DNA from: Geodermatophilus sabuli
Lineage (GTDB): Bacteria; Actinomycetota; Actinomycetes; Mycobacteriales; Geodermatophilaceae
Direction of reading: 5' to 3'
Length of the DNA: 64,000 nucleotides
Assembly (NCBI RefSeq): GCF_900215145.1
Contig: NZ_OBDO01000007.1
Span: forward strand, 248,001-312,000
Shown here: one piece after another, positions 1-64,000 of the stretch
How the letters are laid out: each line of letters begins with the position of its first letter
Numbering within the stretch: the first letter of the stretch is position 1
Translations under genes and position numbers: made by a program
Notes under the pieces: model-generated
The model's database searches: none
Told to the model about the DNA's origin: nothing
The model's input: only the letters and a program-made list of their open reading frames with translations

Positions 1-968
1 ACGCCGCGCTGCGGGTGCTCGGCGCCGAGGGGGGCCCGGCGGCGCAGCGGTGGCGGGCCGAGGAGCTGGAGGCCGCCGTCGTCGCCGCCGGGGGTGCGGC
101 CGCCGCGGTGCGCCGGCCGGCCGCCTGGGCGGGCACACCGCAGGGGCGCGCCGTGGCGGGGACCCCGCTGGTGGGGCTGCGCCGGGTCGTGGACGGGCCG
201 GCGCGGACGGCGTCCCCCGACGGGGTGCGGGTGCTGGACCTGACGCGGGTCATCGCCGGTCCGGTCGCGACCCGCACGCTGGCCTCGCACGGCGCCGACG
301 TCCTGCGGGTCGACAGCCCCCGCCTGCCCGAGGACCCGGGTCAGCTCGTCGACACGGGGCCCGGCAAGCGGCACGTGCTGCTGGACCTCGCCTCCGCCGC
401 GGACTGCCGGACGGTCGAGGACCTGCTGGCCGCCGCGGACGTCGTCGTCCAGGGGTACCGGCCCGGCGCGCTGACCGGGTTCGGCCTGGACCCGGCGTCG
501 CTGGCGGCCCGGTGGCCGCACCTGGTCCTGGTGAGCCTGTCGGCCTGGGGGACGGCGGGGCCGTGGGGCCGGCGGCGCGGCTTCGACTCGTTGGTGCAGG
601 CGGCGACCGGGATCGCGGTGGTGTGCGGGTCGGACGACGCTCCGGGCGCGCTGCCGGTGCAGGCGCTGGACCACGCCACCGGTCACCTGGCCGCCGCGAC
701 GGTGCTCGCCGCGCTGGCCCGCCGCCGCGAGGAGGGCGGCGGCTGGCACGGCGCACTGTCCCTGGCCCGGACGGCGCACTGGCTGCTGGGCGCCCCGCGG
801 CGGCCGGCCGGAGCCACGGAGGAGCCGGTGGACCCCGCGCCGTACCTGCTCTCGCTGCCGGCGCCCGGCGGCCCGGTCACGGTCGTCGCGCCGCCGGGGT
901 CACCGCCCTGGCGCACCGCGGCGGCGGGTCCGGCGGGTCAGCGACCCACCTGGCTGCCCCGGCCGTAG
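1..968 (+). CDS. CaiB/BaiF (class III) CoA-transferase, 5'-truncated by the window edge
   Basis: The frame is open from the first base and ends at TAG 966-968, so the true start lies outside the window. The recognisable CoA-transferase family III block begins with the VRVLDLTRVIAGP motif, followed by a segment ending in GADVLRVDSP and the DL..AADVVVQGYRPG and GFGLDPASLAARWPHLVLVSLSAWG motifs of the family. Enzymes of this class move CoA between acyl-CoA and a free acid in the cytoplasm. The substrate cannot be read from the sequence. The stretch before the CaiB signature resembles the C-terminal part of a preceding CaiB repeat, so the full protein may be a two-repeat form; this is inferred. 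Confidence 0.8.
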   Translation, partial: AALRVLGAEGGPAAQRWRAEELEAAVVAAGGAAAAVRRPAAWAGTPQGRAVAGTPLVGLRRVVDGPARTASPDGVRVLDLTRVIAGPVATRTLASHGADVLRVDSPRLPEDPGQLVDTGPGKRHVLLDLASAADCRTVEDLLAAADVVVQGYRPGALTGFGLDPASLAARWPHLVLVSLSAWGTAGPWGRRRGFDSLVQAATGIAVVCGSDDAPGALPVQALDHATGHLAAATVLAALARRREEGGGWHGALSLARTAHWLLGAPRRPAGATEEPVDPAPYLLSLPAPGGPVTVVAPPGSPPWRTAAAGPAGQRPTWLPRP

Positions 969-978
969 CGGGGCGCGT

Positions 979-992
979 GTTCCACGTGGAGC
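979..992. promoter_or_regulatory. parS-like site, one mismatch
   Basis: GTTCCACGTGGAGC lies between the CoA-transferase stop and the methyltransferase stop. It differs at one base from the perfect palindrome GTTCCACGTGGAAC found three more times in the window. Actinobacterial ParB binds sites close to GTTTCACGTGGAAC. Function is inferred. Confidence 0.5.
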
Positions 993-1000
993 CGACCCGC

Positions 1001-1645
1001 TCACGCGGGGCGGAGCACGGCGACCAGGAAGTCCGACGACGGGGTGAACGGCCGCAGGTCCCAGGTGGCCAGCAGCAGGTCCGGCGTCCACCCGCCGGTG
1101 CGGGCGTCGGCCAGGAAGTCGTCGAAGACGTACCCCCGCCCGGCGCCGAACCCGATGGCCGCGCGGCCGTCCGGGGCGACGTGTGCCCGCAGCCGCTCGA
1201 GCACCGGGACGCGGGTGGACGGCGCCAGGAACGTCATCACGTTGCCCGCGCAGACGATCGCGTCGAAGCCCGCCGCCACGCCCCCCGCCGGCAGGTCGAG
1301 CTCGGCGAGGTCGCCGACCAGCCAGCGCGGGCCGGGGTGGTCCTCCTCGGCGGCGGCGATCAGCACCGGGTCGACGTCCACCCCGACGACGTCGTGCCCC
1401 GCCGCGGCCAGCCGGCCGCCCACCCGGCCCGGACCGCAGCCGGCGTCGAGCACCCGTGCGCGGCGCGGCAGCAGCGCGTCGACCAACCGCGCCTCCCCGC
1501 CGAGGTCGGCGCCCTGCCTGGCCATCGTGCGGAACCGCTGCACGTAGGCCGCCGAGTGCCCGGGGTTGTCCTGCGTCATCTGCACCCACGCGCTCTGGTC
1601 GACCATGCGCCCCATGATCGCCCCCGGCGCCGACGCAACCGCCAT
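1001..1645 (-). CDS. class I SAM-dependent methyltransferase
   Basis: A protein of about 214 residues with a Rossmann methyltransferase core: motif I VLDAGCGPGRVGGRLA, the acidic loop VGVDVDP, a WLVGDLAEL segment and the FDAIVCAGNVMTFL strand. The substrate is unknown; small-molecule methyltransferases share this layout. The ATG at 1645 was chosen because GGGGAG precedes it; an in-frame ATG at 1615 is an alternative. The frame stays open upstream, but that part is arginine-rich and lacks family similarity. It is convergent with the CoA transferase, and its upstream neighbour on the same strand is dinB, about 60 bp away. Confidence 0.75.
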   Translation of the reverse strand: MAVASAPGAIMGRMVDQSAWVQMTQDNPGHSAAYVQRFRTMARQGADLGGEARLVDALLPRRARVLDAGCGPGRVGGRLAAAGHDVVGVDVDPVLIAAAEEDHPGPRWLVGDLAELDLPAGGVAAGFDAIVCAGNVMTFLAPSTRVPVLERLRAHVAPDGRAAIGFGAGRGYVFDDFLADARTGGWTPDLLLATWDLRPFTPSSDFLVAVLRPA

Positions 1646-1704
1646 CCGACTCCCCGCCCACGCCCAGCCGGCCGGCCGAGGCGTCGTCCAGGCCGGCGCC
1701 GGCC

Positions 1705-3078
1705 TCACGGTTCTGGGCCGGCTGGTGTTCCCGCGCCGACCCGCCAGTCCGGCGGCTCGGCGGCGTGCAGCGCCGGGTCGTCGGCGGGCAGCGTTCGCAC
1801 CGGCCCGGGCGGCGTCCCCGGCCCCTCGAAGCGCACCGTGACCCGCCCCAGGCCGCGGCCCCACACCCAGCCGGCGCCGAGCTCGTCGTGCCGGACGTCC
1901 TGGCCGGGCCACCACCGGTGCTCCGCGGGCAGCGGGCCCTCCGGCGCCTCGGGGACGTCGTCGGCGGGCAGCGGGTCCTCCTCGGCCGGCAGGTCGTCGT
2001 CGGCCGCGAACAGGTCCCCCTGCGCGTAGGGGGACAACCCGGAGACGCCGACCCCGAGCAGCCGCAGCCCACCGGCCGTGCCCGCCTCGGTGAGCAGCCG
2101 CCGGGCGATCGAGGCGATCGTCCGCGGGTCGTCCGTGGGTTGCGGCAGCGTCTGCGACCGGGTGAGCGTGGTGAAGTCGTAGCGGCGCAGCTTGAGCGTC
2201 ACCGTCCGCCCGGACAGCGCGGCGTCACGCAGCCGGCTCGCGACCCGCGCGGCCATCGTGTCGATCTCCCGGGTGAGGACGGCGAGGTCGGTCAGGTCGC
2301 GCTCGAACGTCGACTCCTGCGACACCGACTTGGCGCCGCGCTCGGCCACCACCGGCCGGTCGTCCTCGGCGCGGGCCAGCGCGTACAGCCCGCCCCCGTG
2401 CGCCCGGCCGGCCAGGGCGACCAGGTCGGGCAGCGACCGGGCCGCGAGGTCGGCGACCGTCTTCACCCCGATCTGGTGCAGCCGCTCGGCGGTGGCCGGA
2501 CCGACGCCGCCCAGGCGGGTCACCGGCAGCGGGTGGAGCACGTCCAGCTCGCTGCCCGGGGGGACGACGACCAGCCCGTCGGGCTTGTCGAGGTCGGAGG
2601 CGATCTTCGCCATGAGCTTCGACGAGCCGATCCCCACCGAGCCGGTCACCCCGCCGGTCGCCGCCGCGATCCGCTCCTTCAACCGGCGCCCGAGCGCGGT
2701 CACGCCGTCCACCGACAGGTCGCGGCCGGGCGAGCCGGCAGCCAGGTCCACGTACGCCTCGTCCAGGGAGGCCGGCTCCATCAGCGGGGAGAGCTCGCGC
2801 AGCAGCTCCATGACGACGTCGGAGGTGCGGCGGTAGGCGGCGAACCGGCCGCCCAGGAACGCCGTCCCTGCCGGGCAGCGCCGCCGCGCCTCCGCGGTCG
2901 ACATCGCCGAGCGGGCCCCGTACGCCCGCGCCTCGTAGGACGCCGTCGCCACCACCCCGCGGCCGCCCACCCCGCCGACGACCACCGGCCGCCCGCGCAG
3001 GGACGGCTTGTCGCGCTGCTCGACGGCGGCGAAGAACGCGTCCAGGTCCAGGTGGAGGATGCTCGCCTCCCGCCGCAC
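1705..3078 (-). CDS. dinB: DNA polymerase IV (Y-family, DinB)
   Basis: Translesion polymerase that extends past damaged bases. The palm motif ILHLDLDAFFAAVEQ sits at the N-terminus, the second carboxylate cluster SLDEAYVDL near residue 105, then the GSVGIGSSKLMAKIASDLDKPDG block and a helix-hairpin-helix (LGGVGPATAERL). A QGDLF motif near residue 345 fits a beta-clamp binding peptide. Beyond it is an extra domain of about 90 residues (WWPGQDVRH...GAGWVWGRGLGRVTVRFE), a tail known from some actinobacterial DinB proteins. The GTG start at 3078 is preceded by AGGAGGTGGGG. No LexA box was found upstream. Confidence 0.93.
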   Translation of the reverse strand: MRREASILHLDLDAFFAAVEQRDKPSLRGRPVVVGGVGGRGVVATASYEARAYGARSAMSTAEARRRCPAGTAFLGGRFAAYRRTSDVVMELLRELSPLMEPASLDEAYVDLAAGSPGRDLSVDGVTALGRRLKERIAAATGGVTGSVGIGSSKLMAKIASDLDKPDGLVVVPPGSELDVLHPLPVTRLGGVGPATAERLHQIGVKTVADLAARSLPDLVALAGRAHGGGLYALARAEDDRPVVAERGAKSVSQESTFERDLTDLAVLTREIDTMAARVASRLRDAALSGRTVTLKLRRYDFTTLTRSQTLPQPTDDPRTIASIARRLLTEAGTAGGLRLLGVGVSGLSPYAQGDLFAADDDLPAEEDPLPADDVPEAPEGPLPAEHRWWPGQDVRHDELGAGWVWGRGLGRVTVRFEGPGTPPGPVRTLPADDPALHAAEPPDWRVGAGTPAGPEP

Positions 3079-3222
3079 GCCCCACCTCCTCGCTGTCGCC
3101 GGCCGGCCTCCATCGTCGCCCGTCGACCGTCCGGGCGACGCGGACGCCCCGGCGCCGGATCGGCGTGATCACCGACGTCCCGGCCTGGGAGTGTCGATCC
3201 CCACACCGACGGAGAGGGCAGC

Positions 3223-3423
3223 GTGGAGGTCGCTCTCCTCGTCGTGGGCGCGGTCGCTCTCGGCGTCCTCCTGCTGTCCCTGGTCATCGGCGAGATCGGC
3301 GACCTCGCCGGCGTCGACGTGGCGGCGCTGCTTCGCCGGCTGGGCGGGGCGGGCACGGGCTCGGCCGACGGCGTCACCCGCGTGCCGATCGTCCCGGCGG
3401 ACGGCGACCCCGCCGAGCGCTGA
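3223..3423 (+). CDS. small membrane protein, 66 aa
   Basis: GTG start at 3223 with GGAGAGG five bases upstream. A hydrophobic helix covers roughly residues 4-24 (ALLVVGAVALGVLLLSLVIG), followed by an amphipathic stretch and a short Pro/Asp-rich tail. It lies divergently from dinB and stops seven bases before the tenA stop. The N-terminus resembles the first helix of larger actinobacterial NfeD-like membrane proteins, but the downstream domain is absent, so it may be a short relative or a remnant. Function unknown. Confidence 0.6.
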   Translation: MEVALLVVGAVALGVLLLSLVIGEIGDLAGVDVAALLRRLGGAGTGSADGVTRVPIVPADGDPAER

Positions 3424-3430
3424 GCGGCGG

Positions 3431-4111
3431 TCAGAGGAGCGGATCCGGCCAGGTCTCCCGCTCGTGCGCCGAGCGCCAGAACTCCAGCTCGTACCGGGTG
3501 GCGACGACGAACGCGCGCTGCATCGCCGCCTCGGTACCGGGTGTGGCGCGCGCGGCCGCGTCGACGAGCGCCCGGGCCCCCCGGGCGGCCGCCTGGAACT
3601 CCGGGGTGTCGTAGGCGGCCACCCAGCGGCGGTACGGGTGCCCGGGCACGAGCGCGGCGGTCCGCGCGAGCCGCGCGCCGACCTCGGCGTACACCCAGTA
3701 GCAGGGCAGCACGGCGGCGGCGCCCACCGCGTACGGAGCCGTCGCCGCCGTCGCCACCAGGTAGGAGACGTAGGCCAGGCAGGTCGGCGAGTGCACCGGC
3801 TCGCCGGCCGGGCGGTCGGCGGGCGGCAGCTCGGCCCCGAGGAGGTCGGCGTGCAGCTGGCGCTCCACCGTCGCGGTCGTGGCCGCGGACGTCGCCCAGA
3901 AGGACGCGGCGGCGGAGTCCGGGGCGCGCGCACCGAGCAGCGCCAGCGCCCGCGCGTAGTCGGCCAGGTAGAGGCTGTCCTGCTCCAGGTAGTACCGGAA
4001 GGCGGCCGGGGCGAGGGTGCCCGATCCCAGCTCCGCCAGGAACGGCAGGTCGTCGATCGCCGCCCGCAGCCCGGCGGTCGCCGCCCAGGCCCGCTCGCCG
4101 AACGAGCTCAC
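3431..4111 (-). CDS. tenA: TenA/thiaminase II family aminopyrimidine hydrolase
   Basis: TenA hydrolyses aminopyrimidine breakdown products of thiamine so the HMP moiety can be salvaged. The 226-residue protein shows the family helices: FRYYLEQDSLYLADYARAL near residue 40, a segment with PTCLAYVSYLVATA, then AAVLPCYWVYAEVG (with the catalytic-type Cys) and the closing W..YDTPEF segment. The GTG start at 4111 overlaps the thiD stop as GTGA, so it is the last gene of a coupled thiM-thiE-thiD-tenA unit. The pathway role follows from the family and the neighbours. Confidence 0.9.
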   Translation of the reverse strand: MSSFGERAWAATAGLRAAIDDLPFLAELGSGTLAPAAFRYYLEQDSLYLADYARALALLGARAPDSAAASFWATSAATTATVERQLHADLLGAELPPADRPAGEPVHSPTCLAYVSYLVATAATAPYAVGAAAVLPCYWVYAEVGARLARTAALVPGHPYRRWVAAYDTPEFQAAARGARALVDAAARATPGTEAAMQRAFVVATRYELEFWRSAHERETWPDPLL

Positions 4112-4929
4112 GGCGGCCAGATGCCGGCGAAGTGGTGGACCGGCCCCGCGCCGGAGCCGATCTCCAGCTCGGCCCCGCCGCCCAGCGCCGCCTGCAGGTA
4201 GTCCCGCGCCCGCTCCACCAGGGGCAGCCAGTCGTCGGCGCCGCGCGCCGCGGCGAGGGCGGTTAGCGCCGAGGACAGCGTGCAGCCGGTGCCGTGGGTG
4301 GCCGTCGTCGCCACCCGGGGCCGCCGCGTGGGCGTGGCGCCGCGCGCGGTGACCAGGACGTCGACGCTCTCCTGCCCGCCCAGGTGACCGCCCTTGAGCA
4401 GCACCGCCCGCGGCCCGAGCGCCAGCAGTGCCTCGCCCTGGGCGACCAGCCCGTCGACGTCGGTGGCGGGCGCGGTGTCGAGCAGGGCCGCGGCCTCGGG
4501 CACGTTGGGGGTGACGAGGTCGGCCAGCGGCAGCAGCGTGCTGCGGACGGCGTCCACCGCGGCCTCGTCGATCAGCCGGTGACCGCTGGTCGAGACCATG
4601 ACCGGGTCGCAGACCACCGGGCCGACCGGGCGGGCGGCGAGGACCTCGGCGACCGCGGCCACCACCTCCGCCGTCCCCAGCATGCCGAGCTTCGTGGCGT
4701 CCACCGGGACGTCGTCGAGCAGCGTGTGCAGCTGCTGGGCGACGAACTCCGCCGGGACGGGGTGGACGCCGGTCACCCCGCGGGTGTTCTGCGCGGTGAG
4801 GGCGGTCAGCACCGCCGTCCCGTAGGCGCCGAGGGCGCTGAACGTCTTGAGATCGGCCTGGATGCCGGCGCCGCCGCTGGGGTCGCTGCCCGCCACCGTG
4901 AGCGCGACCGGCACGCCCGGCCGGTTCAC
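4108..4929 (-). CDS. thiD: hydroxymethylpyrimidine / HMP-phosphate kinase
   Basis: ThiD phosphorylates HMP and HMP-P to HMP-PP for thiamine assembly. The ribokinase-like fold is clear: [22 protein letters not shown] at the N-terminus, [24 protein letters not shown], the [11 protein letters not shown] motif and the catalytic-loop [15 protein letters not shown]. The protein is 273 residues, normal for the family. The GTG start at 4929 overlaps the thiE stop (GTGA), and its own stop overlaps the tenA start, which implies translational coupling across the operon. Confidence 0.95.
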
Positions 4930-5597
4930 CGGTGCGCCTCCGCGAGCCGGCCGGCCGCGATCCCGGCACGCAGGGCGCGGGCAGCCGCCTCGGGGTCGGC
5001 CGCGGCGCAGACCGCCGAGACCACGCAGATCCCGTCGACCCCGGTGCGTGCCACGTCGGCCGCGCGCGCGGCGTCGATCCCACCGATCGCCACCGCGACC
5101 AGGCCCCCGGCGTGGGCCGCGGCCGCCAGCGCGGAGGCACCCTCGAGGCCGAGCCCCGGTGCGGCGTCCGGCTTCGTCGGCGTGGCCCACACCGGGCTGA
5201 GGCCGACGACGTCGACGGTGCCGGTGGGCAGGGCCAGCGCCGCGTCCAGCTCCGCCGCCGACGAGACGCTCACCCCCAGCAGTGGACCCGGACCCAGCAG
5301 TGCGCGGGTCTCCCCCGGCGGCAGGTCGTCCTGGCCCACGTGCACGCCGTCGGCGCCGGCGACCAGGGCGACGTCCACGGCGTCGTTGACCACGACCGGC
5401 ACGTCCGGCCGGTCGGAGAGTGCCGCCTGCACCGCCCGGGTGAGCGCCAGCAGGTCCCGGCGGGATGCCGTCTTGTCGCGTACCTGGACGGCGGTGACGC
5501 CGCCGGCCACCGCGGCGCGGACGACGTCGGCGACCGGTCGCGGGGAGCACAGCGCGGTGTCGGTGACCAGGTAGAGGGTGGGGTCGAACCGGCTCAC
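4926..5597 (-). CDS. thiE: thiamine-phosphate synthase
   Basis: ThiE joins HMP-PP and thiazole phosphate to give thiamine phosphate. The TIM-barrel protein (223 aa) carries [51 protein letters not shown], the [19 protein letters not shown] phosphate/substrate loop and [14 protein letters not shown]. The GTG start at 5597 is fused to the thiM stop as GTGA. It is preceded in the transcript by thiM and the TPP riboswitch, so its expression should fall when TPP is plentiful. Confidence 0.95.
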
Positions 5598-6391
5598 CGG
5601 TGTTCCCGGAGGTCGGCGCGGGCCAGCGAGTCGCCGTCGAGGGCGTCGAGCGCGTCCAGCCAGGCCGGGGCGAAGGTGCCCGGGCCGTCGGCGAGGTCGG
5701 CGGCGACCTCGGCGGCCAGCGCGACGTGGGCGTGCGCGGCGACGGCGCCGGTGAAGGCGTTCCCGGTGGCCGCGACGTAGGCCGCCACCAACGCGCCGAG
5801 GGCGCAGCCGGCGCCGGTGGTGCGGGTCAGCAGCGCCGAGCCGCCGCCCACGCGCACCGTCCGCCGTCCGTCGGTGACCAGGTCCACCTCGCCGCTGACG
5901 GCCACCACACCGCCGGTCCGGCGGGCCAGCTCGGCGGCGGCCGGCGCGGCGGCGTCGGCGCCGGCGGTGCTGTCCACCCCGCGGCCACCGCCGCCCGCAC
6001 CGGCCAGCGCCATGACCTCCGAGGCGTTGCCGCGCACCACCGCGGGCCGGTGCTCGAGCAGCTCGGTGGCCAGCTCGGTGCGGTAGACGAGGCCGCCGAC
6101 GGCGACCGGGTCCAGCACCCACGGGGTGCCGGCCGCGACCGCCGACCGCGCCGCCCGGCGCATGGCCTCGGCGGTGCGGGCGTGCACGGTGCCCACGTTG
6201 ACCAGCACCGCGGACGCGACGGCCGCGAAGTCGGCGGCCTCCTCCGGGGCGTCGACCATGGCCGGTGCCGCGCCGGCGGCCAGCAGCGCGTTCGCGGTGA
6301 TCGTCTGCACGACGGTGTTGGTCAGGCAGTGCACCAGGGGGGTGGTGGCGCGCAGGGCCGCCCGGGCCGCGCGCAGGTCGTCGGCATCCAC
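5594..6391 (-). CDS. thiM: hydroxyethylthiazole kinase
   Basis: ThiM phosphorylates 4-methyl-5-(2-hydroxyethyl)thiazole, the salvage entry to the thiazole half of thiamine. Visible motifs are [60 protein letters not shown] and the catalytic [15 protein letters not shown]. The protein is about 265 residues. The GTG start at 6391 lies three bases beyond the 3' P1 strand of a TPP riboswitch, and its likely Shine-Dalgarno (GAAGGGA) is part of the aptamer. Together with thiE, thiD and tenA this is a salvage-type operon: no thiC or thiG is present here. Confidence 0.95.
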
Positions 6392-6394
6392 GCC

Positions 6395-6475
6395 GTGACA
6401 TCCCTTCGCCAGTACGAACTGGAGCAGGTTCGACGGGTGTGCTCTCAGCCCCCCGCGGGGGACACCCCGTGTCAC
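6395..6475 (-). promoter_or_regulatory. TPP riboswitch (THI element)
   Basis: Read on the minus strand, GTGACA at the 5' end pairs with TGTCAC at the 3' end (P1). Between them are ACGGGGTG, a GC hairpin (P3a), GGCTGAGA, CACCCGTCGAACCTG, and the CTGGCGAAGGGA block, all in the order of the TPP aptamer. The closing strand ends three bases before the thiM GTG. The ribosome-binding purines lie inside the conserved GAAGGGA, so ligand binding should block initiation directly. The aptamer call is from sequence; the mechanism is inferred. Confidence 0.92.
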
Positions 6476-6504
6476 TTCCGCCGTCGAACCTAACAGCTGG
6501 ACGC

Positions 6505-7245
6505 TCAGGCGGCGGCGGTCACCGCGGACCGCGCGACCGGCGGGACCGGGCCGGGCACGAGGACGGGGGACGGCCGGAAGCCCTTCGCGACGAGGTACAC
6601 GGCCAGGCTCATCTCCCAGGCGGTGACGGGCAGCGCGGCGAGCCCGGCGACCGTGGAGACCTGCTCGTAGAGGCCGAACAGCACGGCGGTCGAGGACGCG
6701 AGGACGACCGGGCCGCCGACGAGACCGAGGACGGCGATCCACCGCGGCACCAGCCGCGACCGGTACACCAGGTGGGCCAGCAGCAGGCTGTTGACGCCGA
6801 TCACCAGGCCGGGACCGATCAGGAACGTCCAGTCGTGCAGGGCGACGAGCGCCTCGGCGACGGCGACCCGCGCCCCGTCGTCCGCCCCTCCGGGCACTCC
6901 CCCGGCTGTCGTCCCCCGGCGCAGGGACACCACCGCCAGGACGCTGACGACCCCGACGACGATGACGGCCGCCTCGAGCAGGCGACCGCAGACGTAGCCC
7001 AGCGCGACACCCTCGTCCTGCCGCTTCACCACCGGGTACAGCGTGACCGCGGTGCCGATGCAGCAGGCGGCGAGGACGACCTCGAGCAGGGCGCCCCAGA
7101 GCACGCGGGTGTCGGCCCCGGCGCCGAGGACGTAGGCCGGATCGCCCAGCAGTGGTTGGTAGAGCGCCAGCGCGACCACCGCGGTCACCGCCGCGACGAC
7201 GAAGAACGTCCCCGCGACGACCGCGGACCTCCTCTGTGGGCTCAT
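6505..7245 (-). CDS. DUF4386-type integral membrane protein
   Basis: A protein of about 246 residues with at least six hydrophobic segments. Examples are [20 protein letters not shown], the stretch after [48 protein letters not shown] and [17 protein letters not shown]. The [30 protein letters not shown] and RLLEAAVI patterns match DUF4386 membrane proteins, whose role is unknown. The ATG at 7245 is chosen over the longer frame because AGGAG precedes it and because the longer frame would cover the operators. It is divergent from a TetR regulator and shares two identical operator sites with it, so it is probably the regulator's target. Confidence 0.8.
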
Positions 7246-7264
7246 GACGGGCTCCTCTCGGCGG

Positions 7265-7281
7265 GGTGTACGGCGTACACC
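7265..7281. promoter_or_regulatory. TetR-type operator, copy 1
   Basis: GGTGTACGGCGTACACC is a palindrome (GTGTAC-GGC-GTACAC with flanking G/C) in the divergent promoter region between the DUF4386 gene and the TetR gene. An identical copy lies 33 bp away, three helical turns, which fits side-by-side dimers on one DNA face. Confidence 0.85.
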
Positions 7282-7297
7282 CCCTGCGGAGACGCTA

Positions 7298-7314
7298 GGT
7301 GTACGGCGTACACC
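7298..7314. promoter_or_regulatory. TetR-type operator, copy 2
   Basis: Identical 17-bp palindrome to the one at 7265-7281. It lies 38 bp before the TetR start codon, so it probably also mediates autoregulation. Confidence 0.85.
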
Positions 7315-7351
7315 CGTCAAGGCCTACCCTCGGGGAGGACGGAGGTGGCGG

Positions 7352-8080
7352 ATGGCTCAGCAGGGAGATGGCGTGCGGCGCGCTCCGCTCAGCCGGGAGC
7401 GGGTGCTGCGCGCCGGGGTGGCGCTCGCCGACGAGGTGGGCATCGCCGCGGTGAGCATGCGGCGGCTCGCCCAGGAACTCGGGGTGGTCCCGATGGCCCT
7501 CTACAAGCACGTGGCGAATAAGGACGAGCTGCTCGACGGCATGGTCGACGTCGTCATCGGCGAGTTCGAGCCCCCGGACCCGGATCTCGACTGGAAGGCC
7601 GCCGTCCGCCGGCGGGTGCTCTCGGCGCGCCGCGCGGTGCTCCGGCACCCCTGGGCGCGGCAGGCGATCGAGTCGCGCACCCGCCGTACCCCTGCGGTGC
7701 TGGGCTACATGGACGCCGTGGCCGGCACGTTCCGCGCCGGTGGCTTCTCCGCCGACCTGACCCACCACGTGATGCACGCGCTGGGCAACCGCATCTGGGG
7801 CTTCAGCCCGGAGCTGTTCGACGAGCCGCGCGGCGCGGAGTCGCCGGCGCCGAGCCCGGAGGAGCAGCAGGCCAGGGAGGCGGAGTTCGCGCAGCGGTAC
7901 CCGCACGTCCTGGAGATCGCCGTCGCCGCGACCCAGGGGGACCTCTCCGGCGTCGGTGGCGGCTGCGACGAGCAGTTCGAGTTCGAGTTCGCGCTCGACC
8001 TGCTCCTCGACGGGGTCGACCGGCTCCGGGAGCAGGGCTGGACCTCGCGCGCGGCGCGGTCCGCCGTCGCGCCGGGCTGA
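7352..8080 (+). CDS. TetR family regulator with TetR_C tetracycline-repressor-like domain
   Basis: The N-terminal helix-turn-helix is LSRERVLRAGVALADEVGIAAVSMRRLAQELGV followed by VPMALYKHVANKDELLDGMVD, typical of TetR. The C-terminal part (HPWARQAIESRTRRTP..LGYMDAVAG..) resembles the ligand-binding TetR_C class. The ATG at 7352 has GGAGG seven bases upstream; the longer frame runs through the operators and is rejected. Divergent to the DUF4386 membrane gene across two identical palindromes, it most likely represses that gene and itself until an unknown ligand binds. Confidence 0.88.
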   Translation: MAQQGDGVRRAPLSRERVLRAGVALADEVGIAAVSMRRLAQELGVVPMALYKHVANKDELLDGMVDVVIGEFEPPDPDLDWKAAVRRRVLSARRAVLRHPWARQAIESRTRRTPAVLGYMDAVAGTFRAGGFSADLTHHVMHALGNRIWGFSPELFDEPRGAESPAPSPEEQQAREAEFAQRYPHVLEIAVAATQGDLSGVGGGCDEQFEFEFALDLLLDGVDRLREQGWTSRAARSAVAPG

Positions 8081-8095
8081 CGCGGCCCGGTCACC

Positions 8096-9838
8096 TCAGG
8101 CGTCGGTCAGGGCCGTGGCCGGCAGCCAGTCGGCGTCCAGCAGCTCGGCGATCTCCCGTAGGGACGACGTGTCCGCGCCGGCGGTGGAGCCGCTGACCGC
8201 CAGCCGCTCCACCATCACCCGCGCCACCTGCTCCTCCACGGTGTCCTCGGCGAAGGCCACCCGCCACGGGGAGACCTGCCCGTCGCGGTGGGTGCGGCCG
8301 GTGACCTGCCGGGCCTGGATGCCGGAGAACCGGGGCTGGTGGAACAGGCCGACCCGCGGGGTGGGCGACGCCGCGGCGCCCGAGGGCAGCAGCTCCCCGG
8401 CGTGCAGGCTGATCGACGCGGTCACGGTGAACACGCACACCGGCGCGGCGCCGGTCTGGAAGCGCAGTCGCTCGGCCTCGACGTCGAACCGGTCGCGGCC
8501 GTAGATGCCGGCCACCGCGATGCCGGAGTCGAGCAGGGCCTCGCGGATCGGGTCGGCCGCCGTCTCGACGAACTCCACCGACACCGCCACCTGTCGCTCG
8601 GCCTCCACCTGGGCCTTCACCCAGTCGACGGTCGCCTGCGCCCGGATCAGGCCGGCCTTCTGCCGGAAGCGCAGCAGCGCGGCCCGGCCCCGGGCGCTCT
8701 GCCGGGCACGCCGGGCCAGCTGCATCTCGGCCCGGAACTCCTGCCACTCGGAGTCGTAGGCGGCCCGCTCGGCCGGGGTCAGGGCGACCGGCGTCCCGGT
8801 CACCGAGACCGGCCCCCACGGCGCCGGACGGTGCAGGGTCGCCGGCGGCGTGCCGTCGGCCAGCCAGCTCTGCAGCCGGGTGAGGTCGGCGCGGCGCTCG
8901 TCGGCGTCCTCGGTCCAGGCCCAGCCGTAGCGTCCGCGTTCCACGTGGAACCCGTGCTCGGCGAGCCGGCCGGGCAGGTCGGACCAGGCGCGCAGTGGCT
9001 CGCCGTGCCGCTGGGCGAACTGCGGCGCGAGGTAGGGCAGCTCGAGGGGCGTGTGCGCCGGGGTGGCAGTGGCCGCGATGACGAACGGCGCGTCCTTGAC
9101 CCGGCCGGCGCCGGAGACCGCCTTCCAGTCCCGCCACCGTTGCGTGGTGGTGTGCCGGACCATGTGCGCCTCGTCGGCGATGACGACGTCGAACCGCAGC
9201 TTGCCCACCTTGGCGAGGCGGTCCCACGTGGTGACGCACCAGCGCAGCCCGCCGTCCCCGAAGCCGGCGATCGAGCGGGTCCAGTGCGGGATGGTGATCG
9301 CGGCCGGACGGTCGGCCACGACCAGGACGGTGCGCCCGCCGCGCTGGGCGGCGACCTCCCGGGCGGCCAGGACCGCCGTGCCGGTCTTGCCGACGCCGGG
9401 GTCGTCGCCGAGCAGGAAGACCCGGTGCCCGGCCTTCGCGGAGGCGGTGACCGCCGCGGCGCCGGTCAGCTGCTCGTCCCGCGGGGTCATCGGCCGGCCG
9501 GCGGGGACCGGGCGCGGCGTCGGGTTGAGCTCGTCCTCGAGGAACCGCTCGAAGGTGTACGGGGCCGGGTCGTAGGGCGCCAGCTCCGGCGGCAGCTCGC
9601 GGCCGACCCACACGTGTGCCTGCAGGTCCGCGCGCCACTGCGCGCCCGGTGCCGGGGCCCGGAACGGGACGGCGAGCACCCACACCCGCTCCCCCGGCCC
9701 GGCGACCGGCCGCTCCGGAGCCGGCTTCGCGGCGCGGCGGGTCGCCGGCTTGCGCCGCGCGGGAGTGCTCGTGCGGGTGGTGCTGCTGCGAGTGGTGCTG
9801 GTGGACCGGGTGGTCGTCCGGCGGCGCCGTCCGGGCAT
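8096..9838 (-). CDS. SNF2/DEAD-like superfamily 2 helicase with basic N-terminal tail
   Basis: A 580-residue ATP-dependent DNA translocase. Walker A GDDPGVGKTGT (Lys near 151), DEAH box VVIADEAHMVRH near 220, motif III IAATATPAHTPL, and motif VI GRTHRDGQ near 514, the spelling usual in SNF2 proteins. Residues 4-45 form a low-complexity Arg/Thr/Ser tail likely to bind nucleic acid. The start ATG at 9838 is preceded by AAGGGGGAG; the frame stays open for another 390 bases, but those run through an 80-bp duplicated element and are unlikely to be translated. No nuclease or methylase lies beside it, so a defence role is not supported. A parS-like palindrome lies inside the gene. Confidence 0.85.
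   Translation of the reverse strand: MPGRRRRTTTRSTSTTRSSTTRTSTPARRKPATRRAAKPAPERPVAGPGERVWVLAVPFRAPAPGAQWRADLQAHVWVGRELPPELAPYDPAPYTFERFLEDELNPTPRPVPAGRPMTPRDEQLTGAAAVTASAKAGHRVFLLGDDPGVGKTGTAVLAAREVAAQRGGRTVLVVADRPAAITIPHWTRSIAGFGDGGLRWCVTTWDRLAKVGKLRFDVVIADEAHMVRHTTTQRWRDWKAVSGAGRVKDAPFVIAATATPAHTPLELPYLAPQFAQRHGEPLRAWSDLPGRLAEHGFHVERGRYGWAWTEDADERRADLTRLQSWLADGTPPATLHRPAPWGPVSVTGTPVALTPAERAAYDSEWQEFRAEMQLARRARQSARGRAALLRFRQKAGLIRAQATVDWVKAQVEAERQVAVSVEFVETAADPIREALLDSGIAVAGIYGRDRFDVEAERLRFQTGAAPVCVFTVTASISLHAGELLPSGAAASPTPRVGLFHQPRFSGIQARQVTGRTHRDGQVSPWRVAFAEDTVEEQVARVMVERLAVSGSTAGADTSSLREIAELLDADWLPATALTDA
8938..8951. promoter_or_regulatory. parS-like site within the helicase gene
   Basis: Perfect 14-bp palindrome GTTCCACGTGGAAC. 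It encodes part of the FHVERGR segment of the helicase. It lies 7.96 kb from the site at 979 and 9.2 kb from the one at 18137. Confidence 0.7.
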
Positions 9839-9851
9839 GGGTGTGCTCCCC

Positions 9852-10014
9852 CTTCGTCGGCTGACGGCCCCGGGAGCATCGCAGCGAGGCACGAGCGAGG
9901 AGCGGACCGGGGCGCGGAAGCCGACCAGTGGCTTCGTCGGCTGACGGCCCCGGGAGCATCGCAGCGAGGCACGAGCGAGGAGCGGACCGGGGCGCGGAAG
10001 CCGACCAGTGGCTT
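9852..10014. repeat. 80-bp tandem duplication, two copies
   Basis: Two essentially identical 80-bp units follow each other (9852-9931 and 9932 to about 10014), differing only at the trailing edge. Each contains GCATCGCAGCGAGG and CGAGCGAGGAGCGG, a purine-rich block. The pair fills the intergenic space between the helicase start and the hydrolase. It shows no open frame supported by a start signal and no insertion-sequence ends. Confidence 0.9.
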
Positions 10015-10067
10015 GGTCAGGCGTGACGGTAGGTCGGGACGGCGTGCGGAGGTGGTGGAATCGCCGG

Positions 10068-10940
10068 GTGACGACGAACTCCGACGAGCGGTTGCACGCC
10101 CGGACGCTGGGGGACGCCGGCCCGCGCGTCGTGTTCGTGCACGGGCTGTTCGGCCAGGGCAAGAACTGGACGACGATCGCCAGGGGCCTGTCGGCCGACC
10201 ACCGGGTCACCCTGCTCGACCTGCCCAACCACGGGCACTCGCCGTGGACCGACCGGGTCGACTACGTGGACATGACCGAGATGGTCGCCGCCGAGCTGGA
10301 GTCGTTTGGCGAGCCGGTGACCCTCGTGGGGCACTCGATGGGCGGCAAGGTCGCGCTGCAGCTCGCACTGCGCCACCCGGAGCTGCTGCGCGCGCTGGTC
10401 GTGGTCGACATCGCGCCCACCGAGTACCCCGTGTCCGGCGGCCGCACCGACGACGAGGACGAGGAGGCCTCCCCGTTCGGGGCCTACATCGCCGCGATGC
10501 GCGCCCTGGACCTCGACTCCCTGACCAGCCGCGAGGACGCCGACGCCGCGCTGCGGTCCGCCGTCCCGAGCCGGATGGTCCGCTCGTTCCTGCTGCAGAG
10601 CCTGGTCCGGGAGGGGCTGGGCGAGGGGGGCGGCTGGCGGTGGCGGCTGAACCTGGAGCTGCTGGAGCGCGACCTGGGTGAGCTGCGGGGGTTCCCCGAG
10701 CCGCCGCCCGGCGCGCAGTACGACGGGCCGGTGCTGTGGATCGCCGGCGCCAACTCGCACTACGTGCTGCCCGAGGACCGTGAGCGCATGGACGAGTTGT
10801 GCCCGAACACCCGGCTGGTGCGGGTCAAGAACGCCGGTCACTGGGTGCACTCCGAGCAGCCGGCGGTCTTCCTGGAGACGGTGAAGCGGTTCCTGGCCAC
10901 GGTGGAGCAGCGGGACGACCGGGAGTCGGTGGGGTCGTGA
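10068..10940 (+). CDS. alpha/beta-fold hydrolase (YbfF-like esterase)
   Basis: 290 residues. The oxyanion-side motif [14 protein letters not shown], nucleophile elbow [14 protein letters not shown], and the closing [11 protein letters not shown] with the catalytic His are clear; the acid is probably in the [12 protein letters not shown] strand region. Such enzymes cleave small acyl esters; the substrate is unknown. The GTG start at 10068 is chosen because GGAGGTGGTGG lies upstream. The stop overlaps the next gene start as GTGA, so the two are co-translated. Confidence 0.85.
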
Positions 10941-11272
10941 CGGTCACGCGGTCGGTGCTCCTGTTCGTGCTGGCCGCGGTCGCCGAGATCGGCGGCGCCT
11001 GGCTGGTGTGGCAGGGCGTGCGGGAGTCCCGCGGATGGCTGTGGATCGGCGCAGGCGTGATCGCGCTCGGTCTGTACGGGTTCGTGGCCACGCTGCAGCC
11101 GGACGCGCAGTTCGGTCGCATCCTGGCCGCCTACGGCGGCGTCTTCATCGCCGGTTCGCTGGCCTGGGGCATGGTCGCCGACGGCTTCCGTCCCGACCGG
11201 TACGACGTCGTCGGCGCCCTGATATGCCTGCTGGGCGTCGCGGTGATCATGTACGCCCCGCGGACCGGCTGA
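10937..11272 (+). CDS. YnfA family (UPF0060) membrane protein
   Basis: 111 residues with four hydrophobic segments: [54 protein letters not shown] and [18 protein letters not shown]. The [11 protein letters not shown] and YGGVFI motifs are characteristic of UPF0060, a family distantly related to small multidrug resistance pumps. The GTG start overlaps the hydrolase stop (GTGA). Function uncertain. A GC hairpin (CCCGGGC/GCCCGGG, 11277-11294) just downstream may act as a terminator. Confidence 0.9.
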
Positions 11273-11372
11273 GCCTCCCGGGCCGCCGCCCGGGCCGGTT
11301 CTGAGCACTCCTCACCGCCGAGGGTGGGCGCCGGGCTCGCCACCGGGGCCGGGACACGTCACGATCAGCGCC

Positions 11373-13010
11373 ATGACCGACCCCCGTGCCGGACAGACCG
11401 CCGCCTCCAGCGACCTGATCGACGTCGCCTCGCTGGTGACCGCGTACTACACGCTGGAGCCCGACCCGACGGACCCGGCGCAGCAGGTGGCGTTCGGCAC
11501 CAGCGGGCACCGTGGGTCGGCGTTCGACGCGGCCTTCAACGAGGCGCACATCCTCGCCACCACCCAGGCGATCTGCGAGTACCGGGCGACTCAGGGGTAC
11601 GACGGGCCGCTGTTCGTCGGCCGCGACACCCACGCGCTGTCCGAGCCGGCGTGGGCCAGCGCGCTGGAGGTGCTCGCCGCCAACGACGTCACCGTGCTGG
11701 TCGACGCCGCCGACCGTTACACCCCGACACCGGCGGTCAGCCACGCCATCCTGCGGGCCAATCGGGGGAAGACCACCGGCCTGGCCGACGGCATCGTCGT
11801 CACCCCGTCGCACAACCCGCCCCGCGACGGCGGCTTCAAGTACAACCCGCCGTCCGGCGGCCCGGCCGACACCGACGCGACGAAGACCATCGCCGACCGC
11901 GCCAACGAACTGCTGCGCGCCGGACTGGACGGCGTCGAGCGGATCCCGTTCTCCCGCGCGCGGGCCGCGGCGCAGGCCCACGACTTCCTCGGCGACTACG
12001 TCGGCGACCTGCCGGGCGTGCTGGACCTCGACGCCGTCCGGGAGGCCGGGGTCCGGATCGGCGCGGACCCCCTCGGCGGCGCCAGCGTCGACTATTGGGG
12101 CGCGATAGCCGAGCGGCACCGCCTCGACCTCACCGTGGTCAACCCGCTCGTCGACCCCACCTGGCGGTTCATGACGCTGGACTGGGACGGCAAGATCCGC
12201 ATGGACTGCTCCTCCCCCAGCGCCATGGCCTCGCTCATCGGCAAGCGTGCCGACTACGCCATCGCCACGGGCAACGACGCCGACGCCGACCGGCACGGCA
12301 TCGTCACCCCCGACGGCGGGCTGATGAACCCCAACCACTTCCTCGCCGTCGCCATCTCGTACCTGTTCGCCCACCGCGACGGGTGGTCGCCCGACACCGC
12401 CGTCGGCAAGACGCTCGTGTCGTCGTCCCTCATCGACCGGGTGGTCGCCGGCCTCGGCCGGCGTCTGGTGGAGGTGCCGGTCGGCTTCAAGTGGTTCGTG
12501 CCCGGGCTGCTCGACGGGTCGGTCGGCTTCGGCGGCGAGGAGTCCGCGGGGGCGTCGTTCCTCCGGCGGGACGGCAGCGTCTGGACGACCGACAAGGACG
12601 GCATCCTGCTCGCCCTGCTGGCCAGCGAGATCCAGGCGGTGACCGGCAGCTCGCCGTCCCAGCTGCACGCGGAGCTGACCGCCCGGTACGGGGAGTCCGC
12701 GTACGCCCGGGTCGACGCGCCGGCCACCCGGGAGCAGAAGGCCGCGCTGGGGAAGCTCTCCCCCGAGGACGTGACGGCGACCGAGCTGGCCGGGGAGCCG
12801 ATCACCGCCAAGCTCACCCGCGCGCCCGGCAACGACGCCCCGATCGGCGGCCTCAAGGTCACCACGGAGAACGCCTGGTTCGCCGCCCGACCCTCGGGCA
12901 CCGAGGACGTCTACAAGGTCTACGCGGAGTCCTTCCGGGGCCCCGACCACCTCGCCCGCGTGCAGGAGGAGGCCCGCACCGTCGTCACCGCGGCGCTGGG
13001 CGGGAGGTGA
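11373..13010 (+). CDS. pgm: phosphoglucomutase (alpha-D-glucose phosphate-specific)
   Basis: Interconverts glucose 1-phosphate and glucose 6-phosphate. The 545-residue protein has the [20 protein letters not shown] opening, the phosphoserine loop [19 protein letters not shown] (Ser near 146), the metal site [14 protein letters not shown], the sugar loop [10 protein letters not shown] with [12 protein letters not shown], and the C-terminal [16 protein letters not shown]. It supplies glucose 1-phosphate for glycogen and for UDP-glucose; glgC at 43.9 kb and otsA at 31.8 kb in this window are possible downstream users. It stands alone, with no overlapping neighbour. Confidence 0.95.
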
Positions 13011-13059
13011 CACGGCGGCTGACCCAGCGGTTCCCCGGAGATCCGGCGACGATCGGGCC

Positions 13060-14157
13060 ATGACGACGGCGACGGGCGGTGGGCTGGACCTGACGGCGCT
13101 GGTACGGGAGCTGGTCGGCCGGACGACGGTCTCCGGGGACGCTGCCGCCCAGCGCGACACCCTCGGCGCGCTGACCGAGGTGCTGCGGGAGCGGGCGCCG
13201 CACCTGGACGTGACCGAGGGCCGCGACCCCGACCACCCGTGGACCCTGCTGCGCACCCCCACCGACCCCGGCCGCCGGCAGCTGCTGCTGGCCTGCCACG
13301 TCGACACCGTCCCCGTGCCGGACCCGGGTGCCTGGTCCCGCGACCCGTTCGGCGCGGAGCTCGACGGCGGCCGGGTGTGGGGCCGCGGCGGCAGCGACAT
13401 GAAGGCCGGGGTGGTCGCGTCGGCCGCCGCGCTCGCCACCGCCGACCCCCGGACCCCGGTCGCGCTGCTGCTCACCAGCGACGAGGAGATCGGCTCCAAG
13501 GGAGCCGAGGCCGCGGCCGCCGCGGTCGCCGAGCAGTCGGTGGGGGCGGTGATCGTGCCCGAGGCGACCGGCAACCAGGTGGTCCTCGGGCACAAGGGCG
13601 CGCTGTGGCTCGCCGTCCGCACCGCGGGCCGGGCCGCGCACGGCAGCACCCCCGAGCGCGGGCACAACGCCGTCCTCGACCTCGCGACGCTGCTGGGCCG
13701 GGCCGGGGGCGCGCTGCCGTTCCGCACCGACCCGTTCCTGGGCACCGAGACGTGGAACCCGGGCGTCGTCGCCGGCGGAACGGTGCCCAACGTCGTCCCC
13801 GACCGAGCCGAGGTGGTCGTCGACATGCGCACCGTCGCCGACGGCGACGAGCTGCTGACCTGGTGGCGCAGCCAGCCGGAGGTGGCGGACGTCGACGTGC
13901 GGGTCGACCTCCCGCCGGTCGGCACGCCCGCCGACGACCCGTGGGTCACCTCGCTGGCGGCGCCCGTGCTGCCGACCCCCGCCACGTACTTCACCGACGC
14001 CTCGGTGCTCGGGCAGGTCGTCGGCGGCGCCCCGATCGTGGTCTGGGGGCCGGGCACGCCGGCGGTCATGCACGCCGTCGACGAGTACGTGGAGCTCGCC
14101 GAGCTCGAGCAGGCCGCGGCCGCCTTCACCGACGTCGTCACCGCCTGGCGCGGCTGA
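13060..14157 (+). CDS. M20 family metallo-deacylase (DapE/ArgE group)
   Basis: 365 residues with the M20 zinc-site motifs: LLACHVDTVPVPDPGAWS, GRGGSDMKAGVVAS, LTSDEEIGSKGAE (catalytic and metal-binding acids), IVPEATGNQVVLGHKG, and the closing WGPGTPAVMHAVDEYVEL with the final His. The dimerisation domain is marked by AAHGSTPERGHNAVLDL. Succinyl-diaminopimelate desuccinylase (lysine and peptidoglycan synthesis) is the likeliest role in an actinobacterium, but acetylornithine deacetylase fits equally from sequence, so no symbol is given. Confidence 0.85.
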   Translation: MTTATGGGLDLTALVRELVGRTTVSGDAAAQRDTLGALTEVLRERAPHLDVTEGRDPDHPWTLLRTPTDPGRRQLLLACHVDTVPVPDPGAWSRDPFGAELDGGRVWGRGGSDMKAGVVASAAALATADPRTPVALLLTSDEEIGSKGAEAAAAAVAEQSVGAVIVPEATGNQVVLGHKGALWLAVRTAGRAAHGSTPERGHNAVLDLATLLGRAGGALPFRTDPFLGTETWNPGVVAGGTVPNVVPDRAEVVVDMRTVADGDELLTWWRSQPEVADVDVRVDLPPVGTPADDPWVTSLAAPVLPTPATYFTDASVLGQVVGGAPIVVWGPGTPAVMHAVDEYVELAELEQAAAAFTDVVTAWRG

Positions 14158-14231
14158 GCCCCCGCCGCACTCCGCACGGTGGAGGGCGGCCGACCGGCCC
14201 CTGACACGCGGGGCGACCGACGCCACAGTTC

Positions 14232-14254
14232 GATACACGGACGTATCCGATACA
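14232..14254. promoter_or_regulatory. candidate operator and -10 region of the TetR gene
   Basis: GATAC-N6-GTATC (14232-14247) forms an inverted repeat, followed by a further GATAC. It overlaps TACAGT (14251-14256), a plausible -10 about nine bases before the GTG at 14265, suggesting a leaderless, autoregulated transcript. Inferred from spacing. Confidence 0.5.
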
Positions 14255-14264
14255 GTCGTGCATC

Positions 14265-14882
14265 GTGCGCGGACCCGACCTCGACCGGCCCAAGCGCCGG
14301 CGGGCGGTCACCGTGGAGCGGCTGCTCGACGCGGCGCTGGAGACCTTCGCCGAGGTGGGTTTCGCCGCCGCCAGCGTCGAGGACATCTGCCGCCGCGGCG
14401 GCTTCACGCGGGGCGCGTTCTACTCCAGCTTCCGCACCAAGGACGAGCTGTTCGCCGCCCTCTACACGCGGGAGACCAGCCGGGAGCTGGCCCGGGTCGA
14501 GGAGCAGCTCGCCGGCATCGAGTCCGAGGACGACCCGGTCGCGGCGGCCGTCGAGCGCTGCCTGAACACCTTCCGCGCCGACCGCACCTGGGTGCTCGTG
14601 CACACCGAGTACGCCCTGCACGCCGCCCGGCACCCTGAGGCCGCTGCCGCTCTCCGCGAGCACGCCGCCGCCATGCACGCGCAGGTCACCGCGCTGGTGG
14701 AGGGGGCAGCCGCCCGCACCGGGCTGCGCCTCGCGGTGCCCGCGGACCAGCTCGCCCGCATCCTGCTCGCCCTGCACGAGGGCACCGTCCTCCGGTCGAT
14801 CACCGACGGTGACCTCGACGGCGCCCCCGACCTCGAGCACACCGCGCTGCTGCTCCTGCTGCGCGCGGCCGTATCCGACTGA
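14265..14882 (+). CDS. TetR/AcrR family regulator
   Basis: 205 residues. The DNA-binding domain reads RAVTVERLLDAALETFAEVGFAAASVEDICRRGGFTRGAFYSSFRTKDELFAALY in outline, a textbook TetR helix-turn-helix. The remainder is an alpha-helical effector domain with HTEYALHAARHPEAAAALREH. The GTG start at 14265 has no clear ribosome site and sits just after a putative -10, so it may be leaderless. It ends 20 bases before an MMPL transporter on the same strand, whose expression it probably controls. Confidence 0.88.
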   Translation: MRGPDLDRPKRRRAVTVERLLDAALETFAEVGFAAASVEDICRRGGFTRGAFYSSFRTKDELFAALYTRETSRELARVEEQLAGIESEDDPVAAAVERCLNTFRADRTWVLVHTEYALHAARHPEAAAALREHAAAMHAQVTALVEGAAARTGLRLAVPADQLARILLALHEGTVLRSITDGDLDGAPDLEHTALLLLLRAAVSD

Positions 14883-14902
14883 TCCGGAGAGACCCGACAC
14901 CC

Positions 14903-17146
14903 ATGGCAACACTCCTCGCCCGGCTCGGCCGGGCCGCCTACCGCTCCCGCCGGCTCGTCGCCGCCATCTGGGTCGCGGTGCTCGCGGGCGTCGTCGCCGT
15001 CCTGGTCACCGCCGGCGGCGAGTTCGACGACACCTTCACCATCCCCGGGTCGGAGTCCCAGGCCGCACTGGACCGGCTGGCCGAGCTGCAGCCGGAGGCA
15101 GCCGGGGCGAGCGCGCAGATCGTCTTCGCCGTGCCCGAGGGGGCCACCCTCGCCGACCCGCGCTACCAGTCGGCGATCGCCGAGGTCGTGGCCGAGGCCG
15201 CGCAGGCGCCGCAGGTCGCCGCGGTCGCCGACCCGTTCACCAGCCAGGCGATCACCCCCGACGGCCGGGCCGCGCTGGCCACCGTCGAGTACGAGGTCCC
15301 GCGCGAGAACCTGGACGCCGGCAGCCTCGACGCGCTCGAGCAGACCACCGGCGCGGCCGAGGACGCGGGCCTGGAGGTCGCCGTCGGCGGCAACGCCTTC
15401 GGCACCACCGGCGTCCAGATCGGCCCGACGGAGTTCGTCGGTGTCGCCGTCGCCGTGCTGGTGCTCGTGCTCACCTTCGGATCGCTGCTGGCCGCCGGCA
15501 TGAACCTGCTGACGGCGATCGTCGGCATCGGCGTCGGCCTCGGCGGGCTGCTCGGCGTCTCCAGCCTGATCTCGCTGTCGTCCACCGCCCCGACGCTGGC
15601 GCTGATGATCGGACTGGCCGTCGGCATCGACTACGCGCTGTTCATCCTCTCCCGGCACCGCGGCCAGCTGGCGGCGGGCATGCACCCGGAGGAGTCCGCC
15701 GCGCGGGCCACCGGCACGGCCGGGACGGCGGTCGTCTTCGCCGGCCTCACCGTGGTCATCGCCCTCGCCGGGCTCTCGGTCGTGGGCATCCCCTTCCTCA
15801 GCGTCATGGGCCTGGCCGCGGCCGCGACCGTGCTGGTCGCCGTCGCCGTCGCGCTGACCCTGCTGCCGGCCCTCATGGGCTTCGCCGGACGCCGGCTGGC
15901 GCCGAAGCCGGGCTCGCGGGCCGCGCTGCGCGAGGCCGCCCTCGCGGCCGGTGACGGCGGCCGCCGGTCGATGGGCGAGCGCTGGGCCGCCCTGGTCACC
16001 CGCCGCCCGCTGGTCACCGTGCTGCTGAGCGTCATCGGCCTCGGCGTGCTGGCGCTCCCCGCCGCGCAGCTGCAGCTCGCCCTCCCCGACAACGGCGCCG
16101 CCGCCGAGGACACCACCCAGCGGCAGGCCTACGACCTGATCAGCGAGACCTTCGGCCCCGGCCTCAACGGCCCGCTGGTCGTCCTCGTCGACGGCCTCGA
16201 CCCGGCCACCGCCCAGCAGGCCGCCGGGCAGGTCGCCCTCGCCGTCGGCGGCACCCCCACGCAGACGCCCGGGCAGTTCGAGGGCGGCCTGGACGACGTC
16301 GCCTACGCCGTCCCGAACGTCCTGCCCGACGGCACGGCGGCCCTGGTCACCGTCATCCCGGAGAGCGGGCCGCAGGACGAGGCGACCAGTGACCTCGTCA
16401 CCGCACTGCGCGACCTCGCGCCGCAGCTGGAGCAGCAGACGGGTGCCGACGTCGCCGTCACCGGCCAGACCGCCATCGCCATCGACGTCTCCGACAGGCT
16501 GGACGACGCGCTGCTGCCCTTCGCGCTGGTCGTCGTCGGCCTGGCGGTCGTGCTCCTGCTGCTGGTCTTCCGCTCGGTGCTCGTGCCGATCAAGGCCGCC
16601 GTCGGGTTCCTGCTGTCGGTGGGCGCCTCGTTCGGCGCGGTCGTGGCGGTCTTCCAGTGGGGCTGGCTGGCCGACGTCTTCGGCGTCCCGACGACGGGGC
16701 CGATCATCAGCTTCATGCCCGTCATCCTCATGGCGGTGCTGTTCGGTCTGGCCATGGACTACGAGGTCTTCCTCGTCTCCCGGATGCGCGAGGAGTACGT
16801 GCACGGCGCCGCTCCACGGGCGGCCGTCCTCGCCGGCGCACGCCACGCCTCGCGAGTGGTGGTCGCTGCCGCGCTGATCATGTTCTCGGTGTTCGCCAGC
16901 TTCGTCACCATCGACGACGTCATCGTCAAGGCCATCGCCTTCGGCCTGGCCGTGGGCATCCTGCTGGACGCCTTCGTGGTGCGGATGACGCTCGTCCCCG
17001 CCGTCCTGGCCCTGCTCGGGCGGTCGGCCTGGTGGCTGCCGCGGTGGCTGGACCGCGTCCTCCCCGACCTCGACGTCGAGGGAGCCCAGCTGAGCCCCGT
17101 GTCGACCGCGCCTGCGCCGCGGGAGCCGCAGCCGGCGGCACACTGA
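14903..17146 (+). CDS. MMPL/RND-family membrane transporter
   Basis: 747 residues with the two-fold RND architecture. Helix 1 (LVAAIWVAVLAGVVAVLVTA) is followed by a periplasmic domain, then a helix bundle with GLAVGIDYALFILSRHRGQLA. The second half repeats this: VTVLLSVIGLGVLALP, a second external domain, and a bundle with LFGLAMDYEVFLVSRMREEYV. Both D-Y pairs expected for proton coupling are present. MMPL proteins export lipids or hydrophobic drugs; the substrate here is unknown. A TetR gene directly upstream suggests inducible expression. Confidence 0.9.
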   Translation: MATLLARLGRAAYRSRRLVAAIWVAVLAGVVAVLVTAGGEFDDTFTIPGSESQAALDRLAELQPEAAGASAQIVFAVPEGATLADPRYQSAIAEVVAEAAQAPQVAAVADPFTSQAITPDGRAALATVEYEVPRENLDAGSLDALEQTTGAAEDAGLEVAVGGNAFGTTGVQIGPTEFVGVAVAVLVLVLTFGSLLAAGMNLLTAIVGIGVGLGGLLGVSSLISLSSTAPTLALMIGLAVGIDYALFILSRHRGQLAAGMHPEESAARATGTAGTAVVFAGLTVVIALAGLSVVGIPFLSVMGLAAAATVLVAVAVALTLLPALMGFAGRRLAPKPGSRAALREAALAAGDGGRRSMGERWAALVTRRPLVTVLLSVIGLGVLALPAAQLQLALPDNGAAAEDTTQRQAYDLISETFGPGLNGPLVVLVDGLDPATAQQAAGQVALAVGGTPTQTPGQFEGGLDDVAYAVPNVLPDGTAALVTVIPESGPQDEATSDLVTALRDLAPQLEQQTGADVAVTGQTAIAIDVSDRLDDALLPFALVVVGLAVVLLLLVFRSVLVPIKAAVGFLLSVGASFGAVVAVFQWGWLADVFGVPTTGPIISFMPVILMAVLFGLAMDYEVFLVSRMREEYVHGAAPRAAVLAGARHASRVVVAAALIMFSVFASFVTIDDVIVKAIAFGLAVGILLDAFVVRMTLVPAVLALLGRSAWWLPRWLDRVLPDLDVEGAQLSPVSTAPAPREPQPAAH

Positions 17147-17168
17147 GCGGCAGGGGGACCGTGACCGT

Positions 17169-18056
17169 TCAGTGCCGTCGGGCGCCCTTGTCGGCGTACA
17201 TGGCGTCGTCGGCCGCCCGGATCAGCAGCTCGTAGCCCAGCTCCGGGTCGGTGCCCCCCGCGACCGTGCCGATGCCGATGCTCATGCCCAGCGGGATGGT
17301 GACGGTGTCGACGGTCAACGGCTCGGTGAGGGTGTGTCGCAGCCGGTCGACCAGCGCCTCGGCGTCGGCCCGCTCGCTGTTCTCGCACACGATGCTGAAC
17401 TCGTCGCCGCCGACGCGCGCGGCGGTGTCGCTGGCGCGCAGCACCGAGGTCAGCCGCTCGGCGAAGCCGACCAGCACCGCGTCGCCGACCGGGTGGCCGT
17501 ACCGGTCGTTGATCTCCTTGAAGCCGTCGAGGTCGATGCCCAGCAGGCAGGTGGGGGTGCGCTCGCGGTGGCCGCGCTCCAGGGCGTGCCGGAGGCGGTC
17601 GCCGAACAGGATGCGGTTGGGCAGCCCGGTGAGCGGGTCGTGCAGCGACCGGTGCACCAGCGCCGCCTCCAGGGCCTTGCGCTCGGTGATGTCCTCGACG
17701 ACGGCCACCAGGTGCGGCGGGTCCCCGTCGGGGGTCCCCTCGACCCACGAGGACGTGAGCTGTACGGGCACCACCCGGCCGTCGGCCCGGAGCAGCCGGG
17801 TCTCGTGCCGCATCGTCCGGTGCTTGGAGATCAGCTCGCCGTAGGCCTCCTGGGCCGCCGTCCGGTCATCGGGGTGGACGAGGTCGAGCACCGAGCCGCC
17901 GTAGAGGTCCTCCGCGCTCCGGTCGAGCATCGTCGTGAAGGCCGGGTTGGCGTCGACGAGGAGACCGGACGGGGTGGCGAGCACGATGCCCATGGGGGCG
18001 TTGGCGAACGCGCTGCCGCGGTCCGCCGGGGGCAGCGTGCCCACCATGTTCGTCAC
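17169..18056 (-). CDS. PAS-GGDEF diguanylate cyclase
   Basis: 295 residues. A PAS domain (about 14-125: FANAPMGIVLATPSGLLVDANPAF, VVEDITERKALE) is joined to a GGDEF domain with LHDPLTGLPNRILF, a metal-site IDLDGFKEINDRYGH and the intact signature VGGDEFSIV at 216-220. The product-inhibition site RxxD (RASD, 207-210) is intact, so it should make c-di-GMP under feedback control. No EAL domain. The GTG at 18056 is six bases after GGAGGTGG; an ATG three codons in (18047) is an alternative. It is convergent with the MMPL gene. Confidence 0.92.
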   Translation of the reverse strand: MTNMVGTLPPADRGSAFANAPMGIVLATPSGLLVDANPAFTTMLDRSAEDLYGGSVLDLVHPDDRTAAQEAYGELISKHRTMRHETRLLRADGRVVPVQLTSSWVEGTPDGDPPHLVAVVEDITERKALEAALVHRSLHDPLTGLPNRILFGDRLRHALERGHRERTPTCLLGIDLDGFKEINDRYGHPVGDAVLVGFAERLTSVLRASDTAARVGGDEFSIVCENSERADAEALVDRLRHTLTEPLTVDTVTIPLGMSIGIGTVAGGTDPELGYELLIRAADDAMYADKGARRH

Positions 18057-18136
18057 ATCCCACCTCCGTACCGGACATCCTGCGGGTGCACCCGCCCGTT
18101 GCTGCAGGTCCTCGACGTGCTGCTGTTCCCCGCACC

Positions 18137-18150
18137 GTTCCACGTGGAAC
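18137..18150. promoter_or_regulatory. parS-like site
   Basis: Perfect palindrome GTTCCACGTGGAAC in the divergent interval between the GGDEF and HMG-CoA lyase genes, 47 bp before the lyase GTG. Third in a series spaced 8.0, 9.2 and 9.1 kb apart. Confidence 0.7.
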
Positions 18151-18196
18151 CTCCAGACGGGGCAGGATGGAGTCCCGGGCGTGTGAGAGGTGTGCC

Positions 18197-19132
18197 GTGA
18201 ACGAGTTCGATCTGGTCCTGCCGGCCGCTGTGGACATCCGCGAGGTGGGCATGCGCGACGGCCTCCAACTTGAGGCGCCGGTGCCCCTCGAGGCCAAGCT
18301 GGAGATGCTGGAGGCGCTCGTGGCCACCGGAGTCCGGCGGATCGAGGCGACGTCCTTCGTCTCCCCCAAGGCTGTGCCCGCGCTGGCCGACGCCGACGAG
18401 GTGGCCGCCGAGCTGTCCCGGTGGGGCGACGTGCACTGGTCGGCCCTCGTGGCGAACCCGCGCGGCGCGACCCGCGCCGTGGACGCCGGCGTGGCGGACC
18501 TGGAGTACGTCGTCTCCGCCTCCGACGGCCACAGCCGGGCCAACGCCGGGCGCTCCACCGCGGAGGCGCTCGGCGCGGTCGGCGAGGTCGCCGGCCTGGC
18601 CCACGGCGCCGGGGGCTCGCTCGAGGTCGTCATCGCCACCGCCTGGGACTGCCCGTTCGACGGCCGCACCCCGATCCCCCGCACCGTCGACGTCGCCCGG
18701 GCCGCGGTCACTGCCGGCGCCGACGCGCTCTGCCTCGGCGACACGATCGGGACGACGACACCGCTGCGGGTGGTCCAGCTGCTCGACGCGGTCCGCCGCG
18801 CCTGCCCGGGTGTGCCGGTCGGTGTGCACTTCCACGACACCCGCGGTACCGGGCAGGCCAACGCGCTGGCCGCCGTCCAGGCCGGCGTCACCCAGCTCGA
18901 CTCCTCGGTCGGCGGCCTCGGCGGCTGCCCCTTCGCCCCCGGCGCGAGCGGCAACATCGCCACCGAGGAGCTGGTCTACATGCTGGAGGAGTCCGGCGTG
19001 CGGACCGGCCTGGACCTCGACGCCGTCCTCGCTGCGGCCCGCGTCACCGAGCAGGCGGTCGGGCACGACCTGCCGAGCTCCCTGTACCGGGCCGGTGGCC
19101 GGTCGGTGCCCCGCACCGCGGCCGTCGGCTGA
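18197..19132 (+). CDS. mvaB: hydroxymethylglutaryl-CoA lyase
   Basis: Cleaves HMG-CoA to acetyl-CoA and acetoacetate, the last step of leucine breakdown. The 311-residue TIM barrel shows VDIREVGMRDGLQ with the catalytic Arg and Asp, RIEATSFVSPKAVPALADADEV, CLGDTIGTTTPLRV, VGVHFHDTRGTGQANALAA and the active-site loop GGLGGCPFAPGASGNIATEE with its Cys. GTG start at 18197 after GAGAGG; the longer frame would cross the parS-like site. The flavin reductase gene follows by 26 bases but is functionally unrelated as far as can be seen. Confidence 0.93.
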   Translation: MNEFDLVLPAAVDIREVGMRDGLQLEAPVPLEAKLEMLEALVATGVRRIEATSFVSPKAVPALADADEVAAELSRWGDVHWSALVANPRGATRAVDAGVADLEYVVSASDGHSRANAGRSTAEALGAVGEVAGLAHGAGGSLEVVIATAWDCPFDGRTPIPRTVDVARAAVTAGADALCLGDTIGTTTPLRVVQLLDAVRRACPGVPVGVHFHDTRGTGQANALAAVQAGVTQLDSSVGGLGGCPFAPGASGNIATEELVYMLEESGVRTGLDLDAVLAAARVTEQAVGHDLPSSLYRAGGRSVPRTAAVG

Positions 19133-19158
19133 TCGCGGCCCGTGGTTGGCTGGAGGCC

Positions 19159-19680
19159 ATGAACGAGCCGGGTTCCCCGCCCGACGGCGTCGTCGAGGTC
19201 GTCGACCCGGCCCTCATGCGCGAGGTGCTCGGGCACTTCGCCTCCGGGGTCACCGTGGTCACCGCACTGGACGACGACGAGCCCATCGGCTTCACCTGCC
19301 AGTCGTTCAGCTCCTTGTCGCTGGACCCGCCGCTGGTCGTCTTCGCCCCCGCGCGGACCTCGCGCACCTGGCCCCGGCTGCGTGAGCTCGGCCGGTTCTG
19401 CGTGAACGTGCTCGCCGAGGACCAGGACGGCCTGTCCGCCGCGTTCGCCCGCTCCGGCGGCGACAAGTTCGCCGGCGTCCACTGGCGGCCCAGCCGGCTC
19501 GGCCGGCCGGTCCTCGACGACGTCGTCGCCTGGATCGACTGCGAGCTGTGGGCGGAGTACGACGGCGGTGACCACACGCTCGTCGCCGCCCGGGTGCTGG
19601 ACCTCGGCGCCGACGGCCACCGCCGTCCGCTGCTGTTCCACCGCGGTTCCTACAGCCTGCTGGAGGGCCCGCGCGGCTGA
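19159..19680 (+). CDS. flavin reductase family protein (FMN-binding split barrel)
   Basis: 173 residues. The family motifs are LMREVLGHFASGVTVVTALDDDEPIGFTCQSFSSLSLDPPLVVFAPART in outline, FCVNVLAEDQ, and the C-terminal LFHRGSYSLLEG. Such proteins reduce or carry FMN, often as the small partner of a two-component monooxygenase. No oxygenase gene lies beside it. The ATG at 19159 has GGAGG only two bases away, so the spacing is tight and a start slightly downstream cannot be excluded. Confidence 0.85.
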   Translation: MNEPGSPPDGVVEVVDPALMREVLGHFASGVTVVTALDDDEPIGFTCQSFSSLSLDPPLVVFAPARTSRTWPRLRELGRFCVNVLAEDQDGLSAAFARSGGDKFAGVHWRPSRLGRPVLDDVVAWIDCELWAEYDGGDHTLVAARVLDLGADGHRRPLLFHRGSYSLLEGPRG

Positions 19681-19757
19681 CCCGGGGCCCTCGGCAGGTG
19701 TGGGGACGGCGCGGGCGGGAACCCACGTCGTGCAGCGCCTGGAGGGAGACGATCGCC

Positions 19758-20507
19758 ATGGGACTGCTCGACCGGCTCTTCGGCCGCCGCCACCGGCGGG
19801 ACGACGAGGGCTACGCGCCCGGCTACGCCGGCTATGACCGCTCCGGCGGCTACGACAGCTCCGGCGGCTACGACAGCACCGGCGGCTACGACGGGTACCG
19901 GGCGACGCCGGCACCGCCCGCCCGCTCGGAGGACGAGCGGGCCATCGAGCGCTACCGGTACCTGCTGCGCACCGCACCACCGGACCAGATCGAGGAGGCC
20001 CACGCGGAGGCGTTCGCGAAGCTCACCCCCGAGCAGCGGCGGCAGGTCCTCGACCAGCTCAGCGCCGCGGGTGAGCGCGCTCCGGGCGACGACCCCCGCA
20101 GCCTGGCCCGCGCCGCGACGCGGGCCGAGGTGCGCCACCCGGGCACGCTGGAGCGGGCCTTCGGCGGCTACGGGCCGGGCGGCGGCCCGGGCGGGTACGG
20201 GCGCGGCTACGGCGGTGGGTACGGCCCCGGCTTCGGCAGCATGATGGGCGCCAGCCTGCTCGGGACCGTCGGCGGCCTGGTGGTCGGGACGGCGGTCGCC
20301 GACGCGCTGTTCGACACCGGCCTCGGGGACGGTGGCCTGTTCGGCGGCGGCGACGAGGAGGCCTACGCCGCGGGTCTCGCCGACGGCGGCGGCGGCGAGG
20401 GCGATCCGGGCGGCGACTTCGCCGGCGGTGCCGAGGCCGGCGGCTGGGACGGCGGCGGTGGGGACTTCGGCGGCGACTTCGGGGACTTCGGCGGCGGCGA
20501 CTTCTGA
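19758..20507 (+). CDS. Gly/Asp/Tyr-rich low-complexity protein
   Basis: 249 residues, start ATG 19758 after GGAGGGAG. Residues 1-13 are basic (MGLLDRLFGRRHR). Next comes a GGYDS(S/T) repeat (about 25-50), then a folded helical block (ERAIERYRYLLRTAPPDQIEEAHAEAF..LTPEQRRQVLDQL), a Gly/Tyr-rich stretch, one hydrophobic glycine-zipper-like segment (MGASLLGTVGGLVVGTAVADALF), and an acidic GGGDFGGD tail. No signal peptide. The mix of disordered repeats and one possible membrane segment suggests a structural or membrane-associated protein. No function is recognised. Confidence 0.75.
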   Translation: MGLLDRLFGRRHRRDDEGYAPGYAGYDRSGGYDSSGGYDSTGGYDGYRATPAPPARSEDERAIERYRYLLRTAPPDQIEEAHAEAFAKLTPEQRRQVLDQLSAAGERAPGDDPRSLARAATRAEVRHPGTLERAFGGYGPGGGPGGYGRGYGGGYGPGFGSMMGASLLGTVGGLVVGTAVADALFDTGLGDGGLFGGGDEEAYAAGLADGGGGEGDPGGDFAGGAEAGGWDGGGGDFGGDFGDFGGGDF

Positions 20508-20543
20508 CCCGGCCGGGGTCCCACGGCGGTGGAGCCCCGGCCC

Positions 20544-20960
20544 TCAGCGCGGGACGGCGCGGGCGGGGGCCTGCCGGCGCAGCCACAGCAGGCCGAGCAC
20601 CGGCAGCACCAGCGGGATGAACAGGTAGCCGCGACCGTAGGCCGACCACACCGTCTCGTCGGGGAAGGCGGCCGGGTCCAGCAGCGACAGGGTGCCCACG
20701 ACCAGCACCCCCGCCAGCTCCACCGAGCACGCGACCAGGGCGGTGCGCCGCCCGCCGCGGGCGAGGGCGACCGTGGCCACCACGTAGACGACGGCGGCCA
20801 GCGCCGACAGCAGATAGGCCACCGGCGCCTCGTCGAACCGGGTGGCCAGCTGGACGGCCGCCCGCGCGCCCGCGGCCAGGGCGAAGACGCCGTAGACGGC
20901 GACCAGCACCCGCCCCGGCCCGCCCGCGGTCGCGCCGTCCGCCCGTTCCACCTCAGCCAC
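20544..20960 (-). CDS. integral membrane protein, 138 aa, four helices
   Basis: Four hydrophobic segments: VLVAVYGVFALAAGARAAV, AYLLSALAAVVYVVATVALA, TALVACSVELAGVLVVGTLSLL and YLFIPLVLPVLGLLWLRR. The VWSAYGRGYLFIPLVLPVLGL ending is shared by a family of uncharacterised actinobacterial membrane proteins. The GTG start at 20960 overlaps the stop of the upstream membrane gene by eight bases, so the two are probably translated together and may form one complex. Function unknown. Confidence 0.7.
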   Translation of the reverse strand: MAEVERADGATAGGPGRVLVAVYGVFALAAGARAAVQLATRFDEAPVAYLLSALAAVVYVVATVALARGGRRTALVACSVELAGVLVVGTLSLLDPAAFPDETVWSAYGRGYLFIPLVLPVLGLLWLRRQAPARAVPR

Positions 20961-21318
20961 CCGTCGCCTCCCACAGCTGCACCAGCCGCCAGATCATGAC
21001 CCCCACCGCCCCGGCCGCGACGGCCAGCACGGTGCCCGCCCAGCGGGTCGGCTCCGACCGCGCCCACAGCCCGCCGGCGACCGGCAGCAGCACGATGCCA
21101 CCCAGGTAGCCGAGGAACGTCGGGGTGTCCGCCAGGCGCTCCCCGCCCACCAGCAGGGCGATGGCGAGCACCGCCTGGACCAGCAGCAACAGCTCCAGCA
21201 CCGCCGTCCCCCACAGGTGCAGCAGGCCGATCCGGCGCCGCGCCGCGGTCGAGGCCAGGCCGGCCAGGGCCACCGCGGCGGCGACGACGGTCACCGCTCC
21301 CACGAGCACCGGGTTCAC
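20953..21318 (-). CDS. integral membrane protein, about 121 aa
   Basis: Hydrophobic throughout: PVLVGAVTVVAAAVALAGLA, LWGTAVLELLLLVQAVLAIALLVGG in outline, FLGYLGGIVLLPVAGGLWA and WAGTVLAVAAGAVGVMIWRLV. Four helices are likely. It precedes and overlaps a second small membrane gene. The GTG at 21318 is chosen because the frame before it is hydrophilic and runs into the regulator upstream. Function unknown. Confidence 0.65.
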   Translation of the reverse strand: MNPVLVGAVTVVAAAVALAGLASTAARRRIGLLHLWGTAVLELLLLVQAVLAIALLVGGERLADTPTFLGYLGGIVLLPVAGGLWARSEPTRWAGTVLAVAAGAVGVMIWRLVQLWEATGG

Positions 21319-21453
21319 CGGGGGGACCTCGCGGGAACGGCGGTGGACACGGATGTCATCCTCCCGCGTGGGGGAGACGACCCGGGCGCCGCCCTGCCCC
21401 GGACCGAACACCACGCGGGCGCGCTCAGCAGGGGCTGCGCCGAAAGGATCGTC

Positions 21454-22290
21454 ATGACCGTCCGCGACCTCGTGGTCGACCTCTTCTCCCACCACATCGA
21501 CGCCGTCACCGACGAGCCGGTACGGCTGCAGGCCCTGGTGGCGCTGCTGGAGCACTTCCACGTCGCCGAACCGACGTCGCGCATGACCATGGCCACCCTC
21601 CGCCGGTACGGGTGGCTGGCCGCCTCACGCCGCGGCCGGGAGACCCTCTACACCCCCACGGAGGTGCTGCGGAGCTCGGTCAGGACGCGCTGGACCCGCC
21701 TGGACGAGCGGCTCGGCCCGTGGGACGGCCGCTGGCGCATGGTCATCTACACCGTGCCCGAGACCGACCGGTCGGCGCGGGAGCGGGTGCGGCGCACGCT
21801 CGCCCGGCACGGGTTCGGGCCCCTGGCCCCGGCCACCTGGCTCTCGCCGCACCGGGTGGCCCTCGACGACGTCCGCATCGAGCTGGCCGGGGAGCCGATC
21901 AGCCGGCTGGACCTCCTCACCGCCCAGGTCACCGAGGAGACCGGTTGTTCCGACACCGATCTCGCCGCCCGCTGCTGGGACCTGCAGGGCGTCGCTGCGG
22001 CCTACCGCCAGGAGATCGCCCGGCTGCGCGCCGTGCTGGCCGGGCCGACCCCCGACGGCCCGCAGGCACTGGTCACCCACCTGCGCGCGCTCGCCTCGGT
22101 GCGCCGCACCAGCACCGCCGACCCGGTGCTGCCCGACGCGCTGCGGCCGGCGGGGTGGCCCGGTGCGGAGATGCGGGAGGCCTGGTCGGAGGTGTGCGAG
22201 CGGCTGCTCGGCCCGGCCCGCGAGCACGTCGCCGCGGTCCTCGCACGGCCGGAGCCGGCTCAGCGGTGCACGGAGGACATGTCCGGGTAG
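21454..22290 (+). CDS. PaaX family transcriptional regulator
   Basis: 278 residues. An N-terminal winged helix ([59 protein letters not shown] in outline) leads into the PaaX central domain marked by [44 protein letters not shown] and a C-terminal helical domain. PaaX regulators classically respond to phenylacetyl-CoA; no paa genes are in the window, so the ligand is open. ATG 21454 follows AAAGGA. Its last 31 bases overlap the convergent aldo/keto reductase gene. Confidence 0.85.
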
Positions 22291-23264
22291 CGGTCCCCGG
22301 CGGTGGCGCCGGCAGGTGCGGCCTCGTCGATGCGGCGCAGGTCGTCGTCGGACAGCCGGACGTCGGCGGCTGCGGCGTTCTCCTCCAGGTAGCCCACCCG
22401 CTTGGTACCGGGGATGGGCACGATCGTGGGGTTCGCGCCGTCGCCCCGATCGCGGCCGCTCTGCGCCATGACCCACGCCAGCGCCAGCTGGCCGCCGGTC
22501 ACGCCCTTCTCGTCGGCGATCTCGCGGACCCGGTCGACCAGCTCGAGGTTCCGGGCGAAGGCCTCGCCCTGGAACCGCGGGTTGCGCCGGCGGAAGTCGT
22601 CGGGCGCGAGGTCGTCGAGGCTGCGGATCTGCCCGGAGAGGAAGCCGCGGCCGAGCGGGGAGTAGGCGACGAACCCGATGCCGAGCTCGGCGCAGGTGGC
22701 CAGCACGCCGTCGTCCTCGGGGTCGCGGGTCCACAGCGAGTACTCGGTCTGCACGGCCGTCACCGGGGTGACGGCGTGCGCGCGGCGGATGGTCTCCGGC
22801 GCGGCCTCGGAGATGCCGACGTGCCGGACCTTGCCGGCCTCGACCAGTTCGCGCAGCGCGCCCCAGGTGTCCTCGACCGGCACCGCGGTGTCCACCCGGT
22901 GCTGGTAGTAGAGGTCGATGACGTCGACGCCGAGCCGCTGCAGCGAGGCGTCGCAGGCCCGGCGCACGTAGTCGGGCCGGCCGTTGATGCCGCGGAAGGA
23001 GCCGTCCTCGCCGCGCTCGTTGCCGAACTTGGTGGCCAGCACCACCTCGCCGCGGCGGCCGGCGATCGCGCGGCCGACCAGTCGCTCGTTGGTGAACGGC
23101 CCGTACATGTCCGCGGTGTCGAGGAACGTGACGCCGAGGTCGAGCGCGCGGCGGATGGTGGCCTCGGCCTCGGCCTGGTCACCGGTGCCGTAGAACTCGC
23201 TCATCCCCATGCAGCCGAGCCCCTGGGCGGACACCACGAGGTCTCCGAGGGTGCGCTTCTCCAT
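22260..23264 (-). CDS. aldo/keto reductase
   Basis: 334 residues of TIM-barrel NADPH oxidoreductase. Motifs: [32 protein letters not shown] with catalytic Asp and Tyr, VVLATKFG with the Lys, [36 protein letters not shown], and the cofactor loop [18 protein letters not shown]. It resembles the YajO/AKR13 group that reduces broad-range aldehydes. ATG 23264 follows AGGGGAGGGG. The 3' end overlaps the convergent PaaX-like gene. Confidence 0.92.
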
Positions 23265-23340
23265 GCCCCTCCCCTGCCCTCGTGACCCACGTCTCAACCC
23301 GGGGGACCCGGTTGACAGCAGCGACGGGCGGTGTGACAGG

Positions 23341-23359
23341 TTAGGCCAGCCTCAGTAAG
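23341..23359 (+). promoter_or_regulatory. DtxR/IdeR-like iron box
   Basis: TTAGGCCAGCCTCAGTAAG keeps the TTAGG start, the central AG-CT and the TAA end of the 19-bp IdeR/DtxR consensus. It lies 29 bp before a siderophore-binding lipoprotein start, the expected place for Fe(II)-dependent repression. Match is partial. Confidence 0.6.
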
Positions 23360-23387
23360 CCAAGCCTTCCCTTCTTCCAGGAGCACG

Positions 23388-24407
23388 ATGCGTACCGCCG
23401 CCCGGCCGCTGGCCGCCCTCTCCCTCACCGTGGCCACCACCCTGGCCCTGTCGGCCTGCGGCGAGGGCGAGGACGCCACCGAAGCCGCGGCCGGCACTGC
23501 CGGGGCCGAGACCGTCTCCTTCACCTGGGACCGGAACGTCGCCGCGGAGGACCAGGACCCCCGGTTCGAGGAGACCTCGGTCGAGGTCCCGAAGAACCCC
23601 GAGGACATCGTCGTCCTCGACATGGCCAGCCTCGACACCATCGGCGCGCTGGGCGGCGAGGTCGCGGGGGCCCCGCTCGACTCGGTGCCGGACTACCTGC
23701 AGCAGTACCTCGCCGACGACGCCTTCAACGCGGGCACGCTGTTCGAGGCGGACATCATCGAGATCGAGTCGCAGCAGCCCGACCTCATCATCATCGGCGG
23801 CCGCTCGTCGGCGCTGTACGAGGACCTCAGCGAGATCGCACCGACCGTCGACCTCAGCCTGCGGGGCTCGTACACCGAGACCCTCGAGCGCAACGCCACC
23901 TTCCTCGGCGAGGTGCTCGGTGCCGAGGACGAGGCGGCCGCGGCGATCGCCGCGATCGAGGCGGGCATCGAGGAGGCGCGGGCCGTCACCGCCGACGCGG
24001 GCACGGGCCTGGGCCTCATGGTCTCCGGTGGCGAGCTCAGCGCGATGGCCCCGGCCGCCGAGGGTGACACCGGCCGTGGCGCGCGGGGCGGCCTCATCTA
24101 CGACGCCTTCGGCGTCCAGCCCGTGGTGGAGGACATCGCCGCCGCCACGCACGGCGAGCCGGTCTCCTTCGAGTACCTGCTCGAGACGAACCCCGACTAC
24201 CTGTGGGTCGTCGACCGGGACGCCGCCACCGGTGCCGAGGGTGCGCAGGCCGCCGCGGCGGTGCTCGACAACGACATCGTCGAGCAGACCAAGGCCCACC
24301 AGGACGACCACGTCGTCTACCTCGACCCCACCGCCTGGTACGTCGTGTTCGGGGGCATCGACACCACCAAGATCATGATCGACGACGTCATGCAGATCGC
24401 CGGGTGA
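23388..24407 (+). CDS. siderophore ABC transporter substrate-binding lipoprotein
   Basis: A signal peptide ends in the lipobox LSAC with Cys24, so it is a lipid-anchored binding protein. The mature part reads as a class III (FatB/CeuA/YclQ) fold: VPKNPEDIVVLDMASLDTIGALGGEV, a first lobe ending LIIIGGRSSALYEDLSEIAPTVDL, a linker helix, then GGLIYDAFGVQPV and DYLWVVDRDAATG. It delivers a ferric siderophore, probably catecholate-type by family, to the permeases encoded next. A DtxR/IdeR-like box lies upstream. Confidence 0.92.
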   Translation: MRTAARPLAALSLTVATTLALSACGEGEDATEAAAGTAGAETVSFTWDRNVAAEDQDPRFEETSVEVPKNPEDIVVLDMASLDTIGALGGEVAGAPLDSVPDYLQQYLADDAFNAGTLFEADIIEIESQQPDLIIIGGRSSALYEDLSEIAPTVDLSLRGSYTETLERNATFLGEVLGAEDEAAAAIAAIEAGIEEARAVTADAGTGLGLMVSGGELSAMAPAAEGDTGRGARGGLIYDAFGVQPVVEDIAAATHGEPVSFEYLLETNPDYLWVVDRDAATGAEGAQAAAAVLDNDIVEQTKAHQDDHVVYLDPTAWYVVFGGIDTTKIMIDDVMQIAG

Positions 24408-24444
24408 CCGCGATGGCACCGGCGGAGCGCCTCCCCTCCTCTCC

Positions 24445-25464
24445 GTGACGGCGCTCGACTCCACCTCGACGAGCGCCCCTGCCCGCGTGCGGCCCCGCCG
24501 CGCCTGGGTGGGGGTGCTCGTCGGCATCCTCCTCGTCGTCCTCGCGGGGCTGAGCCTGTTCGTCGGCGTGTCCGACGTGTCCCCGGCCTCGGTCCTCGCG
24601 GGGGGCCCCGACAGCTCCGCGGCCTCCCTGCTCGTGGTGAGCCGGATCCCGCGCACGGTCGCGGTCGTCCTCGTCGGCGCCTCCCTGGGCATCGCCGGTC
24701 TCATCATGCAGATGCTCGTGCGCAACAAGTTCGTCGAACCGAGCACCACGGGCGTCAGCGAGTTCGCGACGCTCGGCATGCTGGTCGCGATCGTGTTCGC
24801 CCCGGGCATGGCCGTCGTCGGGAAGATGGCCGTCGCCGCCGTCTTCGGCCTCGCCGGCACCTGGGTCTTCCTGCGGGTGGTGCGGGTCGTGCCCGTCCGC
24901 CAGCTCGTGCTGGTCCCGCTGGTCGGCATCATGCTCGGCGGCGTCGTGGGCGCCGTGACGACCTTCGTCGCCTACCGCCTGGACCTCCTGCAGTCCCTCG
25001 GGCAGTGGTCGCAGGGCAGCTTCGCCACGGTCATGCAGGGCCGCTACGAGTTCGTCTGGATCGCCGGCCTCATGGTCGGGGTCGCCTGGCTGGCCGCCGA
25101 CCGCTTCAGCGTGATCGGCCTCGGCGAGGAGTTCGCCACCAACCTGGGGCTGGACTACCGGCGCGTGGTCGCCGTCGGCATGGTGGTCATCGCGGTGATC
25201 ACGGCGGCGGTCCTCGTCACGGCGGGGCTGATCCCCTTCCTGGGGCTGGTCGTGCCGAACATCGTCAGCCTGGTCATCGGCGACAACGTGCGCCGCGCGA
25301 TCCCCTGGGTCGCGGGCCTCGGGGCGGTGTTCGTGCTCGGCTGCGACGTGCTCGCGCGCGTCGTCCGCTTCCCCTACGAGATCCCGCTGTCGGTCATCGT
25401 CGGCGTCCTCGGTGCGGCGGTGTTCCTCTGGCTGCTCCTGCGGAGGCGGGGCCGTGCTCACTGA
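24445..25464 (+). CDS. FecCD-type ferric siderophore permease, subunit 1
   Basis: 339 residues, about nine to ten helices. Family marks: SRIPRTVAVVLVGASLGIAGLIMQMLVRNKFVEPSTTGVSE in outline, VLVPLVGIMLGGVVGAV, and the coupling-loop motif LGLDYRRV followed by GLIPFLGLVVPNIVSLVIGDN. Together with the next gene it forms the heterodimeric channel. GTG start 24445; its 3' end overlaps the next GTG by 11 bases. The short spacer after the binding-protein gene is consistent with one transcript. Confidence 0.92.
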   Translation: MTALDSTSTSAPARVRPRRAWVGVLVGILLVVLAGLSLFVGVSDVSPASVLAGGPDSSAASLLVVSRIPRTVAVVLVGASLGIAGLIMQMLVRNKFVEPSTTGVSEFATLGMLVAIVFAPGMAVVGKMAVAAVFGLAGTWVFLRVVRVVPVRQLVLVPLVGIMLGGVVGAVTTFVAYRLDLLQSLGQWSQGSFATVMQGRYEFVWIAGLMVGVAWLAADRFSVIGLGEEFATNLGLDYRRVVAVGMVVIAVITAAVLVTAGLIPFLGLVVPNIVSLVIGDNVRRAIPWVAGLGAVFVLGCDVLARVVRFPYEIPLSVIVGVLGAAVFLWLLLRRRGRAH

Positions 25465-26473
25465 CCCCGCCACCACGACGTCAGCTCCCCCGGCCACCCG
25501 CCGCACCCGGATCGCCACGCGCTGGGCGCAGCCCGGGGTCCGACTGGCCGCGCTCGGCGCCGCCGTCCTGGTCCTGGCCGCCGTCTACTGCTGCACCGAC
25601 GTCCCCGGCTCGCTCGCCTTCGCGCTGGAGATCCGCAGCCTCAGCGTGCTCGCGATGCTCGTCGTCGCGGCGGCGGTCGGGGTGTCGACGGTGGTGTTCC
25701 ACACCATCACGCAGAACCGCATCCTGACCCCCTCGATCATGGGGTTCGACGCCTTCTACGTGCTCGTCTCGACCGTGATCGTGTTCTCCTCCGGGTCCGC
25801 GTCGTTCCTGGGCTTCGACCAGCTCACCCTCTGGCTGGTCCAGGTCGTGGTGATGGTCGCCTTCAGCGTGCTGCTGTTCACCTGGCTCTTCGGCGGCAGG
25901 CGACGGTCGATCCACCTGATGCTGTTGGTGGGCATCGTGCTGGGCACGTTCTTCCGCAGCTCCACCGAGTGGATGCAGCGGATGCTCGACCCGCTGGACT
26001 TCCAGGTGCTCTCCGACGCGATGTTCGCGTCCCTCACCCGGCCCGACGAGACGCTGCTGCTGCTCACCGCCGTCCTCGTCGTCCTGGGGTGCGCCGCGGT
26101 CGTGCCGCTGCTGCGCACCCTCGACGTGCTGACGCTGGGTGAGCCGGCGGCCGTGGGCCTGGGGGTCGACCACCGGCGGGTCGTGATGGTCCTGTTCGCG
26201 AGCGTCTCGGTGATGGTGGCCGCGTCGACGGCGCTGGTGGGGCCCATCCTGTTCCTCGGCCTCGTCGTCGCCAACCTCGCCTACTCGTACGCGGGGTCCT
26301 TCCGCCACGTGTGGACGCTGCCCACCGCCGTCCTCATCGGCGTGATCTGCCTGCTGGGCGGCCAGCTGGTCCTCGAACGGGTGCTCGGCTTCGGCGGCAC
26401 CCTGTCCACGGTCATCGACTTCGCCGGCGGCCTGTTCTTCCTGTACCTCGTGCTGCGGAAGGGGGCGCGGTGA
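25454..26473 (+). CDS. FecCD-type ferric siderophore permease, subunit 2
   Basis: 339 residues. Helices are evident from VRLAALGAAVLVLAAVY onward; the family patterns are VFHTITQNRILTPSIMGFDAFYVL, HLMLLVGIVLGTFFRS, GLGVDHRRVVMVLFA and GPILFLGLVVANLAYSYAG. The GTG at 25454 follows GGAGGCGGGG and lies inside the end of the preceding permease gene. Its stop overlaps the ATPase start as GTGA, so all three are coupled. Confidence 0.92.
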   Translation: MLTDPATTTSAPPATRRTRIATRWAQPGVRLAALGAAVLVLAAVYCCTDVPGSLAFALEIRSLSVLAMLVVAAAVGVSTVVFHTITQNRILTPSIMGFDAFYVLVSTVIVFSSGSASFLGFDQLTLWLVQVVVMVAFSVLLFTWLFGGRRRSIHLMLLVGIVLGTFFRSSTEWMQRMLDPLDFQVLSDAMFASLTRPDETLLLLTAVLVVLGCAAVVPLLRTLDVLTLGEPAAVGLGVDHRRVVMVLFASVSVMVAASTALVGPILFLGLVVANLAYSYAGSFRHVWTLPTAVLIGVICLLGGQLVLERVLGFGGTLSTVIDFAGGLFFLYLVLRKGAR

Positions 26474-27228
26474 TCGCGCTCGAGAACGTCACCAAGCGCT
26501 ACGGCGCCCAGACGGTCGTCGACGACGTCTCGGTCCGGTTCGGCGAGGAGGGCGTGACGGCGCTCATCGGCCCGAACGGCGCCGGCAAGTCGACGCTGTT
26601 CGGCCTCGTGGGCCGCCTCGTCCGGCCCGACGCCGGCCGGGTCACGGTGGACGGGACGGACGTCGAGCGGACGCCGTCGAACGAGCTGGCCAAGGTCCTC
26701 GCGGTGCTGCGCCAGGACAACCACGTCGCGGCGCGCCTGACCGTGCACGACCTCGTGGAGTTCGGTCGCTTCCCGCACTCCCGGGGGCGGCTGACGGTGC
26801 ACGACCGGGAGCACATCGAGCGCGCGATCACCTACCTCGACCTCGAGGCGTACCGGAACCGGTTCCTCGACGAGCTCTCGGGCGGGCAGCGCCAGCGGGC
26901 CTTCATCGCGATGGTGCTCGCGCAGGACACGGAGTACGTCCTGCTCGACGAGCCGCTCAACAACCTGGACCTGCGGCACATGACGGAGATCATGCGGCTG
27001 GTCCGGACGATGGCCGACGAGCTCGGCAAGCGGGTGGTCACCGTGCTGCACGACATCAACTTCGCGGCGACCTGGTCCGACCGCATCGTCGCGATGCGCG
27101 ACGGTCGCGTCGTGGCGGACGCGTCCGCGCGCGAGATCATGCGCCCCGAGGTGCTGGCCGCCGTCTACGACACGACCGTCGACGTCCGGGAGATCGACGG
27201 CCGGCCCGTCGCCCTGTACTACGGCTAG
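26470..27228 (+). CDS. siderophore ABC transporter ATP-binding protein
   Basis: 252 residues: Walker A GPNGAGKSTL near residue 38, Q-loop VLRQDNHVAA, signature ELSGGQRQRAF, Walker B EYVLLDEPLNNLD, and the switch His in VVTVLHDINFA. It energises iron-siderophore uptake through the two adjacent permeases. The GTG start overlaps the preceding stop (GTGA). Iron repression would be shared with the whole operon through the upstream box. Confidence 0.95.
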   Translation: MIALENVTKRYGAQTVVDDVSVRFGEEGVTALIGPNGAGKSTLFGLVGRLVRPDAGRVTVDGTDVERTPSNELAKVLAVLRQDNHVAARLTVHDLVEFGRFPHSRGRLTVHDREHIERAITYLDLEAYRNRFLDELSGGQRQRAFIAMVLAQDTEYVLLDEPLNNLDLRHMTEIMRLVRTMADELGKRVVTVLHDINFAATWSDRIVAMRDGRVVADASAREIMRPEVLAAVYDTTVDVREIDGRPVALYYG

Positions 27229-27248
27229 GTGCCGCTCGTCTCCGGGCG

Positions 27249-27262
27249 GTTCCACGTGGAAC
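27249..27262. promoter_or_regulatory. parS-like site
   Basis: Perfect palindrome GTTCCACGTGGAAC between the ABC ATPase stop and asnO, 77 bp before the asnO ATG. It is the last of the four sites; none was found in the remaining 36 kb. Confidence 0.7.
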
Positions 27263-27338
27263 GAGGGCCGCGTTGCGGCGGTGTGACGTTCCCGCGACCG
27301 AGTCGCGCCTCGGAACCATGGCGAGTTGGATCAAGGGC

Positions 27339-29132
27339 ATGTGCGGCCTCTCCGGCGAGATCAGGTTCGACGGCTCCATGGCCGACACCACCGCCGTCGC
27401 GCGGATGGTGGACGCGCTCGTCCCCCGCGGCCCGGACGGTCAGGGGTCCTGGAGCAACGGGCGGGTGGCGTTCGGGCACCGTCGGCTGTCGGTCATCGAC
27501 CTGTCCACCTGCGGCTCCCAGCCGATGATCGACAACGACCTCGGGCTGACCGCGGTCTTCAACGGCTGCATCTACGACTACCAGGAACTCCGCGCCGAGC
27601 TCGAGGGCCACGGCTACCGCTTCTTCTCGCACAGCGACACCGAGGTGATCCTCAAGGGCTACCACCACTGGGGCACCGACGTCGTCTCGCACCTGCACGG
27701 GATGTTCGCCTTCGTCATCCACGAGCGGGACAGTGGCCGGGTCGTCCTGGCCCGCGACCGGCTGGGCATCAAGCCGCTGTACCTCTCCGAGACCCCCGGC
27801 CGGCTGCGGTTCGCCTCCACCCTGCCGGCGCTGCTCCGGGCGAGGGGCCACGCGGGAGACATCGACACCTCGATCGACCCGGTCGCGCTGCACCACTACC
27901 TCACCTGGCACGCCGTCGTCCCGGCGCCGCGGACGATCCTCACCGGCGTCCGCAAGCTGCCGCCGGCCACCCTGCGGGTGATCGAGGCCGACGGCACCTC
28001 GCGCGAGGAGCGGTACTGGAACGCGACCTACGAGCGGCGCCCCGAGCACGCGTCCTGGTCCGCCCGGGACTGGGAGGACGCGATCGAGGAGGCGTTGCGG
28101 GTCGCCGTCCGCCGCCGGCTGGTCGCCGACATCCCGGTGGGCGTGCTGCTGTCGGGCGGGCTGGACTCCAGCCTCATCGTCGGCCTGCTGGCCCAGGAGG
28201 GGCAGACCGGCCTGGCCACCTACTCGATCGGTTTCGAGGCCGTGGGCGGGCGCGAGGGCGACGAGTTCCAGTACTCCGACGTGATCGCCGAGCGGTTCGC
28301 GACGGACCACCACCGGATCCGGGTGGCCTCCGACGAACTCGCCGCGGCGCTGGGGCACGCGATCGGGGCGATGGCCGAGCCGATGGTCAGCCACGACGTC
28401 GTCGCCTTCGACCTGCTGTCGGAGCGGGTCAGCCAGTCCATCCGGGTGGTGCAGTCCGGCCAGGGCGCCGACGAGGTCTTCGCCGGCTACCACTGGTACC
28501 CGCCGCTGGCCGACGTCGGCCGGGAGGAGGCCGTCGAGCGCTACGCCGCGGCCTTCTTCGACCGCGACCACGCCCAGATGCGGTCGGTCGTCTCCAACCG
28601 CTACGCCCTGACCGACGACCCGAGCCTGGCCTTCGTCCGGGAGCACATGTCCATGCCGGGGGCCGAGACGGCGGTGGACGCCGCCCTGCGGCTGGACAGC
28701 CAGGTCATGCTCGTCGACGACCCGGTCAAGCGGGTGGACAACATGTCCATGGCGTGGGGCCTGGAGGCCCGCGTGCCCTTCCTCGACCACGACCTCGTCG
28801 AGCTGGCCGCGATGTGCCCGCCGGAGCTCAAGCTCGCCGACGGCGGCAAGGGGGTGCTCAAGGCGATCGGCCGGCGGATCATCCCGCCGGAGGTCATCGA
28901 CCGGCCCAAGGGCTACTTCCCGGTGCCGGCGATCACCCACCTCGAGGGCAAGGTGCTCGGCCTGGTGCGCGACGCGCTGTCCAGCGAGGCCGCCCGCGAG
29001 CGCGGGCTGTTCCGCCCCGAGTACGTCCGCGAGCTCCTCGCCGACCCCAACGGTGAACTGACCCCGCTGCGCGGCAACAAGCTGTGGCAACTCGGCCTGC
29101 TGGAGCTGTGGCTGCAGACGCACGGGGTCTGA
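27339..29132 (+). CDS. asnO: N-acetylglutaminylglutamine amidotransferase (asparagine synthase-like)
   Basis: 597 residues. The start ATG at 27339 is fixed by the need for Cys2 as N-terminal nucleophile (MCGLSGEIRFDG). The glutaminase domain continues with RGPDGQGSW and FNGCIYDYQELR; the synthetase domain has the PP-loop PVGVLLSGGLDSSLIVGLL and SGQGADEVFAGYHWYPP. Followed by an ATP-grasp/GNAT partner, it matches the system first described in Pseudomonas aeruginosa for the osmolyte N-acetylglutaminylglutamine amide (NAGGN), in which this enzyme amidates the dipeptide. The third usual gene, an M42 peptidase, is not adjacent. Confidence 0.9.
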   Translation: MCGLSGEIRFDGSMADTTAVARMVDALVPRGPDGQGSWSNGRVAFGHRRLSVIDLSTCGSQPMIDNDLGLTAVFNGCIYDYQELRAELEGHGYRFFSHSDTEVILKGYHHWGTDVVSHLHGMFAFVIHERDSGRVVLARDRLGIKPLYLSETPGRLRFASTLPALLRARGHAGDIDTSIDPVALHHYLTWHAVVPAPRTILTGVRKLPPATLRVIEADGTSREERYWNATYERRPEHASWSARDWEDAIEEALRVAVRRRLVADIPVGVLLSGGLDSSLIVGLLAQEGQTGLATYSIGFEAVGGREGDEFQYSDVIAERFATDHHRIRVASDELAAALGHAIGAMAEPMVSHDVVAFDLLSERVSQSIRVVQSGQGADEVFAGYHWYPPLADVGREEAVERYAAAFFDRDHAQMRSVVSNRYALTDDPSLAFVREHMSMPGAETAVDAALRLDSQVMLVDDPVKRVDNMSMAWGLEARVPFLDHDLVELAAMCPPELKLADGGKGVLKAIGRRIIPPEVIDRPKGYFPVPAITHLEGKVLGLVRDALSSEAARERGLFRPEYVRELLADPNGELTPLRGNKLWQLGLLELWLQTHGV

Positions 29133-29134
29133 CG

Positions 29135-30889
29135 GTGCCCCGGCTCGCCGGGCACCGTCGCCGTACGGCGGTGCCCGAGACCCCGTCCTTCACGAACCGC
29201 TCGTGGCAGCAGCCCTCGGAGCACCAGCGCCAGGGCATGGAGTCCGACGTCGTCCTCGACCTGGGCTGGGGCCGGCTGGTGTTCGGCCAGACCTTCGACG
29301 ACCTGCGCGGGATCGTCGACGCGCTGCGCGCCGAGGAGAGCGACCGCCGCGACATCTGCATCTACCCGCGGGACGCGCACGTGCTCGTCGGCCTGGCACC
29401 CGACGAGCTGTTCATCGACCCCAGCTACACCTACCGGCTGGACCTGTACCGCTACCGGCCCCGGCACGAGCTGATCCGGGGGGTCTTCGTGCGCACGGTC
29501 ACCTCGCTGGCCGACATGGAGGAGATCAACGGCATCTACGCCCGCAACGGGATGGTGACCGGGGACGCCGCGACCATGTGGGCCAACCACCGCACCCGCA
29601 CGTTCACCTACCTGGTGGCCGAGGACCGCCGCACCGGGCGCATCGTCGGCACCGTCACCGGCGTCGACCACGTGCTGGCCTTCGGGGACCCCGAGAACGG
29701 CACCAGCCTGTGGTGCCTCGCGGTGCACGCCCAGGACGCCCCGCCCGGCACCGGGGAGGCGCTGGCGCGGGTGCTCGCCGAGCGCTACGTCGGCCGCGGC
29801 CGCGCCTACCTGGACCTGTCGGTCTTGCACGACAACAGCGGAGCCATCGCGCTGTACCGCAAGCTCGGGTTCCAGCGCACCCCCGCGGTGTGCGTCAAGC
29901 GCAAGAACCCGATCAACTCCCCGCTGTTCGCCTCCCGCCCCCCGGGCCTGGAGGACCTCAACCCCTACGCCCGGATCATCGCCGAGGAGGCCCTCAGGCG
30001 CGGCATCCGCGTGGAGGTCACCGACGCCGAGTGGGGGGAGATCCGGCTGTCCCTCGCCGGCCGCACGGTGCTCACCCGTGAGTCGCTGTCGGAGTTCACC
30101 AGCGCGGTCGCGATGAGCCGGTGTGACGACAAGCGGGTCACCCGCCGGATCATGGAGCGCGCCGGGGTCCGCGTGCCCGCGGGTGCGCTGGTCACCGAGG
30201 GCCGGCTCGACGACGGGCTGGCTCTGCTCCGGGAGCGCGGCGAGGTGGTGGTGAAGCCGGCCCGCGGCGAGCAGGGGCGGGGTATCACCGTGGGCGTGAG
30301 GTCCCCGGAGGCGCTGGAGCGGGCGGTCGACCTGGCGCTGCACTTCTGCCCCGAGGTGCTCGTCGAGGAGCTGGTCGCCGGTGACGACCTGCGGGTGGTG
30401 GTCATCGACCACGAGGTGGTGGCCGCCGCGGTGCGCCGTCCGGCCGAGGTGGTCGGCGACGGCCGCAACCCGGTCACCGAGCTGGTGCGCGCCACCAGCC
30501 GGCGCCGGGAGCGGGCCACCGGCGGGGAGTCGACGATCCCGGTGGACGACACCACCACGGAGGTGGTCGCCGAGGCCGGGTACGGGATGGACGACGTCCC
30601 GCCGGCGGGTGAGCGCATCCGGGTCCGGCGGACGGCGAACCTGCACACCGGCGGGACCATCGAGGACGTCACCGACCGGCTGCACCCGGCGATCGCGCAG
30701 GCCGCCGTCCGGGCCAGCCGGGCCATCGGCATCCCGGTGACCGGGCTGGACTTCCTGGTGCCCGACGTGGTGGGCGAGGAGCACGTGTTCATCGAGGCCA
30801 ACGAGCGGCCCGGGCTGGCCAACCACGAGCCGCAGCCCACGGCGGAGCGCTTCGTCGACCTGCTGTTCCCCGAGACCCGCCGCCGCTGA
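29135..30889 (+). CDS. ngg: N-acetylglutaminylglutamine synthetase (GNAT + ATP-grasp fusion)
   Basis: About 584 residues. The N-terminal acetyltransferase part runs from MESDVVLDLGWGRLVFGQTF through the acetyl-CoA loop region and YLDLSVLHDNSGAIALYRKLGFQRTP. The C-terminal ATP-grasp part shows GEVVVKPARGEQGRGITVG, VEELVAGDDLRVVVID and the metal site EEHVFIEANERPGLANH. It acetylates glutamine and ligates a second glutamine, giving the substrate of asnO. The start is uncertain: GTG 29135 (used here, three bases after the asnO stop) or GTG 29171. The gene pair marks osmotic-stress adaptation. Confidence 0.9.
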   Translation: MPRLAGHRRRTAVPETPSFTNRSWQQPSEHQRQGMESDVVLDLGWGRLVFGQTFDDLRGIVDALRAEESDRRDICIYPRDAHVLVGLAPDELFIDPSYTYRLDLYRYRPRHELIRGVFVRTVTSLADMEEINGIYARNGMVTGDAATMWANHRTRTFTYLVAEDRRTGRIVGTVTGVDHVLAFGDPENGTSLWCLAVHAQDAPPGTGEALARVLAERYVGRGRAYLDLSVLHDNSGAIALYRKLGFQRTPAVCVKRKNPINSPLFASRPPGLEDLNPYARIIAEEALRRGIRVEVTDAEWGEIRLSLAGRTVLTRESLSEFTSAVAMSRCDDKRVTRRIMERAGVRVPAGALVTEGRLDDGLALLRERGEVVVKPARGEQGRGITVGVRSPEALERAVDLALHFCPEVLVEELVAGDDLRVVVIDHEVVAAAVRRPAEVVGDGRNPVTELVRATSRRRERATGGESTIPVDDTTTEVVAEAGYGMDDVPPAGERIRVRRTANLHTGGTIEDVTDRLHPAIAQAAVRASRAIGIPVTGLDFLVPDVVGEEHVFIEANERPGLANHEPQPTAERFVDLLFPETRRR

Positions 30890-30962
30890 GGAAGGACCCG
30901 GTCCTGCCCACCCTTCGCGCGCTCGGGGCGGGACCGGGACGGGGCCTGGTGAGAGGCAGTTC

Positions 30963-31367
30963 GTGGGTGAGGATGTGCGCGTGGCCTACCTGCTCGCGGC
31001 GGTCGGCGGCGTGCTGGGCGCGCTCGCCCGCTGGGGCGTGGGGACGGCGCTGCCGCACTCCCCCGCCGAGTGGCCCTGGGCCACGCTGCTGGTGAACCTC
31101 AGTGGCTGCCTGGCGATGGGGGTCCTGCTGGCCCTCCTCGCCGCCCACTCCCCCGAGCCCGCGTGGGTCCGCCCGTTCCTCGCCGTCGGTGTGCTCGGCG
31201 GCTACACCACCTACTCGGCGTTCGCCGTCGAGGCCGTCGGGCTCGGGGACGCCGGGCGGCTGGGCGCGGCCGCCGGCTACGTCGCCGCCTCCGTCGTCGG
31301 CAGCGTCCTGGCGGTGGCCGCCGGCGCCCGGCTGGTGCGGGCGGCCCGGGACCGCCCGGGCTCGTGA
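30963..31367 (+). CDS. crcB: fluoride exporter CrcB/Fluc, subunit 1
   Basis: 134 residues with four helices: VAYLLAAVGGVLGALARWGVG, ATLLVNLSGCLAMGVLLALL, FLAVGVLGGYTTYSAFAVEAV and GYVAASVVGSVLAVAAGARLV. The NLSG and GGYTTYSAF motifs are the Fluc pore signatures. GTG start 30963 (an in-frame GTG at 30975 is possible). A fluoride riboswitch was looked for upstream and not found. Its stop overlaps the second crcB as GTGA, so the two probably form an antiparallel heterodimer. Confidence 0.92.
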   Translation: MGEDVRVAYLLAAVGGVLGALARWGVGTALPHSPAEWPWATLLVNLSGCLAMGVLLALLAAHSPEPAWVRPFLAVGVLGGYTTYSAFAVEAVGLGDAGRLGAAAGYVAASVVGSVLAVAAGARLVRAARDRPGS

Positions 31368-31717
31368 CGCCGCTGCTGGTGGCCGCCGGTGCGCTGGTGG
31401 GGGCGCCGCTGCGGCTGCTCACGATCCGCCTGGCGGTCCGCGCCGGGTGGGATCCCGCCGTCGGGACCCTGGCGGTCAACGTCGCCGGCAGCGCCGTCCT
31501 CGGGGTCCTGCTCGGCCTGACCGCGGTCCCGGCCGCGGTGCTCGCCCTGGTGGGCACGGGGTTCTGCGGGGCGCTGACCACCTTCTCGACGTTCGGTGCC
31601 GACGTGCTGCGCCTGGTCGAGGCGCGGGCGCTGCGCCGGGCTCTGGCGCACGCGGCCGCGACCGTGGTGCTGGGCATCGGTGCGGCCGCGCTGGGCTACG
31701 TCCTGGCCGCGTGGTGA
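31364..31717 (+). CDS. crcB: fluoride exporter CrcB/Fluc, subunit 2
   Basis: 117 residues, four helices. Pore motifs are TLAVNVAGSAVLGVLLGL and FCGALTTFSTFGADVLRL, homologous to but diverged from the first copy. In actinobacteria and firmicutes such gene pairs encode proteins of opposite membrane topology that make a mixed channel. GTG start inside the end of the first copy ensures equal translation. otsA begins 48 bases further on and may share the transcript. Confidence 0.92.
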   Translation: MTPLLVAAGALVGAPLRLLTIRLAVRAGWDPAVGTLAVNVAGSAVLGVLLGLTAVPAAVLALVGTGFCGALTTFSTFGADVLRLVEARALRRALAHAAATVVLGIGAAALGYVLAAW

Positions 31718-31765
31718 GGGCTCGCGGTGCCCCGGGGGCGCGGCATCAGTAGGGTCGAGGACGGC

Positions 31766-33181
31766 ATGGGTGGAGCATCCGGAGGAGACGAGCGGGCGGA
31801 CAGCCCCGTCGTCGTGGTGGCCAACCGGCTGCCCGTCGACCAGGTGACCGACCCGGACGGCACGACACGCTGGCAGCGCAGCCCCGGGGGGCTGGTGACG
31901 GCCCTGGAGCCGTTCGTGGCCGGCCGCGGAGGGGCGTGGGTCGGCTGGTCCGGCTCGGCCGGGGAGGCGCCGGAGCCCTTCGAGTCCGGCGGGATGCAGC
32001 TGATCCCGGTGTCGCTGTCGGAGGAGGAGGTCGACCGCTACTACGAGGGCATGTCCAACGCCTCGTTGTGGCCGCTGTACCACGACGTCGTCGAGAAGCC
32101 CGAGTACCACCGGACCTGGTGGGACGCCTACGTCCAGGTCAACAAGCGCTTCGCCGACCGTGCGGCCGAGGTCGCCGCCGAGGGCGCGATCGTGTGGGTG
32201 CACGACTACCAGCTGCAGCTGGTGCCGGCGATGCTGCGCCAGCGCCGTCCCGATCTGACCATCGGGTTCTTCCTGCACATCCCGTTCCCGCCCTACGAGC
32301 TGTTCACCCAGCTGCCCTGGCGCTCGGCGGTCGTGGAGGGCCTGCTCGGCGCGGACCTGGTGGGCTTCCAGCGGCCCAGCGCGGCGGCGAACTTCGTCCA
32401 GCTCGCCCGGCGGCTGCACGAGCTGCCGGCCCGTGGCACGACCATCGAGTACGACGGCCGGACGGTCACCGCCCGCGCCTTCCCCATCTCCATCGACGTC
32501 GCTGCGTTCGACGAGCTGGCGAGCTCCCCGGACGTGGTCAAGCGGGCGGCGGAGATCCGCGCCGAGCTGGGCAACCCCGAGCGGATCATCCTCGGCGTCG
32601 ACCGGCTGGACTACACCAAGGGCATCGCCGTCCGGCTCAACGCCTTCCAGGAACTGCTCGAGGACGGCGTCCTGGAGGCCCCGGGGACGGTGCTGGTCCA
32701 GGTGGCCACCCCCAGCCGCGAGCGGGTCGAGCACTACGTGCACATGCGCGAGACCATCGAGCAGCAGGTCGGGCACATCAACGGCATCTTCGGCACGCTC
32801 GGCGGCCCGGCCGTGCACTACATCAACCAGTCGGTGCCCCGCGAGGAGCTGGCCGCCCTCTACCGAGCCGCCGACGTCATGCTCGTGACGCCGTACCGCG
32901 ACGGGATGAACCTGGTCGCCAAGGAGTACGTCGCGGCGCGCAGCGACCTCGGCGGCGCGCTGGTGCTGTCGGAGTTCGCCGGCGCCGCGGCCGAGCTGAA
33001 GCAGGCCTTCCTGGTGAACCCGCACGACATCGCCGGCGTCAAGAACCAGCTGGTGCGGGCGCTGCGGGCCGAGCCGGCCGAGCTGGCCAAGCGGATGCGC
33101 GGGATGCGCCGGCACCTGGCGAGAAACGACCTCGAGCACTGGGCGACGTCCTTCTTCGACGCCCTGCGCGCCCAGCAGTGA
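31766..33181 (+). CDS. otsA: trehalose-6-phosphate synthase
   Basis: Joins UDP- or ADP-glucose and glucose 6-phosphate. The 471-residue GT20 enzyme shows [73 protein letters not shown] in outline, [22 protein letters not shown], and [21 protein letters not shown]. All active-site blocks are present. ATG 31766 follows GAGGA. It ends 20 bases before otsB. With asnO-ngg just upstream it makes this region a compatible-solute block. Confidence 0.95.
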
Positions 33182-33201
33182 CCGGTCCGGGGAGGTCCCC
33201 G

Positions 33202-33951
33202 ATGAGCAGCGCGGCCGAGCTCCCCGCCGAGCTGGTCGCCGCGCTCCGGGAGCTCGCCGGACGACGGCCGGTGCTGGTGGCCAGCGACTACGACGGCGTC
33301 CTGGCACCCCTCGTGGGAGACCCGTCGGCGGCGGTCCCTTCCCCCGGTGTCGCCGAGGCCCTGGCCCGGCTGGCCGCTCGCCCCGGCGTCGTCGTCGCCC
33401 TGGTGAGCGGTCGCGGGGTGGCCGACCTCCGGACGGTCAGCGGGCTGTCGGGCCCCTACCGGTGGGTGGGCAGCCACGGGGCGGAGTTCGACGGGCCGCT
33501 CACCGGGGAGCTCGCCGCCCGCCGGGACGCCCTCTCGGAGCAGCTGGCCCCGCTCGTGGCCGCGGTGCCCGGTGCGCTGCTGGAGGTCAAGCCGGCCAGT
33601 GTGGCGGTGCACGTGCGGCAGGTGACCGACCGGGCCGCGGCTGACGAGCTCCTCGCCACTGCCGACCGCGTGGCCGATCCGTCACTGACGAAGAAGCCCG
33701 GCAAGGAGGTGCTGGAGCTCGCCGTCACCGACGCCGACAAGGGCCGGGCGATGCTCCGGCTGCGCGACGAGCTGGGCGCCGCGGCGGCGGTGTACCTCGG
33801 GGACGACCGCACCGACGAGGACGCCTTCCGTGCGCTCCCTCCGGACGACGTGACCGTCAAGGTCGGCGAGGGAGAGACCGCGGCCCGGTTCCGGGTCGCC
33901 GACCCCGCCGTCGTCCCGCTGCTCGAGGAGCTCGCCGCGCTGCTCGCCTGA
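33202..33951 (+). CDS. otsB: trehalose-6-phosphate phosphatase
   Basis: 249 residues, HAD fold: nucleophile motif [53 protein letters not shown] and the closing [16 protein letters not shown] acid cluster. It removes the phosphate made by OtsA to release trehalose, a desiccation protectant. ATG 33202 has GGAGG seven bases upstream. It is the last gene before the chemotaxis island. Confidence 0.95.
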
Positions 33952-34059
33952 CGCCCGGCGTGCCCCGGGCGGGCGAGCGGTCACCGGCACCGGTCGCGGA
34001 GCCGTCCCGACGACCGGTGTCGACTCCGCCGGCATCGGCCCACGAAACGGTCGTACGGC

Positions 34060-34085
34060 AACGGTCGAAATGGTGTTCGACCGTT
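34060..34085. promoter_or_regulatory. 26-bp palindrome with LexA-box-like core
   Basis: AACGGTCGAA-N6-TTCGACCGTT is a perfect inverted repeat. Its core TCGAAA-TGGT-GTTCGA (34065-34080) differs at one base from the actinobacterial SOS box TCGAAC-N4-GTTCGA. It lies in the 301-bp interval between otsB and the first receptor gene, 168 bp before the start. It could bind LexA or another dimer; no evidence decides. Confidence 0.5.
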
Positions 34086-34093
34086 CCGGTGGT

Positions 34094-34132
34094 GTCGACA
34101 AAGCGCGCACCGGTGGACGGTCGCCGCAGCTC
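34094..34132 (+). promoter_or_regulatory. chemotaxis promoter-like motif, copy 1
   Basis: GTCGACA followed 21 bases later by CGCCGCAGC. The same two-block layout precedes two other receptor genes and cheB. This is the least conserved copy. It lies 121 bp before the receptor GTG. Confidence 0.4.
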
Positions 34133-34252
34133 CCGAGAACGATTCCGCATCCGCCCGGGAATGTGCACCGAAATCGTCTGGAACGGTTCCACACTGTGGT
34201 GGGGCGCACATCCCGCGCCGCCGGTCACCGCCGTTCCTGGAGAGGCTCTCCC

Positions 34253-35860
34253 GTGTACTCCCCCACTCCCCCTGGCCGTTCCTCCGGTTGGTTCGCCGAC
34301 CGGCCCCTCGGCATGCGGATCGGCGCAGTCGTCGCGCTGCTGGCCGTCGTGGTGCTCGCGACCAACGTCCTCGCCGTCGTCCGGATCTCGGAGATGCGCA
34401 CGCACCAGGAGACGATCTACGCCGAGAACCTGGCGCCGCTGAACGCCCTGTCGGCCGTGCAGCGCGCGACCGCTGCGCACCGGGCCCGCGTGCTGGAGTA
34501 CGCCGTCTCCGACCCGGCCCGCCGACAGGAGCTGCGCGGGGAGATGGACGAGAAGCAGGCCGACGTCGACGCGGCCCTCGCCGAGTACGAGCCGTTCGTC
34601 ATCGACGGGGCGGCGATGGACGCCTACCTCGACGCCCGCCGGCAGTTCCTCGGCACGAACGAGACCCAGCTGTTCCCCGCCGCCGACCGCGGCGACCTCG
34701 CGACGTACGCGCAGGTCTACCGCGACGTCTCCAGCCCGCTGCTCACCCGGATCGCCGACGGGCTCGAGGAGGAGGGCGTGGCCCAGTCCGCGCAGGCCGC
34801 GGCCCGGAACGCGGCCGCCGCCGAGCGGGCCGACTCCGCGATCACGACCCTGCTGGCCAGCGCCCTGGTCGCCACCGCGCTCGCCACCGGGCTCACCGTG
34901 GTCGTCGTCCGCCGGATCACCCGCACCGTGCGGGCGGTGCAGGGGGTGGCCGAGGCGATGGCCGCCGGCGACCTGCGGCGCAGCACCGGCGTCCACTCCG
35001 CTGACGAGCTGGGCCGGATGGCCGCGGCCCTGGACGCGGCGCAGGAGAACCTGCGGGCGGTGATGGCGGCGGTGGTGGCCTCGGCGGACGCGGTGGCGGC
35101 GTCGTCGGAGGAGCTGTCGGCGTCCTCGGCGCAGATCGCCGCGTCGGCGGAGGAGACCTCCGCGCAGTCCGGCGTGGTAGCCGGCGCGGCGGAGGAGGTC
35201 TCCCGGAGCGTGGAGACGGTGGCGGCGGGGGCGGAGCAGATGGGGGCGTCCATCCGGGAGATCGCTTCCAATGCCGCCGAGGCCAGCGAGGTCGCCTCGC
35301 GGGCGGTGAGCGCGGCGGCCGCGACGACGGCGACGGTGGCCCGGCTCGGGGACTCCTCGGCCGAGATCGGCAACGTCGTCAAGGTCATCACCAGCATCGC
35401 CGAGCAGACCAACCTGCTGGCGCTGAACGCCACCATCGAGGCCGCGCGCGCCGGCGAGGCGGGCAAGGGCTTCGCGGTGGTCGCCAACGAGGTCAAGGAG
35501 CTGGCCCAGGAGACGGCGAAGGCGACGGAGGACATCGCGCGGCGGGTGCAGGCCATCCAGGGCGACACGACCGCCGCGGTGACCGCGATCGACGAGATCA
35601 GCACGATCGTGGCGCAGATCTCCGACCGGCAGACCACCATCGCCTCCGCGGTGGAGGAGCAGACGGCGACCACCAGCGAGATGTCGCGGTCGGTGGCCGA
35701 GGCCGCCGGCGGCTCCGGGCAGATCGCGGAGAACATCGTGAGCGTCTCCACCGCCGCGGACTCCACCACCCAGGCGCTGACCCAGACCCGCACCGCGGTG
35801 GGCGAGCTGTCCCGGATGGCCGCCGACCTGCGCGCCGGGGTCGCCCGCTTCACCTACTGA
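34253..35860 (+). CDS. methyl-accepting chemotaxis protein 1
   Basis: 535 residues. Helix 1 ([23 protein letters not shown]) and helix 2 ([20 protein letters not shown], near 200) bracket a periplasmic four-helix-bundle sensor of about 155 residues. A HAMP domain ([22 protein letters not shown]) leads to the signalling hairpin with tip [45 protein letters not shown] in outline. It ends in ARFTY and has no NWETF-type CheR tether. GTG 34253 follows GGAGAGG. It should form arrays with the CheA and CheW encoded downstream. Part of the tip is identical in DNA to receptor 3. Confidence 0.93.
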
Positions 35861-35872
35861 CCCACCCACGAC

Positions 35873-35906
35873 GGAGCGCCCGACCGGGGAACCGGTCGGG
35901 CGCTCC
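35873..35906 (+). terminator. hairpin terminator after receptor 1
   Basis: A perfect 15-bp stem (GGAGCGCCCGACCGG and its complement) closes on a GGAA tetraloop 12 bases after the receptor 1 stop. No T-run follows, as is common in high-GC actinobacteria. Confidence 0.85.
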
Positions 35907-35934
35907 GACGCGTTCGCGCGCCATTCTGGGAGAA

Positions 35935-35973
35935 GTCGACAAGACGCTGCATGGAATGCGCTGACCGATCTTT
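35935..35973 (+). promoter_or_regulatory. chemotaxis promoter-like motif, copy 2
   Basis: GTCGACA, 21 bases, then GACCGATCTTT, 108 bp before receptor 2 and just after the receptor 1 terminator, so it is positioned as its promoter. Confidence 0.5.
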
Positions 35974-36080
35974 GTCCGCCGATCCAGGACACGCTGGTGT
36001 CTTAGCGTTGAGAGACCTGGCCGGGATGCCGACGATGCCGGTGAGAACACCCCATCACCCGGATCGAGGACATCGAGAAA

Positions 36081-37712
36081 ATGGCTGTCTCGTCTGCCGG
36101 AGCCCCGGCTCGGCACTGGTATCGCGACCGTGGCATCGCCACGCGGATCTTCGCCCTCTGTTCCGCCCTCGTCCTGGGGATGGCGGCGGCGACGGTCTCC
36201 GGCGTCGTGGGCACGAGCCGGATCAGCGACCTCAACGCCGAGGCGACGGCGGCCGTGGGGGTCCAGCGCACGGTCGAGGCCGCCCGCTACGACCTGCTCT
36301 GGGCCGCCAACTGGCAGAACATCACCGCCTGGAAGGCCCGGGTCGACGGTGGCCCCGTGGCCGCCGACCCGAACGGCGACAACATCGCCGCCTACCGGGA
36401 CGGCGCGAGCGGCTTCGAGGAGCTGTTCGCCCTCGACCGGTCGCTGCTCGACCAGCAGGGCCGGGACAGCCTCGACGCGATCGAGCAGAACTGGTCGGCG
36501 ATGAGCGACTACAACGACCAGATCTTCGCGCTGTGGGCGCAGGGCCGGCTCGACGAGGGCGACGCCCTGTCCACCGGCGACAAGTGGGACGTCTTCTACG
36601 TGCTCGACCAGGCGATGACCGAGCTGGTCGACTCCGTGGACGCCCGCGTCGCCCGGACGGCCGAGGACGCCGCCGCGGCCGAGACCGAGACCGTCGTCGT
36701 CTCCGTCCTGGTGGCCGTGCTGGCCTTCCTGCTCGGCGGCGGGCTCGCCCTCGTCGTCTCGCGGGGTGTCGTCCGCGGCGTCCGGGACGTCAAGGCCGGC
36801 CTGGAGCGGCTGGCCGCCCGGGACCTCACCGTCTCCCTGCCGGTGCGCGGGAACGACGAGCTGGGGCAGATGGCCGCCGCCCTCAACACGGCCGCGGAGG
36901 CGATGGCCACGACGGTCGGCGAGATCGTCGCGTCCGCCGGCGCGGTGGCCGCGGCCTCGGAGGAGCTGTCGGCGTCCTCGGCGCAGATCGCGGCGTCGGC
37001 GGAGGAGACCAGCGCGCAGTCCGGCGTCGTGGCCTCGGCCGCCGAGGAGGTCACCCGGGGCGTGGAGACGGTGGCCGCGGGTGCGGAGCAGATGGGGGCG
37101 TCGATCCGGGAGATCGCCCAGAACGCGAACGAGGCGGCGCGCGTGGCGGCCGCGGCGGTGGCCGAGGCGGAGTCGACGACGGCGACCATCACCAGGCTCG
37201 GGGACTCCTCGAGGGAGATCGGTGACGTGGTGAAGGTGATCACCTCGATCGCCGAGCAGACCAACCTGCTGGCGTTGAACGCCACCATCGAGGCGGCGCG
37301 GGCCGGTGAGGCCGGCAAGGGCTTCGCGGTCGTGGCCAACGAGGTCAAGGAGCTCGCCCAGGAGACGGCCAAGGCCACCGAGGACATCGCCCGCCGGGTC
37401 GAGGCCATCCAGGGCGACACGACCGGCGCGGTGACCGCGATCGGCCGCATCAGCGAGGTCATCGGCCGGATCAACGACTTCCAGCTCACCATCGCCAGCG
37501 CGGTGGAGGAGCAGACCGCCACGACCAGTGAGATGTCCCGGTCGGTGGCCGAGGCCGCGAGCGGTTCGGGGGAGATCGCCGCCAACATCACGGGTGTCTC
37601 CGGCGCGGCCGACGCGACCACCCAGGCGCTGACCCAGACCCGCACCGCCGTCGACGAGCTGTCCCGCATGGCGGTCGACCTGCGCGCCGGGGTCGCCCGG
37701 TTCACCTACTGA
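36081..37712 (+). CDS. methyl-accepting chemotaxis protein 2
   Basis: 543 residues. Helix 1 [22 protein letters not shown], a periplasmic domain of about 160 residues unlike those of receptors 1 and 3, helix 2 [26 protein letters not shown] ([21 protein letters not shown]), then the same signalling hairpin ending ARFTY. The sensor has an N-terminal [18 protein letters not shown] stretch, suggesting a different ligand. ATG 36081 has only a weak GAGA ahead. A 111-bp stretch of its signalling tip is identical to receptor 3. Confidence 0.93.
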
Positions 37713-37721
37713 CAACACCGC

Positions 37722-37760
37722 GAGAGGGGCGCCCGGCCGATGCGGCCGGGCGCCCCTCTC
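37722..37760 (+). terminator. hairpin terminator after receptor 2
   Basis: Perfect 17-bp stem starting GAGAGGGGCGCCCGGCC with a five-base loop, nine bases after the receptor 2 stop. Confidence 0.88.
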
Positions 37761-37783
37761 GCCATTCCAGGAATGGTGGCGCT

Positions 37784-37822
37784 GTCGACATGGTGACCGC
37801 GGCGATGCGGTCACCGACATTT
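37784..37822 (+). promoter_or_regulatory. chemotaxis promoter-like motif, copy 3
   Basis: GTCGACA, 21 bases, then CACCGACATTT, 150 bp before receptor 3 and immediately after the receptor 2 terminator. Confidence 0.5.
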
Positions 37823-37971
37823 CTGGAACGCGCTCCGCGACACGTCCGCGAATGTGCGACGGCCGCGTCCGGCGGCGTTCACCATTCCTCCACGCACCGA
37901 CGACAGCGACGTCAGACGGTCCGGTGCGCCCCACCACCATTCCTGAACTGCCTTATGCGAGGAGCACCACC

Positions 37972-39585
37972 ATGACCACTGCTGCCGTCCCTGCACGTCG
38001 CGGACGTTCGGGCGGGTGGTTCGCCGACCGCCCGGTCGGGATGAAGATCGGTGCGGCCGTCGCGGTGCTCGCGATCGTGGCGCTGACCATGACCGTCCTC
38101 GCGGTGTCCCGGATCACCGCGCTGGACGACGCCTCCGGGCGCATCAACGAGAACGTGGTCACCCTCGCCGACCTGTCCAACATCCAGCGCTCCTGGCAGG
38201 GCGACCGCTCCCGCTACAACGCCTACGCCCTGACGGACGCGCAGGGCCGGGTGGCCATGCGGGCCGACCTCGCCGAGCGCCGGGAGACCATCGAGGAGCA
38301 GCTGGACGAGTACGCGGAGGTGACGGTCAACCGCGAGGCCTTCGAGGTCTTCCGCGGGCACGTGGACGACTACTACGGGGTCGCCGACGGGCAGCTGCTC
38401 CCCGCGGCCGACCGGGGCGACCTGGCCACCGCCGGCCAGCTCATCACCGGCCCGCTGCAGGCCTCCTCGGACCTGATCATGGACGAGTACCAGGCCATGC
38501 AGGACCGCCGCGTCGCGGCCGGGCAGGCCGACACCGACGACGCCGGGGCGATCGCGTCGTCCGCCGTCCTCACCCTGTGGCTGGCGCTCGCGGCGGGCAT
38601 CGCCGTCTCCGGTGGACTCACCGTCTACGTCATCCGCCGGATCGTCGGTACGGTGCGGTCGGTGCAGGCCTCGGTGGAGGCGCTGGCCCGCGGGGACCTG
38701 ACGGTGGCCCCCGAGGTGACCGGCCGCGACGAGCTGGGCCGCATGGCCGACGCGCTGGGCACCGCGCAGGAGAACCTGCGGGACGTGCTGTCGTCGGTGG
38801 CGGCCTCGGCGGACGCGGTGGCAGCCTCGTCGGAGGAGCTGTCGGCGTCGTCGGCGCAGATCTCGGCGTCGGCGGAGGAGACCTCGGCCCAGTCCGGCGT
38901 GGTCGCCGGCGCCGCCGAGGAGGTCTCCCGCAACGTGCAGACCGTCGCCGCGGGAGCCGAGCAGATGGGGGCGTCGATCCGGGAGATCGCGACCAACGCC
39001 GCCGAGGCCTCCGACGTCGCCACCCGCGCCGTCACCGCCGCCGCGACCACGACCGCCACCGTCGCCAAGCTGGGTGACTCCTCGGCCGAGATCGGCAACG
39101 TCGTCAAGGTCATCACCAGCATCGCCGAGCAGACCAACCTGCTGGCGCTGAACGCCACCATCGAGGCCGCGCGCGCCGGTGAGGCCGGCAAGGGCTTCGC
39201 GGTCGTGGCCAACGAGGTCAAGGAGCTCGCCCAGGAGACGGCCAAGGCCACCGAGGACATCGCCCGCCGGGTCGAGGCCATCCAGCACGACACGACCGCG
39301 GCGGTGACCGCGATCGACGAGATCTCGCAGATCGTGGCGCAGATCTCCGACCGGCAGACCACCATCGCCAGCGCGGTGGAGGAGCAGACCGCCACCACCG
39401 GCGAGATGTCCCGCTCGGTGCAGGAGGCCGCACAGGGCACCGGCCAGATCGCCGAGAACATCACCGGCGTCTCCGGCGCCGCCGATGCGACCACCCAGGC
39501 GTTGTCCCAGACCCGCAGCGCCGTCGACGAGCTGTCCCGCATGGCCGCCGAACTGCGGAACGGGGTCTCGCGCTTCACCTACTGA
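37972..39585 (+). CDS. methyl-accepting chemotaxis protein 3
   Basis: 537 residues. Same design as receptor 1: basic N-terminus with [14 protein letters not shown], helix 1 [19 protein letters not shown], a bundle sensor sharing the [12 protein letters not shown] motif with receptor 1, helix 2 [27 protein letters not shown] and the signalling hairpin, ending SRFTY. ATG 37972 follows GAGGAG. Its signalling tip is a DNA mosaic, one half matching receptor 1 and the next half matching receptor 2 exactly. Confidence 0.93.
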
Positions 39586-39622
39586 CGGGGGTGGGGGCAC
39601 CGGCCCCACGTGCCCGTCCCGT

Positions 39623-39661
39623 CCCGCGGGTCAGGCCCAGCTGTTGGGCTTGACCCGCGGG
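39623..39661 (+). terminator. hairpin between receptor 3 and cheA
   Basis: CCCGCGGGTCAGGCCCA pairs with TGGGCTTGACCCGCGGG across a five-base loop, with one internal mismatch. It lies 38 bases after the receptor 3 stop and 63 before cheA, so it may end the receptor transcript or attenuate read-through into cheA. Confidence 0.7.
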
Positions 39662-39723
39662 CACCCCCCGCCGATGACCTCCCCGAAGCGTGTGCAGCGC
39701 CGGGGTCGAGAGAGAAGAGCAAC

Positions 39724-42057
39724 GTGGACGGTCTGGACGACATCGTCGAGGAGTTCCTGGTCGAGAGCCACGAGAACCTCGACCAGCTGGACACCGACCT
39801 GGTCGCCCTGGAGCAGGAGCCCGACTCGCGGGAGCGGCTGTCGAGCATCTTCCGCACGATCCACACGATCAAGGGCACCAGCGGCTTCCTGGCCTTCCAC
39901 CGCCTGGAGGAGGTCACCCACGTCGGGGAGAACATGCTCTCCCGGCTGCGGGACGGCGCCCTCGCGCTGACCCCCACCCGGACCAGCGTGCTGCTCCAGA
40001 TGGTCGACACGGTGCGCTCGCTGCTGGCCTCCATCGAGGCCACCGGCGGCGAGGGCTCGGTCGACGTCTCCGCCGTCGTGGCGGCGATCAGCGCGGCGAT
40101 GGAGGACGCTCCGGTCCCCGCGGCCCCGGTTCCCGCCGAGCAGCCGGCTGCGGAGGAGCCCGCGCTCGAGGAGGCGCCGGTCGCCGCCGCTCCCGAGGCC
40201 GCCCAGTCCCTCGTCCCCGCTCCGGCCCCCGCCGTGGAGGTGCCCTCGCCCGTGTCCGAGACCCGCGTCCCCGCGTCCCGGCGTGAGCCGGTGCTCGAGG
40301 CGCCCGAGCACGCCGAGGCCGACACCCCGGCCGCCGACGCCGCCGGCGGCCAGGCCCGCCGGGCCGTCGCCGACAGCACGATCCGGGTGGACGTCGACCT
40401 GCTCGACGAGCTGATGCTGCTGGTCGGCGAGCTGGTGCTGACCCGCAACCAGATCGTCCAGTACGTCGGCCGCTCCAACGACACCGACCTGGTGCGCGCC
40501 TCGCAGCGGCTGAACCTGATCGCCAGCGAGCTGCAGGAGGGCGTCATGAAGACGCGCATGCAGCCGATCGACCACATCTGGTCCAAGCTGCCGCGCGTCG
40601 TCCGCGACCTGGGCCTGCAGTGCGGCAAGAGCGTCCGCCTGGAGATGGAGGGCCGCGACACCGAGCTGGACAAGACGCTGCTCGAGGCGGTCAAGGACCC
40701 GCTGACCCACCTGGTCCGCAACTCCGTCGACCACGGCATCGAGGCCCCCGAGGACCGCCGCGCGGCCGGCAAGCCCACCGAGGGCGTGCTGACCCTGCGC
40801 GCCAAGCACGAGAGCGGCCAGGTCGTGGTCGAGGTCGCCGACGACGGTGCCGGCATCGACCCGGCCAAGGTGGGCGCCAAGGCCGTCGAGCGCGGCCTCA
40901 TCACCGCCGACGCCCTCGCGCGGACCAGCCCGGCCGACGTCCTGCAGATGATCTTCCTGCCGGGCTTCTCCACCGCCGCCGCCGTCACCAACGTCTCCGG
41001 CCGCGGTGTCGGCATGGACGTCGTCAAGACCAACATCGAGTCCATCGGCGGCACCATCGAGGTCGAGTCGGTGCCCGGTGAGGGCACCGTCTGCCGGCTG
41101 CGGATCCCGCTGACGCTGGCGATCGTCCCCGCGCTGACCGTCGAGTGCGCCGGCGACCGCTACGCGATCCCGCAGATCAGCCTCCAGGAGCTCGTGTCGC
41201 TGGACGCGGAGAAGGCGGCCACCGCGGTCGAGGAGGTCGGTGGCGCGCCGGTCTACCGCCTGCGCGGCGAGCTGCTGCCCCTGGTCCGGCTCACCGACGT
41301 CCTCGGGCTGACCTCCGACCGGCACGACGGCCACGTCGTCATCGCCGTCCTCCGCTCCGAGGGACGCCGCTTCGGCCTCGTCGTCGACCGGGTGATCAAC
41401 ACCGAGGAGATCGTCGTCAAGGCCGTCGGCGGCCAGCTCAAGGCGATCGGTCTGTACTCCGGGGCCACCGTCCTCGGCGACGGCACCGTGGCGCTGATCC
41501 TCGATGTCCAGGCCCTCGCCCGCCGGGCGCTGCGCGCCGAGACCAACGAGCGCCAGGAGTCCCGCCTGGCGGCCCTGAGCGCCGCGGCCACCGACACCGA
41601 GCGGCAGCGGATGCTGCTGGCCGCCATCGGCGGCGGCCGCCGGGTCGCCATCCCGCTCGACACGGTGACCCGCCTGGAGCAGGTGCGCACCGAGTCGGTG
41701 GAGCGGGTCGGCAACCGCGAGGTCGTGCAGTACCGCGGCGCGATCCTGCCGATCGTCCGGCTGGACCGGCACCTGGGCGCCTACGGCGAGAGCGACCACG
41801 AGGTGCTCGAGGTCATCGTCTACAGCGACCACGGGCGCAGCGTCGCCATCGTGGTCGAGGAGATCCTCGACATCGTCGACGGCGAGGCGGCCGTCCGCAG
41901 CGACATCGACGACATGGGCCTGCTCGGGTCGGCGGTGCTCGGCGACAAGGTGACCGAGCTGCTCGACGTCCGCGCGGCGATCCTGGCCGCCGACCCCGCC
42001 TTCTACTCCGCTCCCGTGACGCCGGCCGGCGTCCCGGCGTCCCTCCTGGAGGCCTGA
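39724..42057 (+). CDS. cheA: chemotaxis histidine kinase CheA with two CheW-like domains
   Basis: 777 residues. HPt domain 1-105 with the phosphorylated His47 in FRTIHTIKGTSGF; an Ala/Pro/Glu linker (about 125-215) in place of a recognisable P2 CheY-docking domain; dimerisation helices (STIRVDVDLLDELMLLVGELVLTRN); an HATPase domain with N-box HLVRNSVDHGIE near 330, DDGAGID near 375 and GRGVGMDVVK; then two consecutive CheW-like domains (about 459-600 and 617-755), both with the ILP/LLPLVRL pattern. GTG start 39724 follows GAGAGAAGAG. cheW follows with one spacer base, so they are translated together. It phosphorylates CheY and CheB proteins encoded at 45.5-48.7 kb. Confidence 0.95.
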   Translation: MDGLDDIVEEFLVESHENLDQLDTDLVALEQEPDSRERLSSIFRTIHTIKGTSGFLAFHRLEEVTHVGENMLSRLRDGALALTPTRTSVLLQMVDTVRSLLASIEATGGEGSVDVSAVVAAISAAMEDAPVPAAPVPAEQPAAEEPALEEAPVAAAPEAAQSLVPAPAPAVEVPSPVSETRVPASRREPVLEAPEHAEADTPAADAAGGQARRAVADSTIRVDVDLLDELMLLVGELVLTRNQIVQYVGRSNDTDLVRASQRLNLIASELQEGVMKTRMQPIDHIWSKLPRVVRDLGLQCGKSVRLEMEGRDTELDKTLLEAVKDPLTHLVRNSVDHGIEAPEDRRAAGKPTEGVLTLRAKHESGQVVVEVADDGAGIDPAKVGAKAVERGLITADALARTSPADVLQMIFLPGFSTAAAVTNVSGRGVGMDVVKTNIESIGGTIEVESVPGEGTVCRLRIPLTLAIVPALTVECAGDRYAIPQISLQELVSLDAEKAATAVEEVGGAPVYRLRGELLPLVRLTDVLGLTSDRHDGHVVIAVLRSEGRRFGLVVDRVINTEEIVVKAVGGQLKAIGLYSGATVLGDGTVALILDVQALARRALRAETNERQESRLAALSAAATDTERQRMLLAAIGGGRRVAIPLDTVTRLEQVRTESVERVGNREVVQYRGAILPIVRLDRHLGAYGESDHEVLEVIVYSDHGRSVAIVVEEILDIVDGEAAVRSDIDDMGLLGSAVLGDKVTELLDVRAAILAADPAFYSAPVTPAGVPASLLEA

Positions 42058-42058
42058 G

Positions 42059-42511
42059 ATGACTGCCGTGACCGAACCGCAGGCGCCGGCCGTCGGCGGC
42101 CAGCTGGCCACCTTCTGGCTGGACGGCGACCTCTACGGCGTCGAGGTGGCGCACGTGCAGGAGGTGCTGCGCAGCCAGGGGCTGACCCGGGTGCCGCTCG
42201 CGCCCGCCGCCGTGGCCGGCCTGATCAACCTGCGCGGGCAGGTGGTGACCGCGATCGAGCTGCGGGAGCGGCTGGGCCGCCCGCCGCGCCCCGAGGGCAT
42301 CGACGCGGTGGTGATCGTCGTCCGGCTGCACGGGGAGGCGGTCAGCCTGCTCGTCGACGCGATCGCCGACGTCGTCGACGTCGACCCGGCCGACTTCGAG
42401 GCGCCGCCGGACACCCTGGACGGCTCGGCCCGCGAGCTGATCCGTGGGGCGTTCAAGCTCGACGGGCAGCTGCTGCTGGCCCTCGACGTCCAGAAGGCCG
42501 TCAGCGCCTAG
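42059..42511 (+). CDS. cheW: chemotaxis coupling protein CheW
   Basis: 150 residues: LATFWLDGDLYGVEVAHVQEVLRSQGLTRVPLAPAAVAGLINLRGQVVTAIELRERL in outline is the first CheW subdomain, and VVIVVRLHGEAVSLLVDAIADVVDV the second. It links receptors to CheA. The ATG is one base after the cheA stop. A strong hairpin at 42591-42637 probably ends the cheA-cheW transcript. Confidence 0.95.
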   Translation: MTAVTEPQAPAVGGQLATFWLDGDLYGVEVAHVQEVLRSQGLTRVPLAPAAVAGLINLRGQVVTAIELRERLGRPPRPEGIDAVVIVVRLHGEAVSLLVDAIADVVDVDPADFEAPPDTLDGSARELIRGAFKLDGQLLLALDVQKAVSA

Positions 42512-42926
42512 CCGTCGCCGGTTTCACGGGAACCGCTATCGGACCCGGGCGCGGCCGGACTTCCCCGACGGCCGACGCCCCGCCTCCCCGACCCCGGTCG
42601 GGCGGTCCCTCGCTCCGGAGGGCCGCCCGGCCGGGGTCGCGGCGTTCCCGGGTGACGAGGCGGCCGCGAACGCGGCCGCGGTCGAGTCGCTCGGCGCCGG
42701 CGACGCGAGCGTCCTCGCGAGCGAGGTGGAGGACGCCGCCGACGAGGACGCCGACCACCCGAGGTGAGCACGTTCGGTGATCGATCGCTGACGGGAACGC
42801 AGGGGACGCGCAGGGAGCGGCCTGCGGGGGTCCGGCGATCGGGTGACGGTGACGTGGCGCTTCCCGGTGATCACGGTCAGCATGGGCTGACCTCACCTCG
42901 GGGGACGTGGATCGGGAGGCGCTGTC
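42512..42926. other. 415-bp intergenic region between cheW and the orphan gene
   Basis: Contains the cheW terminator hairpin (listed separately) and short open frames on both strands that lack start signals or family similarity. One plus-strand frame ends in an Ala/Asp/Glu-rich run (about 42640-42767), possibly a gene remnant. Nothing else is recognised. Confidence 0.6.
42591..42637 (+). terminator. long hairpin after cheW
   Basis: ACCCCGGTCGGGCGG pairs with CCGCCCGGCCGGGGT (one G-T wobble), and inside it CCCTC pairs with GAGGG, giving about 20 base pairs with one bulge. Confidence 0.85.
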
Positions 42927-43811
42927 GTGCCCTACTCGCTGGTCAGTGCCGCCACTCTCGGCTTCGACCTGGTCCGGTTGCCCGCCGGACGGGCCGTCGC
43001 CGACGCCCTGCTGGCCGGGCTCGCGGCCGACGCCGCGACGCTGGAGCAGCTCGGTTCGGTCCACCCGGCCACGGGCCGCGACCGCGAGTTCCGCACGGTG
43101 CTCGCCGTCCGGTCGCGCAAGGCCCGCGAGCTCGCCGTCTCCGTGCCGCACGTGCGCACCGCCGCGGCCGACCTGCCCGGCACCGACCGCACCGCCGCCC
43201 TCGTGGCCCAGCTGGAGCGCAGCACCATCGGGGACGTCGTCGCCCTGGAGCGGGTGCTCCGCGAGGACGTCCTCGGACCCGAGCACCCGGCCGTGGCGCT
43301 GGTCGACGCCGACGTCCTCGCCGCGGCCGCCGACGTCCTCGCCGACGCCGCCGTCGGCGCCTGGGCCGCCGCCGTGCTGCCGCCGCTGGTGCACCGCCAG
43401 CTGACCGGGCCGTTCGCCGTCGCGACCGCGGCCGGCATGGTCGGGACGCCGGAGCTCGGCCTCGGCCCCGCCACCGCCGAGCTCACCGACCTGCTGGCCG
43501 GGCTGCGCACACTGGACGCCGCCGGCCGGGCGCGCTGGCAGGCCGCGGTCGACGCCGCCCGCGCCGAGCGCCGGCCGTGGGCGACGGCCATGCACGAGGC
43601 GTCGTGGGCCGCGCACGTTTCCGGCCGCACGCGCACCCTCGCCACCGCCCAGCTGCTCGCCGTCCAGGCGTTCCTCGACGGCGGATTCGACGCCGCGACC
43701 GCCGCCGCCGGCACCTGGAACGCCGTGGCCGGCTGCGTGCAGGGGATCGTCATGGGCGACCTGCTCGGCGCCGACGCCCTCGCGGTGCTGCTCGCCCCCC
43801 ACCAGGCATAG
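42927..43811 (+). CDS. conserved-looking hypothetical protein, 294 aa
   Basis: GTG start 42927 after a weak GGGAGG. The protein is soluble, Ala/Val/Leu-rich and almost entirely helical, with no cysteine motif, signal peptide or membrane segment. Sequences such as RDREFRTVLAVRSRKARELAVSV, EASWAAHVSGRTRTLATAQLLAVQAFLDGGFD and the closing GTWNAVAGCVQGIVMGDLLG are distinctive but not a family I recognise. It is placed between cheA-cheW and glgC and shares a stop-codon hairpin with glgC. Codon usage matches its neighbours, so it is probably a real vertical gene. Function unknown. Confidence 0.7.
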   Translation: MPYSLVSAATLGFDLVRLPAGRAVADALLAGLAADAATLEQLGSVHPATGRDREFRTVLAVRSRKARELAVSVPHVRTAAADLPGTDRTAALVAQLERSTIGDVVALERVLREDVLGPEHPAVALVDADVLAAAADVLADAAVGAWAAAVLPPLVHRQLTGPFAVATAAGMVGTPELGLGPATAELTDLLAGLRTLDAAGRARWQAAVDAARAERRPWATAMHEASWAAHVSGRTRTLATAQLLAVQAFLDGGFDAATAAAGTWNAVAGCVQGIVMGDLLGADALAVLLAPHQA

Positions 43812-43860
43812 GAGGCGGTTCCCACGTCCTGAGCGGGTGGACGTGGAATCGCTTCCTATG
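43807..43860. terminator. bidirectional hairpin containing both stop codons
   Basis: CATAGGAGGCGGTTCCC then ACGTCC pairs across about nine bases with GGACGTGGAATCGCTTCCTATG (one bulge, two wobble-type positions). Each arm begins with GCATAG, so the TAG stops of the converging orphan and glgC genes lie at the base of the stem on either side. Confidence 0.88.
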
Positions 43861-45043
43861 CCTCGTCCTCGTCGGGGTCGGGGTGGCGTGCGCCGGCGGT
43901 GAGCTCGGTACCGGCCCCGACGGTGGCCTCGCGGCCGACCAGCGTGATCTCGCCGTCCCCGCCGACCGAGGCGCCCTCGCCGATCTCGACCCGGTCGTCG
44001 AGGACCGCGCGGGTGACCGTGGCGCCGGTGCGCACCCGGGCGCCCGGCAGCAGCACCGAGTCCACGACGGTGGCGCCGGCTTCCACGACGACGCCGGGGG
44101 AGAGCACCGAGCCGATCACCCGCCCGGCGACCCGCGTGCCGCCGGACACCAGGCTGCCCTCGATCTCCGCGCCACGCAGCACCCGGGCGGCGCTGTGCCG
44201 TCCCCCGCGGGTGTGCACCGCCCAGGCCGGGTCGTCGAGGTCCAGCGGCGGTTCGGGGGAGAGGAAGTCCTGGTGCGCCGCCCAGTACGCCGGGATGGTC
44301 CCGACGTCCCGCCAGTAGGAGTCCAGAGCGTGCGCGCGGGCCCGCCCGTCGCGGGTCTGCGCGGGCAGCAGGTGGCTGCCGAGGTCCTCCAGACCCTCCT
44401 CGCCGACCTCCGTGCTCAGCGTCTCCAGCCGGTCCAGCGTCGGGCCGGGGGAGAAGACGAACACCTCGTTGGTCGCGGTGGTCGTGCGCGGCTGGTCGGG
44501 CTTGTAGGCGTAGTCCCGGACCCGGTCGCCGTCGCCCACCTCGACGATGCCGTAGCGGGCGGCGTCGTCCGCGGCCACCTCGGTGGTCACCATCGTCACC
44601 TCGGCGCCGGACTCCAGGTGCCCGTCGACGACCTCCCGGTAGTCCAGCTTGTAGACGGCGTCGGCGCTGACCACGACCAGCGCGTCGGCGGCGAAGTCCC
44701 GGATCAGGGGCGCGTAGCGCCACAGCGAGTCCGCCGTGCCCGACACCCAGCCGCCCCGCTCGGTGCCCCGGTACGGCGGCAGGGTGAGCAGGCCGCCGGC
44801 GGTCCGGTCGAGGTCCCACGGCCGGCCGTTGGCCAGGTGCTGGGCCAGCGAGGTCGGGTGGAACTGCACCGACACCCAGACGTCGGAGACGTGCGAGTGC
44901 TGGCAGTTGCTCAGCGGGAAGTCGATGAGCCGGTAGACGCCGGCGAACGGGACGGCGGGCTTGGCGCGCTGATCGGTCAGCAGCTCCAGGCGGCCGCCCG
45001 CGCCACCGGCGAGGACGAGGACGAGGACACGGGGGAGCGCCAT
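43856..45043 (-). CDS. glgC: glucose-1-phosphate adenylyltransferase
   Basis: Makes ADP-glucose for glycogen. 395 residues: nucleotidyltransferase motif VLAGGAGGRLELLTDQRAKPAVPFAG, IDFPLSNCQHS, YRGTERGGWVSGTADSL (in place of the usual P..W..GTADA), VVSADAVYKLDYREV, DVGTIPAYWAAHQDFL, and a left-handed beta-helix C-terminus of VVVEAGATVVDSVLLPGARV-type hexapeptides. The first 19 codons of the longer frame lack family similarity, so ATG 45043 is used. Its position inside a chemotaxis island is unexplained; pgm at 11.4 kb could supply its substrate. Confidence 0.9.
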   Translation of the reverse strand: MALPRVLVLVLAGGAGGRLELLTDQRAKPAVPFAGVYRLIDFPLSNCQHSHVSDVWVSVQFHPTSLAQHLANGRPWDLDRTAGGLLTLPPYRGTERGGWVSGTADSLWRYAPLIRDFAADALVVVSADAVYKLDYREVVDGHLESGAEVTMVTTEVAADDAARYGIVEVGDGDRVRDYAYKPDQPRTTTATNEVFVFSPGPTLDRLETLSTEVGEEGLEDLGSHLLPAQTRDGRARAHALDSYWRDVGTIPAYWAAHQDFLSPEPPLDLDDPAWAVHTRGGRHSAARVLRGAEIEGSLVSGGTRVAGRVIGSVLSPGVVVEAGATVVDSVLLPGARVRTGATVTRAVLDDRVEIGEGASVGGDGEITLVGREATVGAGTELTAGARHPDPDEDEA

Positions 45044-45120
45044 GACATCCCGCCTACCCCGGCTGCTCGGCTCTGACGCCGCGAGCGCAGGACGGCGCAC
45101 GGCGCGCCGGCGGCCTGGCC

Positions 45121-45200
45121 CACCGCGGAGCGTCCTGGCTCACCGCGGAGCGTCCTGGCTCGGCGCGGAGCGTCCTGGCTCACCGCGGAGCGTCCTGGCT
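45121..45200. repeat. four tandem 20-bp repeats
   Basis: Four copies of CACCGCGGAGCGTCCTGGCT; the third begins CGGC instead of CACC. They lie upstream of glgC (minus strand) and of cheB (plus strand). The last copy runs into a 12-bp-stem hairpin. Confidence 0.95.
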
Positions 45201-45225
45201 CGGCGCCGGGGACGAGCCAGGACGC
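45190..45225. repeat. dispersed hairpin element, copy 1
   Basis: GCGTCCTGGCTC, a 12-base loop, then GAGCCAGGACGC. After 14 further bases comes GGCTGATCGTGC. The same stem, loop length and tag sequence occur at 61632-61680. Confidence 0.9.
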
Positions 45226-45285
45226 CCTACGACCAGCCGGGCTGATCGTGCGGGGAGAGGTCACCCCGGGTTGCGTCGGAGACGA

Positions 45286-45323
45286 GTCGACACATGACGC
45301 GAAATGGTCGGTGACCGCATTTT
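45286..45323 (+). promoter_or_regulatory. chemotaxis promoter-like motif, copy 4
   Basis: GTCGACA, 20 bases, then GACCGCATTTT, 213 bp before the cheB start, within an unusually AT-rich patch for this chromosome (45296-45360). Confidence 0.5.
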
Positions 45324-45535
45324 CGCAGGTCAGGAAAAATGCGCCGAGAATTCGCCAGATCGGCTCAAGGACGAGCGCGACCGGGCCGACAACTCCGGGG
45401 ACAGGCACCGTCTTCGGACGCACCGCACCGCACCGGAGCGGTGCGCCCCCGCGCGCCGCGCGGCCTCCGGGCGACTGCCGAACCAGAACAGCACTGCTCA
45501 GCCCCGCTGGCCCGCCCAGGGGAGACGGAGGACGC

Positions 45536-46672
45536 ATGGACCCGATCCGGGTGATGGTCGTCGACGACTCGGTGGTCGTCCGCAAGATCGTGACCGACGT
45601 CCTGTCCGAGGACCCGGCCATCGAGGTGGTCGGCACCGCGGTCAACGGCCGGATCGCGGTGGGCAAGCTCGAGCAGCTGAAGCCGGATCTGGTCACCATG
45701 GACATCGAGATGCCGGAGATGAACGGCATCGAGGCGGTCCGCGCCATCCGCGCCGGTGCCGGGGGTGGTGGGGCGGGCCGAGGGCACAGCCGGGTGCCGA
45801 TCATCATGTTCAGCACGCTGACCGAGCGCGGCGCTGCGGCCACCCTGGACGCGCTGTCGGCGGGCGCCAACGAGTACGTCACCAAGCCGGCCAACGTCGG
45901 CAGCGTCGCGCAGTCGATGGAGAGCGTGCGCGAGCAGCTCATCCCCAAGATCAAGGCCCTCACCGGCCGCCCCGTCACGCCGGGCCCGGCCCCCGCCGCC
46001 GCGCCCGTCCCGGCCCGGGTCCGCCCGCCGGCACCGCGGCAGGGCGCGGTCAAGCAGCCCGCCGTCCTGGTGATCGGCTCCTCCACCGGTGGTCCCGAGG
46101 CGCTGGCCAAGCTGCTGCCCGTCCTGCCCGCGAACCTGCCCGTGCCCGTGCTGCTGGTGCAGCACATGCCACCGGTGTTCACCCGGCAGTTCGCCCAGCG
46201 GCTGGACCGGCTCTGCGCCCTCCGCGTCGTCGAGGCCGTCGACGGCAGCCCGCTGCTGCCCGGCACGGTCCACCTCGCCCCCGGCGACCACCACCTGACC
46301 ATCCGCAGCACCGGCCGCGGGCAGCACACCGTGCTCAGCCAGGGGCCGCCGGAGAACTTCTGCCGCCCGGCCGTCGACCCGCTGTTCCGCTCGGCCGTCG
46401 ACACCTACGACGGCGCGGTCCTCGGCGTGGTGCTCACCGGCATGGGCTCCGACGGCCGGATCGGCGCCGGCCGCATCCGCGAGGCGGGCGGCGCCGTCGT
46501 CGTCCAGGACCAGGCCACCTCGGTGGTGTGGGGGATGCCGGGTGCGGTGGCGGCGGCCGGCTTCGCCGACGAGGTGCTCCCGCTCGACCGGATCGCCGAG
46601 TCGATCCACCGGCGGCTGGCCCCGCCGCGCGTTCCCGCCCCCGTCCCCGCGACCGCCGGAGGACGGCGATGA
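45536..46672 (+). CDS. cheB: chemotaxis response regulator / protein-glutamate methylesterase
   Basis: 378 residues. REC domain with phospho-acceptor Asp56 (LVTMDIEMPEMNG), DD at the N-terminus and the K in EYVTKPA; a Pro/Ala linker; then the methylesterase with Ser183 in VIGSSTGGPEAL, LLVQHMPPVFTRQFAQRL and GVVLTGMGSDGRIG (catalytic Asp). It removes methyl or amide groups from receptors to reset adaptation. ATG 45536 follows GGAGACGGAGGACG. First gene of a six-gene overlapping operon; its stop overlaps cheR as ATGA. Confidence 0.95.
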   Translation: MDPIRVMVVDDSVVVRKIVTDVLSEDPAIEVVGTAVNGRIAVGKLEQLKPDLVTMDIEMPEMNGIEAVRAIRAGAGGGGAGRGHSRVPIIMFSTLTERGAAATLDALSAGANEYVTKPANVGSVAQSMESVREQLIPKIKALTGRPVTPGPAPAAAPVPARVRPPAPRQGAVKQPAVLVIGSSTGGPEALAKLLPVLPANLPVPVLLVQHMPPVFTRQFAQRLDRLCALRVVEAVDGSPLLPGTVHLAPGDHHLTIRSTGRGQHTVLSQGPPENFCRPAVDPLFRSAVDTYDGAVLGVVLTGMGSDGRIGAGRIREAGGAVVVQDQATSVVWGMPGAVAAAGFADEVLPLDRIAESIHRRLAPPRVPAPVPATAGGRR

Positions 46673-47493
46673 CCCTCACTGCCACCGGTTTCGACTGGGT
46701 CCGTCAACTGGTGCACCGGGAGAGCGCGATCGTGCTCGCCCCCGGCAAGGAGTACCTGGTGGAGGCCCGGCTGCTGCCGATCGCCCGCCAGCTGGGCCTG
46801 CCCGACGTGGGCCGGTTCGTCGACTCCGTCCGCACCCGGCCGAGCCCCGAGTCCACCCGGAGGATCGTCGAGGCGCTCACCACGAACGAGACGTCGTGGT
46901 TCCGGGACGGCGACCCGTTCACCGCGCTCACCTCGACGGTGCTGCCGGCGCTGCTGGCCGCCCGCAACCCGGGCGAGCGGCTGCAGATCTGGTCCGCGGC
47001 CTGCTCCAGCGGGCAGGAGGCCTACACGATCGCGATGCTGCTCCAGGACGCCATGCCCGACGCGGGCTCCCGCGTCTCCATCACCGCGACCGACATCTCC
47101 CGCGAGATGGTCGAGCGCACCCGCGCCGGCCGGTTCAGCCAGCTCGAGGTGAACCGCGGCCTGCCCGCGCCGATGCTGGTCCGGCACTTCTCCCGGGTCG
47201 GCACGGAGTGGGAGGTGACCCCCACCCTGCGCCGCATGGTCACCGCCAGCGAGTGCAACCTGGCGGCGCCGCTGCCGCGGATGGGCCCGTTCGACGTGGT
47301 CTACCTGCGCAACGTGCTCATCTACTTCGACCTGCCCACCAAGCAGGCGATCCTCCGGCGGGTGCGTGCCCTGATGCGTCCCGACGGCTGGCTCTTCCTC
47401 GGTGCCGCGGAGACCACCCTCGGCGTCGACGACTGCTGGGAGCGGGTCGTCATCGGCCGCAGCTCCGCCTACCGCCCGTTGAAGGGGGCCTGA
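46669..47493 (+). CDS. cheR: chemotaxis protein methyltransferase
   Basis: 274 residues. N-terminal helical domain (GFDWVRQLVHRESAIVLAPGKEYLVEARL), then the SAM-binding domain: TNETSWFRD, LQIWSAACSSGQEAYTIAMLL, ITATDISREMVERTRAGRFSQLEVNRGLP in outline, and FDVVYLRNVLIYFD. It methylates receptor glutamates using SAM and opposes CheB. No tetratricopeptide extension. ATG overlaps the cheB stop; the next gene begins two bases after its stop. Confidence 0.95.
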   Translation: MTLTATGFDWVRQLVHRESAIVLAPGKEYLVEARLLPIARQLGLPDVGRFVDSVRTRPSPESTRRIVEALTTNETSWFRDGDPFTALTSTVLPALLAARNPGERLQIWSAACSSGQEAYTIAMLLQDAMPDAGSRVSITATDISREMVERTRAGRFSQLEVNRGLPAPMLVRHFSRVGTEWEVTPTLRRMVTASECNLAAPLPRMGPFDVVYLRNVLIYFDLPTKQAILRRVRALMRPDGWLFLGAAETTLGVDDCWERVVIGRSSAYRPLKGA

Positions 47494-47494
47494 C

Positions 47495-47878
47495 GTGCGT
47501 GCTCTGGTGATCGACGACTCCCGCGCGATGCGGCGGATCGTGAGCGGGACCCTCGAGGGCTTCGGCTACGAGACCCGCCAGGCCGGCCACGGGCAGGAGG
47601 CGCTAGACGTCCTGCACGAGGGCTGGCTGCCCGAGCTGTGCACCATCGACTGGAACATGCCGGTGATGGACGGGCTGCAGTTCGTCTCCGCCGTCCGGGC
47701 CAACCCGGGCTGGCGGGCGGTGACGCTGATGATGGTCACCTCCGAGGGCGAGCAGTCCCAGATCGTCCGCGCCCTGGCCGCCGGCGCCCACGAGTACGTC
47801 CTCAAGCCGTTCACCGCCGACGCGATCCGCGACAAGCTCGCGCTGCTCGGCCTGCTCCCGCAGGAGGTGGCCCTGTGA
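47495..47878 (+). CDS. CheY-like single-domain response regulator
   Basis: 127 residues, REC only: VIDDSRAMRRIVSGTL, phospho-acceptor Asp52 in CTIDWNMPVMDGL, the Thr/Ser switch MMVTSEGEQSQI and Lys in EYVLKPF. It differs markedly from the second CheY-like protein two genes on (WLPELCTIDW versus PDLVLSDW), so one may be the output regulator and the other a phosphate sink or a partner of a different target. GTG start 47495; GTGA overlap with the next gene. Confidence 0.9.
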   Translation: MRALVIDDSRAMRRIVSGTLEGFGYETRQAGHGQEALDVLHEGWLPELCTIDWNMPVMDGLQFVSAVRANPGWRAVTLMMVTSEGEQSQIVRALAAGAHEYVLKPFTADAIRDKLALLGLLPQEVAL

Positions 47879-48378
47879 CGGCGCCGGTCATCACCCAGCT
47901 GCTCGACGAGGCGACGGTCCAGGAGATCGCCGACCAGGCGTGGAGCGCCCTCGTGGGCGAGGACGAGGTCCTGGTGCCCGTGCCGGGGGAGCTCGGTCCC
48001 GACACCCGGAGCTCCTGGGTCGAGATCGTCGGCCCGTGGTCCGGCACCGTCGTCCTCACCTGCGACCGGGACACCGCCGAGGAGCTGACCCGCGCGCTGC
48101 TGCGCGAGCACGCCCCGGCGGAGCTGGAGCCCGAGGACGTCGACGACGCCTTGGGCGAGCTGGCCAACGTGGTCGGCGGCAACGTCAAGGCCGTCCTCCC
48201 CGGCCCCTCGTTCCTCGGCCTGCCCGAGGTCGGCCCCGCCCCGCGGGTGACCTCGCCGGCCGACACCTGCCGCGTCGACGCCCTGTGGCGCGGCCGTCCC
48301 CTGACCATCTCCGTCCAGGGCACCCCCGCCCCGGACGCCGACCCAGCCCCCTCGTACGAGAACGGAGTGCCCCTGTGA
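47875..48378 (+). CDS. CheX-like chemotaxis phosphatase domain protein
   Basis: 167 residues. The segment EDVDDALGELANVVGGNVKAVLPGPSFLGLPEV carries the ExxN helix (E..N in GELANVVGGNVK) that inserts into CheY active sites in the CheC/CheX/FliY family; only one such helix is visible, as in CheX. It should dephosphorylate the neighbouring CheY proteins. GTG overlaps the preceding stop (GTGA), and its own stop overlaps the next start. Confidence 0.8.
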   Translation: MTAPVITQLLDEATVQEIADQAWSALVGEDEVLVPVPGELGPDTRSSWVEIVGPWSGTVVLTCDRDTAEELTRALLREHAPAELEPEDVDDALGELANVVGGNVKAVLPGPSFLGLPEVGPAPRVTSPADTCRVDALWRGRPLTISVQGTPAPDADPAPSYENGVPL

Positions 48379-48737
48379 AGATCCTGATCGCCGACGACAG
48401 CCGCGTCATGCGGCAGATCGTCATCCGGACCCTGCGGCAGGCCGGCTACGACGACCACGACATCGTCGAGGCCGAGGACGGCCGTGACGCCTTCGACAAG
48501 GTCAAGGCCGAGGACCCGGACCTGGTCCTGTCTGACTGGAACATGCCGAACATGACGGGGCTGGAGTGCCTGCAGGCCCTGCGCTCCTCCGGCTCCGGCG
48601 TGCCGTTCGGCTTCGTGACCTCCGAGGGCTCGGTGGAGATGCGCGAGAAGGCGGCCGATGCCGGGGCGCTGTTCCTCATCGCCAAGCCGTTCAACGAGGA
48701 CACCTTCAAGGACGCCCTGGACGGGGTGATCGTGTGA
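48375..48737 (+). CDS. cheY: chemotaxis response regulator CheY
   Basis: 120 residues: KILIADDSRVMRQIVIRTLRQAGY, phospho-acceptor Asp54 in DLVLSDWNMPNMTGLECL, switch residues FGFVTSEGSVEM and Lys in LIAKPFNEDTF. Of the two REC proteins in the operon this is the closer match to canonical CheY. GTG start overlapping the cheX stop; stop overlaps the following gene. Confidence 0.9.
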   Translation: MKILIADDSRVMRQIVIRTLRQAGYDDHDIVEAEDGRDAFDKVKAEDPDLVLSDWNMPNMTGLECLQALRSSGSGVPFGFVTSEGSVEMREKAADAGALFLIAKPFNEDTFKDALDGVIV

Positions 48738-49216
48738 CGACGCTCGTCCTGCCGGCCGCCAAGGACGTCCGCGACATGCTCGTGGGCCTGCTCGGCAAGC
48801 CGGTCGCGGTGGCACCGGGCGCGCCGGTGACCCCGGGGGAGAAGCGCCCGGTGTCCCTCGCCGTCTACGTCGACCCGCAGCTGGCGGTCAACGCGCTGTG
48901 CCTCATGGACCTGCCGCTGTCGGCCTACACCGGCGGCGCGCTGGCCATGCTGCCGCCCGGCGGCGTCCAGGACGCCGTCGAGGAGGACGGCGAGCTCACC
49001 ACGATGCTCACCGAGGCGCTGCACGAGGTCGTCAACGTGCTGTCGGCGCTGTTCAACGTGCCGGGCGCGCCGCACTCCAAGCTGTACAAGCTGTACGCCC
49101 CCGGGGACGACCTGCCGGCCGACCTCGCGGAGATGGCCGCCGCGTTCAACCGGATCGACCTCGCCGTCGACGTGCCCGGCTACGGCAAGGGCGCGCTGTC
49201 GCTGGTCATCCCGTGA
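48734..49216 (+). CDS. uncharacterised protein of the che operon with an ExxN helix
   Basis: 160 residues, last gene of the cheB operon, GTGA overlap with cheY. LTTMLTEALHEVVNVLSALFNV contains E-V-V-N in an amphipathic helix, the same pattern that CheC/CheX phosphatases use, and SLAVYVDPQLAVNALCLMDLPLSAYTGGALAML and the closing YGKGALSLVIP look like the family's sheet. Overall similarity to CheX is weak. A second CheY phosphatase or a REC-docking adaptor is plausible; this is inference from context and one motif. Confidence 0.65.
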   Translation: MTTLVLPAAKDVRDMLVGLLGKPVAVAPGAPVTPGEKRPVSLAVYVDPQLAVNALCLMDLPLSAYTGGALAMLPPGGVQDAVEEDGELTTMLTEALHEVVNVLSALFNVPGAPHSKLYKLYAPGDDLPADLAEMAAAFNRIDLAVDVPGYGKGALSLVIP

Positions 49217-49239
49217 CACCGTCGTCCTACCGGACGACA

Positions 49240-49410
49240 CCGCCGCCAGGAGCCGTCCCCGACCGGCGCTGAGCCGCTGCCCATGTCCCGGTCGGGGACC
49301 CTCCGGGCCCCGCGACCGGCCCACCCGCCGCCAGGAGCCGTCCCCGACCGGCGCTGAGCCGCTGCCCGTGTCCCGGTCGGGGACCCTCCGGGCCCCGCGG
49401 CCGGCCCACC
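49240..49410. repeat. 85-bp tandem duplication with internal hairpins
   Basis: Two 85-bp copies differing at a couple of bases. Each holds GTCCCCGACCGG and CCGGTCGGGGAC as a 12-bp stem (49255/49299 and 49340/49384). They sit directly after the che operon and probably act as duplicated terminators. Confidence 0.9.
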
Positions 49411-49488
49411 CCGCGGCCGGCCGCGGATCCGACTGCCCCGGGACGGCGCCGGAACGCAGGTTCCCGCCGTCCCGGGCGCATCTCGTGA

Positions 49489-49522
49489 CGACGGCCCCGG
49501 GGCGCTCGCCCCGGGGCCGTCG
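49489..49522. terminator. bidirectional hairpin between the che operon and the RsbW-like gene
   Basis: CGACGGCCCCGGGGCG pairs with CGCCCCGGGGCCGTCG around a very short loop; perfect 14-16-bp stem, 12 bases from the stop of the converging gene. Confidence 0.88.
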
Positions 49523-49533
49523 CACGTGCCACG

Positions 49534-49992
49534 TCAGCTGTAGACGGGGTGGCGGTCCTGGTGCGTGGCGGGCATGCACGCCCACACGTGCTTGCGCCCG
49601 TCGTCGACGTACCAGCCGTGCGCGACCGCGAGCCGCGCGACCAGGTGCAGGCCCAGCCCGCCCTGCGCGGGGTCACGGTCGACGGCGGGCGTCGGCATCG
49701 TCTCCGGGTCGTGGTCGCTCACGTCGAGCAGCCAGCCCCCGCTGCCGGCGACGACGGTCGCCACCACCGGGGAGAGCCCGTGCCGCAGGGCGTTGGAGGC
49801 CAGCTCGTCGAAGGCCAGCACCAGCTGCTCGGCGGCGAGGTCCTCCTCCGCCCGCGGGAAGCCGACGTCCTCGAGCCGGCCCCGCAGACCGGCGCGGGCC
49901 GCCGGGAGCTCGGCCACCGTCTGCAGGTCCCACCGCCACACCTCGCCCCGACCGTCCGGGAGCGGGCGCACCGGCCACGCGAGTCGACCCAC
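49534..49992 (-). CDS. RsbW-like ATP-binding protein (anti-sigma type HATPase)
   Basis: 152 residues with an HATPase_c domain of the RsbW/SpoIIAB type: N-box LVLAFDELASNALRHGLSP, G1 WLLDVSDHDPE and G2 QGGLGLHLVARLAVAHG. Such proteins phosphorylate an anti-sigma antagonist and bind a sigma factor. No STAS or sigma gene is adjacent, but a PAS-GAF-SpoIIE phosphatase is encoded just upstream on the same strand and a paralogue beyond it, the usual signalling companions. GTG 49992 follows GAGAGGG. Confidence 0.88.
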   Translation of the reverse strand: MGRLAWPVRPLPDGRGEVWRWDLQTVAELPAARAGLRGRLEDVGFPRAEEDLAAEQLVLAFDELASNALRHGLSPVVATVVAGSGGWLLDVSDHDPETMPTPAVDRDPAQGGLGLHLVARLAVAHGWYVDDGRKHVWACMPATHQDRHPVYS

Positions 49993-50094
49993 TGCCCTCT
50001 CCCACCGTCGTCGGCTCCGACGGCACAGGGGTGCCCACCCGCTCCGGGGCTCAACCGTTGCCGGGGCGTTTCCGACCCTCCGGGGTGAGGCGTC

Positions 50095-51810
50095 TCACCC
50101 CGCGGCGCCCGCGAACCGGCCGGCCGGCTGCAGGCGGAGCGCGACGAGGGCGACGTCGTCCTGGGGGACGCCGGCCAGCATGCGGGCCAGCAGCTCGTCG
50201 CACAGCCGGTCCAGCGGCAGCCCCACCAGCTCGGCGAGCTGCCGCTGCAGATGGGCGACCCCCGCGTCGACGCTGCGGTCGCGCCGCTCGACCAGCCCGT
50301 CGGTGTAGAGCAGCACGGTGGCCCCGAGCGGCAGCGGGGCCGTGAACTCACGCCGGGCGGTGGTGGGGTCGACGCCGAGCAGCAGGTCGCCGAAGCCCCG
50401 GGACAGCACGCTCACCGTGCCGTCCGGATCGGCGACCAGGGGCGGCGGGTGCCCGGCGCTGGCCCACCGCAGCTCCGTGCCGTCCCGCTCCACCCGCGCG
50501 ATGGCCGCGGTGGCCAGGGTGCCCGGGTACATGTGGCCCATCGCGGCGTCCAGCCCGCGCAGCACCTCGGCCGGCCCGGCCCCGCTGTAGTGCGCGATGC
50601 CGCGGAGCAGGCCCCGCAGCTGGCCCATCTCCGCCGCGGCGGCGGTGTCGTGCCCCGCGACGTCACCGATCACCAGCACCGGGTCGCCGGCGGGGTGCAG
50701 GAACGCGTCGTACCAGTCGCCGCCGACCTGGGCCGCCTCGGCGGCCGGCACGTACCGCACCTCCAGCTGGGCGCCGTCCACGCTGAGGGGTTCGGTGAGC
50801 AGGCTGCGCTGCAGCGCCTCGGCCAGCTGGGCCTGGCGGCTCGCCCGGTGCACCCGGTCCACGGCGCGGCCGGCCCGGTCGGCCACCTCGCGGGCGGCGG
50901 CGAGGTCGTCGGCGTCCGGGGTGCGGCCCGGGTCGAGGTACAGGGTCAACACGCCGACGGGGCGGTCCCCGGCGGGGAGCGGGAGGACGACGGCCGACTC
51001 CGGCCGGAGGGCCAGCAGCAGGTCCCGCGCCGGTCCCGGGGGCATCAGGCCGAGGACGCTGTCCACCGACTCCCGGGCCTCCGTGCCCGCCCGCAGCGCC
51101 CGGGCGACCGGCGAGGTCTCCGGGAGGGTGTCCATGCGCACCGCGGCGTAGCGCGCCACCACCTCGCGGCGGTCCGGGTCGGCGTGCCAGGAGCCCACGT
51201 CGCGGGCCCGGCCGTCGCGGTCGATGACCGTCACGATGCAGCCGTCGGCCAGATCGGGCACCACCAGCCGCGCCAGGCTGCCCAGCGCCGACTCGACGTC
51301 CCGGGCCCCGGCCAGCTCGGCGCTGACCGCGGCGAGCAGCGCCAGGCGGGCGCCGGCCCGCTCCGCCGCCTGCCGGGCCCGTTCGCCGGCCTCCTGGGCG
51401 CGCCGCCGGATGGTGATGTCGATGAAGGCGAAGGCCGGCCCGACCGGCGTGGGCCAGGCGTGCAGCTCCACCCAGCGCGCCCCGGCACCCGGGGTCGGCA
51501 GCTCGACGGCGACCGGCCCGGCGGAGCTCATCGCCTCGGCGCAGGCGGTCAGGACGGCGGCGGCGACGTCCGACGGCAGGACGGCGTCCACCGGCCGGCC
51601 GAGGAGCCCGGTCGCGGGGCGACCCAGGAGCCGCTCGGCGGCCCGGTTGGCGTAGCGGATCCGTTGGGTGGCGTCCAGGCAGCACAGGGCGACGGGGGCC
51701 GTGGCGAGCAGGGCGGTGGACAGCGCCGGTTCCGGCGGTGTCAGGACGGCGGCCAACGGGACGACGGTCGGCGCCACAGCGGGCGGGCACCGGTCGTCCA
51801 CGCCGCTCAC
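50095..51810 (-). CDS. PAS-GAF-SpoIIE serine phosphatase 1
   Basis: 571 residues. PAS domain (ATAPVALCCLDATQRIRYANRAAERLLG, to FAFIDITIRRRAQ), a coiled linker (QEAGERARQAAERAGARLALL), a GAF domain ending near the GVLTLYLDPG strand, then the PP2C-type SpoIIE domain with EALQRSLLTEP, GGDWYDAFLHPAGDPVLVIGDVAGHDTAAAAEMGQLR in outline, and VPQDDVALVALRL. The metal-binding Asp residues are intact. It probably dephosphorylates an anti-sigma antagonist in response to a sensed signal. GTG 51810 lies four bases after GGAGG. Confidence 0.9.
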   Translation of the reverse strand: MSGVDDRCPPAVAPTVVPLAAVLTPPEPALSTALLATAPVALCCLDATQRIRYANRAAERLLGRPATGLLGRPVDAVLPSDVAAAVLTACAEAMSSAGPVAVELPTPGAGARWVELHAWPTPVGPAFAFIDITIRRRAQEAGERARQAAERAGARLALLAAVSAELAGARDVESALGSLARLVVPDLADGCIVTVIDRDGRARDVGSWHADPDRREVVARYAAVRMDTLPETSPVARALRAGTEARESVDSVLGLMPPGPARDLLLALRPESAVVLPLPAGDRPVGVLTLYLDPGRTPDADDLAAAREVADRAGRAVDRVHRASRQAQLAEALQRSLLTEPLSVDGAQLEVRYVPAAEAAQVGGDWYDAFLHPAGDPVLVIGDVAGHDTAAAAEMGQLRGLLRGIAHYSGAGPAEVLRGLDAAMGHMYPGTLATAAIARVERDGTELRWASAGHPPPLVADPDGTVSVLSRGFGDLLLGVDPTTARREFTAPLPLGATVLLYTDGLVERRDRSVDAGVAHLQRQLAELVGLPLDRLCDELLARMLAGVPQDDVALVALRLQPAGRFAGAAG

Positions 51811-51996
51811 CCCTCCTCCGCTGCGCGCTCCGGGCCCCGCTGCCCGGCGCGTTCCCCCCGCACCGGCCCGCCGTGGCGGGCTCCCGGATCGTGGCAGCGC
51901 GCGGACCGGCTGCCAAGCGTCCTGGGCGCGGCGCGGCGCCCCCCATCCGGGCGACGCCGTGCGGAACGGACCGGGCGATGCGGCAGAGTGATCACC

Positions 51997-53721
51997 ATGG
52001 ACCCGGCGGCGCACGACCCCGGCCTGCTCGTGCAGGCCGTCGAGGGGATGGAGCGTCCGCTGTTCGTGCTGGACGAGGACTGGCGGTTCCGCTACATCAA
52101 CCCCGCGGGCGCGCGGGTGCTCGCCCGCACGGTGGACGAGCTGGTCGGCCAGGACGTCTGGGCCGCGTTCCCCGAGGCCGTGGGAGGGCCGTTCGAGGAG
52201 CTCTACCGGCGGGTCCGGGCCACCGGGGTGTCGGGCAGCGTCGAGGCGTGGTTCGAGCCGCTGGGCCGGTGGTTCCGCGCGGACGCGTTCCGCACCGACG
52301 CCGGCCTGGTGGTCACCTACGACGACGTCACCGAGCGACGGCGCACCGAGGAGGAGCGCGCCCGGGCCGCCGCGGAGGCCGAGCGGGCCGGCCGGCACCT
52401 GATGCTGCTCGGGGACATCAACCTGGCCATGACCTCCACCGTCGACGCGGACGAGGCCGTCGACCGGTTCGCCCACCTGGTGGTGCCCGTGCTGGCCGAC
52501 TGGTGCCTGGTCAGCGTCATCGACCCCGACGGCACCCGCCGCGACGTCGGTCGCGCGCACAGCGACCCCGCGATGGTCGAGGCCATGCACCGCTACGCCG
52601 ACTCGCGGGTACGCACCAACGCCCCCAGCGCCCCGGTGCCGCAGTCGCTGCGCAGCGGGCGGTCCGTGGTCATCGAGGCGCTCACCGCCGCCGACGTCGG
52701 CGCGATGGTCAGCGACCCGGCCGCCCGCCAGGTGCTGGGGGTGCTGCGGCCCGCGGCGGTCGCCGCCTTCCCCCTGGTGGCCCGCGGCGAGGTCATCGGC
52801 GCCTTCACCCTGGTCAACGGCCCCGAGCGCGGCGCGCACACGCCGGCCGAGCTCCGGACGGCCGAGATCGCCTCCCGCCGGGCCGCGCTGGCCCTGGACA
52901 ACGCCCGGCTGGCCAGGGCCAACCAGCAGGTCGCCGAGCGGCTGCAGGTCAGCCTGCTCTCCCCGCCGGTGCAGCCGGACGACCTGGAGCTGGCCGTCCG
53001 CTACCGGGCCGCCACCCGGGGGGTCTCCATCGGCGGGGACTGGTACGACTCGTTTCTGCAGCCGGACGGCGACACGGTGGTCGTCATCGGCGACGTCATG
53101 GGTCACGACATCGAGGCGGCCGCGGCCATGGGCCAGGTCAAGACCCTGGTCCGGGCGATTGCCTTCGACCGGCTGGAGGAGCCGGCCGGCCTCCTGCGCC
53201 GGGTGGACCACGCGCTGGTCGGCCTGGCCGTGCCGGCGATGGCCACCGCCCTGGTGTGCCGGCTCGAGCAGACGCCCACGGAGCGGACGGCGGGACTGCG
53301 CCGGCTGCGCTGGTCCACGGCCGGTCACCCCGAGCCGATGCTGCTCGGACCGGACGGCACGGTGACGGACCTGTCCGCGCCGGTCGGCCCGCCCCTCGGC
53401 ATCGGCTGGCGCGGGCCCCGCGCCGACGGCGAGGTCGTCCTCCCCGAGGGCGCGACCCTGCTGCTGTTCACCGACGGGCTCTTCGAGCGGCGCAGCGTCC
53501 CCCTCGACGAGGGCCGCGACCAGCTGCGCGGCTGCCTGCGGGTCGCCGCCCGGGAGGAGGCGACCCTCGACCAGCTCTGCGACCGGCTGCTCGCCGAGAT
53601 GGTCGGGGAGGGCGCCGAGGACGACGTCGCGCTCCTGGCCGTCCGCCTCCACCCGGTGGACGGCGAGCGGCCGTCGCCGTCCGGGCCGGTCCTGGTGCAG
53701 CCGGTGGCCCGCCGGCCCTGA
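51997..53721 (+). CDS. PAS-GAF-SpoIIE serine phosphatase 2
   Basis: 574 residues and divergent from phosphatase 1, of which it is a paralogue. PAS (MERPLFVLDEDWRFRYINPAGARVLA to VVTYDDVTERRRT), coiled linker, GAF (LMLLGDINLAMTSTVDADEAVDRFAHLVVPVLADWCLVSVID in outline), SpoIIE phosphatase with QVSLLSPPVQP, GGDWYDSFLQPDGDTVVVIGDVMGHD and GAEDDVALLAVRL. ATG 51997 is used; GTG 51988 is also in frame. The head-to-head arrangement suggests shared control and overlapping targets with different inputs. Confidence 0.9.
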   Translation: MDPAAHDPGLLVQAVEGMERPLFVLDEDWRFRYINPAGARVLARTVDELVGQDVWAAFPEAVGGPFEELYRRVRATGVSGSVEAWFEPLGRWFRADAFRTDAGLVVTYDDVTERRRTEEERARAAAEAERAGRHLMLLGDINLAMTSTVDADEAVDRFAHLVVPVLADWCLVSVIDPDGTRRDVGRAHSDPAMVEAMHRYADSRVRTNAPSAPVPQSLRSGRSVVIEALTAADVGAMVSDPAARQVLGVLRPAAVAAFPLVARGEVIGAFTLVNGPERGAHTPAELRTAEIASRRAALALDNARLARANQQVAERLQVSLLSPPVQPDDLELAVRYRAATRGVSIGGDWYDSFLQPDGDTVVVIGDVMGHDIEAAAAMGQVKTLVRAIAFDRLEEPAGLLRRVDHALVGLAVPAMATALVCRLEQTPTERTAGLRRLRWSTAGHPEPMLLGPDGTVTDLSAPVGPPLGIGWRGPRADGEVVLPEGATLLLFTDGLFERRSVPLDEGRDQLRGCLRVAAREEATLDQLCDRLLAEMVGEGAEDDVALLAVRLHPVDGERPSPSGPVLVQPVARRP

Positions 53722-53722
53722 C

Positions 53723-54733
53723 TCAGCCCCGGGCGGCGGCCGCCCGGGTGGCGTCGGCGATGGCGGCCACGCCCTGCGGCGCCCACAGGACCGAGTAGTG
53801 GTTGGTGTCGGGCACCTCGCGGGCGGTGATCCCGCTCGGCTCCAGCCCCAGCCCGGCCAGCCGGACCTCGTCGTAGAGGCCGGGGGTCTGGTCGAACAGC
53901 CCGCGGGGCGCCCACAGCAGGGTGGCCGGCACCGGCAGGTCGGTGGTGGCCTCCAGCACCCGCTCGTTGAGCAGCAGGTCGCCGCCGTCCACCCGCACGG
54001 CCTCGGGCACGCAGGTGCTCCGCAGCGCCGGCGGCTGCCCGGCTGTGCCGTCCTGCGCCATGCCTCCGTGCGCCGGGTCCTGCGCCATGCGCCCGTGCGC
54101 CGGGTCCTGCGCCATGCGCCCGTGCGCCATGTCCCTCGCGAGGTAGGCGGCCACCGCCGGGTCGTCGACCCACGGGCCGACCGCCGGGTGCCGCGCCCAG
54201 AAGGCGCGCACGGCGGCCTGGTCGGGGAACGTCATCGACAGTCGCTCCAGTGACGGGCCGAGGACGGCGGCCAGCATCGCGTCCACGTCGGCCCCGGGCG
54301 GCTGCGGGAGGGCGAGGCCGCCGTCGACCAGGACGAGCCCGTGCACCCGGTCTCGAGCGGTCCCCGCCGCGGCCATCACGGCGACGAACGCCCCCATCGA
54401 GTGGCCCACCAGGACGGCGGCGTCCGCGCCGGCCCGGCCGTCGCCCCCGAGGCGGTCCAGCAGCGTGGCGACGTCGGCGGCGTGCGCCTCGATGCCGTAC
54501 GGGCCGGGCAGGCCCGCGGAGCCCGCCCGGCCGCGCAGGTCCGGGGCGACCACCTCGAACTCCCCGGCCAGCGCGGGTGCCACGGCGGCCCACGCCATCG
54601 CGTTGGCGGTGATTCCGTGCAGGAGGACGGCGATCGGCGCGCCGGGGGCGTCGGCCGGCCAGCGCAGGGCGGCGAGCTCCCCGCCGTCGACCGGGACGCT
54701 GATCTCCTGAGGCGTGCGGGTGGCTCGGGTCAC
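53723..54733 (-). CDS. alpha/beta-fold hydrolase with an internal repeat insertion
   Basis: 336 residues: AVLLHGITANAMAW, DLRGRAGSAG, nucleophile elbow AAVLVGHSMGAFVAVM, LVLVDGGL, and the C-terminal TNHYSVLW with the catalytic His. Near residue 205 the protein carries three tandem units of nine residues based on MAQDPAHGR, encoded by a 27-bp minisatellite. The insertion lies in the lid region, so copy-number change would alter the lid without shifting frame. GTG 54733 follows GGGAG. The stop is one base from the phosphatase 2 stop. Confidence 0.85.
   Translation of the reverse strand: MTRATRTPQEISVPVDGGELAALRWPADAPGAPIAVLLHGITANAMAWAAVAPALAGEFEVVAPDLRGRAGSAGLPGPYGIEAHAADVATLLDRLGGDGRAGADAAVLVGHSMGAFVAVMAAAGTARDRVHGLVLVDGGLALPQPPGADVDAMLAAVLGPSLERLSMTFPDQAAVRAFWARHPAVGPWVDDPAVAAYLARDMAHGRMAQDPAHGRMAQDPAHGGMAQDGTAGQPPALRSTCVPEAVRVDGGDLLLNERVLEATTDLPVPATLLWAPRGLFDQTPGLYDEVRLAGLGLEPSGITAREVPDTNHYSVLWAPQGVAAIADATRAAAARG
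54054..54128. repeat. 27-bp in-frame minisatellite
   Basis: Two full 27-bp units (54054-54080, 54081-54107) and a 21-bp partial, differing at two bases between units. The unit length is a multiple of three, so repeats are tolerated in the coding frame. Confidence 0.93.
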
Positions 54734-54814
54734 GCTCCCACCCTGCCGGGACGGCCCGCGCGCCGCAGCCCGGACCGGTCGCGAGAGTGGCGTGAGGGCA
54801 GGCCGGGGCCCGAC

Positions 54815-55999
54815 TCAGTCCGGGTGGCTGAGCAGGTAGCGGCCGAAGTGCGGGACGGTGAAGGCGATCTGGCCGCGCTCGGCGGAGTAGACGAGGCCCT
54901 TCTTGATCAACGAGTCACGAGCGGGGGAGAGGGACGCCGGCTTGCGGCCCAGCGACATCGCCACCTCCGACGTCGCGACGGCGGTGCCGGCCGGCCCGCC
55001 GAGCTCGGCCATCGCGTGCATGTACTCCCGCTCGGCCGGGGTGGCCCGGTCGTAGCGGGAGCCGAAGAACCCGACCGCCAGCTCGGCCTCGGCGACCGGT
55101 GCGGCCATCGCGACGTCCGCGGCCGTGACGGGGGAGGCCGCGGCGACGTCCCAGGTGACCTTGCCGTAGGCCTGCACGAAGTACGGGTAGCCGTCGGCGG
55201 CGGCGTAGAGGGCGTCGAGGGCCCCGGACTCGAAGGTGACGTCCTCGCGCTCGGCCGGGGCGAGCAGCGCGCGGTCGGCGGCGGGCCGGTCCAGCCGGTC
55301 GATGCGCAGGTAGCGGAACAGCCGCTCCGAGTAGCTCTTGGACGCCGACAGCACCGCCGGCAGGTGCGGCAGCCCGGCGCCGAGGACGATCAGCGGGGCG
55401 CCCTGCTGGGACAGCTCGTGACAGGCGGCGCAGATCGCCGAGACGTCGTCGGCCTGGACGTCCTGCATCTCGTCGATGAACAGCGCGATGCCCCGGCCGA
55501 CGTCGGCGGCCAGCCCGGCGGCGTCGCTGAGCAGCTCGACGAGGTCGATCTCCATGTCGCCGGAGTCGGCGCGCCCGCTGGTGGCCACCACGTCGATGCC
55601 CGGCTGCCAGCGGTCGCGCACCTTCGCGTCCGGCACCTGTCGCAGCGCGAACGCCTTGAGCACGCCCAGGACGGCGTCCATCGAGTCCTGGTCAGGGTGC
55701 CGCAGCTCCCGCAGCGCCATGTGCAGCGCGGAGGAGACGGGGCGGCGCAGCGACTGGTCCGGCCGGGCCTCGATCTTGCCGGTGCCCCACCCGCGGCTGA
55801 TCGCCGCCGAGCGCAGCTGGTTGAGCAGCACCGTCTTGCCGACGCCGCGCAGCCCGGTGAGGACCAGCGAGCGTTCGGGACGGCCGTGCGCGATCCGCTC
55901 GAGGACGACGTCGAAGGCCGACAGCTCGGCGTCCCGTCCGGCCAGCTCGGGCGGGCGCTGACCGGCGCCGGGGGCGTACGGGTTCCGCACGGGGTCCAT
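54815..55999 (-). CDS. AAA-type ATPase with C-terminal winged helix (COG1672/ORC-like)
   Basis: 394 residues. Walker A LTGLRGVGKTVLLNQL near 48, Walker B GIALFIDEMQDVQ near 165, sensor-like LIVLGAGLPHLP, YLRIDRLDRPAADRAL, and a C-terminal winged-helix segment (ATPAEREYMHAMAELGG..TSEVAMSLGRKPASLSPARDSLIKKGLVYSAERGQIAFTVPHF). The layout resembles archaeal-type Orc/Cdc6-related ATPases found in actinobacteria; role unknown. ATG 55999 has no ribosome site, but TACGGT lies seven bases upstream, suggesting a leaderless transcript. A CTAG-type palindrome overlaps that promoter and another lies 100 bp further. Confidence 0.82.
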   Translation of the reverse strand: MDPVRNPYAPGAGQRPPELAGRDAELSAFDVVLERIAHGRPERSLVLTGLRGVGKTVLLNQLRSAAISRGWGTGKIEARPDQSLRRPVSSALHMALRELRHPDQDSMDAVLGVLKAFALRQVPDAKVRDRWQPGIDVVATSGRADSGDMEIDLVELLSDAAGLAADVGRGIALFIDEMQDVQADDVSAICAACHELSQQGAPLIVLGAGLPHLPAVLSASKSYSERLFRYLRIDRLDRPAADRALLAPAEREDVTFESGALDALYAAADGYPYFVQAYGKVTWDVAAASPVTAADVAMAAPVAEAELAVGFFGSRYDRATPAEREYMHAMAELGGPAGTAVATSEVAMSLGRKPASLSPARDSLIKKGLVYSAERGQIAFTVPHFGRYLLSHPD

Positions 56000-56010
56000 G
56001 TCGACCACCG

Positions 56011-56048
56011 TATGGGGCCGTCTAGTCCCGTACCTAGAGATCGGTAGA
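56011..56048. promoter_or_regulatory. four-half-site CTAG palindrome, site 1
   Basis: TATG-N6-TCTAG-N8-CTAGA-N5-GTAGA. The outer left half differs at one base from TCTG of the other sites. It overlaps the putative -10 (56007-56012) of the divergently read AAA ATPase. Confidence 0.7.
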
Positions 56049-56140
56049 AGCACGTGGAGCGTGTCGCACAGCGCGGCGAGCACCTGCCGGGCGCGCGCAG
56101 GCGGGTGCGCTGCCGTCGTGAGCGCGGGCGTCGACCGCCC

Positions 56141-56178
56141 TCTGTCGCCCTCTAGCCCCACGACTAGACGAGCGTAGA
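56141..56178. promoter_or_regulatory. four-half-site CTAG palindrome, site 2
   Basis: TCTG-N6-TCTAG-N8-CTAGA-N5-GTAGA in the interval between the AAA ATPase and the holin-like gene, 130 bp from site 1. Confidence 0.75.
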
Positions 56179-56214
56179 ACCCCCGACACGGTCCGGTCCG
56201 TGATCACCGGCCGC

Positions 56215-56220
56215 TAGCGT
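56215..56220 (+). promoter_or_regulatory. -10 box of the holin-like gene
   Basis: TAGCGT lies seven bases before GTG 56228, so transcription would start at or next to the start codon (leaderless). Inferred from spacing. Confidence 0.55.
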
Positions 56221-56227
56221 GGGCCGC

Positions 56228-56596
56228 GTGCTGAGGTTCCTGGTCAAGGTCGTTCTGATGGCCGGCGTCTTCTACGGCGTCGCCTACCTCCTGGACGGCG
56301 TCCAGGTGGTGCCGAACCCCGACGGGCCGCTGGGCGAACCCGGCACGTGGCTCTGGATCGCGCTGATCTTCGCGCTGGTCAACGCCGTCGTGGGGCCGGT
56401 CCTGCGGCTGCTCTCGCTGCCGTTCGTGCTGCTCACCCTGGGGTTGTTCCTGCTCGTCGTGAACGCCGCGCTCCTGGGCATCACCGCGGCGCTCACCGAC
56501 CGGCTGCAGGTCGACGGCATCGGCACGGCCATCCTCGGCGGGCTGCTGCTGGCGGTCGGCGCCTGGATCGTCGACCAGCTGACCGAGAAGCGCTGA
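56228..56596 (+). CDS. phage holin family (PF04020-like) membrane protein
   Basis: 122 residues with four hydrophobic segments: VLRFLVKVVLMAGVFYGVAYLL, WLWIALIFALVNAVVGPVLRLLSLPFVLLTLGLFLLVVNAALLGITAAL (two helices) and GTAILGGLLLAVGAWIVDQL. The NAVVGPVLRLLSLPFVLLTLGLF motif is typical of the PF04020 family, named for holins but common in chromosomes without prophage. GTG 56228 is preferred to GTG 56219 because TAGCGT stands seven bases ahead. Function unknown. Confidence 0.85.
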   Translation: MLRFLVKVVLMAGVFYGVAYLLDGVQVVPNPDGPLGEPGTWLWIALIFALVNAVVGPVLRLLSLPFVLLTLGLFLLVVNAALLGITAALTDRLQVDGIGTAILGGLLLAVGAWIVDQLTEKR

Positions 56597-56638
56597 CGAC
56601 TGGTCCACGCCCGTTGTGACGGCGGGCACTTCCGGGGC

Positions 56639-56644
56639 TAGCGT
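56639..56644 (+). promoter_or_regulatory. -10 box of the NAD-glutamate dehydrogenase gene
   Basis: TAGCGT, eight bases before ATG 56653, the same arrangement as at the holin-like gene; a leaderless transcript is inferred. Confidence 0.55.
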
Positions 56645-56652
56645 CAGTCGGC

Positions 56653-59600
56653 ATGGCCAGCTCCACCGGCACCATCCCGGCGATCCCGGGAACCGGCCCC
56701 CTCGACGGCGCCCCAGCCCTGGCCGCCGCCACAGACCTGGCCGCCCTCGAGGCGGCGCGCGACGAGAAGCGCCGGCTGCTGGAACGGGCCGCGCGCGCCG
56801 CCGTCGACTCCGGGACGGCGCTGCCGGCCGGCTGTGCCGCCGCCGACGTCCCGGCGCTGCTGCAGCGCTACTACTGGAGCGAGCCCGCCGCCGAGGTGCT
56901 CGACCAGGACCCGGCCGACCTCGCCGCGCTGGCGCTGGGCCACCTGGGGCTGGCCGAGGTGCGGCCGCAGGGCTCGGCCACCGTCTCCGTCCAGCGGCTG
57001 CCCGGCCGGGAGGGGCCGGCGGCGCGCTCCGTCGTCCTCGTCGTCACCGACGACATGCCGTTCCTCGTCGACTCGGTCACCGCCGAGGTGGTCCGGCAGG
57101 GGTTCCGGCTCGAGCACGTCGTCCACCCGGTGCTGGTGCTCCGCCGGGACGTGACCGGGCGGGTTCTCGCCTTCTGCGACAGCGCCGACCCCGAGCAGTG
57201 CGGCCCCGACGCGCTCGCCGAGTCCTGGATGGCCGTGGTGCTCGACGGCCCCCTGGACGACGAGGCGGCCGGTGACCTCGTCGCCGGGCTGCGCACGGTC
57301 CTCGCCGACGTCCGGGCCGTCGACGAGGACGACGGCCGCATGCGGGCCCGCGCGCTGGAGCTGGCCGGGCGGCTGGCCGAGCTGCCCCCGGCGCCCGACG
57401 GCGACCCGGCCGACGACCCCGCCGAGGCCGCGGCCCTGCTGCGCTGGCTGACCGACGACAACTTCGTCCTCCTCGGGGCGCGGGACGTCGAGCTGACCCG
57501 AACCCAGGGGCGGACGTCGGTGCGCGCGGTCCCGGGCAGCGGGCTCGGCGTGCTCCGCAGCGACACCGACATGGCCGCGACGCCCGAGACCGCACCCGGC
57601 GACGCCCTGCTCGCGGTCACCAAGGCCGACGCCCGCTCCACGGTGCACCGCCGGGCGTGGCTGGACGTCGTCACGGTCACCTTCCCCGCGGGGGACGGCA
57701 GCCCCGCCCGCCAGCACCGGCTCGTGGGGCTGTTCCCCACCACGGCGGCCGCCCACGACGTCCGGGACGTGCCGCTGGTCCGCCGCCGGGTGGCCGGGGT
57801 GATCGAGGGCTCCGGCGTGCCGGCGGACAGCCACACCGGCAAGCAGCTGCTCGACGTCCTCGAGACCTACCCCCGCGACGAGCTGTTCCAGGTCGGCACC
57901 GACCAGCTGCTGCCCGCCGCGCTGGCCGTGCTGCAGCTGCAGGAGCGCCGCCAGACCCGGCTGTTCCTGCGCCGCGACCCGGCCGGCCGGTTCTGGTCGG
58001 CGATCGTCTACCTGCCGCGCGACCGGTACACGACCGAGGTGCGGCTGGCCGTCCAGCAGCTGCTGCTCGAGCGGCTCGGCGGCACCAGCATCGAGTACAC
58101 GGCGTGGGTCACCGAGTCGGTCCTGGCGCGGTTGCACTTCGTCGTCCGCCCGCCGGTCGCCCGCAACGGCCGCACGGCGCTGCCCGACGTCGACGTCGCG
58201 TCGCTGCAGTCCGCGCTCGCCGCGGTGGCCCGCAGCTGGACCGACGACCTCTCCGACGCCCTCACCGCCCGCTACGGCGCGGACGCGGAGCGGCGGCTGG
58301 CCCGGATCGCCGACGCCTTCCCCGCCGCCTACCAGGAGGACTTCCCCGCCTCGGTCGCGGTCGAGGACGTCGAGCGGCTCGACGCCCTGGCCGCGGGCGA
58401 GATCGGCCTGGTGCTGCGCCGCCCCGCCGCGGGGACGACCGGCGAGCCGCGGCTGGCCGTGTACCGGGTGGGGGAGCGCCTGCTGCTCTCCGACGTGCTG
58501 CCGATGCTGCAGCACATGGGCGTGGACGTCGTCGACGAGCGGCCGTACGAGATCGACCGCATCGGCGCACCCCTGGCCTGGATCTACGAGTTCGGCCTCA
58601 CCGCCCCGGCCGCGGAGCTGCCCTTCCCCGGCTCGCTGCCGGAGCGCTTCACCGACGCGCTGTCGGCCGTCTGGCGGGGGGACGCCGAGGACGACGGCCT
58701 GGGCGCGCTGGTGCTGCTGGCCGGCCTGAACTGGCGGCAGGTGTCCGTCGTCCGTGCCTACGTGCAGTGGCTGCGCCAGGCGGGCCTGCCCTTCGGCCAG
58801 CGGTACGTGGAGACGACGCTGGCCGCCCACCCCGACGTCGTCGCCCGGCTGGTCGCGCTGTTCGAGACCCGCTTCTCACCCGGCCGCGACGCCGGTCGCG
58901 CCGACCGGACCGACGAGCTGGTCCGGTCGCTGCGGGAGGCGATCGGCGAGGTCGAGTCCCTCGACGCCGACCGGGTGCTCAGCTCGCTGCTGGCCGCCGT
59001 CACGGCCACCCAGCGGACCACCTACTACGTCTCCCGGGGAGCGGCCCTCGGTCCCCTGGCGCTGAAGCTGCACCCGGGCTCGGTGCCGGACCTGCCCGAG
59101 CCGCGGCCGGCCCGCGAGGTGTGGGTGAGCTCGCCGCGGGTGATGGGCGTGCACCTGCGCTTCGGCGCGGTCGCGCGGGGCGGGTTGCGCTGGTCCGACC
59201 GGCACGAGGACCTCCGCACCGAGGTGCTGGGCCTGGTGAAGGCGCAGATGGTGAAGAACACCGTCATCGTGCCCACCGGCGCCAAGGGCGGGTTCGTCGT
59301 CCGGCGGCCGCCGCCGGACAGTGCCGGCCGCGACGCCTGGCTCGCCGAGGGGCAGGCCTGCTACCGGCTGTTCATCGGCGCGCTGCTGGCGCTGACCGAC
59401 AACCTGGTGGAGGGCCGGGTCGTCCCGCCCGAGCGGGTGGTGCGCCACGACGGCGACGACACCTACCTGGTGGTCGCCGCCGACAAGGGCACCGCCACCT
59501 TCTCCGACCTGGCCAACGCCGTCGCGGTCGAGCGCGGCTTCTGGCTGGGTGACGCCTTCGCCTCCGGCGGGTCCGTCGGCTACGACCACAAGGCCATGGG

Positions 59601-61599
59601 CATCACCGCCCGCGGCGCCTGGGAGTCGGTGACCCGCCACTTCCGCGAGCTCGACCTGGACGTGCAGAGCCAGGACTTCACCGTCGTGGGCATCGGCGAC
59701 ATGTCCGGCGACGTGTTCGGCAACGGGATGCTGCTGTCGGAGCACATCCGCCTGGTGGCCGCGTTCGACCACCGGCACGTCTTCGTCGACCCCACCCCCG
59801 ACGCCGCGACGTCGTTCGCCGAGCGGCGCCGGTTGTTCGAGCTCCCGCGCTCCTCGTGGGCCGACTACGACCCGTCGCTGATCAGCCCCGGGGGCGGGGT
59901 CTGGCCGCGGACGGCGAAGTCGATCCCGGTCAGCGACCCGGTGCGGACCGCGCTCGGGCTGCCCGGGGACGTGACGTCGTTGTCGCCGGTCGAGCTGATC
60001 CGCGCGGTCCTGCTCGCGCCGGCGGACCTGCTGTTCAACGGCGGCATCGGCACCTACGTCAAGGCCTCCACCGAGAGCGCCCTGGACGCCGGCGACAAGG
60101 CCAACGACGCCGTCCGCGTCGACGGCCGGGACCTGCGGGTGCGGGTGGTGGGGGAGGGCGGCAACCTCGGCCTCACCCAGCGTGGCCGGGTCGAGTACGC
60201 CCTGACCGGCGGCCGGATCAACACCGACGCGATCGACAACTCCGCCGGCGTGGACACCTCCGACCACGAGGTCAACATCAAGATCGCTCTGGACCGGGTG
60301 GTGGAGTCCGGTGAGCTGGACGCCCCCGGCCGGGCCGCGCTCCTCGGCGAGATGACCGACGAGGTGGCCGTCGACGTCCTCACCGACAACCACGCCCAGA
60401 ACGCGACGCTGGCGACCGAGACCACCAACGCCCGCAGTCTGCTCGACGCCCACCAGCGCTACCTGCGGGCGCTGGAGCGGTCCGGTCGGCTGGTGCGCAC
60501 CGTGGAGGCGCTGCCCGACGACCGCGCCATCACCGAGCGGCGCCGCGACGGGCACGCGCTGACCGGTCCCGAGCTCTCCGTGCTGCTGGCCTACGCCAAG
60601 CTCGAGGCCGGGGACGTCGTCCTCGCCTCCGGCCTGCCCGACGACGCGGCGCTCGAGCACCTGCTGGTCGAGTACTTCCCGGCCGAGCTGCGCCGCCGCT
60701 TCCCCGAGGCGGTCACCCGGCACCCGCTGCGCCGGGAGATCGTGGCGACCGCGCTCACCAACCGGGCGGTCAACGTCGCCGGGGTCACCGGGCTGTTCCG
60801 CCTGGTCGAGGAGACGGGGGTGCCGCTGGCCGGCGTCGTGCGGGCGCACGCCGTGGCCCGCGCGGTCTTCGAGGTCGACCGGCTGTGGGACGCCGTCCGG
60901 CCGCTGGACAACCAGGTGTCGGCGACCACCCAGGTCGAGCTGCGCACCGAGGCGACCCGGCTGGCCGAGCGGGCCACCCGCTGGCTGCTCGGACTCGGCG
61001 AGCTCGCCGCGGAGGACGGCGCGCCGATCGGCGAGGTCACCGAGCGGTTCGCCGCGCCCGTGGCCGCCGTGCGCGCCGGCCTCCCGTCCTGGCTGCTGGG
61101 CGCCGAGGCCGCCGCCTACGCCGAGCGCGCCGCGCGGCTGCAGGAGGCGGGGGTGCCCGGGCGGCTGGCCGCCGAGGTGGCGGCGGCGCCACTGCTGCCG
61201 GCCGCGCTGGACCTCGCCGTCGTGGCCGAGCGCACCGGCGCGCCGATCGCCCTGGCCGGGCGGGTGCAGCAGTGCCTCGCCGAGCGGCTGGCCCTGGTGC
61301 CCCTGCGCGAGCTGGTCATCGCGCTGCCCCGCGACCGGCGCTGGCCCTCGATGGCCCGCGCCTCGCTGCGGGACGACCTGACCGGCGAGCAGGCCGCACT
61401 CACCGCCGAGGTGCTGGCCGGGCGGCGCAGCGACACCGAGTCCGCCGACGAGCTGGTGTCCCGCTGGGTGGGCGGCTGGGACGGCAGCCAGCAGCGCGCC
61501 GCGGCCCAGCTGGTCGACATCGCCTCGGGGGACCGGCAGGAGCTGGCCGAGCTGCTCGTCGCCGTCCGGACCCTGCGCGGCCTCCGCCGCCGCACCTGA
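56653..61599 (+). CDS. gdhB: NAD-dependent glutamate dehydrogenase, large (180-kDa-class) type
   Basis: 1648 residues, the normal size for the large single-subunit class described in Streptomyces, Mycobacterium and Pseudomonas. It deaminates glutamate to 2-oxoglutarate and ammonia. The N-terminal third holds ACT-like regulatory segments (SVQRLPGREGPAARSVVLVVTDDMPFLVDSVTAEVVRQG in outline). The catalytic core includes FGAVARGGLRWSDRHEDLRTEVLGLVKAQMVKNTVIVPTGAKGGF near 840-870, the Rossmann part GIGDMSGDVFGNGMLLS, and NLGLTQRGRVEYALTGGRINTDAIDN. The gene has no visible ribosome site and is probably leaderless. It stands alone and could recycle the glutamate pool used by osmolyte synthesis. Confidence 0.95.
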   Translation: MASSTGTIPAIPGTGPLDGAPALAAATDLAALEAARDEKRRLLERAARAAVDSGTALPAGCAAADVPALLQRYYWSEPAAEVLDQDPADLAALALGHLGLAEVRPQGSATVSVQRLPGREGPAARSVVLVVTDDMPFLVDSVTAEVVRQGFRLEHVVHPVLVLRRDVTGRVLAFCDSADPEQCGPDALAESWMAVVLDGPLDDEAAGDLVAGLRTVLADVRAVDEDDGRMRARALELAGRLAELPPAPDGDPADDPAEAAALLRWLTDDNFVLLGARDVELTRTQGRTSVRAVPGSGLGVLRSDTDMAATPETAPGDALLAVTKADARSTVHRRAWLDVVTVTFPAGDGSPARQHRLVGLFPTTAAAHDVRDVPLVRRRVAGVIEGSGVPADSHTGKQLLDVLETYPRDELFQVGTDQLLPAALAVLQLQERRQTRLFLRRDPAGRFWSAIVYLPRDRYTTEVRLAVQQLLLERLGGTSIEYTAWVTESVLARLHFVVRPPVARNGRTALPDVDVASLQSALAAVARSWTDDLSDALTARYGADAERRLARIADAFPAAYQEDFPASVAVEDVERLDALAAGEIGLVLRRPAAGTTGEPRLAVYRVGERLLLSDVLPMLQHMGVDVVDERPYEIDRIGAPLAWIYEFGLTAPAAELPFPGSLPERFTDALSAVWRGDAEDDGLGALVLLAGLNWRQVSVVRAYVQWLRQAGLPFGQRYVETTLAAHPDVVARLVALFETRFSPGRDAGRADRTDELVRSLREAIGEVESLDADRVLSSLLAAVTATQRTTYYVSRGAALGPLALKLHPGSVPDLPEPRPAREVWVSSPRVMGVHLRFGAVARGGLRWSDRHEDLRTEVLGLVKAQMVKNTVIVPTGAKGGFVVRRPPPDSAGRDAWLAEGQACYRLFIGALLALTDNLVEGRVVPPERVVRHDGDDTYLVVAADKGTATFSDLANAVAVERGFWLGDAFASGGSVGYDHKAMGITARGAWESVTRHFRELDLDVQSQDFTVVGIGDMSGDVFGNGMLLSEHIRLVAAFDHRHVFVDPTPDAATSFAERRRLFELPRSSWADYDPSLISPGGGVWPRTAKSIPVSDPVRTALGLPGDVTSLSPVELIRAVLLAPADLLFNGGIGTYVKASTESALDAGDKANDAVRVDGRDLRVRVVGEGGNLGLTQRGRVEYALTGGRINTDAIDNSAGVDTSDHEVNIKIALDRVVESGELDAPGRAALLGEMTDEVAVDVLTDNHAQNATLATETTNARSLLDAHQRYLRALERSGRLVRTVEALPDDRAITERRRDGHALTGPELSVLLAYAKLEAGDVVLASGLPDDAALEHLLVEYFPAELRRRFPEAVTRHPLRREIVATALTNRAVNVAGVTGLFRLVEETGVPLAGVVRAHAVARAVFEVDRLWDAVRPLDNQVSATTQVELRTEATRLAERATRWLLGLGELAAEDGAPIGEVTERFAAPVAAVRAGLPSWLLGAEAAAYAERAARLQEAGVPGRLAAEVAAAPLLPAALDLAVVAERTGAPIALAGRVQQCLAERLALVPLRELVIALPRDRRWPSMARASLRDDLTGEQAALTAEVLAGRRSDTESADELVSRWVGGWDGSQQRAAAQLVDIASGDRQELAELLVAVRTLRGLRRRT

Positions 61600-61617
61600 C
61601 CCCCGCTCGGTGGTGGC

Positions 61618-61680
61618 GGCACGATCAGCTTGGCTGATCGTGCCGCGTCCTGGCTCACCGCCGACGACGAGCCAGGACGC
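61618..61680. repeat. terminator hairpin plus dispersed hairpin element, copy 2
   Basis: GGCACGATCAGC-TTG-GCTGATCGTGCC (61618-61644) is a perfect 12-bp stem just after the dehydrogenase. It is followed by GCGTCCTGGCTC, a 12-base loop and GAGCCAGGACGC (61645-61680). Both the second stem and the GGCTGATCGTGC tag recur at 45190-45251. Confidence 0.9.
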
Positions 61681-61711
61681 TCGACGGTGAGCCAGGCTGA
61701 TCATGGCACCG

Positions 61712-61747
61712 TCTGTGGTCGTCTAGGGTCAGCGCTAGAGAGGTAGA
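61712..61747. promoter_or_regulatory. four-half-site CTAG palindrome, site 3
   Basis: TCTG-N6-TCTAG-N8-CTAGA-N3-GTAGA, 133 bp before zwf. The last spacer is two bases shorter than in the other sites. TAGGGT inside it could serve as a -10 for zwf. Confidence 0.7.
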
Positions 61748-61879
61748 GACGACGGCAGAGGGTTCGGGGGCACGGCGCATGGGCAGGGGGCGAGGACCCG
61801 GCCCCGAGCGGGAGGACCCGACCGTGCCCCGACGACCGCCGATCGGCACCGACGGCCACCGGCCCGTCGAGGACCACGG

Positions 61880-63286
61880 ATGAGCAGGACCCTCGTCGTG
61901 CTCGGCGGGTCGGGGGACCTCACCGGCCGGCTGCTGCTGCCCGGGCTCGCCGAGCTGGAGGACACCGGCGTGCTCGGCGACGAGATGGTCGTCGCCGTCA
62001 GCCGGCTGGACTGGTCCGACGAGGAGTACCGCGACTGGGCCCGCGACCGGCTGGCCGAGCACGCCGCGCACGTGCCCGCACCGGCGCGGGACCGGCTGGT
62101 CGCCCGGCTCGGCTACGAGCGTGGGGACGTGACCCTCGCCGCCGACCTGCGCCGCGCGCTCGACCGGGCCGGGGAGGCGCCGGTGGTCTACCTCGCGTTG
62201 CCCAACACGGTGTTCCTGCCGACGCTCGAGGCGATGGAGCAGGCGGGGCTGCCCGACGGCGCGGTGGTCGCCGTCGAGAAGCCGTTCGGCCGCAACCGCG
62301 CCGACGCCGAGCAGCTCAACGCCGTCCTGCACCGGCTGGTGCCGGAGGAGCGGGTGTTCCGCACGGACCACTTCCTGGCGATGCAGACGGTGCTCAACAT
62401 CCTCGGCCTGCGCTTCGCCAACCGGGTGTTCGAGCCGGTGTGGAACGGCCAGCACGTCGAGCGGGTCGACATCGTCTTCGACGAGACCCTCGCGCTGGAG
62501 GGCCGGGCCGGTTACTACGACACCGCGGGCGCGCTGCGCGACATGCTGCAGAACCACCTGCTGCAGATGCTGGCCGTCGTGGCCATGGAGCCGCCGACCG
62601 CGATCGACGCGGCCGGCCTGTCCGCCCGCAAGGCCGACGTCCTGCGCGCCGTCCGGCCTCCGGCCGACATGGCCCGCGACACGGTGCGGGCCCGGTACAC
62701 CGCCGGGACGGTCGAGGGCCGGGAGCTGCCCGACTACGTCGCCGAGGAGGGGGTCGAGCCCGACCGCGGCACCGAGACCTACGCGGAGTACACGGTCACC
62801 GTGCACAACTGGCGGTGGGCCGGCGTGCCGTTCCGGCTGCGCTCGGGCAAGGCGCTGGGGCACGACCGGCACGAGATCGTGCTGCGGTTCCGGCCCGTGC
62901 CGCACCTCGCCTTCGGTGGTCCGGACGCTGCGTCGCCCGATCCGGAGCCGGACCTGCTGCGGCTGCTCCTGGACCCCGACCGCATCTCCCTGGAGCTCAA
63001 CCTCAACGGCGCCGGCGACCCCTTCGACCTGGAGCGCCGGTCCCTGGACATCGAGCTGCCCCCGCCGAGGCTGTCGGCGTACGGGCTGCTGCTCGAGGAG
63101 CTGCTCTCCGGCAGCGCGGCGTTGTCCATCAGCGACGTGGAGGCCGAGCAGTCGTGGCGCATCGTCGAGCCCATCCTCGCCGCCTGGGACGCGGGCGAGG
63201 TGCCGTTGCTGGAGTACCCGGCCGGATCGGAGGGGCCGTCCCCGGTTGACCGCCGCGCCGTGCCCGCGTGTCCCGCCTCGCGGTGA
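61880..63286 (+). CDS. zwf: divergent glucose-6-phosphate dehydrogenase homologue
   Basis: 468 residues with the G6PD fold: nucleotide loop VVLGGSGDLTGRLLLPGL, VVYLALPNTVF, VAVEKPFGRNRADAEQLN, and GYYDTAGALRDMLQNHLLQML, in which the catalytic-type His226 is kept. The substrate motif normally reading RIDHYLGKE is RTDHFLAMQ (161-169): the general-base-region Asp-His stays, but the phosphate-binding Lys becomes Met168. It may therefore have low or altered activity, or act on another sugar. ATG 61880 follows CGAGG. No opcA, tal or pgl is adjacent, unlike typical actinobacterial zwf. Confidence 0.85.
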   Translation: MSRTLVVLGGSGDLTGRLLLPGLAELEDTGVLGDEMVVAVSRLDWSDEEYRDWARDRLAEHAAHVPAPARDRLVARLGYERGDVTLAADLRRALDRAGEAPVVYLALPNTVFLPTLEAMEQAGLPDGAVVAVEKPFGRNRADAEQLNAVLHRLVPEERVFRTDHFLAMQTVLNILGLRFANRVFEPVWNGQHVERVDIVFDETLALEGRAGYYDTAGALRDMLQNHLLQMLAVVAMEPPTAIDAAGLSARKADVLRAVRPPADMARDTVRARYTAGTVEGRELPDYVAEEGVEPDRGTETYAEYTVTVHNWRWAGVPFRLRSGKALGHDRHEIVLRFRPVPHLAFGGPDAASPDPEPDLLRLLLDPDRISLELNLNGAGDPFDLERRSLDIELPPPRLSAYGLLLEELLSGSAALSISDVEAEQSWRIVEPILAAWDAGEVPLLEYPAGSEGPSPVDRRAVPACPASR

Positions 63287-63304
63287 GGACGGCCTCGAGG
63301 AGCG

Positions 63305-63342
63305 TCTGCCCGCGTCTAGCGTGTGCGCGAGAGAGCGGTAGA
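63305..63342. promoter_or_regulatory. four-half-site CTAG palindrome, site 4
   Basis: TCTG-N6-TCTAG-N8-CGAGA-N5-GTAGA (one mismatch in the third half). It lies between the converging ends of zwf and the amidase gene, where no promoter for a visible gene is expected. Confidence 0.65.
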
Positions 63343-63347
63343 CGACG

Positions 63348-64000
63348 TCAGAGGGCGGGGTGCCGCCGGCCGAAGAGGGTCGCCTGCTCGAAGGCGTGAC
63401 CCACTTCGAGCACCCGGCGGTCGGCCCGCGGTGAGGCGATGACCTGCAAACCGATCGGCAGCCCGTCCGGGGTGAAACCGCCCGGCACCGACAGCGCCGG
63501 GCAGCCGGTGGGCGTGATGAGCGTGCAGGCGCGCATCCACTCCAGGTAGTCGTCCAGCTTCACACCGTTTATCTCCGTGGGGTACTCCTGCTCGACCGGG
63601 AAGGGCAGCACCTGCGTCGTCGGCGCGAGCAGGACGTCGTAGCGGTCGAAGAAGGCGACCACCCGCTCGTAGAGGGCGGTGTGCACCATCTCCGCCCGCG
63701 CGACGTCGGAGCCCGACAGCTTCGCGCCCCTCTCCGCGTTCCAGCGGATCGACTCCTTCACCTGGTCCGGGTGCTGCCGGGCCAGGTCGGAGAAGGAGGC
63801 GTCGAACAGCCAGGCGCGCAGCGTGCCGAAGACGTCGTCGGCGCCGGAGAGGTCGGGGCAGTCCGCCTCCACCGTGGCGCCGAGCTCCTCGAAGACCCGG
63901 ACGGAGTCGGCCAGCACCGCGGTGACCGCCGGGTCGACGGTGATCCGGCCACCGAGGTCGGGCGCCCAGGCCACCCGCAGGCCGTCCAGCCGCTCGGGCA
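63348..64000 (-). CDS. amidase (amidase signature family), truncated by the window edge
   Basis: C-terminal 217 residues; the frame continues past base 64000, so the Lys-Ser-Ser catalytic region is not in view. Visible family features are RLDGLRVAWAPDLGG, VFEELGATVEADCPDL, FDRYDVLLAPTTQVLPFPVE, and the typical closing ITPTGCPALSVPGGFTPDGLPIGLQVIASPRADRRVLEVGHAFEQ. These enzymes hydrolyse amides or the misacylated glutamine of tRNA (GatA); the tail here fits general amidases rather than GatA, with no gatB or gatC beside it. Confidence 0.88.
   Translation of the reverse strand, partial: PERLDGLRVAWAPDLGGRITVDPAVTAVLADSVRVFEELGATVEADCPDLSGADDVFGTLRAWLFDASFSDLARQHPDQVKESIRWNAERGAKLSGSDVARAEMVHTALYERVVAFFDRYDVLLAPTTQVLPFPVEQEYPTEINGVKLDDYLEWMRACTLITPTGCPALSVPGGFTPDGLPIGLQVIASPRADRRVLEVGHAFEQATLFGRRHPAL

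What the first reader, a model, noticed from the sequence alone, without database searches (positions are those of the whole stretch)
56011..63342. Undescribed four-half-site CTAG palindrome repeated four times
TCTG-N6-TCTAG-N8-CTAGA-N5-GTAGA occurs at 56011 (one mismatch), 56141, 61712 (last spacer N3) and 63305 (one mismatch). CTAG is otherwise rare here: outside these sites I found it only at a few stop codons, -10 boxes and one codon. The half-sites are spaced 10-11 bp apart on each arm, which fits two dimers binding one DNA face. One copy sits over the AAA ATPase promoter, one in its upstream interval, one before zwf and one between converging gene ends, so not all can be ordinary operators. 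I know of no named regulator with this pattern. An architectural or replication-related site, perhaps linked to the neighbouring winged-helix ATPase, is speculation. TAGNGT inside some copies also resembles a -10.
Basis: partly seen in the sequence, partly recalled or inferred. Interest (0 to 1): 0.78.

Follow-up and report, generated by a model that had tools for sequence, protein, structure and literature searches.

The report
Self-operator of an uncharacterised AAA+ ATPase
Four copies of a four-part DNA palindrome sit around the gene of an uncharacterised, highly conserved ATPase with a predicted DNA-binding domain; the pairing recurs across Actinomycetes and many distant relatives of the ATPase carry palindromes of the same layout on their own promoters, so the palindrome is very probably the ATPase's own binding site.

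Summary
The pattern is real: four copies in the window, the only four in the 5.5 Mb genome at up to 3 mismatches, present in 108 of 112 genomes of the family. It follows the AAA+ ATPase gene at 54815-55999 (predicted C-terminal winged helix), not zwf or glutamate dehydrogenase. Among 134 distinct orthologue promoters from Actinomycetes, 128 carry it by matrix, 108 by matrix-free pattern. Outside the window's family, 101 of 131 genomes with a strong orthologue have the site, against 2 of 116 without. Paralogues (35-47% identity) on plasmids and chromosomes of Actinobacteria and Proteobacteria carry palindromes of the same layout, often with other half-site letters, before their own start codons: 15 of 25, then 4 of 8 in a later set, against 35 of 1040 control promoters. 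Best reading: the operator of an uncharacterised AAA+ regulator family, with autorepression at site A and control of neighbours at site B (both inferred). The gene lies within 258 kb of dnaA in 36 of 36 near-closed genomes, so an origin-proximal structural role stays open. No binding was measured.

The parts
56011..56048 (.). Site A: four-half-site palindrome over the core promoter of the AAA+ gene
   Evidence: centre 27-28 bp before the AAA start in 19 of 20 family loci
56141..56178 (.).
   Evidence: centre 57-60 bp before the aligned start of the holin-like gene in 17 of 20 family loci
61712..61749 (.). Site C: palindrome between the GDH stop and zwf
   Evidence: a site within 260 bp after the GDH stop in 11 of 20 loci
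63305..63342 (.). Site D: palindrome between the converging ends of zwf and the amidase gene
   Evidence: centre 27-28 bp beyond the amidase stop in 15 of the 15 loci (of 20) where the amidase was found
54815..55999 (-). AAA+ ATPase (AAA_16, PF13191) with predicted C-terminal winged helix, 394 aa; proposed binder of the palindrome
   Evidence: Pfam 82.2 bits; AlphaFold2 model pLDDT 80; Foldseek
56007..56012 (-). Likely -10 hexamer TACGGT of the AAA gene; mRNA probably leaderless
   Evidence: Read from sequence; TANNNT at -14 to -12 in 132 of 134 distinct orthologue promoters
56061..56065 (-). GACAC box upstream of site A
   Evidence: GACAC within 110 bp in 104 of 134 distinct orthologue promoters, 16 expected from shuffles; GACAC is the WhiA motif in Streptomyces venezuelae (PMC3781837)
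56215..56220 (+). Likely -10 hexamer TAGCGT of the holin-like gene; site B centre lies about 68 bp before a possible leaderless start at 56228
   Evidence: Read from sequence; inference
56228..56596 (+). Small membrane protein, Phage_holin_4_2 family (the ORF list starts it at 56219)
   Evidence: PF04020, 89.2 bits (from 56219)
56653..61599 (+). NAD-dependent glutamate dehydrogenase (large type)
   Evidence: PF05088, 828 bits
61880..63286 (+). Glucose-6-phosphate dehydrogenase (zwf-type)
   Evidence: NF009492, 565 bits over a cut-off of 428
63348..63974 (-). Amidase, 3' part (208 aa; matches the profile's C-terminal half)
   Evidence: PF01425, profile positions 247-445 of 445

Best explanation
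The palindrome is the binding site (operator) of the AAA+ ATPase encoded beside it. The ATPase belongs to a family, without a described function that I could find, in which many members carry a four-half-site operator on their own promoter. Two inverted arms each hold two half-sites one helical turn (10 bp) apart, so that four winged helices, as two pairs, can sit on one face of the DNA. At site A the bound protein covers the -35 region and touches the -10 of its own, probably leaderless, promoter: autorepression (inferred). Site B keeps a fixed distance to the holin-like/GDH genes, about 68 bp before a possible leaderless start, a position that suits activation or looping with site A (inferred). 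The nucleotide state of the AAA+ domain would switch between free, bound and bridged forms (inferred). Shown: the sites, their conservation, their coupling to this gene, the same geometry with partly different letters in paralogues, and a predicted AAA+ plus winged-helix fold. Not shown: binding, repression, signal.
For: 1) All 4 genome-wide copies lie within 7.4 kb beside the AAA gene. In 36 near-closed genomes, 61 sites at two or fewer mismatches were found in 32 genomes, 58 of them within 30 kb of the AAA gene. 2) Co-occurrence outside the own family: 101 of 131 genomes with a strong orthologue (E <= 1e-100), 2 of 116 without (Fisher p 1e-38, not corrected for relatedness). 3) Sites stay with the AAA gene when neighbours change; GDH and zwf were found in the fetched flanks only in the own family. 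4) Of 134 distinct orthologue promoters, 128 hold a matrix-defined site and 108 a match to the relaxed pattern at 3 or fewer mismatches. 5) Paralogues: 15 of 25 promoters score 15 or more for the four-half-site layout at offset 10 (0.22 expected from shuffles); offsets 6-9 and 11-15 give 0-3. Distinct control promoters: 35 of 1040 at offset 10, and no preference for 10 (59 at offset 9, 40 at 11). Later set: 4 of 8 at offset 10, 0 of 8 at nine other offsets, 0.09 expected. 6) Predicted recognition helix 355-367 and wing 368-384 have mean column identity 0.90 and 0.89 against 0.82 for the AAA domain. 7) Fold: AAA+ plus winged helix, matches include Orc1 bound to DNA.
Against: No binding or expression data. 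Six of 134 distinct orthologue promoters lack a matrix-defined site, and 30 of 131 orthologue-bearing genomes have none at the stringency. Ten of 25 paralogues and 4 of 8 in the later set do not reach the score. Some scoring paralogues keep TCTA-like letters with a wider centre (L264, L297, L298), so co-divergence of letters is partial. The winged-helix region as a whole (0.81) is no better conserved than the AAA domain, and helix 344-350 is worse (0.61). In the own family one site lies between converging gene ends. Foldseek TM-scores are 0.25-0.50 with large rmsd, a match at the level of architecture. A co-inherited regulator encoded elsewhere is not excluded by co-occurrence alone, though the paralogue result speaks against it.
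Confidence: 0.78

Rival explanations
1. The sites are structural: the ATPase binds and bridges them to organise or mark an origin-proximal chromosome region (a centromere-like or replication-control element), and promoter control is secondary.
For: The gene lies 36-258 kb from dnaA (at most 4.0% of the genome, median 2.0%) in 36 of 36 near-closed genomes of 17 genera. Two to five matrix-defined sites in 123 of 140 loci (six of the 140 are second copies of the same genome). One site at converging gene ends, at a fixed distance from the amidase stop. Orc1/Cdc6-like architecture.
Against: Position near the origin can be simple inheritance of gene order; no control gene was mapped. Two of the sites keep fixed distances to gene starts. 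Paralogues on plasmids keep the operator layout. Many genomes of the order lack both gene and sites.
Confidence: 0.17
2. Another conserved regulator, for instance WhiA or a WhiB-like protein, binds the palindrome or the neighbouring GACAC box, and the ATPase is merely a target gene.
For: GACAC in 104 of 134 distinct orthologue promoters (16 expected); in many Rhodococcus and Nocardia promoters it lies in the spacer of the palindrome. GACAC is the WhiA motif (PMC3781837, passages).
Against: The palindrome is nearly confined to the neighbourhood of one gene and absent where the gene is absent, and paralogue promoters have the same geometry with partly different letters. GACAC is a separate box in most lineages.
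Confidence: 0.07
3. The palindrome works as RNA (hairpin, terminator or RNA switch).
For: Some copies have long complementary arms (for example in G008), and two of the four window copies lie after gene 3' ends.
Against: Site A lies upstream of the likely transcription start. Letters of the half-sites are conserved while the spacers vary. No Rfam match at gathering scores in 54700-63500.
Confidence: 0.02
4. Chance or a mobile repeat (transposon end, REP-like element).
For: Several copies close together.
Against: Expected 0.01 copies; fixed positions relative to genes in relatives; no further copies in the genome.
Confidence: 0.01

Closest known systems
Orc1/Cdc6 initiators and their origin recognition boxes (archaea)
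   Same: AAA+ domain followed by a winged helix; Orc1-DNA structures 2v1u and 2qby among the Foldseek matches; sites near the gene
   Different: Far below the NCBIfam family cut-off (17.6 against 181.3 bits); the host has DnaA elsewhere; a four-half-site palindrome, unlike the archaeal boxes (recalled)
SSO1545/PABY2304-type archaeal ATPases (2fna, 2qen)
   Same: 2fna is the best Foldseek match; AAA+ plus winged helix
   Different: 12-13% identity; no Pfam ATPase_2 match reported at E <= 0.001; no described DNA sites known to me
MalT-type STAND activators with arrays of MalT boxes (recalled)
   Same: ATPase-coupled DNA binding on repeated short boxes; the fold list also holds 8bob, a maltose-system structure
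   Different: MalT is a large protein with a LuxR-type domain (recalled); here 394 aa with a winged helix and a closed tetrad of half-sites
ParB-parS centromeres (recalled)
   Same: Few palindromic sites in an origin-proximal region
   Different: Another protein fold, and parS is a different and shorter (16-bp) palindrome (recalled)

Membership tests
AAA_16 (PF13191) | Profile score over the curated cut-off | tested here: met
   82.2 bits against 32.6
Orc1/Cdc6 initiators (TIGR02928) | Family profile over its cut-off | tested here: not met
   17.6 bits against 181.3, E 0.0014
Orc1/Cdc6 initiators (TIGR02928) | AAA+ domain plus C-terminal winged helix | tested here: met
   Predicted model, mean pLDDT 80; Foldseek E 1.2e-6 to 2v1u, TM 0.43-0.44
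Orc1/Cdc6 initiators (TIGR02928) | Replication starts at the bound site | not testable with these tools
   Needs marker-frequency or initiation-site mapping
SSO1545-type archaeal ATPase (ATPase_2) | Pfam match | tested here: not met
   Not among the four families at E <= 0.001
WhiA/WhiB regulon | GACAC motif in the promoter | tested here: met
   104 of 134 distinct orthologue promoters, 16 expected; this concerns the AAA promoter, not the palindrome
WhiA/WhiB regulon | Expression depends on WhiA | not testable with these tools
   No expression data
Anti-phage defence ATPase (PADLOC) | Convincing profile match | tested here: not met
   Only mad8 at E 0.0021, 15.7 bits
ParB-parS | ParB-family protein beside the sites | tested here: not met
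   The five neighbouring proteins scanned match AAA_16, Phage_holin_4_2, GDH, G6PD and Amidase families
Autoregulated regulator with cognate operator | Conserved operator on own promoter, geometry kept in paralogues | tested here: met
Autoregulated regulator with cognate operator | Protein binds operator | not testable with these tools
   Needs gel shift or footprint

The most novel reading that the evidence does not exclude
A widespread, uncharacterised family of Orc1/Cdc6-like AAA+ proteins assembles in an ATP-controlled way on self-encoded four-half-site palindromes. In Actinomycetes the orthologue and its few sites form a third conserved origin-proximal nucleoprotein element beside oriC and parS, bridging sites at promoters and at converging gene ends.
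Probability: 0.2. Interest if true: 0.9.

Novelty: new variant of a known kind. Interest (0 to 1): 0.76.

Why it matters
It gives a first molecular handle (a DNA target, a regulatory circuit and a stoichiometry hint) to a protein that is about 67-81% identical between families of Actinomycetes, while its relatives in plasmid records are annotated only as 'ATP-binding protein' or 'AAA family ATPase'. It suggests a rule that can be tried on every paralogue, plasmid-borne ones included: read the half-site from the gene's own promoter. It also makes the origin-proximal question testable with one protein and one short DNA.

Tried and rejected
Rejected: chance, mobile repeat, RNA element, linkage to zwf or GDH as such (not found in the fetched flanks of other families), a phage or plasmid origin of the chromosomal locus (the phage collection gave one unannotated 5.9-kb contig with a 70% orthologue and a site, probably bacterial DNA; the two plasmid records with 73-78% identity are 2.7 and 11.9 Mb replicons), a defence system.

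Led nowhere: conserved neighbours of the AAA gene across families (the AAA frame and frames overlapping it recur in up to 33 of 33 loci, other neighbours in at most 9); secondary copies of the paralogues' operators in five larger paralogue loci (no convincing copy beyond the promoter one).

Limits of the tests. The self-similarity score recognises only 12 of 140 orthologue promoters at 15 or more, because outer half-sites vary there. It was devised after seeing one plasmid paralogue, so searches are exploratory and one search is the test on new genes. The start codons used there were aligned ones, for three of the eight later genes not the annotated ones. The matrix was trained on the loci that it then scanned, and the pattern count, do not depend on it. 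The control promoters are from mostly GC-rich chromosomes, while several plasmid paralogues are less so; the shuffles are matched in dinucleotide content.

Mended after a check: six of the 140 loci are second copies of the same genome region, so promoter counts are now given for 134 distinct promoters, site contexts for 360 distinct sites and controls for 1040 distinct promoters. In one search several genome lengths are rounded, which matters for G193 and G279 (about 36 and 70 kb). One of the 36 genomes has two contigs. The counts were typed by hand. Genomes are related, so Fisher's p overstates independence.

Papers: of PMC3781837 I saw passages, including one from the abstract; all others only as search listings. 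That nothing is in print rests on these searches alone, in an open-licence library.
Full report
OBSERVATION. With up to three mismatches it hits the four stated places and nothing else in the window (0.01 expected), and nothing else in the whole genome of 5.5 Mb (the reversed control pattern gave none). Seven of the window's 13 CTAGs lie in these sites. A core-only search (TCTAG-N8-CTAGA, one mismatch) adds one isolated match near the end of another contig. The window is from the family Geodermatophilaceae: its AAA+ protein is 92-95% identical to those of the Geodermatophilus species listed.

CONSERVATION IN THE FAMILY. 108 of 112 genomes of the family, from all 12 genera sampled, have at least one match; the reversed control gives 0-2 per genome and strand. 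Of the four without a match, three are incomplete genomes of one genus. In 20 family loci read in full, the own one included, a site A has its centre 27-28 bp before the AAA+ start in 19; a site B has its centre 57-60 bp before the aligned start of the holin-like gene in 17; a site lies within 260 bp after GDH in 11; and a site lies 27-28 bp beyond the amidase stop in 15 of the 15 loci in which the amidase was found. Where about 6 kb separate the AAA+ gene from the holin-like gene (L044), each site stays with its own gene. Over all fetched loci there are 360 distinct matrix-defined sites: 2 inside called genes (about 17% of the sequence is intergenic), 119 between diverging genes, 178 between tandem genes, 53 between converging ends, 8 at locus edges. 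Gene calls are my own and approximate.

CONSERVATION BEYOND THE FAMILY. The AAA+ protein has orthologues with about 67-81% identity in many families of the order and class. GDH and zwf were not found in the fetched flanks there, but the palindrome was, on the AAA+ promoter: Nocardia, Rhodococcus, Jiangella, Actinoplanes, Lentzea, Microbispora and others. Outside the own family, 101 of 131 genomes with a strong orthologue have a site at two or fewer mismatches; of 116 genomes without one, 2 do. In the own family 50 of 51 do. In 36 near-closed genomes, 61 such sites were found in 32 genomes, 58 of them within 30 kb of the gene. Two of the three exceptions are in genomes of one genus, about 8.5 kb from dnaA; in one of them the gene that follows is gyrA; the other was placed by position only.

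PROMOTER ANATOMY. Of 134 distinct orthologue promoters, 128 hold a matrix-defined site, and 108 hold a match to the relaxed pattern at three or fewer mismatches, which does not depend on the matrix. In the 91 promoters outside the own-family loci the matrix count is 86. A TANNNT hexamer starts 12-14 bp before the start codon in 132 of 134, as expected of leaderless mRNAs. The palindrome centre lies 29-31 bp before the start in 95 of 134, so it covers the -35 region and reaches the -10; in Rhodococcus and Nocardia it lies about 20 bp further upstream. A GACAC box is present in 104 of 134 (16 expected); in many Rhodococcus and Nocardia promoters it lies in the spacer of the palindrome. GACAC is the WhiA motif in Streptomyces venezuelae (PMC3781837).

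WHO BINDS. The protein is AAA_16. The AlphaFold2 model (mean pLDDT 80, pTM 0.75) shows an AAA+ domain and a C-terminal winged helix. Foldseek's best matches are an archaeal AAA+ ATPase, Orc1 with DNA and RuvB, all at the level of architecture (TM 0.25-0.50). The predicted recognition helix and wing have mean column identities of 0.90 and 0.89, against 0.82 for the AAA domain; the winged-helix region as a whole has 0.81. The strongest evidence is from paralogues. Relatives with 35-47% identity to the window protein occur on plasmids and chromosomes of Actinobacteria and Proteobacteria. The matrix finds no site in the seven paralogue loci scanned (best scores 1.2 or less), but many paralogues have a palindrome of the same layout just before their own start codon, for example CTGT-type in Cellulosimicrobium, TATA-type in Pandoraea and TTATGG-type in Rhodococcus opacus; others keep TCTA-like letters with a wider centre (L264, L297, L298). 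I scored promoters for inverted arms with half-sites repeated at a fixed offset. At offset 10, 15 of 25 score at least 15 of 18 (0.22 expected from shuffles); offsets 6-9 and 11-15 give 0-3. Of 1040 distinct control promoters 35 reach this at offset 10, 59 at 9 and 40 at 11, so the preference for 10 is special to the paralogues. Eight further paralogues, fetched after the score was fixed: 4 of 8 at offset 10, 0 of 8 at each of nine other offsets, 0.09 expected. The geometry stays while the letters partly diverge, as expected if the family members themselves bind these sites.

MECHANISM. Shown: sites, geometry, coupling, paralogue operators, predicted fold. Inferred: two pairs of subunits, each pair spanning one helical turn, bind head to head; autorepression at site A by covering the core promoter; control of the holin-like/GDH genes from site B; possible bridging between sites, which would account for site D between converging ends. 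The signal may be the nucleotide state of the AAA+ domain.

ORIGIN PROXIMITY. In 36 of 36 near-closed genomes the gene is 36-258 kb from dnaA (median 101 kb; at most 4.0% of the genome). This is striking but not decisive: gene order near the origin may simply be inherited, no control genes were mapped, and the genomes are related. A structural or replication role is therefore kept as a rival (0.17) and as the novel case.

KNOWN OR NEW. Searches of an open-licence library listed no paper that describes this site or this protein family as a regulator (for the archaeal relatives). DNA-binding ATPases that regulate genes exist as a kind (recalled), so I file this as a new variant: a compact AAA+ winged-helix regulator family with a four-half-site self-operator.

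Noticed in passing
L251:8736-8773 and L252:13782-13819: In two genomes of one genus (unnamed, family f41) a palindrome of the same type lies about 8.5 kb from dnaA, in L251 directly before gyrA, 114-121 kb away from the AAA+ gene.
   Followed up: partly
window 56185-56189 and 56061-56065: GACAC boxes (the WhiA motif of Streptomyces) lie next to both site A and site B; in many Rhodococcus and Nocardia promoters GACAC lies in the centre of the palindrome.
   Followed up: partly
window 61615-61710: Nested inverted repeats between GDH and zwf (14-bp perfect arms, 16-bp arms at 94%, 42-bp outer arms at 79%), directly before site C; function not examined.
   Followed up: no
window 54050-54128: Near-perfect 27-bp tandem repeat, 2.9 copies, inside the frame 53723-54733 on the - strand; makes a repeated peptide.
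   Followed up: no
L260:1068-2321: An unannotated 5.9-kb record filed as bacteriophage (MT837995.1) carries a 70% orthologue of the AAA+ protein and the site; probably bacterial DNA.
   Followed up: partly
L253:11498-11535: In one large genome of family f15 (unnamed, G347) a good site lies 27 kb from the AAA+ gene; its gene context was not read.
   Followed up: no
plasmid loci L257-L259, L261, L291-L314: Paralogues of the AAA+ protein occur on plasmids of Rhodococcus, Arthrobacter, Sphingobium and others (94 of 72,556 plasmid records), with no constant partner gene in the annotation tables shown.
   Followed up: partly
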